A stretch of 23,035 bases of DNA from a virus. The position numbers were made by a program, and so were the translations under genes. The notes under the pieces are model-generated. The model made no database searches. It was not told where the DNA came from and saw nothing but the letters and a program-made list of their open reading frames with translations. The stretch lies in the IMG/VR virus record IMGVR_UViG_3300005529_000101, positions 1 to 23,035 of that record. One strand, given 5' to 3'. Positions 1 through 23,035 of this stretch are shown here, one piece after another (the stretch's first letter is position 1; every line of letters starts with the position of its first letter).

Positions 1-2
1 GC

Positions 3-593
3 GCCGTCTGGCGCGAGGTCTTCGCGCGCGTCAGCGCGTCGGATTACCTCGCTGGTCGCACGGACCGTCGCGCACCCGTGACGCTCGATTGGCTCATTGC
101 CGACGCGACGCACGCCGCGCAAGTGCTCGAAGGCCACTACGACAACCGTCGTCCACCAGCGCGCCGCGGGTTGACGATCGTCGCGCCGCCGGCGCCGAAG
201 CGGCCGCTCGACTTGCCGACGCACATCACGCGTGTGCTGCAACGCCTTCGGACATCCGTCGATCTGGCGGCTGGAAACGCGTCATTCCTGATCGAACTGG
301 AATACGTGCGCGTCCGGTTTCTCAACGCGGTGAATGCGGAGCCAGACAACCGCCCGCGGCTCTTGGCGCAGCTGGATACCGACATGCTCTGGTGCGCACG
401 CAAGGCGCTGAGCGCGCCGGAACGCTCCGCGCTCGAAGCCGCGGTCACCGATGAACTCGCCGCCTATCGCCAAAACATGCAGCCCGACGCGTACGCGAAG
501 GCGCGCGACGCCGCGATGGATCGCGTCGTTCGCGACAGGTTCAAGTTGCCGATCCTCATCTGGGACGAATCGCCGAAGGCGGTAGCGTCATGA
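3..593 (+). CDS. Replication-type phage protein, C-terminal part (5' end outside window)
   Basis: The frame is open from the left edge, so the GTG at 78 is not a convincing start. The codons before it (3-77) read SASDYLAGRTDRRAPV, and the frame continues TLDWLIADATHAAQVLEGHYDN. This matches the usual C-terminal signature of phage and plasmid replisome-organiser proteins: S-x-(F/Y)-L-x-G-R, then a D-W-L segment, then K/Q-V-L-E-G-x-Y. That region sits after an N-terminal winged-helix DNA-binding domain, which here would lie upstream of the window. The roughly 140 residues after the signature are not recognised; they look helical and carry no obvious motif. The stop overlaps the next start as ATGA (590-593). 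Inference: a role in replication initiation or helicase loading, consistent with the resolvase and clamp-like genes just downstream. The exact subfamily is uncertain. Confidence 0.6.
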   Translation, partial: AVWREVFARVSASDYLAGRTDRRAPVTLDWLIADATHAAQVLEGHYDNRRPPARRGLTIVAPPAPKRPLDLPTHITRVLQRLRTSVDLAAGNASFLIELEYVRVRFLNAVNAEPDNRPRLLAQLDTDMLWCARKALSAPERSALEAAVTDELAAYRQNMQPDAYAKARDAAMDRVVRDRFKLPILIWDESPKAVAS

Positions 594-898
594 CGGCGAC
601 GGCGGGCGGCGGCTTCTACGTGTGGGCGAACATCGCCTCGGCTGGCACATGCAAGTTCTGCAAGCTGCCGGTGATCTGGCGCACGACCACGCGTGGCAAA
701 TCGTTGCCGTTCAACGGCGTGGTCGCACCGCTCCACACGCAGGTCGATGACCGCGGTCGGAAGTTCGAACTGCTCTCGCGCGAAGACCTGCATCTCGCGA
801 CGTGCAAGAAACGCAAGCCACAATTCCAACCGGCACGCGGCACTACCGCGGACGTCCGGGGTTCGCACGACTGGAGGCGCAGTCGTGATCGTCATTGA
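590..898 (+). CDS. Small zinc-knuckle protein, function unknown
   Basis: This 102-residue protein has a CKFC pair near residue 20, then an I-W-R-T-T-x-G-K-S-L-P-F stretch, then H-L-A-T-C near residues 88-92. The spacing suggests one Cys2-His-Cys zinc site formed by the ends of a small beta-rich domain. Similar short proteins (CxxC, then W-x-T-x-x-G-K-x-x-P, then H-x-x-T-C) are common hypotheticals in phage early regions. The ATG at 590 overlaps the upstream stop (ATGA), which supports this start. The last 14 bases overlap the next gene. Function is unknown; a nucleic-acid or protein adaptor role is only a guess. Confidence 0.7.
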   Translation: MTATAGGGFYVWANIASAGTCKFCKLPVIWRTTTRGKSLPFNGVVAPLHTQVDDRGRKFELLSREDLHLATCKKRKPQFQPARGTTADVRGSHDWRRSRDRH

Positions 899-1190
899 CA
901 CGCCGGTCCGCACGCGCGTCCGCGGCAAAGAGATCTGGACCGCGCACCTGGTCAGCGACGCCTTCGGTGTCACCGGCTCGCGCGAACTCCTCGAGGCGGC
1001 GAAGCAGCTCCAGCTGCGACGGGAGTGGTTACGCGACGCCGACACCGCGTTCGAGCGGTTCACGCTGGTCGGTGAAGAGCGCATCGCGTTGGCGCGTGCC
1101 CTGCGCATTCCAGAAGTCAGCGCGGCCGTCGTCCTCCGCATCTGCACCGACAAATTCCTACGGACGCTCGAACAGGCGGTGTCCGCATGA
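885..1190 (+). CDS. DUF4031-like small protein
   Basis: The frame is open further upstream (an ATG exists at 693), but the recognisable protein begins at the GTG at 885, which has GGAG about 10 nt upstream (872-876). The upstream part would lie wholly inside the previous gene. From 885 the product is 101 residues. Its core reads I-W-T-A-H-L-V-S-D, then E-L-L-E-A-A-K-Q-L-Q-L-R-R-E-W-L, then R-I-A-L-A-R-A-L-R-I-P. This resembles the DUF4031 pattern: W-x-H-L-x-x-D, then an L-x-x-x-A-x-x-L-G-L-x-R-x-W segment, then a K/R-x-x-A-x-x-x-G-A ending. DUF4031 proteins are small, uncharacterised and frequent in phages and actinobacteria. It overlaps its upstream neighbour by 14 bp and ends in ATGA with the next gene. 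Confidence 0.65.
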   Translation: MIVIDTPVRTRVRGKEIWTAHLVSDAFGVTGSRELLEAAKQLQLRREWLRDADTAFERFTLVGEERIALARALRIPEVSAAVVLRICTDKFLRTLEQAVSA

Positions 1191-2014
1191 GACGGCCACC
1201 GGTCGCACAGCCGATGCGCGTCGCCGAGATCGCGACGGTGACGTCCTCCGGCATCACGATCCGCATCCAGCGGCAGCTGCTGTCGCCGAACGCGTATCTC
1301 GGTCGGCACTGGCGCGAGAAGAACCGCGAACGCAAGCGGTGGCAGGCGCACATCGTCAACGCCATCGCATCGAGCTGCGCGTCGTCCGTCGTCCGCGAAC
1401 TCGTCTCGAACGAGGTCTTACCTGGTGGACAGGGGCACTGCGATCAGGTCCGCCGTGTCGCGGTGACGCGGTTCGCTCCGCACGTCCGCCGCTTCATCAA
1501 AGACGACGACAACCTGCGCTTTTCAGTGAAGCCGATCCTCGACGCGCTGAAGCACGTCGGATTGATTCAACATGCGCGCCGCAGCGTTCCGGCAGTCGCC
1601 GGGATCCGGCCAGCTCGCCGCCGTGCGTCGTCTGCCGCGCAAGCAGCGCCAGCGGCGACAACTCAGACCGAGCCGTCGCCGGCGCGTGATTACCGCGCCA
1701 CCGTTCGCGACCGTCGCAGCGAAGACACCGACGCCAGTCATCGCCGGCCGAAAGGCGGTCGCGCGATGAACTGGTTTCAGCAACAGCGGCAGGACTGGAT
1801 CGAAGAGATGTTGCTGGTCTACGGCTTCATCCGTCGCAGCCATCTGATGCGCAAGTTTGGCATCTCGAAGCCGCAAGCCTCGACCGATCTCGACGAGTTC
1901 AACAGGATGAACCCCGGTGCGATGCGCTACGACATGACGACGAAGGCCTACGTGCGAACGGAACGCACGCACCACACGACAGTCACGACATCGGAGAAGT
2001 CACCCACATGCTGA
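1187..2014 (+). CDS. RusA-like Holliday-junction resolvase N-terminus, in frame with a C-terminal HTH protein
   Basis: Residues about 28-126 look like the RusA fold: L-S-P-N-A-Y-x-G-R-H-W near residues 32-42, then I-K-D-D-D-N-L-R-F-S-V-K-P-I-L-D-A-L-K-H-V-G-L-I. The D-D-D-N-L and L-D-A-L motifs fit the metal-binding segment of RusA enzymes, which cut Holliday junctions during replication or packaging. In the family the next residues after G-L-I normally include a further acidic pair. Here the frame continues Q-H-A-R-R, so that aspartate is missing. About 60 Arg/Ala/Pro-rich residues of no clear fold follow, and then, still in frame, a small HTH protein (residue 194 on) that is usually separate. 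The single ORF may therefore be a fusion, a gene with an indel near 1560, or two genes sharing a frame by chance. Start ATG 1187 overlaps the upstream stop (ATGA). Confidence 0.55.
   Translation: MRRPPVAQPMRVAEIATVTSSGITIRIQRQLLSPNAYLGRHWREKNRERKRWQAHIVNAIASSCASSVVRELVSNEVLPGGQGHCDQVRRVAVTRFAPHVRRFIKDDDNLRFSVKPILDALKHVGLIQHARRSVPAVAGIRPARRRASSAAQAAPAATTQTEPSPARDYRATVRDRRSEDTDASHRRPKGGRAMNWFQQQRQDWIEEMLLVYGFIRRSHLMRKFGISKPQASTDLDEFNRMNPGAMRYDMTTKAYVRTERTHHTTVTTSEKSPTC
1572..1769 (+). CDS. Possible small basic protein overlapping the resolvase tail
   Basis: A 65-codon frame begins with ATG just after the last recognisable RusA residues. It encodes a very basic protein (many Arg, no clear domain). 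Two things favour it over the resolvase frame here. Its GC-rich third positions resemble real genes, and its stop overlaps the HTH start at 1766 as ATGA, the junction seen throughout this operon. Against it, there is no recognisable motif, no good ribosome-binding site was seen, and all three forward frames are open through much of this stretch. I regard it as an alternative reading, not an established gene. Confidence 0.25.
   Translation: MRAAAFRQSPGSGQLAAVRRLPRKQRQRRQLRPSRRRRVITAPPFATVAAKTPTPVIAGRKAVAR
1766..2014 (+). CDS. Small HTH (DeoR-like) protein, probable separate start inside the long ORF
   Basis: From ATG 1766 the product is 82 residues. It begins M-N-W-F-Q-Q-Q-R-Q-D-W-I and contains Y-G-F-I-R-R-S-H-L-M-R-K-F-G-I-S and K-P-Q-A-S-T-D-L-D-E-F, followed by N-P-G-A-M-R-Y-D. 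This is a compact winged-helix pattern like the N-terminal domain of DeoR or WYL regulators, and stand-alone proteins of this size and layout are common in phages. An AAAGG lies about 10 nt upstream of the ATG, and the ATG overlaps the stop of the frame at 1572-1769, both of which favour independent translation. It shares its frame with the resolvase ORF, so a fused product is also possible. Probable role: a small DNA-binding regulator or accessory factor. Confidence 0.5.
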   Translation: MNWFQQQRQDWIEEMLLVYGFIRRSHLMRKFGISKPQASTDLDEFNRMNPGAMRYDMTTKAYVRTERTHHTTVTTSEKSPTC

Positions 2015-2901
2015 TTCAGCGTATCGGACTGGAAATCGCGCGCGCGGCTGGCACCGACCCGAAGGCTGACGATCGCTTCAAATCGGTCTACATCGACGAG
2101 GACGGGCGGGTCACCGCGACGGACGGCCATCTGTGGCTGCGCATGGACGCGCTGACGCGCGAGCCGGATTTGTTCGTCACCGACCGCCTCGCCGACCTGC
2201 AGCCGATGCGCGCCGAGATGGCGATCCTGCCGTCAGACGTCGTTCAGGACTTCGTCAGCGCGTGCAAGCAGGCTGATGCCGAACAGATCGTGCTCTGCAA
2301 GGACGACGAGGGCAAAGCGACGCTCGCCACGATCGACGGGCATGCGACGCGCACCTTCCTCGTCAACCCGCGCGAACACGCGCTGATCGATTTCGACAAG
2401 GTCAGCCGCCACGACGGGCAACCGGCGGTGCGCGTCTGCCTGTCGATCGACGTGCTGCGCAAGCTGCTCTCGACGCTGAAGGCGTGTGGCGCGCGCACCG
2501 TCACGATGAAGATTTGGGATCCGGCCAGCGTCATCAACATCGAGACGAAGTCCTACGACGCCGACTGCTTCGCCAACGCGATCGTCGGCGGCATCATGCC
2601 GATGCGCGAGCCGGACACCGACACGACACCGCAACAGCCGTCGAAGCTGCCGTCCACCGCCGACACACCGGAACCACCTCCAGGCCCGCTCGAATCGATG
2701 ATGACCGACGCCGAGCCGAAGGCAGACGTCACCATCAAGAACATGGCGACCGGCGAAATGGTCTTCAGCGGCACGTCGGATGAATTGACCGAACTCGCGC
2801 ATCGGGCGCGGCAGAAGGATCGGGCGAAGGCGCGGACGCGGAAGACGGTCAAGCCATCTAAGCAGCGGCCGGCGCAGCGACGCAAGGGCGGCCGGAAGTG
2901 A
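2008..2901 (+). CDS. DNA polymerase sliding-clamp-like (DnaN-like) protein with basic C-terminal tail
   Basis: The product is 297 residues. Near residues 27-45 it has V-Y-I-D-E-D-G-R-V-T-A-T-D-G-H-L-W-L, like the bacterial beta clamp signature in which a beta strand leads to A-T-D-G-H-R-L. Later it has D-V-L-R-K-L-L-S-T-L near residues 149-158 and I-M-P-M-R near residues 196-200; the bacterial clamp ends in a similar M-P-M-R strand. The core is thus about 200 residues, clearly shorter than the roughly 365-residue bacterial clamp. About 95 extra residues follow: a Pro/Thr/Asp-rich linker and a Lys/Arg-rich end likely to touch DNA. Start ATG 2008 overlaps the upstream stop by 7 nt. Inference: a phage clamp for its own or the host polymerase. 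The match is by motif only. Confidence 0.55.
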   Translation: MLIQRIGLEIARAAGTDPKADDRFKSVYIDEDGRVTATDGHLWLRMDALTREPDLFVTDRLADLQPMRAEMAILPSDVVQDFVSACKQADAEQIVLCKDDEGKATLATIDGHATRTFLVNPREHALIDFDKVSRHDGQPAVRVCLSIDVLRKLLSTLKACGARTVTMKIWDPASVINIETKSYDADCFANAIVGGIMPMREPDTDTTPQQPSKLPSTADTPEPPPGPLESMMTDAEPKADVTIKNMATGEMVFSGTSDELTELAHRARQKDRAKARTRKTVKPSKQRPAQRRKGGRK

Positions 2902-3473
2902 ACACGGACCTGATCCAGAACCGCGAATGGATCTTCACGTTCAGCGGAAAACCGTTCTGGCCGTTGAATCCGCTGCCGCAAGACGTGCGCATCGAAGACA
3001 TCGCGCACGCGCTGTCGATGCTCTGCCGCTACGCGGGTCACGTACGGGAGTTCTTCTCCGTCGCGCAGCACTGCGTGTTGGTCAGCTACATCTGCGGCGA
3101 CGAGCATGCGATGTGGGGCCTGCTCCACGACGCGAGCGAAGCCTACCTCTGCGACATCACGAAGCCGGTAAAGCACCTGACCGATCTCGCCGGCTACCGA
3201 GAGATCGAGCGGGCGGTCCAGATGGCCGTCTGTATCCAGTTCGGTCTCGATCTCGACGAGCCGCCACTGGTGAAGGCCGCTGACCAGATGGTCGCGCGCA
3301 CCGAACAGCGCGACCTGATCAACATGCCGGACGGTTGGTCGGTCGGCGACAAGCCGGTCCTGCCGTTCCCCATCGTGCCGATGAAGCCGCGGCAAGCCGA
3401 GCGCGCGTTTCTCGAGCGGTTCCGTGAACTGACCGTCAAGCCGCAGCCGGTGACGGGAGACACCACGCGATGA
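2898..3473 (+). CDS. HD-domain phosphohydrolase (YfbR-like)
   Basis: The 191-residue product carries the HD metal-site pattern: I-A-H-A-L-S with His37, F-S-V-A-Q-H with His58, L-L-H-D-A-S-E-A-Y with His77-Asp78 and Glu81, then D-I-T-K-P-V-K. The opening W-I-F-T-F-S-G-K-P-F-W-P-L-N-P is typical of the phage and bacterial HD proteins related to the 5'-deoxynucleotidase YfbR. Such enzymes remove phosphate from deoxynucleoside monophosphates, so a nucleotide-pool role is likely, and the position among replication and modification genes fits that. The start is the GTG at 2898 overlapping the previous stop (GTGA). It appears complete; the substrate is not visible from sequence. Confidence 0.85.
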   Translation: MNTDLIQNREWIFTFSGKPFWPLNPLPQDVRIEDIAHALSMLCRYAGHVREFFSVAQHCVLVSYICGDEHAMWGLLHDASEAYLCDITKPVKHLTDLAGYREIERAVQMAVCIQFGLDLDEPPLVKAADQMVARTEQRDLINMPDGWSVGDKPVLPFPIVPMKPRQAERAFLERFRELTVKPQPVTGDTTR

Positions 3474-3817
3474 TCGTGGACGCCACCGACGCGGCCGGAC
3501 GCCGGTATCAGCGCGTGGATCCGAAGGCGGACTTCACGCCAGCCGTGCGCGGATTGCACGAAGCGCACGCACAGCGGTGCGTAGATTGCTCGCGGGTGAT
3601 CGGGCCGACCGAAGTCTTCTATTGGCGCAATAACGCTTCTGACGGTTCGCAGCGCGGCGTAGAAGGGCTGCTCGCGACCCTCACCGCCGACACCGTCTGC
3701 ACGGGCTGCACCGAGCCACAGATCGCCACCATGCTGGCACCGAGGCCGCACGACCAGAAGAACACGACCGCCGTCGCGCTGAAGAACGCCATCCAGACGG
3801 CGAGGGCGAAGCGATGA
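3470..3817 (+). CDS. Small zinc-ribbon protein, function unknown
   Basis: This 115-residue protein has two cysteine pairs: C-V-D-C near residue 37 and C-T-G-C near residue 76, about 40 residues apart with W-R-N-N between them. That spacing fits one zinc ribbon with a long insertion. The C-terminus is a Lys/Arg/Ala-rich helix. The ATG at 3470 overlaps the upstream stop (ATGA), and the gene ends in ATGA with the next. I do not recognise a family. Confidence 0.65.
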   Translation: MIVDATDAAGRRYQRVDPKADFTPAVRGLHEAHAQRCVDCSRVIGPTEVFYWRNNASDGSQRGVEGLLATLTADTVCTGCTEPQIATMLAPRPHDQKNTTAVALKNAIQTARAKR

Positions 3818-4020
3818 GTGTGGCACGTGGAACTTCACGTGGAACTGAGAAGCGCTGTTCGGGCTGCGGCGGTGACCGTGATCGTCTAGGACAGGCCTAC
3901 TGCAAAAAGTGCCATCGGGCCTACATGCAGCGCTGGCGGGAAAACCACGATGAATCGATCACCGCGCTGAAATCGCAAATCAAGGAACTGCGGTCGCAGC
4001 TGGAGGCGCGCGCGTCGTGA
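3814..4020 (+). CDS. Small zinc-finger protein with coiled-coil tail
   Basis: The 68-residue product has C-S-G-C near residue 15 and C-K-K-C near residue 30, followed by H-R-A-Y-M-Q-R-W-R. This treble-clef-like pattern recurs in short phage proteins and in zinc fingers next to HNH nucleases. There is no HNH motif here. The last 25 residues (I-T-A-L-K-S-Q-I-K-E-L-R-S-Q-L) form a likely coiled coil, suggesting a dimer. Both ends use 4-nt overlaps (ATGA before, GTGA after). Function is unknown; nucleic-acid binding is plausible. Confidence 0.65.
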   Translation: MSVARGTSRGTEKRCSGCGGDRDRLGQAYCKKCHRAYMQRWRENHDESITALKSQIKELRSQLEARAS

Positions 4021-4328
4021 GCGGGACGAATCCAGCCATCGAAGTTCGCCACGCGCAGCTCGAAGGCGGCAAGACCGAGTTCGATGAAATCGTCGTCGCG
4101 TCGCATGGTCCGATCGAATCCGTCCATCTCGAAAAGATGGGCGCGAATCAGTTCTGCCTGATTATCGAAACACGGCGTGAACGAGCGTGTTTCTTCATCG
4201 GCGCGAAGCGGGCGCCGGTCGACGCATGGGAATCGTGGCGCGAAGCGAAGAACAACCGGTCTGACGGGCAAAAGCAGCGCTGGGCGCGCACGCCGCCGGA
4301 ACAGCGACGACGTCGGAGGCGGCGATGA
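4017..4328 (+). CDS. Hypothetical phage protein with Arg-rich C-terminus
   Basis: The product is 103 residues from a GTG start that overlaps the previous stop (GTGA). The middle reads V-H-L-E-K-M-G-A-N-Q-F-C-L-I-I-E and then A-C-F-F-I-G-A-K-R, an alternating strand pattern typical of a small beta domain. The end is a run of arginines (R-R-R-R-R-R-R) that probably binds nucleic acid, although the last codons overlap the next gene and may simply reflect that constraint. I do not recognise a named family. Confidence 0.6.
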   Translation: MSGTNPAIEVRHAQLEGGKTEFDEIVVASHGPIESVHLEKMGANQFCLIIETRRERACFFIGAKRAPVDAWESWREAKNNRSDGQKQRWARTPPEQRRRRRRR

Positions 4329-4834
4329 AAGCGATCAGCCTGTGGCAACCGTGGGCGTCGCTGATGGCGATCGGTGCGAAGGTGATCGAGACGCGCAGCT
4401 GGTGTCCGCCGGCGGAATTGAACGGACACGATCTGGCGATTCACGCCGCGCTGCACTTCACCCGCGAAGAGCAAGACCTGTGCTTCGAAGAACCCTTTCG
4501 CACGGTGCTGACCGAGGCGGGTCTCATCGAGCCGAAGCGCCACACGCTGCCGCCGACGCAGTTCAAGCTGCCGCTCGGCGCGATCGTGTGCGTCGTGCGG
4601 TTCGACCGTGCCATGCCGACCGAGTACATCACCAAACAAACGGACGGGCCGTTCTATCTCTCCGGTCGCGAAGAAGCGTTCGGTAACTACGGACCGCAGC
4701 GCTTCGGCCTGAAAACATCGAACCTGCGTCGGCTGCTCGAGCCGGTGCCGTGTCGAGGCTTCCAGAAGATCTGGAACCTGGATGACGACGTCGCGCAGCA
4801 GGTGCTGTCGCAACTCGCGGCGGTGTCGCGGTGA
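4325..4834 (+). CDS. ASCH-domain protein
   Basis: The 169-residue product begins M-K-A-I-S-L-W-Q-P-W-A-S-L-M and continues G-A-K-V-I-E-T-R-S-W, the standard ASCH (PUA-like) opening with G-x-K-x-x-E-x-R. Later it has L-A-I-H-A-A-L-H-F and P-L-G-A-I-V-C-V-V-R-F, the strands of the barrel, and ends P-C-R-G-F-Q-K-I-W. ASCH domains bind RNA or modified nucleosides, and some have amidohydrolase or ribonuclease activity. Stand-alone versions of this length are frequent in phages. It lies directly before the repeat protein and the adenine methyltransferase, which hints at nucleic-acid modification, but that is inference. Start ATG 4325 overlaps the upstream stop. Confidence 0.85.
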   Translation: MKAISLWQPWASLMAIGAKVIETRSWCPPAELNGHDLAIHAALHFTREEQDLCFEEPFRTVLTEAGLIEPKRHTLPPTQFKLPLGAIVCVVRFDRAMPTEYITKQTDGPFYLSGREEAFGNYGPQRFGLKTSNLRRLLEPVPCRGFQKIWNLDDDVAQQVLSQLAAVSR

Positions 4835-5025
4835 CCATCGAAACGCTGCCGATGGCCGACGCGATGACGCGCGCCTGCGACGTGCTGAAGGATCTCAAGC
4901 TCCAGCCGACTGAAGACCGCGTCCTGATCGTCGGTCGCGCGCTGAAGCGCATGCACGACGCCGGTCGGCAGTCCATGTATCGCACCGTCGCAAAGAAGCT
5001 CGATCTGAAGGTGGCGGGCGACTGA
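4831..5025 (+). CDS. Small helical hypothetical protein
   Basis: The product is 64 residues from a GTG start that overlaps the ASCH gene's stop (GTGA). It looks all-helical: an N-terminal helix around A-M-T-R-A-C-D-V-L-K-D-L and a second around R-A-L-K-R-M-H-D-A, with a basic C-terminus. No motif is recognised. Its stop overlaps the next ATG in TGATG. The tight overlaps on both sides are the main evidence that it is translated. Confidence 0.55.
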   Translation: MTIETLPMADAMTRACDVLKDLKLQPTEDRVLIVGRALKRMHDAGRQSMYRTVAKKLDLKVAGD

Positions 5026-6548
5026 TGGCCATGACGCTGCGCGAGCGTGTTGACGCGTTCAAGGCCGCGTTTCCGAAACGCGACGCATCGTGGCCGTGGG
5101 TCGTGCGCGAGCAGGGACGAGACGTTCTCTACGCCGTCTGGGTCATCGGCAACGACTACCGCAATCGAACGGCGCTGTACGGCGCCTATCCGCCCGGATT
5201 CCTCGAGCGAGTCATTGCGCTGTTCGGCGATGCCGGCGAAGCCGTGCTGCACGCGTTCAGCGGGTCGCTGCCGCCGGGACCGTACAGCCGCGTCGATCTC
5301 GTCGATCGCTGCAAAGTGCCGGACCTGCATTTTCGGCTCGAGCCGGACACAGAGTGGTATCGGACCGCGCTCGGCGTGCAGCGGTGGACCGACACCGCGA
5401 ACACGATCACGAGCCGATCGGGACCAACGAACGGCACGCATGCCGTCGCCGACCCGCGCAGCGGCTACACCGGTGAGTATCAGCAGATCGGCGTCCGTCG
5501 CTGGGAAGAACCAACCGGCGTCGTCAGTGGCCAGATGCAAGTCGGTGGCGGTCCGCATGCGGTGGCTGACCCTCGATACGAAGCGTTCGGCGAGCACTAC
5601 GGCAAGATGCGCGTTGAGCGGTTCGACGAACCGGCGCATGTCGTCACCGGCAGCGATCGCGTCGGATCTGGCGCGCTGTCGATCGCTGATCCTCGGCCGC
5701 AGCTCGACGCCGATCGCGGCGCTCTCGGTGTCATCAAGTTCGACGAGACGGCTGGCACCATCATCGGCGTGCGCGCGCCAGGTCAGGGGAAGTACTCGGT
5801 AGCCGATCCACGGCTATCAGACAAGCCTCGGTTCAGCAGCGTCTACCGGATTGTGCCGTGGGACGAGACCGGAAAGGCCATCACTGGTAACGGCGGACCT
5901 GCGATGGGTGTCGCAGTTGCCGATCCTCGCACTAGCTTCGGTCCAGCGACGCACAACAACATCCTGCATGTCACGCCGTTCAATGGATCGTCCAAAACGA
6001 TCAGCTGCGGTGATCATCCTTCTGGAGGCGCGCTCTGTGTTGCCGATCCTCGGCCGCTGTACGCGCGCGACGGAAAGGACGTCTACAAGACGAGCGGCGA
6101 ATATGGCGTCGTGCCGTTCGACGCGTCGAGCGGCGCCGTCACCGCGCACGCGGGACACGATAACGGCCGCTGGTCAGTCGCCGATCCGCGCGAGTGCGTA
6201 GGGCAGGCCTTTAGTCCTGCGCTGCCGAAAGCCAACGATCGTCTCGTCGCGGTCATTCGCGCGCTCGACGGCACGTATCACCGACCGTTCACCACGTTGG
6301 AGCTCGCCGCGCTGCAAAGCCTCGTCGACGCGGACGAAATCCTCGAGCTATACGGTTCGTCAGATTCCGCGTGGCGCGAACGCATCGGCAACGCCGTGCC
6401 GCCAGACGCCGCGGAAGCGATTGCGTCCGTCATGGCGCAGACGCTCTTGCTCGCGTGGGCGGGTGAGACGTTCCAGCTGAGCGCGACGCCGGTCTGGGTG
6501 CGTCCGGTCGCGATCGCCATCAGCGTGAAATCCGAGGCGTTCGCGTGA
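5025..6548 (+). CDS. Methyltransferase-like protein with seven tandem about 40-residue ADPR repeats
   Basis: The 507-residue product has three parts. Residues 1-111 include L-Y-G-A-Y-P-P-G-F-L and A-V-L-H-A-F-S-G-S-L-P-P-G (residues 73-85), like the SAM-binding motif I region of phage DNA methyltransferases. Residues about 112-389 are seven diverged repeats. Each has an aromatic-acidic core such as P-W-D-E-T or R-F-D-E-P, a T/V-V/I-T-G turn, a glycine-rich stretch, and the ending A-D-P-R at residues 142-145, 181-184, 221-224, 260-263, 299-302, 340-343 and 386-389. Residues 405-465 (H-R-P-F-T-T-L-E-L-A-A-L-Q-S-L, then R-E-R-I-G-N-A-V-P-P) match motifs IX-X of C5-cytosine methyltransferases. 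No Pro-Cys catalytic motif, no E-N-V motif and no D/N-P-P-(Y/W) motif is present, so catalysis is doubtful. ATG 5025 overlaps the upstream stop; an in-frame ATG at 5031 is an alternative start. Confidence 0.8.
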   Translation: MAMTLRERVDAFKAAFPKRDASWPWVVREQGRDVLYAVWVIGNDYRNRTALYGAYPPGFLERVIALFGDAGEAVLHAFSGSLPPGPYSRVDLVDRCKVPDLHFRLEPDTEWYRTALGVQRWTDTANTITSRSGPTNGTHAVADPRSGYTGEYQQIGVRRWEEPTGVVSGQMQVGGGPHAVADPRYEAFGEHYGKMRVERFDEPAHVVTGSDRVGSGALSIADPRPQLDADRGALGVIKFDETAGTIIGVRAPGQGKYSVADPRLSDKPRFSSVYRIVPWDETGKAITGNGGPAMGVAVADPRTSFGPATHNNILHVTPFNGSSKTISCGDHPSGGALCVADPRPLYARDGKDVYKTSGEYGVVPFDASSGAVTAHAGHDNGRWSVADPRECVGQAFSPALPKANDRLVAVIRALDGTYHRPFTTLELAALQSLVDADEILELYGSSDSAWRERIGNAVPPDAAEAIASVMAQTLLLAWAGETFQLSATPVWVRPVAIAISVKSEAFA

Positions 6549-7108
6549 CAGTTCAGACGGCGCTGTTCACCGCAGTCGAGCCGCCGGCGCGCGCCGGCGA
6601 GTATCAGACGATCATCGCGGATCCACCGTGGCAGGAACGCGGCGGCGGTCTCATCAGACGCGGTGCGAACCGGCACTACGACCTGATGTCGACGGAAGAC
6701 ATCGCCGGGTTACCGGTGCCGAAGTGGGCGGCCGCCAACGCGCATCTCTATCTCTGGGTCACGAATAACTTTCTCGAGGACGGTCTATTCGTGATGAAGG
6801 CGTGGTCGTTCCGTTACGTGACGACCATCACGTGGATGAAAGACCGCTTCGGGATCGGCCAGTACTTTCGCGGCATCACCGAGCACTGTCTGTTCGGCGT
6901 GCGCGGGCAGCTGCCGTATCGCACGCGGCCTGACGGTTCGCGCGCGCAGGGCGTCACCGGTTTCATCGCGCCGCGCACTGAACATTCCGTCAAACCGCCT
7001 GACCTGCGTCGCATGGCTGAACTCGTAAGTCCTGAACCGCGGCTCGAGATGTTCGCGCGCCAGCACGTCAACGGCTGGGACGCGTGGGGCAATGAGGTTG
7101 GAGCGTGA
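6545..7108 (+). CDS. MT-A70 family N6-adenine DNA methyltransferase
   Basis: The 187-residue product has the catalytic D-P-P-W at residues 26-29 (I-I-A-D-P-P-W-Q), followed by H-Y-D-L-M-S, A-H-L-Y-L-W-V-T-N, T-I-T-W-M-K and E-H-C-L-F-G-V-R-G. It ends with E-M-F-A-R and G-W-D-A-W-G-N-E. This is the complete short MT-A70 layout seen in phages and bacteria, which transfers a methyl group from SAM to adenine N6. A likely role is marking phage DNA against host restriction or regulating phage genes; the target site cannot be read from sequence. The GTG at 6545 overlaps the stop of the repeat protein (GTGA), so the two are probably translated together. Confidence 0.92.
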   Translation: MTVQTALFTAVEPPARAGEYQTIIADPPWQERGGGLIRRGANRHYDLMSTEDIAGLPVPKWAAANAHLYLWVTNNFLEDGLFVMKAWSFRYVTTITWMKDRFGIGQYFRGITEHCLFGVRGQLPYRTRPDGSRAQGVTGFIAPRTEHSVKPPDLRRMAELVSPEPRLEMFARQHVNGWDAWGNEVGA

Positions 7109-7515
7109 CGAACCGAACCGAATATATGCGCGAGTACGAAGCGAAGCGCCGAGAGCGATGTCGGCGATCAGGCATCTGCGTGCACTGTGGAACAGCGCGT
7201 CGGCGCAAAGGCGTCGCGCCGAACGGTCAACCGTACACGAGATGCCGGCGGTGCATCGACCGTCTCGCTCGCTTCAACTCCCGCTACTTCCGGCAGCGCC
7301 GACGCGCTGGAGTGTGTCGTAGCTGCCCACGTCGGCTCGTGCGAGGCGACAAGCGCACCGAGTGTCGTCTGTGTCGTCGGCGACGAAGCGCACGCAGCCG
7401 CGAGCGCTACGCGCGCGCAGCACGTCAGCAGGGGACAGGGTGCCATAGGTTCTTCCGGGCATCGGCCAATGCGGGGAAACGCACCGCACAAAGTGAGCAG
7501 GCACCACGTCCGTGA
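7105..7515 (+). CDS. Basic double zinc-ribbon protein
   Basis: The 136-residue product has four cysteine pairs: C-V-H-C (about residue 25), C-R-R-C (about 47), C-R-S-C (about 71) and C-R-L-C (about 87). They form two consecutive zinc ribbons, each followed by an Arg-rich helix (R-F-N-S-R-Y-F-R and R-S-R-E-R-Y-A-R). Two tandem copies of one module are likely. The last 30 residues lack a pattern. The GTG start overlaps the methyltransferase stop (GTGA). It is the last gene before the GGTGGTC array and the terminase genes. Its basic charge and zinc sites suggest nucleic-acid binding, perhaps regulation of the late genes, but that is a guess. Confidence 0.6.
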   Translation: MTNRTEYMREYEAKRRERCRRSGICVHCGTARRRKGVAPNGQPYTRCRRCIDRLARFNSRYFRQRRRAGVCRSCPRRLVRGDKRTECRLCRRRRSARSRERYARAARQQGTGCHRFFRASANAGKRTAQSEQAPRP

Positions 7516-7517
7516 TG

Positions 7518-7568
7518 GGTGGTCACTTTGGGTGGTCGGGTGGTCGGTGGTCAGGTGGTCAGGTGGTC
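7518..7568 (+). repeat. Six-copy GGTGGTC direct-repeat array before the terminase genes
   Basis: Exact GGTGGTC copies start at 7518, 7531, 7539, 7546, 7554 and 7562. The spacing is 13, 8, 7, 8 and 8 bp, so the last five are close to one per 8 bp. Looser GCGGTC/CGGTC copies follow to about 7601. The array lies between the last early gene (stop 7515) and the probable start of the small terminase gene (7594). Small terminase subunits bind short repeated sites next to their own gene in several phages (for example the lambda cosB R sites), so a packaging site is the best guess. An operator for late transcription is the main alternative. Confidence 0.7.
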
Positions 7569-7593
7569 ATGGGCCTGCCGGCGGTCGGTCGCG

Positions 7594-8235
7594 ATGGCGG
7601 TCGGTAGCCTCCGCGCGTACGCCAAACACCGCGGCTGCCGGCCGTTTGCGGTGTCCAAAGCCATCGATTCTGGCCGGTTGAAGCTGTCGGTGAAGCGCGT
7701 CGACGGCAAAATCGTCGGGGTCGACTTCGATCTCGCCGACCAGGAATGGGCCGCGAACACGAACGCCGTCAAAGCACCGACGAAGACGCGGTCGGAGTCG
7801 TCGGCCGCGGCGCCGGCGCCGCCCAGCCCGCCGAGCCCGCCGAAACCGTCGATCGAGCCAAAGCGCCAGGCACCGAGTGGTCAATCGGCCGCGCCGGCTG
7901 ATGACGACCTCCCAGAACGGCGCGAACTTGAGCCCGGCGAGCTCTATTCGACGCTCAACGACGCGCTGACGGCTGAAAAGACGTGGAAGGCGAAGCTCGC
8001 CGAGCTCCAATTCATGGAAAAGCGCGGCGAGCTCGTCGATGCGAAGGATGTCGAGGCGCGGATCGTCGACGAATACGCGCGCTGTCGGACGAAGCTGCTC
8101 GGCCTGGCGCGGAAGGCGAAGGCGCAGATCCCGCATCTGACGCATGCCGACGTCGTCACCCTCGACAACTTGGTTCGTGAAGCGCTCGAAGACTTGGCTG
8201 GCACGGACGATCCGCCAGCGGAACGCGCGTCATGA
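7594..8235 (+). CDS. Terminase small subunit (Nu1-like)
   Basis: The frame is open from a GTG at 7519, but that would place the GGTGGTC repeats inside the protein and give a low-complexity Val/Gly/Arg leader. The ATG at 7594 gives a natural 213-residue product, though without a clear ribosome-binding site. The N-terminus (S-L-R-A-Y-A-K-H-R-G, then A-V-S-K-A-I-D-S-G-R-L, then A-D-Q-E-W-A-A-N-T) is the winged-helix DNA-binding pattern of Nu1-type small subunits. A Pro/Ala linker follows, and then a long helical part (A-L-T-A-E-K-T-W-K-A-K-L-A-E-L, G-E-L-V-D-A-K-D-V) typical of the oligomerisation and large-subunit contact region. It recognises the packaging site and hands DNA to the large subunit encoded next. 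The stop overlaps the next ATG (ATGA). Confidence 0.8.
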   Translation: MAVGSLRAYAKHRGCRPFAVSKAIDSGRLKLSVKRVDGKIVGVDFDLADQEWAANTNAVKAPTKTRSESSAAAPAPPSPPSPPKPSIEPKRQAPSGQSAAPADDDLPERRELEPGELYSTLNDALTAEKTWKAKLAELQFMEKRGELVDAKDVEARIVDEYARCRTKLLGLARKAKAQIPHLTHADVVTLDNLVREALEDLAGTDDPPAERAS

Positions 8236-10217
8236 TGCCGCAACCGGTCGCCGGCGACGTCCCGGGCGCGCTGTTCGCGCGCGCGCGTGCCGCCTGGCGG
8301 CCGCCGCCGCGGCTGAAGCTGTCCGAGTGGGCAGACGAACACTTCTATCTATCTGCGGAATCCGCCGCCGAGCCTGGCCGCTGGCGCACGCTGCCGTATC
8401 AGCGCGGCATCATGGACGCGATCACCGATCCAACGGTCTGGCGCGTCTCGGTGATGAAGAGCGCGCGCGTCGGGTACACGAAGATCCTCAACGCGACGGT
8501 CGGCTACTACGTTCATCAGGATCCGTGTCCGGTGATGATCGTCCAGCCGACGATCGAGGACGCGCAGGGCTACTCGAAGGAAGAGATCGCGCCAATGCTG
8601 CGCGATGTGCCGGTGCTCGCGGCGATCATTCCTGAATCGAAGACGCGCGACAGCGACAACACGATCCTGCTGAAAAAGTTTCCCGGCGGATCGCTGTCTG
8701 TGGTCGGCGCAAACAGCGGTCGCGGCTTCCGCCGTGTCTCGCGCAAGGTGGTCGCGTTCGATGAGACGGACGGCTACCCGCCGAGCGCCGGCAGTGAAGG
8801 CGACCAGATCCAACTCGGTATCCGGCGAACCGAGTACTACTGGGACCGCAAGGTCATCGACGGCAGCACCCCGACGATCGACGGGCGCAGCCGCATCCAG
8901 CAATCGTTCTACGCCGGCGACCAGCGTCGCTACTACGTGCCATGCCCGCACTGCGGCTTCTTTCAGGTCCTCGAGTTCAAGCAGTTGAAGTGGCCGAAGC
9001 ACAAGCCGGAGCTCGCGATCTTCGTCTGCATCGAGTGCGGGTCCGAGATCGATCACCAGCATAAGCGCGACATGGTGACCGCCGGTGAGTGGCGCCCTGG
9101 TCCGCACGCGCAATTCCCAGACGACCCGGTGCCGGAGCCGTTCAATGGTCACGCGAGCTTCCACATCTGGGCCGCGTACAGCTTCTCGCCCAACGCCAGC
9201 TGGGGGCAGCTCTCCGTCGAGTACGTCGAGGCGAAGCACGCCGGCCCAGAGCATCTCAAGACGTTCGTCAACACGGCGCTGGGTATTCCCTGGAAGGAAC
9301 GCGGCGAAGCGCCAGAGTGGGAACGGCTCTATCAGCGCCGTGAGGCCTACGCGATCGGGTCCGTGCCAGCCGACGCGCTGTTCCTCACCGCCGGCGTCGA
9401 CGTTCAGAAGGACCGGCTGATTTATGAAGTGGTCGGTTGGGGCCGCGGCAAATGTTCCTGGTCGATCGACGCCGGCATCCTCCCGGGGAACACGTCAGAC
9501 CTGACGAACCGCGGACCGTGGCAGGCACTCGACGCGCTGCTCGGTCGCACGTATCCCCACGCGAGCGGCGCCGATCTGCCGATCGTGATGCTCGCGATCG
9601 ACAGCGGCTTCAACACGCAGACGGTCTACAACTGGGCGCGCGCGTACCCGATGACGCGGGTCATCGCCGTCAAGGGTATCGACGTCGCGAACGTGCTCGT
9701 TGGCGCGCCGTCGCCGGTCGAGATCACGGTTCGCGGCAAGAAACTGAAACGCGGGTACAAGGTCTGGCCGGTCGCCACGAACATGGCGAAGACCGAGTTC
9801 TACGGATGGCTTGGGCTGAAGACACCGACGGATGAAGAACTCGCCGCCGGCGAGCGAATGCCGCCTGGCTACTGTCACTTCCCGCAGTACGGCGAGGACT
9901 TCTTCAAACAGCTCACCGCCGAGCAGCTCGTGCCGCACCGGTCGCGCAAAGGGTTCGTTGCCCACACGTGGGAACTGATTCCCGGTCGCGAGAATCACCA
10001 TCTCGACACTAGGTTGTACGCACGCGATGCCGCGTGCGTGGTCGGGCTCGATCGCTTCCAGGAGACCGATTGGCAGCGGCTCGAGAAGGCGCTCGGCGTG
10101 AACAAGCCGCCGCCACCGGACGGCGAGCGGACTGCGGCGCCGGCGCCGCCCGCGTCGACGCCGCCAGCGCGACCCGGATGGATTCCGCGCCGCGACGATT
10201 GGTTGAAGAAGCGATGA
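8232..10217 (+). CDS. Terminase large subunit, GpA family
   Basis: The 661-residue product is the packaging motor: an N-terminal ATPase and a C-terminal nuclease that cuts concatemeric DNA at the prohead. The ATPase has V-M-K-S-A-R-V-G-Y-T-K (residues 74-84), the deviant Walker A loop of the GpA family, and V-V-A-F-D-E-T-D (173-180), Walker B with its catalytic Glu. Two cysteine pairs, C-P-H-C (238-241) and C-I-E-C (266-269), form the zinc ribbon usual in this family. The nuclease part begins near A-G-V-D-V-Q-K-D-R (387-395), with D-S-G-F-N-T and H-H-L-D further on. It ends in a Pro-rich tail and W-L-K-K-R. Length matches lambda gpA (641 residues). ATG 8232 overlaps the small-subunit stop. 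Confidence 0.95.
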   Translation: MMPQPVAGDVPGALFARARAAWRPPPRLKLSEWADEHFYLSAESAAEPGRWRTLPYQRGIMDAITDPTVWRVSVMKSARVGYTKILNATVGYYVHQDPCPVMIVQPTIEDAQGYSKEEIAPMLRDVPVLAAIIPESKTRDSDNTILLKKFPGGSLSVVGANSGRGFRRVSRKVVAFDETDGYPPSAGSEGDQIQLGIRRTEYYWDRKVIDGSTPTIDGRSRIQQSFYAGDQRRYYVPCPHCGFFQVLEFKQLKWPKHKPELAIFVCIECGSEIDHQHKRDMVTAGEWRPGPHAQFPDDPVPEPFNGHASFHIWAAYSFSPNASWGQLSVEYVEAKHAGPEHLKTFVNTALGIPWKERGEAPEWERLYQRREAYAIGSVPADALFLTAGVDVQKDRLIYEVVGWGRGKCSWSIDAGILPGNTSDLTNRGPWQALDALLGRTYPHASGADLPIVMLAIDSGFNTQTVYNWARAYPMTRVIAVKGIDVANVLVGAPSPVEITVRGKKLKRGYKVWPVATNMAKTEFYGWLGLKTPTDEELAAGERMPPGYCHFPQYGEDFFKQLTAEQLVPHRSRKGFVAHTWELIPGRENHHLDTRLYARDAACVVGLDRFQETDWQRLEKALGVNKPPPPDGERTAAPAPPASTPPARPGWIPRRDDWLKKR

Positions 10218-10450
10218 CGTTCACCGCGCAGCTCGAGGCCAGGCGGGTGGAGCTGGGTTTGTCGATCGATGACCTCGCGGAGCGAGCCGGTTACGGCCGC
10301 CACACGATCGCGCGGACGTTGCACGGCGGGAATGTACGCGTGCAGACCCTCGTCGATGTCGCGTTCGCGCTCGGACTGATCCTCGTCGTCGAAAACGTCG
10401 TCATGGATCACAAACAGGGTTGTGCTGATCACATCCCTCTGCGAATCTGA
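10214..10450 (+). CDS. Small XRE-type helix-turn-helix protein
   Basis: The frame is open upstream to 10034, but the ATG at 10214 overlaps the terminase stop (ATGA) and begins the recognisable domain. The 78-residue product reads A-R-R-V-E-L-G-L-S-I-D-D-L-A-E-R-A-G-Y-G, then H-T-I-A-R-T-L, then L-V-D-V-A-F-A-L-G-L. This is a complete Cro/C1-type HTH as in small repressors and HigA-type antitoxins. No toxin-like partner gene is next to it. It interrupts the usual order of terminase then gpW. It may regulate the late operon or be a late-region accessory (moron) gene. Confidence 0.75.
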   Translation: MTFTAQLEARRVELGLSIDDLAERAGYGRHTIARTLHGGNVRVQTLVDVAFALGLILVVENVVMDHKQGCADHIPLRI

Positions 10451-10478
10451 CAACGGGCGGCTCGTCCCAACCACCAAT

Positions 10479-10688
10479 ATGGCGTACTCGCAAGCCGACA
10501 TCGATGCGCTCGATGCTGAGATCGCGGCGATCCGCACAGCTGAAGCCACCACGTCAGGCGATCAGTCCACGAAGTTCCGCCCATTGAAAGAACTCCTCGA
10601 ACTCCGAGCCGTCATGCAGCAATCCATTTCGGTGGCCGCTGGACAGACGCGCACCCGGTTCGCGGCAACCAATAAAGGATTGCTGTAA
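10479..10688 (+). CDS. gpW-like head-tail joining protein
   Basis: The frame begins at 10422, but the ATG at 10479 gives a 69-residue product very close to lambda gpW (68 residues). It reads Y-S-Q-A-D-I-D-A-L-D-A-E-I-A-A-I-R, then K-F-R-P-L-K-E-L-L-E-L-R-A-V-M. This is the two-helix plus hairpin pattern (a helix rich in Ala and Asp, short strands, then a helix with L-x-x-L-x-x-x-R) of the gpW family. gpW-family proteins sit under the portal and complete the head before the tail joins. Position between terminase and portal is the lambda order. No strong ribosome-binding site was seen at 10479. The stop overlaps the portal start (TAATG). Confidence 0.75.
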   Translation: MAYSQADIDALDAEIAAIRTAEATTSGDQSTKFRPLKELLELRAVMQQSISVAAGQTRTRFAATNKGLL

Positions 10689-12214
10689 TGCCGTCGGTGT
10701 CGCAGAACTGGCTTGATCGCGCGCTCGGATTCCTCGCCCCGCGCGTGCAGTTGCAGCGTGTCCGTGCGCGCGTCGCGACCGACGTAGTGGTGCGTCACTA
10801 CGAAGCGGCGTCGACCGGGCGACGGACGTCGGGTTGGGTACGCCAGGGCAGCGACGCGAACACGGCCCAAGCCGGAGCGACGCTCGCAAAGGTTCGCGAT
10901 GCGGCTCGAGACCTGGTGCGCAACAACCCATATGCTGAAGCCGCGCTCTCGACCATCGTCGATCACGCGATCGGATCAGGCATCGTCGCGAAGATGAAAG
11001 GCGGCGGTACTGAGAACCGATGGTTCCAGATGTGGAAGGCCTGGGCGGATTCAACGCAATGCGACGCCGACGGCCGTCACGACTTCTACGGCCTTCAGAA
11101 ACTCATCATCCGTTCTGTCGCGGAATCGGGTGAAGTGCTCGTGCGCCGGCGCCGACGCCGACTGACCGATGGCGTCACAATTCCGCTCCAACTGCAGGTG
11201 CTTGAGGCGGACTTTCTCGACTCCGCACGGACGACGCCACTCGGCAACGGTGGCCAGATCATCCAAGGGGTTGAATTTGATCAGCTCGGTAACCGCGTCG
11301 CCTACTGGCTGTTCCCGCGGCATCCCGGTGCCCTAAGTTTCAGCACGATGACCGCGGCGCTGTTTCCGGCGTCGCAGCGCATCCCGGCGACAGATATCCT
11401 CCATATCTATCAGGCCGCACGGCCAGGGCAAGTGCGCGGTGCGTCGTGGTTTGCGAATTCACTCGTCCGGTTCAAAGACTTCGATGAGTTCGAAGACGCG
11501 ACGTTGATGAAGCAGAAGATCGCGGCGTGCCTCGCCGTCATCACGAGCGACGTCGACGGCACCGGCGCGCCGCTCGGCACAGCAGACGACTCGACGAATC
11601 CCGGCATCGACACGCTGCAGCCAGGCGCCATCCTCAACGTGCCACCCGGTCGATCGGTCGAAGTGGTGCAGCCGCCGAGCGTGGGCGAGTATCAGGCGTA
11701 CACGAGTGTGACGCTGCGTGCGATCGCCGCTGGAATCGGTGTCACGTACGAAGACATCACCACCGATTACACCAATATGAGTTTCAGCGCGGCCCGCATG
11801 TCGCGGCTGCGGCACTGGGACCATGTCGAGGATTGGCGCTGGCGATTGATCGTGCCGCAGTTCTGCGATCCGGTGTGGAACTGGGCGCTCGAGGCCGCCG
11901 GCATCCTCGGGATGCAGCCGATCGACGATCCGACACCGGACGTCCGGTGGACGGCGCCGCCGATGCCGATGATCGAACTCGACAAGGAAGCGCTCGCGTA
12001 CCTCCGCGCCGTTCGCAGCGGGTTGATGACCTTGTCTGAAGCGATCCGTGAGCGTGGCTATGACCCGGATGAAGTGTTCGCCGAAATCAAGGCGGACAAC
12101 GCGAAGCTCGATGCGCTCGGGCTCATCCTCGATACAGATCCGCGCCGAATGACGCAGGCCGGTCAGATGCAGGGAGCGAAGCCGACGTCGACACCGGACG
12201 GAGGATCCGCCTAG
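10688..12214 (+). CDS. Portal protein (lambda gpB type)
   Basis: The 508-residue product matches the lambda-type portal family (gpB is 533 residues). It has A-A-R-D-L-V-R-N-N-P-Y-A-E-A-A (residues 72-86), then A-I-G-S-G-I, a W-x-x-W segment near residues 112-119, E-S-G-E-V-L-V-R (146-153), L-E-A-D-F-L-D (172-178), G-V-E-F-D and, near residues 352-370, Y-E-D-I-T-T-D-Y-T-N-M-S-F-S-A-A-R. The last segment is a well-conserved signature of the family. The protein forms the dodecameric ring through which DNA enters and leaves the head, and it binds the terminase. AAAGGA lies about 8 nt before the ATG. The C-terminus is flexible (Gly/Ser/Thr). Confidence 0.95.
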   Translation: MPSVSQNWLDRALGFLAPRVQLQRVRARVATDVVVRHYEAASTGRRTSGWVRQGSDANTAQAGATLAKVRDAARDLVRNNPYAEAALSTIVDHAIGSGIVAKMKGGGTENRWFQMWKAWADSTQCDADGRHDFYGLQKLIIRSVAESGEVLVRRRRRRLTDGVTIPLQLQVLEADFLDSARTTPLGNGGQIIQGVEFDQLGNRVAYWLFPRHPGALSFSTMTAALFPASQRIPATDILHIYQAARPGQVRGASWFANSLVRFKDFDEFEDATLMKQKIAACLAVITSDVDGTGAPLGTADDSTNPGIDTLQPGAILNVPPGRSVEVVQPPSVGEYQAYTSVTLRAIAAGIGVTYEDITTDYTNMSFSAARMSRLRHWDHVEDWRWRLIVPQFCDPVWNWALEAAGILGMQPIDDPTPDVRWTAPPMPMIELDKEALAYLRAVRSGLMTLSEAIRERGYDPDEVFAEIKADNAKLDALGLILDTDPRRMTQAGQMQGAKPTSTPDGGSA

Positions 12215-12409
12215 ATGGAGCTGTCGAACCGGCAGATCATCGGCACGCGCCGCGGCCGGCCTCGGCTGGACATCCCTAATCCAGTCGTCCAGATTCGTCT
12301 CTCACCCACGCTGTTCGATCGGTTGGATCGGCTGGCGCGCGAGCGTGATGAACCGCTGGCGCGTGTCATTCGCGAAGAGCTCGAGCGCCGACCGCTCACC
12401 GGCGAATAA
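12215..12409 (+). CDS. Ribbon-helix-helix (CopG/Arc-type) DNA-binding protein
   Basis: The ATG immediately follows the portal stop, and GGAGG lies at about 12200-12204. The 64-residue product has a basic start (R-R-G-R-P-R), then V-V-Q-I-R-L-S-P-T-L-F-D-R-L-D-R-L-A-R, then L-A-R-V-I-R-E-E-L-E. That is the strand-helix-helix layout of CopG/Arc proteins, which dimerise and bind operators. Such proteins are often antitoxins, but no toxin-like gene is beside it. Like the HTH protein at 10214 it is inserted in an otherwise lambda-like order. Its role may be control of structural genes or a minor accessory function. Confidence 0.8.
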   Translation: MELSNRQIIGTRRGRPRLDIPNPVVQIRLSPTLFDRLDRLARERDEPLARVIREELERRPLTGE

Positions 12410-12457
12410 ATCAACACCAAAAAACATTTCGTCCGCGCACGATGTTATTTCTGACAC

Positions 12458-13099
12458 GTGCACGAGCGTCATGATCTTTTCGGACGGTCGGTCGAAATTC
12501 CGATTCTGTGGCGTGCCGCCACGATCGACAGCGTCAACGAGCAAGAACGAACCGTTGATGTGATCTTCTCCACCGGTGCCGATGTCCTGCGGCGCACCCT
12601 CTTCACCGGACCGTGGATCGAACGATTGGCGATGGACCCGCGGTCGGTGCGCTTGGGTCGCTACAACGCTGGCGCGCCGCTGCTCGATGGTCACGTGGGC
12701 GATTCGGTTCGGAGCGATCAAGTCGGCGCAGTCGTGCCAGGGACCGCCCGGATTGACAACGGCCGCGGCATTGCGCGCATCAAGTTCTCGCGCCGCCCTG
12801 ACGCCGAAGCGATCTTCCAGGACGTCAAGGACGGGATCGTCCGCAGCGTCAGTCCCGGCTACCGCGTCCACAAGTTCCAGGAGCAAGCGGCGACGGCGGC
12901 GACGCCGGTGATTCGCACCGCGGTCGACTGGGAACCGTACGAACTGTCGCTCGTCCCGATGGGCGCTGACCCTGGCGCGCAAATGCGCAGCGCTAGCGGC
13001 GACACGTTGAACCTTTGCTATATCGAACGATCAGCCGACATCGTCGTTGATGACGCCGATCGTCTCCGGTTGTTGACACTCGAACTGGCGCGTCTCTAA
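12458..13099 (+). CDS. Prohead protease, S78 (HK97) type
   Basis: The 213-residue product has the S78 pattern: early strands (V-D-V-I-F-S-T-G), the catalytic His in L-L-D-G-H-V-G-D (His79), the Ser in V-R-S-V-S-P-G-Y (Ser132), and the acidic residue in W-E-P-Y-E-L-S-L-V-P-M-G-A-D (about Glu162). The enzyme clips the capsid delta domain during head maturation. The GTG at 12458 is the first possible start because an in-frame TGA ends just before it (12452-12454). I see no clear ribosome-binding site, so initiation here is odd. The 48 bp between the previous gene and this start are noticeably AT-rich. The C-terminal 40 residues are not conserved. Confidence 0.9.
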   Translation: MHERHDLFGRSVEIPILWRAATIDSVNEQERTVDVIFSTGADVLRRTLFTGPWIERLAMDPRSVRLGRYNAGAPLLDGHVGDSVRSDQVGAVVPGTARIDNGRGIARIKFSRRPDAEAIFQDVKDGIVRSVSPGYRVHKFQEQAATAATPVIRTAVDWEPYELSLVPMGADPGAQMRSASGDTLNLCYIERSADIVVDDADRLRLLTLELARL

Positions 13100-13109
13100 C
13101 GAGGAGCAC

Positions 13110-14972
13110 ATGAATACGCATCTCTCTGTCCTGTCCTTCTTCGTCGCATTCGTCGTGGGTCTCGCGGCGATGCCGACCAACGTCTTCAAGGTCTGTGCGT
13201 GGAACGTCGGCACGGCAGAACTCGATCCGTGGCGCATTCGCACGATGAGTGCGATTCGTCAGGCCGGGCAAACCATCAGAGCATGGCTCGCGTCGTTGTG
13301 GTCGCCGCGGATCGCGCTGGCATGCCTCGCGGTGATCATCGCGCTGCTCGCAGCGCAGCATGCAGCGCATGGCGCCGTCCTGCTGGCCGCCACACCGCTC
13401 GCGACGCTGAAGACGAAGAAAGAAGATCTCGTCCGCGCGGCACAGGCGCTCTGTAAGGACGGCAAGTTCGCCGACCAGGCCGCACGCGACGCGTTCGACG
13501 CCAAGATGGCCGAGGCGCGCGGGCTCGATGAAGAGATTCGCGCGATGGAAGCGGCCGGCGACAACAAGCCGCTCACCGATGCCGACCTGGATGCCGCACG
13601 GAAAGCCGGCGCTGACTCCGAGCGCTGTCGCATCAAGGGCATTCGTGATGCGGTTCGTATCGCCAAGCTCGAGACCGTGACCGCTGACAAGATGATCGAG
13701 CGCGGCATCGCGATCGAAGCGGCTCGCGCGGAGATCTTCGCCGAGCTCGAGAAGAATGACCGCAAGGATCCCACGGATCCGCACATTCAGGCTGGCGCTG
13801 ACGCGCAGGACAAGTTCATGCGCGGCGCGACGAATTGGCTGCTGATGAAGGGCGGTCAGGCGACGCTGGTGCGCGGCGCCGTGGAGTCGATGAAGAAACG
13901 CGGCATCGCGGTCGCTGATGTCGAAGGCGATATCGACCCTGGCGAATTCCGCGGACTGACGCTGCTCGACCTCGCGCGGATGTGCCTCGAGCGCGCCGGT
14001 CGCAGCGTCCGCGGCATGAACAAGATGGACCTCGTCGCCCAGGCATTCCTCGTGCGCGGCCAGATCACCCAGTCGACCAGCGACTTCGCGGTGCTGCTCG
14101 AAAACACGATGAACAAGGTCCTCCAGGCGGCGTACGCGACGACGCCGGATACGTGGCGCCGGTTCTGTGCGGAAAGCACGGTCACCGACTTCCGTGCCGC
14201 GAACCGGTATCGCATGGGGAACTTCGGCGCGCTCGACTCGCTGAATGAAAACGGCGAGTTCAAGAACAAGGCGATTCAGGACGCAGAGAAGGCGACCATC
14301 ACCGCGTCAACGAAGGGCAACATCATCAACGTCTCGCGGCAGATGATCGTCAACGACGACCTGAACGCGTTCAGCCGCCTGCCGATGATGCTCGGCCGTG
14401 CGGCCGCGCTGTCGATCGAGACGGACGTCTACGCGCTGCTCGGACAGAACAGCGGTCTCGGCCCGACCCAGAGCGACACGCATCCGCTGTTCTACGACGC
14501 CACGCGGTCGAACGTCAGCACCGGTGCGGCGCTCTCGGCGGCCGCGATCGATGCCGACCGCGTGAAGTTGGGCAGCCAGAAGGATCCGTGGGGCAACGAG
14601 TATCTCGACCTGCGTCCGGCGGTGCTCTTGGTCCCGCTTAGCCTCGGTGGACAGGCGCGCGTCATCAACAACTCGCAGTACGACCCTGACAACCTGGCTA
14701 GCGGCAGCAAGGCGCAGCAGATCCCGAACAAGGTGGTCGGGCTGTTCCGCGATGTCATCGACACGCCGCGACTCACCGGCACGCGCCGCTACATCTTCGC
14801 GGATCCGGGCATCGCGCCGGTCTTCGAAGTGGCGTTCCTCGAAGGGCAGACGGCGCCGGTGCTCGAGTCGCAGGACGGCTGGCGCGTGGACGGCGCGGAG
14901 ATGAAAGCTCGAATCGACTACGGCGTCGCGGCGGTCGACTACCGCGGCGCGGTGACCAACGCCGGCGCGTAG
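13110..14972 (+). CDS. Major capsid protein (HK97 fold) with hydrophobic N-terminal extension
   Basis: GAGGAG at 13101-13106 supports the ATG at 13110; an in-frame ATG at 13245 is an alternative. The first 95 residues contain two hydrophobic stretches: about residues 5-20 (L-S-V-L-S-F-F-V-A-F-V-V-G-L-A-A) and about 68-94 (L-A-C-L-A-V-I-I-A-L-L-A-A). These are unusual for a capsid protein. Residues about 100-230 are Lys/Glu/Ala-rich coiled-coil-like sequence, as expected of a delta or scaffold domain, with no separate scaffold gene nearby. From about residue 240 on the sequence fits capsid proteins of this gene order: D-F-A-V-L-L-E-N-T-M-N-K, then F-G-A-L-D-S-L-N-E-N-G-E-F-K-N, then Y-I-F-A-D-P-G-I-A-P-V-F-E-V-A-F-L-E-G. 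Assignment rests on these motifs, length and position after the protease. Confidence 0.85.
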   Translation: MNTHLSVLSFFVAFVVGLAAMPTNVFKVCAWNVGTAELDPWRIRTMSAIRQAGQTIRAWLASLWSPRIALACLAVIIALLAAQHAAHGAVLLAATPLATLKTKKEDLVRAAQALCKDGKFADQAARDAFDAKMAEARGLDEEIRAMEAAGDNKPLTDADLDAARKAGADSERCRIKGIRDAVRIAKLETVTADKMIERGIAIEAARAEIFAELEKNDRKDPTDPHIQAGADAQDKFMRGATNWLLMKGGQATLVRGAVESMKKRGIAVADVEGDIDPGEFRGLTLLDLARMCLERAGRSVRGMNKMDLVAQAFLVRGQITQSTSDFAVLLENTMNKVLQAAYATTPDTWRRFCAESTVTDFRAANRYRMGNFGALDSLNENGEFKNKAIQDAEKATITASTKGNIINVSRQMIVNDDLNAFSRLPMMLGRAAALSIETDVYALLGQNSGLGPTQSDTHPLFYDATRSNVSTGAALSAAAIDADRVKLGSQKDPWGNEYLDLRPAVLLVPLSLGGQARVINNSQYDPDNLASGSKAQQIPNKVVGLFRDVIDTPRLTGTRRYIFADPGIAPVFEVAFLEGQTAPVLESQDGWRVDGAEMKARIDYGVAAVDYRGAVTNAGA

Positions 14973-14997
14973 GCGCACTGAAGACGGCTGGCCTCTG

Positions 14998-15030
14998 AGG
15001 GCGGTACCGAGTGCATAGCTCGGCCGCCCT
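14998..15030 (+). terminator. Strong hairpin between capsid and decoration genes
   Basis: The left arm GGGCGG (14999-15004) plus CCGAG (15007-15011), with TA bulged between them, pairs with CTCGG (15019-15023) plus CCGCCC (15024-15029) around the 7-nt loop TGCATAG. An A-U pair extends it by one. There is only a short T-T after the stem, so it may reduce rather than end transcription, act as an RNA-processing or stability element, or be a rho-independent terminator of weak form. It sits in the 115-bp gap after the capsid stop and upstream of the next ribosome-binding site. Confidence 0.6.
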
Positions 15031-15087
15031 TAAGGCATCAGAAGGGGTGGCCACGGCGTGCCGGGAAACGCCGCGAGGAGTTATCTG

Positions 15088-15678
15088 ATGGCAACGAATT
15101 ACATCCAGGAAGGCACTCACGTCACGCTCACCGCGCCGTATCAGCGCAACGCGGGACAGGGCGCGCTCGTCGGATCAATCTTTGGTGTCGCGCTCGGCAC
15201 GGTCGCGAGCGGCGCGCAGGGTGAGTTCGCCGTCGAAGGTGTCTGGGATATCACCAAAGCCGCCGGCGCCGTGAATCAGGGCGACCGGATCTATTGGGAC
15301 GACACCGCGAAGAACTGCACGACCGATCCGACCAAAGGACCCCTGATCGGCGGCGCAACACAGGCGCAGCTGAGCGGCGACGCCACGGTGCGCGTCCGTC
15401 TGAATGAAAGCGTGCCTGGCCTCGAGGAAGCGACGCAGCAGGCCCGTGTCGGCCAGCTGACGGACAACTCCGGAGGCGCCGCAGCCGACGGCACGATCGG
15501 CGCCGTTACCGGTTTTACGCCGTCGGTGGCGTGGAACGGCTCATCGGTCTATCCGAGCGCGGCTGACGCCACGGCGATCAACGCGGGACTCATCGCGGCC
15601 AGAGACGCGATCAAGGAGCTCGCGACGAAGGTCAACGCGCTCGAGTCGACGCTACACGCGGCCGGCATCACGGCGTAA
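15088..15678 (+). CDS. Capsid decoration protein (DUF2190 type)
   Basis: The frame is open from a GTG at 15058, but GAGGAG at 15075-15080 places the start at ATG 15088, giving 196 residues. It begins M-A-T-N-Y-I-Q-E-G-T-H-V-T-L-T-A-P and continues G-A-L-V-G-S-I-F-G-V-A, E-G-V-W-D-I-T-K and G-D-R-I-Y-W-D-D. This matches the DUF2190 beta domain, which coats or cements heads in several phages and takes the place of lambda gpD. The extra C-terminal 75 residues end in a helix (A-I-K-E-L-A-T-K-V-N-A-L-E) that may form a coiled coil. The location right after the capsid gene supports the role. Confidence 0.85.
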   Translation: MATNYIQEGTHVTLTAPYQRNAGQGALVGSIFGVALGTVASGAQGEFAVEGVWDITKAAGAVNQGDRIYWDDTAKNCTTDPTKGPLIGGATQAQLSGDATVRVRLNESVPGLEEATQQARVGQLTDNSGGAAADGTIGAVTGFTPSVAWNGSSVYPSAADATAINAGLIAARDAIKELATKVNALESTLHAAGITA

Positions 15679-15681
15679 TCG

Positions 15682-16023
15682 ATGCCGACGCTCGCGCAGC
15701 GGGCGCTGATGTTGAAGGTGAATCTGGCCGCGCACGGTATCGCCATCACCGTGACGCGGCCAGGTGAACCGGTGGTCGCGGCGACCGGCATCTGGCACGT
15801 CGCGAAGCGCGACGACCAGCCTTACGGCACGGACTTCCAAAACATCGGCGCTCGGCGAGTGATGACCATTGCGCGGTCTGGCACCGTACCGAATGCTCCA
15901 CGAGGGACGGTCATCACAGCCGCGGATATCGACGGCGGGGTGACGAAGAGTTGGCGCGTCGACGGATACGACGCCCCAGCAGAAGCCGATTACATGCGAC
16001 TGATTCTGGTGGAAACGACATAG
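15682..16023 (+). CDS. Head-tail joining protein, FII-like
   Basis: The 113-residue product lies between the decoration protein and the Z-like minor tail gene, where lambda has FII (117 residues). It is beta-rich: V-A-A-T-G-I-W-H-V, then R-R-V-M-T-I-A-R, then Y-M-R-L-I-L-V-E, with P-Y-G-T-D-F in between. FII-like proteins bind the completed head and form the tail attachment surface. The call rests mostly on position and size; sequence support is weak. No clear ribosome-binding site precedes the ATG, which lies 4 bp after the upstream stop. Confidence 0.6.
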   Translation: MPTLAQRALMLKVNLAAHGIAITVTRPGEPVVAATGIWHVAKRDDQPYGTDFQNIGARRVMTIARSGTVPNAPRGTVITAADIDGGVTKSWRVDGYDAPAEADYMRLILVETT

Positions 16024-16026
16024 CTG

Positions 16027-16617
16027 ATGGTCACCGTCGCCACAGAGGGATTGATCGAACTCGCCGAGAGTTTCAGAGCCATGCCGGTCAACGTTCGGCA
16101 GGCGCTCGTGCGCTCGCTCAACCGTGCGATCGGTAGCGGGCGCGCGGTGATGATCACGCTGCTCAAGGAGCATCTCGGCGTCAAGGCGAGTGCTCTGCGA
16201 GACTTGTTGCCGATCGATCCAGCGTCAGACGCCACACCGTCAGCGATGGTTTCACCGAAGAAAAAGCAACTAGGTCTGATCGACCTGCATGCGAGCGGCC
16301 CCGAGCCGTCGCGCGGCAAAGGTCGAGGCGTCAGCTACGTGATCCAGGGGGGACGCAAGGTCTTTCCGAACGCGTTCATCGCGACGATGAAGAGCGGTCA
16401 CCGCGGCGTGTTCATCCGTAAAGGGAAAAGCCGTCTTCCGATCAAAGAACTGTTCGGCCCGGCCCTGTCGACGGTGTTTGTCAGTTATCAGGCGCAAGGG
16501 CAAGCGCGCGCAGAGGAAGCCTTCTACGCCAACTTTGAACACGAGCTCGGACGGATTGGCCTGACCGCGGCCGACGTGCTGGGCGAATCCAACGACGCCG
16601 AAGATGCAGCCGCTTGA
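16027..16617 (+). CDS. Minor tail protein Z-like
   Basis: The 196-residue product (lambda gpZ is 192) contains A-L-V-R-S-L-N-R-A-I-G-S-G near residue 30, a K-x-S-A-L-R-D-L-L segment, and R-K-G-K-S-R-L-P-I-K-E-L-F-G-P-A (residues about 135-150). The R-L-P-I-x-x-L-x-G-P motif is diagnostic of the GPZ family, which acts in tail completion and head-tail joining. The start follows the previous stop by 3 bp. Its last 14 nt overlap the next gene. The C-terminus is acidic and less conserved. Confidence 0.8.
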   Translation: MVTVATEGLIELAESFRAMPVNVRQALVRSLNRAIGSGRAVMITLLKEHLGVKASALRDLLPIDPASDATPSAMVSPKKKQLGLIDLHASGPEPSRGKGRGVSYVIQGGRKVFPNAFIATMKSGHRGVFIRKGKSRLPIKELFGPALSTVFVSYQAQGQARAEEAFYANFEHELGRIGLTAADVLGESNDAEDAAA

Positions 16618-17080
16618 TTACACGCTGATCGTCGGGCTGCAGACCGCGCTGCGCGCGATGAGCGTCGCTGGCGGCTATCACTTCGACGTGCAGGCCTCGG
16701 CGGTGAAGCTCGATCCGAATTGCGACGTCGAGTCGTTGATCGCGCCTGGCGGTCTCCGCCCGTTCGTCATCATCGAGGTCAAACCCGACACGTGGGAGTA
16801 CAAGCCGGCGAAGCGTATCGATGTCGTCTTACCGATCACTATTCACTGGGTCAGTGATGCGGTTCCGACCGATGACGAGAGCCGCTTGAAGACGTTCTTC
16901 GAAGGTCTCGCCGACGTCGAGCGCGCGATCGCGAAGCCGATTACAGATGGCGCCGGCGGCGAGGTGCTGCCACGCATCACGAAGCGATCCTATTCGACCG
17001 CCATCGACGGCGCGCAGGTCTGGGCGATCGTGGACACCGAACTGCGATCACATCGCGTCTACGGGCAACCGGACGCATAG
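16604..17080 (+). CDS. Tail terminator protein, U-like
   Basis: This 158-residue protein follows the Z-like gene and precedes the tube gene, as lambda U (131 residues) does. Its sequence shows L-Q-T-A-L-R-A-M near the start, R-P-F-V-I-I-E-V-K-P-D, then I-D-V-V-L-P-I-T-I-H-W and E-G-L-A-D-V-E-R-A-I. This alternation of strands and a helix fits terminator proteins that cap the tail tube as a hexamer and stop its growth. The call depends largely on position and size. Confidence 0.7.
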   Translation: MQPLDYTLIVGLQTALRAMSVAGGYHFDVQASAVKLDPNCDVESLIAPGGLRPFVIIEVKPDTWEYKPAKRIDVVLPITIHWVSDAVPTDDESRLKTFFEGLADVERAIAKPITDGAGGEVLPRITKRSYSTAIDGAQVWAIVDTELRSHRVYGQPDA

Positions 17081-17087
17081 GACGACG

Positions 17088-17378
17088 ATGCCACACATCA
17101 AGCACTGCACCGCGCAACTGACGCTCAGAGGGCCGTGGGGATATCTCGACCTCCAGCCAGGCATGCCGGTCGATCTTGATCGCGTACTGACGCCGGCGCG
17201 CGAGGCGGTCGCCGCGAAAGGTCAGCCTGGCACCGACGGTTATGTCCCGGAGCAACCGGAAGTGCAGCAGTTCACGGTCGCTGATGCCGTTCACGGTAAA
17301 GAAACGGATTGGTTCAGCGACACGCCTCCGGCGGATGAACCCGCTGAGACATCGTCGCCAGCCGAGATGCAGGAGTAG
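17088..17378 (+). CDS. Small hypothetical protein before the tail tube gene
   Basis: The frame is open from 16947, but most of that overlaps the terminator gene, so the ATG at 17088 (7 bp after its stop) is preferred. The product is 96 residues. It begins M-P-H-I-K-H-C-T-A-Q-L-T-L and contains G-Y-L-D-L-Q-P-G-M-P-V-D-L, which looks like a small beta domain. The last 35 residues are acidic and rich in Pro, Ser and Glu, probably unstructured. I do not recognise it. Its place between the U-like and V-like genes suggests a tail or neck role. Confidence 0.55.
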   Translation: MPHIKHCTAQLTLRGPWGYLDLQPGMPVDLDRVLTPAREAVAAKGQPGTDGYVPEQPEVQQFTVADAVHGKETDWFSDTPPADEPAETSSPAEMQE

Positions 17379-17381
17379 CCG

Positions 17382-18566
17382 ATGACCAACTGGTACATAG
17401 GACGCACCGGACAGCTTTACGTAGCGGAAGAGTCGTCGTACGGCACGGCCCCCACGCTGCAGGCGACGAACGCGTTCCGACACCTGTCGCAGAAGTTGTC
17501 GATGGATCCGCGGCAGCTGCGCAAGAGTCCGGAGCGGCACACGGATCCGAGCCAGCGCGTAATGCTCGTGGGCCGACAGAAGGCGAGCTTCGACGTCAAA
17601 GCGCAGCTCTATCCGAGCGGCACGTTGAACACGCTGCCGGAAGCGGACTTGGTGCTGAAGAACGCGCTCGGTAACGCCGCGACGAACGTCACGTTGTCGA
17701 CCACCGTCTCGAGCGGAGCGAGCGCGACTGGTGCCGTCGTCGCATCTGCGACAGGTCTGGCCGTCGGCCAGCCGATCCAAATCGGCGTCCTCGGCGGATC
17801 GGCACCTGGCACCTACCTCCGGTGGCTGACCGGTGTCTCCGGCACCACGTTGACGTGGGCGCCGGCGTTGCCGGCGACGTGCGCCGCGAGCGACACCGTG
17901 AAGGGGACGATCGGGTACGCGCTCGGCACTACGCTGCCGAAATCGCTCGACATCGCACATTACCCGCAAGCGCCGTCCGCATCGACGCCGGCGCGCGAAA
18001 TGCTCGGCTGCGCGATCGACAAGATCTCGTTCATGTTCGACTCGAACCTCGAGCCGATGATTCAGTTTAGCGGCCCTGCGCAGGGATTCGCCGGCACGTT
18101 CGGGACCTGGACGCCACAAGCGCAGCCCGGTGGATTCACGACGGTCGGCGCCGAGAACGCGATCCCGTCTGGTCTGACTGGCTACTTCCAGCTGGGCTCG
18201 ACGCTGTACGAGATCGAGAAGATGCAGATCGACGTCGTAAACGGCGAAGAGCTGCAGAACACCGCGCTCGGCACGAACAAAGCGAAGGCGATGTTCCGGA
18301 AGGGCAAGCGCGCCGTCACGGTGAAGATCAACGCGAAGGTCAGCGACGATCTCACGCTGTGGACGCCGTCCCTGGCGGCCTCCATCAACGCAGCGATGCT
18401 GCAGATCGGCACGTCGGCGACCAAGATCTGGGGCTTCTATCTGCCGAACCTTCAGATCATGGCGCCGCCGGACATCGGCGACGCCGACGAGACGAACAAC
18501 TGGGATTTCAACGCCGTCGCGCTCGCGAGCGCCGGCAACGACGAGTTCTACGTGGCGGCGGCGTAA
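17382..18566 (+). CDS. Major tail tube protein (V-like)
   Basis: AGGAG at 17371-17375 supports the ATG at 17382. The 394-residue product begins W-Y-I-G-R-T-G-Q-L-Y-V-A-E-E-S-S-Y-G-T, the usual opening of siphophage tube proteins. It then has R-H-L-S-Q-K-L and later L-E-P-M-I-Q-F-S-G-P-A-Q-G, a tube-fold signature. Residues about 100-180 (A-S-A-T-G-L-A-V-G-Q-P-I-Q-I-G) look like an inserted beta domain, which could project from the tail surface. It is longer than lambda gpV (246 residues). The position between terminator and chaperones is the standard one. Confidence 0.85.
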   Translation: MTNWYIGRTGQLYVAEESSYGTAPTLQATNAFRHLSQKLSMDPRQLRKSPERHTDPSQRVMLVGRQKASFDVKAQLYPSGTLNTLPEADLVLKNALGNAATNVTLSTTVSSGASATGAVVASATGLAVGQPIQIGVLGGSAPGTYLRWLTGVSGTTLTWAPALPATCAASDTVKGTIGYALGTTLPKSLDIAHYPQAPSASTPAREMLGCAIDKISFMFDSNLEPMIQFSGPAQGFAGTFGTWTPQAQPGGFTTVGAENAIPSGLTGYFQLGSTLYEIEKMQIDVVNGEELQNTALGTNKAKAMFRKGKRAVTVKINAKVSDDLTLWTPSLAASINAAMLQIGTSATKIWGFYLPNLQIMAPPDIGDADETNNWDFNAVALASAGNDEFYVAAA

Positions 18567-18605
18567 GCCGTTCATCACGCGCATCCAACAGCTCTGCGTC
18601 CCGCG

Positions 18606-18642
18606 CGGCGCCCGACGTCACCTCTCACGACGAAGGGCGCCG
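18606..18642 (+). other. Two-part hairpin between tail tube and chaperone genes
   Basis: CGGCGCCC (18606-18613) pairs with GGGCGCCG (18635-18642). Inside it, CGTC (18616-18619) pairs with GACG (18629-18632) around a 9-nt loop, and the two stems are separated by GA opposite AA. No T-run follows, so a rho-independent terminator is not clearly supported. It lies in the 147-bp gap between genes. It may act as an RNA processing, attenuation or stability signal setting the large difference in dose between tube protein and chaperone. Confidence 0.5.
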
Positions 18643-18713
18643 AACCTTCAGGCGGCGCAACCGACAGTCCATCGGATTTCAACTACAGCGCGCCACGCGC
18701 GCGAAAGGACTGC

Positions 18714-19256
18714 ATGCCGCCCGTTTTCGAGTTTCGAGACTACTTCGACGCAACCGTCACCATCTTCGACCGTGAACTGCCGCTCAAGATCAAGCGGTAT
18801 CCGCGCGATGAAGCCGACCGCCTCTACCAGCGGTCGATGGAACTGCAGCCGCCGCGCGGCACGACCGAGACCGACGACGAGCGCCAGGCGCGACGTGAGC
18901 GCTCGTCGATGTTTCTCCGCGAAGTGATTGCGGACGCTATCTCTCTCGATGAGGGTGTCGTCGTCGATCGCGGACAGTCCGTGACGACCGGTGCCGGTCT
19001 GATCGAACTGTTCGTGCACCGCGAAGACGTACTCGCGGCACTCGCGGCGGCCGTCATCCTTGAAAACCGCGTGATGCCGAGCCTCGCAAAAAACTTGAAC
19101 TCGCCGCGCGCTTCCGCTGGTGGCTCGGAAGCGTCGATCCCGGCACGCGGTGGGGACAAACCGGGATCGACTGTGGAAAGTGCCGCAAGTTCGGGTACTG
19201 CGGCGAGCGCGGCTGCGACGGCCGAGAACAAGGACGTCGCGGTCGCCCTCGGGTGA
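18714..19256 (+). CDS. Tail assembly chaperone G-like
   Basis: AAAGGA seven nucleotides upstream supports the ATG at 18714. The zero-frame product is 180 residues. The first half reads F-E-F-R-D-Y-F-D-A-T-V-T-I-F, then L-K-I-K-R-Y-P-R-D-E-A, and is helical beyond that. The residues after the slippery site (from about 128) are a low-complexity Ala/Ser/Gly tail with no domain, which suggests that the important reading from there is the shifted frame. Lambda G is similar in size (140 residues). It and its frameshifted G-T product load the tape measure protein and guide tube assembly. The call is by position plus the frameshift signal. Confidence 0.8.
   Translation: MPPVFEFRDYFDATVTIFDRELPLKIKRYPRDEADRLYQRSMELQPPRGTTETDDERQARRERSSMFLREVIADAISLDEGVVVDRGQSVTTGAGLIELFVHREDVLAALAAAVILENRVMPSLAKNLNSPRASAGGSEASIPARGGDKPGSTVESAASSGTAASAAATAENKDVAVALG
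19088..19133 (+). promoter_or_regulatory. Programmed -1 frameshift signal: A_AAA_AAC and downstream hairpin
   Basis: The heptamer AAAAAAC spans 19088-19094 and is phased exactly as A_AAA_AAC in the G-like frame (codons GCA AAA AAC), an efficient -1 slippery sequence in bacteria. Fourteen nucleotides later, CGCTTCCG (19109-19116) pairs perfectly with CGGAAGCG (19126-19133) around a 9-nt loop, a plausible stimulatory structure although the spacer is longer than typical. Slippage would join residue 127 of the G-like protein to the frame that is open from 19094 to the stop ending at 19537. Other tailed phages have the same arrangement at G and G-T. Confidence 0.85.
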
Positions 19257-19537
19257 TCTGGAAGGCGACGCGACATGACCACATCAGGAGCGAAGTCACG
19301 ACGACGACGTGCCCGGTGCTGGCATTCACGCCAGAAGTCGAGAGGCTGCTGCAGCTGTTCGATGACACGCATGTGCTGATGAATGCGGACGGTCGGTACT
19401 GGTGGCAACCGATCGCCCCGTTTGATGGACGGGGAGACAGCCACGACTCGCACGCGATCGCACTGCTTCGACGCGTGCACGAGGACCTGGTGAGACCGAG
19501 ACCGAAGGCTGACGTACCGGACACAGAGAATGGCTGA
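19094..19537 (+). CDS. Tail assembly chaperone T region (reached by -1 frameshift; G-T product 18714-19537)
   Basis: After a -1 slip at 19088-19094 the frame runs 147 residues without a stop, giving a G-T fusion of 274 residues, close to lambda gpGT (about 280). The shifted part has R-F-R-W-W-L, then C-G-K-C-R-K-F-G-Y-C-G-E-R-G-C, a four-cysteine zinc-type motif that would not exist in the zero frame, and then P-E-V-E-R-L-L-Q-L-F and Y-W-W-Q-P-I. The GTG at 19253 is only an internal codon of this frame and need not be a start. The T portion contacts the tube and tape measure proteins. The end overlaps the tape measure start by 8 nt. Confidence 0.8.
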   Translation, partial: LELAARFRWWLGSVDPGTRWGQTGIDCGKCRKFGYCGERGCDGREQGRRGRPRVIWKATRHDHIRSEVTTTTCPVLAFTPEVERLLQLFDDTHVLMNADGRYWWQPIAPFDGRGDSHDSHAIALLRRVHEDLVRPRPKADVPDTENG

Positions 19538-22148
19538 AGCCAAGATCGTCGTATCGGCGCAAGACGACGGAGCGGTCGACCTGTTCGCGCGGTTGACTAA
19601 CGGCCTGAACGAACTCGGGTCCAGCTTTGTGGCCCGTGTCGCCGAGGGTGTGCTCCTGCGCGACGCGATCCGCGAAGTCATCAACGTCGTGAAGGAGGGC
19701 ATCGACGCCTTCCCTGATCTCGTCAAGCACACCATCGAGACGGGCAACTCGTTGTACGAGATGTCGCTCAAAACGGGCGCGTCGGTCGAGAACCTCTCGG
19801 CGCTTCGCTATGTCGCGTCCCAGACCGGCATCGACTTCGATTCGTTCGGTAACACCCTCTACAAGATGGAGGTCGCCCTCGGGTCGAGCGGTCAGAAGGC
19901 GGACGAGCTTCAGAAACATCTCGATCTCCTTGGTCTGAACATGCAGACCCTGAAGAACGAGAAGCCGGACGAGGCCTTCATCGACATCATGTCGGCGCTC
20001 GAAGAGATTCCGAATCGCGCCGATCAGGCCGCGATCGGGATGGCGGTGTTCGGTAAGGGCTTTAAGGACATGGCGGGCCTGACCCAGGAGAGCATCACGG
20101 ACCTGATTCAGGAAGCGAATGATCTCGGGTTGGTCATGTCGACCGAAACGGCGGCGGCCGCGCACGCCGCGGAGATCGGATTCAAGTCGTTCCAGATGCA
20201 GCTCGAGGCGGTCGGCATGGAAGTGGGCGCGACCGTCCTGCCAGCGCTCGTCGCGCTGATGAAGCTGCTGTCGGGCGAATTTCACGACGGCGTCGAAGCC
20301 GCTGGGCATCCAGTCATCGACCTCAAGGCGAACGTCGAGGCCGTGATCATGAAGATGCTCGACTGGTCGACCGTGGCGATCGACACCGCACAGTTCCTCG
20401 ACAACGCCTTCCAAGGTACGAAGGCGATGCTGTTCGACATCGAAGCGAAGATCGTCGGGGTCGCCTCCGCATTCGTCGGGTTCCTCCAGTCGGCGGTCGA
20501 CGCGGCAAACAAGATCCCGGGCATGCGCGGCGATTTCGATGGGCTGTCGCATTCACTGCAGGACGCGAACACCTGGATCACCGGTTTCCAGCAAGGGCTG
20601 CGCGCGGAGAGCGATGGCGCGCTCGATGCCGCGGCGAAACACGCGCAGCTGTTTGACGGCCTCCGCGCCGGCGTCGCCGACGTGAAGAGCAATTTTCACG
20701 ACGGGTTCACGAAGGCCGTTGATGAGATCGCCGACTTCGCGGATAAGAGCCACAACGCATACGGTGGGATCGGAAGCGACGTCGAGGGCGGAAAAGACAA
20801 GGTCGATAAGTTCGCAAACGCGTGGGCGAATCTGAACTCCATCGGCGAGAGCGTTGAGGACACGGTCTCGCAGATCAACCCGACGCTCGTCGACCAAATC
20901 TCCTACTACATCGAGGCCGGAGCGAAGGTGAGTGACCTCGCCGAAGCCTACTCCGATGTGTTGACGCCGGCGCAGGTCGAGGCGATCGACAAGCTTGTGA
21001 GGGGCAACGAGCGCTACGCACGGTCGTGGCAAGCCACTGAAGCGACGATCAGCCGCGTATGGGACGACGCCTTCGCCAGAGAGCAAGAGAACGGGCTCCG
21101 CGGCCTGGACCTCGAGCTGGCCAGACTCTCGCGCCAGGAGCAAGGAGAAAAAGACGCGGCGGCCAAGAAGATCACCGATGAGACGCAGCTCCAAGAGATG
21201 CTCGCGGCGATCGATGCGAAGTACGACGGGCTGCGCGCGGACGCGAAGACGAAGAACGACCAGCAGGTCGCCGACAAGACGGACGCGCTCTGGTTGCAGT
21301 ACTACGACAACGTCGGGAAGAAAACGCTCAGCACGACCGAGTACCAGATCGCGCAGGTGCAGCGCTGGTATGACAACGAGGTCGACAAGGCCATCAAGGC
21401 CGGCATCGTTGATCAGGGCTACTACGACGCGCTCTCGGCACTGGCCGACGTGAAGATGCATGACGTCTATCTGGCGAATGATCGATACGCGCAGGACACG
21501 CGAAAGCTTCTCGATGACCTCACGAACGGCAAAGGTGGCTGGTCTGACACGTTCGCGACGATCCTGTCGAAGACCGGCGACTTTCACCAGGCGGCGGCCG
21601 GCATCTTCGGCCTGTTGAAGACAGACGTCGAAAAGATCTTTGCCGACATGCTCTCGAACGTCCTCCAGGGGTTCTTCGCGCCGCTCGAATCGCAGCTCGG
21701 GTCGCTGCTGGCGAAGCTCGCCGGCATCGGTGGCGGTGGTGGCTTTTGGGGGTTCCTGGGCAGCCTCCTGCCTGGCGCGAGCGGCAGCTCAGGAGGACCT
21801 GGCGAGAATCCCAACGATGACGCCGAGGGCGGCATCATTCAGGCGTTCGGCGACGGCGGACGCGTCTATCCGTTGTCGGTGTTTGCGCCGCGAGGCTCCG
21901 ACACGGTGCCAGCGATGCTCACGCCCGGTGAACGCGTGCTCACCGTGGCTGACACGCAGACATTTGATCGCGCCGGTGGCGTATCAGCGCTCCGGAGCGG
22001 CACGCTCGGCGGGCTGTCAACCGCCGATCTCCACTCGGCCATGCACAGCGCGGTGTCGGCCGCGATGAAGCCGTTCATCGACATGATGCAGGTGCAGTTC
22101 CGATCGCTGCCTGGTGACCTTCGACACGCGATGCGAGGCGCACGATGA
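19530..22148 (+). CDS. Tape measure protein (H-like)
   Basis: The 872-residue product is the longest in the window and follows the chaperones, as expected for the protein that sets tail length. It is long and helical. Residues about 80-200 resemble the phage tail tape-measure domain (K-T-G-A-S-V-E-N-L-S-A-L-R, then F-G-K-G-F-K-D-M). A hydrophobic, Gly-rich stretch (A-G-I-G-G-G-G-G-F-W-G-F-L-G) comes near residue 735. The C-terminus has G-G-R-V-Y-P and G-S-D-T-V-P-A-M-L-T-P-G-E-R-V-L-T, a common tape-measure ending. Lambda gpH is 853 residues, so a tail of roughly similar length is a reasonable inference. Confidence 0.93.
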   Translation: MAEAKIVVSAQDDGAVDLFARLTNGLNELGSSFVARVAEGVLLRDAIREVINVVKEGIDAFPDLVKHTIETGNSLYEMSLKTGASVENLSALRYVASQTGIDFDSFGNTLYKMEVALGSSGQKADELQKHLDLLGLNMQTLKNEKPDEAFIDIMSALEEIPNRADQAAIGMAVFGKGFKDMAGLTQESITDLIQEANDLGLVMSTETAAAAHAAEIGFKSFQMQLEAVGMEVGATVLPALVALMKLLSGEFHDGVEAAGHPVIDLKANVEAVIMKMLDWSTVAIDTAQFLDNAFQGTKAMLFDIEAKIVGVASAFVGFLQSAVDAANKIPGMRGDFDGLSHSLQDANTWITGFQQGLRAESDGALDAAAKHAQLFDGLRAGVADVKSNFHDGFTKAVDEIADFADKSHNAYGGIGSDVEGGKDKVDKFANAWANLNSIGESVEDTVSQINPTLVDQISYYIEAGAKVSDLAEAYSDVLTPAQVEAIDKLVRGNERYARSWQATEATISRVWDDAFAREQENGLRGLDLELARLSRQEQGEKDAAAKKITDETQLQEMLAAIDAKYDGLRADAKTKNDQQVADKTDALWLQYYDNVGKKTLSTTEYQIAQVQRWYDNEVDKAIKAGIVDQGYYDALSALADVKMHDVYLANDRYAQDTRKLLDDLTNGKGGWSDTFATILSKTGDFHQAAAGIFGLLKTDVEKIFADMLSNVLQGFFAPLESQLGSLLAKLAGIGGGGGFWGFLGSLLPGASGSSGGPGENPNDDAEGGIIQAFGDGGRVYPLSVFAPRGSDTVPAMLTPGERVLTVADTQTFDRAGGVSALRSGTLGGLSTADLHSAMHSAVSAAMKPFIDMMQVQFRSLPGDLRHAMRGAR

Positions 22149-23035
22149 GCCTGACGCTGGTGCACGCCTTCGTTTCCGCGAAGTCAGACGGTTCTGACGC
22201 GACCCTCGTCCAGCCATCGAATTGGAACGCCGCGCACAAGCTCGCCGGCGCGACGACGGGCGACATCCTCGTCGCGACCAACACTACGACGCTCGGCGCG
22301 ATCACGGCCGCGCAAGGCGTGCTGGTGTGCGCTGGTGCCGGCACGATCGCGTCGTTTTCGATGTCGCCGTCGCTGACATCACTGACGCTCGCCACAGCGC
22401 TGACGCCGGCGAACGGCGGCATCGGCGCGTTGACGAACTTCGCCGTGGGCGATCTCTTGTACGCGAGCGGCACGGCGACACTCGCGAAGCTCGCCGACGT
22501 CGCCATAGGATCGGTTCTCGTGTCGGGTGGTGTCGGTGCGGCGCCAGCGTGGAGCGCGACGCCGACGCTGACGAGCGTCACGACGACCGATCTGTATGGC
22601 GGCGGATCGACCGCCTCGTTCCCGCGGTGGAAGCGCAACGCGACGGCGTGGGATGCGAGGCTGGCGGACGACTCGGCCTACGCGGGGATCAACGTCGCAG
22701 CCATTACAAGCACATCGCTGGCGATCGGCACGAACCCGGCCAGCGCGGGCGCCGTGCGATTGCCGAACGACACCGGCGGCGCGATCGTGATTCGGAATAC
22801 CGCGAACACGGCCGACTTCCAGGTGCTCTACGTCGACACGTCCGATCGATTGATCGTCGGTGGCGCTGGCGGCGGCTCGCTGTCGGCGATCGTTTTCCGC
22901 ATGAACGGCACCACCTACGGCTCGATCGGCCAAGGTGGCGGCGGCACGATCTCGCTCGGCAATACCGGAGCCATCCAGTTCAACGGCTCGTCGAACTGGA
23001 ACAACATCGCTGACGGGCAGTGGCAGCTGACGAAT
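22145..23035 (+). CDS. Fibre-like or distal tail protein, 5' part (3' end outside window)
   Basis: The frame starts at ATG 22145, which overlaps the tape-measure stop (ATGA), and stays open to the right edge (297 codons). It begins M-S-L-T-L-V-H-A-F-V-S-A-K-S-D-G and soon has N-W-N-A-A-H-K-L-A-G-A. The centre has G-G-I-G-A-L-T-N-F-A-V-G-D-L-L-Y-A-S-G and P-A-W-S-A-T-P, motifs repeated in many phage fibre and surface proteins. The rest is Gly/Ser/Thr/Ala-rich with short strands, compatible with a beta-helix. It probably faces the host surface. The position directly after the tape measure would more usually hold a distal tail protein, so the exact name is open. Confidence 0.7.
   Translation, partial: MSLTLVHAFVSAKSDGSDATLVQPSNWNAAHKLAGATTGDILVATNTTTLGAITAAQGVLVCAGAGTIASFSMSPSLTSLTLATALTPANGGIGALTNFAVGDLLYASGTATLAKLADVAIGSVLVSGGVGAAPAWSATPTLTSVTTTDLYGGGSTASFPRWKRNATAWDARLADDSAYAGINVAAITSTSLAIGTNPASAGAVRLPNDTGGAIVIRNTANTADFQVLYVDTSDRLIVGGAGGGSLSAIVFRMNGTTYGSIGQGGGGTISLGNTGAIQFNGSSNWNNIADGQWQLTN

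What the first reader, a model, noticed from the sequence alone, without database searches (positions are those of the whole stretch)
5025..6548. Seven tandem ADPR-ended repeats inside a methyltransferase-like protein that lacks catalytic motifs
Seen: seven diverged units of 39-46 residues, each with an aromatic/acidic core, a V/I-T-G turn and an ADPR end, in the order residues 112-389. They are bounded by an F-S-G-S motif I-like stretch before and by motif IX-X-like sequence (T-L-E-L-A-A-L-Q-S, R-E-R-I-G-N-A-V-P-P) after. No Pro-Cys, E-N-V or D/N-P-P-(Y/W) motif exists, so neither a C5 nor an N6/N4 catalytic site is visible. Known: in C5 methyltransferases the segment before motif IX contains a D-x-P-x-x-T-V/I-T motif much like one repeat unit. 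Inference: that segment was multiplied while the catalytic half was lost or replaced, giving a DNA-binding scaffold, a decoy, or a partner that directs the adjacent MT-A70 enzyme.
Basis: partly seen in the sequence, partly recalled or inferred. Interest (0 to 1): 0.85.

Follow-up and report, generated by a model that had tools for sequence, protein, structure and literature searches.

The report
Chimeric phage methyltransferase gene lacking catalysis
A phage gene joins the front of one DNA-methylating enzyme to the DNA-recognition tail of another, so it keeps seven tandem recognition-type repeats but neither enzyme's active site; it is probably a recombination leftover, though its break lies close to where naturally two-part enzymes of this class are divided.

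Summary
The 507-residue ORF at 5025-6548 has seven repeats of one family and no C5 or amino-methyltransferase catalytic motif. The repeats are not peculiar to this protein. They are the repeat array of a C5-methyltransferase family found in Pseudomonas, Burkholderia, Roseomonas and other phages, prophages and plasmids. There the array lies between motifs VIII and IX of a catalytic domain; 84 of 87 other members read here keep the catalytic Pro-Cys and Glu-Asn-Val-Pro motifs in the same frame, with 2-8 repeats in about 40 arrangements. Multiplication of the segment and loss of catalysis are therefore separate events. The front of the window protein (residues 1-92) is not from that family. It is the first half of a small, unrelated amino-methyltransferase (phrog_3816), intact in one other phage contig, where the same zinc-ribbon gene lies just downstream. 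So the gene is a chimera: the 3' part of a C5 gene plus an MT-A70 gene sit where the 3' half of a phrog_3816 gene would be. Most likely it is a recombination product that cannot methylate alone. The break falls between motif VIII and the repeats, so a split-enzyme subunit remains possible. The MT-A70 partnership is not conserved. Assembly error is unlikely but not excluded.

The parts
5025..5300 (+). N-terminal segment (residues 1-92): first half of a phrog_3816-type small DNA methyltransferase, with its motif-I-like LHAFSGS but without its DPPY part
   Evidence: 66% identity over residues 3-92 to the intact 202-aa protein at L010:5001-5609, which carries ADPPYS; phrog_3816 E=1.6e-13, profile positions 30-92 of 203; the missing half is not elsewhere in the window
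5295..5325 (+). Fusion junction, about residues 91-100; the DNA carries a short repeat CGTCGATCtCGTCGATC
   Evidence: L010 similarity ends at residue 92; best match to an intact C5 relative (L019) starts at residue 92 and many plasmid matches start at 93; DNA alignment breaks down here
5301..6548 (+). C-terminal part (residues 93-507): repeat array plus motifs IX-X of a C5 cytosine methyltransferase, without motifs I-VIII
   Evidence: 45-56% identity to phage, prophage and plasmid C5 methyltransferases; tail HMM 494 bits
5361..5459 (+). repeat unit 1 (residues 113-145)
   Evidence: unit HMM
5475..5576 (+). repeat unit 2 (residues 151-184)
   Evidence: unit HMM
5592..5696 (+). repeat unit 3 (residues 190-224)
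   Evidence: unit HMM
5709..5813 (+). repeat unit 4 (residues 229-263)
   Evidence: unit HMM
5835..5930 (+). repeat unit 5 (residues 271-302)
   Evidence: unit HMM
5949..6053 (+). repeat unit 6 (residues 309-343)
   Evidence: unit HMM
6084..6191 (+). repeat unit 7 (residues 354-389), the terminal unit type B, shared by nearly all family members
   Evidence: unit HMM and clustering
6279..6422 (+). C5 motif IX (HRPFTTLELAALQS) and motif X (RERIGNAVPPDAAEAI)
   Evidence: Pfam PF00145 positions 270-322, sub-threshold; conserved in the family
6545..7108 (+). MT-A70 (N6-adenine) methyltransferase, apparently intact, with ADPPW; start overlaps the stop of the chimera
   Evidence: PF05063 E=1.4e-27 over profile 1-172 of 172
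7105..7515 (+). Cys-rich (zinc-ribbon-like) protein that in L010 is the next gene after the intact phrog_3816 gene
   Evidence: 53% identity to L010:5779-5988; order kept in the 30.9-kb contig
4831..5025 (+). 64-aa ORF just upstream, its last base shared with the start codon of the chimera; no known family

Best explanation
The ORF is a chimeric gene made by illegitimate recombination in a mosaic tailed phage. The 3' half of a phrog_3816 amino-methyltransferase gene was replaced by a DNA segment holding the 3' part of a repeat-type C5 cytosine methyltransferase gene (repeat array plus motifs IX-X) and a complete MT-A70 gene. Shown: the two origins, the position of the join, the lack of both catalytic centres and the seven repeats. 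Inferred: the product cannot methylate by itself; the repeats are target-recognition-type modules as in the intact relatives; the ORF stays open because the event is recent, because upstream of MT-A70 it keeps translation coupled, or because some DNA binding is retained. The working enzyme of the locus is then the downstream MT-A70 methyltransferase.
For: Residues 3-92 match an intact 202-aa phrog_3816 enzyme that keeps DPPYS, and residues from about 93 match C5 enzymes whose catalytic half is missing here. Intact C5 relatives are the rule: 84 of 87; of 14 strong hits in 399 genomes of one bacterial order, 12 are open frames of 583-676 aa with ENVP (11 of them also PCKG), one is a 157-aa fragment and one was not parsed by the script. 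The intact type folds as a C5 enzyme (confident catalytic half, Foldseek matches M.HaeIII 3ubt and DNMT1). In L010 the order is g590-like gene, phrog_3816 gene, zinc-ribbon gene; the window has the same order with the C5 tail and MT-A70 between the last two. Other disabled members exist: L044 and L067 carry the catalytic motif in another frame, L089 lost the segment from motif I to the repeats, and a Sphingomonas plasmid copy is frame-broken within the repeats.
Against: The C-terminal part is not visibly degraded: 4 of 68 near-invariant positions changed, as in intact members of similar divergence (L002, L009, L034, L015 also 4). The frame is open across the join, codon bias is present in both parts, and the 5' and 3' gene overlaps are tidy. 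A young event or a retained function would also look like this. Only one contig shows the chimera and only one other contig has the N-terminal family at this similarity.
Confidence: 0.6

Rival explanations
1. Split C5 methyltransferase: the chimera is a specificity subunit (repeat array plus motifs IX-X, like the small subunit of M.AquI) that assembles with a catalytic half made elsewhere, in the unsequenced rest of the phage or by a resident prophage or plasmid.
For: The C5 part starts after motif VIII and at the start of the repeat array. Literature: the small subunit of M.AquI holds the distal variable region and motifs IX-X, and separately made C-terminal fragments of M.SssI work best when they begin between motif VIII and the target-recognition domain, even with appended foreign sequence (PMC3404938). 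The tail is well conserved. The window is a 23-kb record of unknown completeness.
Against: No catalytic-half homologue is encoded in the window. No natural split pair was seen among the relatives: they are single frames, or frame-broken with both parts adjacent. About 70 conserved residues between motif VIII and the repeats are also gone.
Confidence: 0.14
2. Repurposed DNA-binding protein: the repeat array binds specific sites and acts as scaffold, decoy or repressor, or guides the neighbouring MT-A70 enzyme.
For: A seven-unit recognition-type array kept in frame without catalysis, directly upstream of and overlapping an intact MT-A70 gene.
Against: The gene pair is not conserved: one MT-A70 homologue near about 87 family loci, upstream. 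No relative consists of the array alone except apparent breakage products. In C5 enzymes the recognition domain packs against the catalytic domain (general knowledge), and the stand-alone model is of very low confidence (pLDDT 40), so autonomous folding is unproven.
Confidence: 0.1
3. Assembly artefact: the contig joins two phage genomes at about 5301.
For: A single metagenomic viral record; no second contig with the join was found. Codon bias is weaker within residues 250-400.
Against: The foreign stretch is flanked on both sides by genes in L010 order, so two separate misjoins within about 2 kb would be needed, both neatly at gene borders or in frame. The join falls in phase, gene overlaps are tidy and G+C at codon position 3 is similar across it (0.80 versus 0.75).
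Confidence: 0.12
4. Active enzyme of a new kind: the phrog_3816 motif-I strand and C5 motif X together bind SAM, and an unrecognised residue catalyses.
For: Motif-I-like FSGS and motif X are both present in one chain.
Against: Neither the C5 catalytic Cys/ENV nor DPPY is present, and two half-domains from different enzymes are joined.
Confidence: 0.02

Closest known systems
Repeat-type C5 cytosine methyltransferases of Pseudomonas phages H66/LKA5, Sinorhizobium phage PBC5, Marinobacter phage PS3, and plasmids (annotated 'DNA cytosine methyltransferase')
   Same: Repeat array with ADPR ends, terminal unit type, motifs IX-X; 45-56% identity over residues 93-507
   Different: The window protein lacks motifs I-VIII and carries a foreign N-terminus
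phrog_3816 small DNA methyltransferases (L010:5001-5609)
   Same: Residues 1-92, position before the zinc-ribbon gene
   Different: The half with DPPYS is missing
Multispecific C5 methyltransferases of Bacillus phages (SPR, SPbeta, phi3T, rho11, H2)
   Same: Tandem modules in the region between motifs VIII and IX of a phage C5 enzyme
   Different: Independent specificity of each unit is untested here; no Bacillus phage record was among the protein matches; no catalytic half in the window protein
M.AquI, two-subunit C5 methyltransferase
   Same: A polypeptide with the distal variable region and motifs IX-X only
   Different: No partner subunit found in the window; foreign N-terminal extension

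Membership tests
C5 cytosine methyltransferase | Motif IV Pro-Cys catalytic site | tested here: not met
   No PC in the translation; catalytic-half HMM has no hit in the six-frame window
C5 cytosine methyltransferase | Motif VI ENV | tested here: not met
C5 cytosine methyltransferase | Motifs IX and X | tested here: met
Repeat-type phage/plasmid C5 family | Tandem ADPR-ended units between motifs VIII and IX | tested here: met
   Seven units before motif IX; motif VIII itself absent
phrog_3816 methyltransferase | Full 203-position profile including the DPPY region | tested here: not met
   Only positions 30-92 matched; remaining half absent from the window
Multispecific (multi-TRD) C5 methyltransferase | Tandem TRD modules in the variable region | tested here: inconclusive
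   Tandem, variable-number units at the right place in relatives; structure of the units not resolved
Multispecific (multi-TRD) C5 methyltransferase | Each module gives its own recognition sequence | not testable with these tools
   Needs methylome or restriction-protection data
Split C5 methyltransferase (M.AquI-like) | Partner polypeptide with motifs I-VIII in the same genome | tested here: inconclusive
   Absent from the 23-kb window; the rest of the phage genome is not available

The most novel reading that the evidence does not exclude
The chimera is a natural stand-alone specificity subunit: a seven-unit recognition array freed from its catalytic domain, which lends target sites to a C5 catalytic half supplied in trans or marks DNA sites without methylating them.
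Probability: 0.15. Interest if true: 0.65.

Novelty: new variant of a known kind. Interest (0 to 1): 0.38.

Why it matters
The single locus is probably a by-product of phage mosaicism. The family behind it is more useful: C5 enzymes of phages, prophages and plasmids with 2-8 recognition-type units in about 40 arrangements, with mostly fixed first and last unit types and a changing middle. If each unit reads its own DNA word, as in the Bacillus phage enzymes, this is a large natural set for testing how methylation specificity is built from short cassettes and used against restriction. The window copy would be a ready test of whether an array works without its catalytic domain.

Tried and rejected
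Structure of the window protein: AlphaFold2 gave pLDDT 40 and is not used. In the full-length relative the repeats are below 50, so no fold can be assigned to them. A PDB search with the unit profile gave one chance hit (VP3, E 0.17). The full-length family profile found no PDB chain by sequence. A search for the missing catalytic half or the missing phrog_3816 half elsewhere in the window was negative. phrog_3816 was not found in 398 genomes of the relevant phylum; a second search with a two-row alignment was also empty but had no positive control. No close relative of the MT-A70 gene was found in the viral contigs. Literature searches found no description of this repeat family, but the library is open-access only. 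The two older papers on multispecific enzymes cited by PMC8936443 are not held.

Full report
What is there. The ORF 5025-6548 encodes 507 aa. Seven units of one repeat family lie at residues 113-389. The test used a unit profile built from other proteins only, and it finds exactly these seven copies and nothing else in the six-frame window. With the ADPR ends removed, 18 of 21 unit pairs still score 2 SD or more above shuffled units. Motif IX (HRPFTTLELAALQS) and motif X (RERIGNAVPP) follow. Neither a C5 nor an amino-methyltransferase active-site motif is present.

Where the repeats come from. Residues about 93-507 match enzymes mostly annotated as DNA cytosine methyltransferases or hypothetical proteins in 36 phage records (mostly Pseudomonas aeruginosa phages, also Sinorhizobium PBC5 and Marinobacter PS3) and 166 plasmid records. 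A scan of viral contigs with the C-terminal region found at least 588 relatives, of which the 80 best were kept. The relatives start with HLFCGLGGGAKGF (motif I), SAPCKGFS (motif IV), FENVPR (motif VI) and QSRKRF (motif VIII), then the repeats, then motifs IX-X. All 34 members scanned match Pfam DNA_methylase. The predicted structure of a full-length member has a confident catalytic half whose best PDB matches are C5 methyltransferases, including M.HaeIII and DNMT1.

How common is loss of catalysis. Of 87 other members read (viral contigs, phages, two bacterial contigs), 84 have Pro-Cys and ENVP in the same frame as the tail. L044 and L067 have the catalytic motif in a different frame, and L089 has lost the part from motif I to the repeats. 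Of 14 strong hits in 399 genomes of one bacterial order, 12 are open frames of 583-676 aa with ENVP (11 of them also PCKG), one is a 157-aa fragment and one was not parsed by the script. A Sphingomonas plasmid copy is frame-broken within the repeats and Novosphingobium carries only a remnant. Loss of catalysis is therefore the exception and looks like breakage where seen.

The array is modular. Units fall into about 26 main types at the cut used. One type (C) opens and one (B) closes the array in most proteins, while the middle varies; 2-8 units and 40 distinct arrangements were counted. Many of the 87 are close relatives, so the count is descriptive. This resembles the tandem recognition domains of multispecific Bacillus phage enzymes, described in PMC8936443. 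That each unit here is a recognition module is inference; no fold could be predicted for the units.

Where the front comes from. Residues 3-92 match, at 66% identity, the first half of a 202-aa protein in one other viral contig (L010:5001-5609), a full-length phrog_3816 methyltransferase with ADPPYS. In the window only positions 30-92 of that 203-position profile are present, and the other half is nowhere in the window. L010 has a g590-like gene upstream and the zinc-ribbon gene right after the phrog_3816 gene. The window has the same order, with the C5 tail and the MT-A70 gene between the last two. A single replacement of the 3' half of the phrog_3816 gene by [C5 3' part + MT-A70] explains the map. 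At the join the DNA reads CGTCGATCtCGTCGATC, a short repeat that may or may not mark the crossover.

Is it decaying. The last repeat and motifs IX-X keep 64 of 68 positions that are at least 95% invariant in the family, the same number of changes as several intact members of similar divergence. Codon bias is present in both parts, weaker in residues 250-400. This fits a young event as well as a maintained function. Without a close relative, dN/dS cannot be computed.

Function. Neither parent active site is left, so methylation by this protein alone is very unlikely. The break, between motif VIII and the repeats, is close to where two-subunit C5 enzymes are divided and where artificial C-terminal fragments complement best (PMC3404938). 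A specificity subunit needing a partner is therefore the most interesting open reading; no partner is in the window, but the record may be incomplete. Guidance of MT-A70 lacks comparative support, because only one of about 87 loci has an MT-A70 homologue nearby.

Verdict. Observation confirmed; interpretation partly supported. A chimeric, catalysis-free gene, probably a recombination product, that draws attention to a real and apparently under-described family of C5 enzymes with shuffled repeat arrays.

Noticed in passing
L009:5059-6294, L097:886-2037: A phosphoadenosine-phosphosulfate-reductase-like (SGGKDS) gene lies directly next to the repeat-type C5 methyltransferase in some phages and plasmids (SGGKDS motif found in 8 of about 97 loci; not always adjacent). 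The pairing is unexplained.
   Followed up: partly
L089:4539-5420: In a contig (IMGVR_UViG_2671180611_000004) a repeat-type C5 gene has an in-frame deletion from motif I to the repeats, leaving an open frame of 294 codons: a second catalysis-free array.
   Followed up: partly
phiCTX records S75107.1 and D13409.1, positions 1-216: The short phiCTX records start with the last 72 codons of this C5 family (68% identity), with no annotated feature under the match.
   Followed up: no
window 4325-4834: Gene matches phrog_3193 (E 3.6e-30, unknown function) and only weakly the ASCH domain (E 0.04).
   Followed up: no
window 13110-14972: The capsid gene matches Phage_capsid_4 only from residue 303; the first 300 residues have no match, and a separate prohead-protease-like ORF (12458-13099) lies just upstream.
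   Followed up: no
window 5775-6224: Codon bias towards the phage's own usage is weaker here (0.10 versus 0.25-0.40 in neighbouring stretches), consistent with imported repeat units.
   Followed up: no
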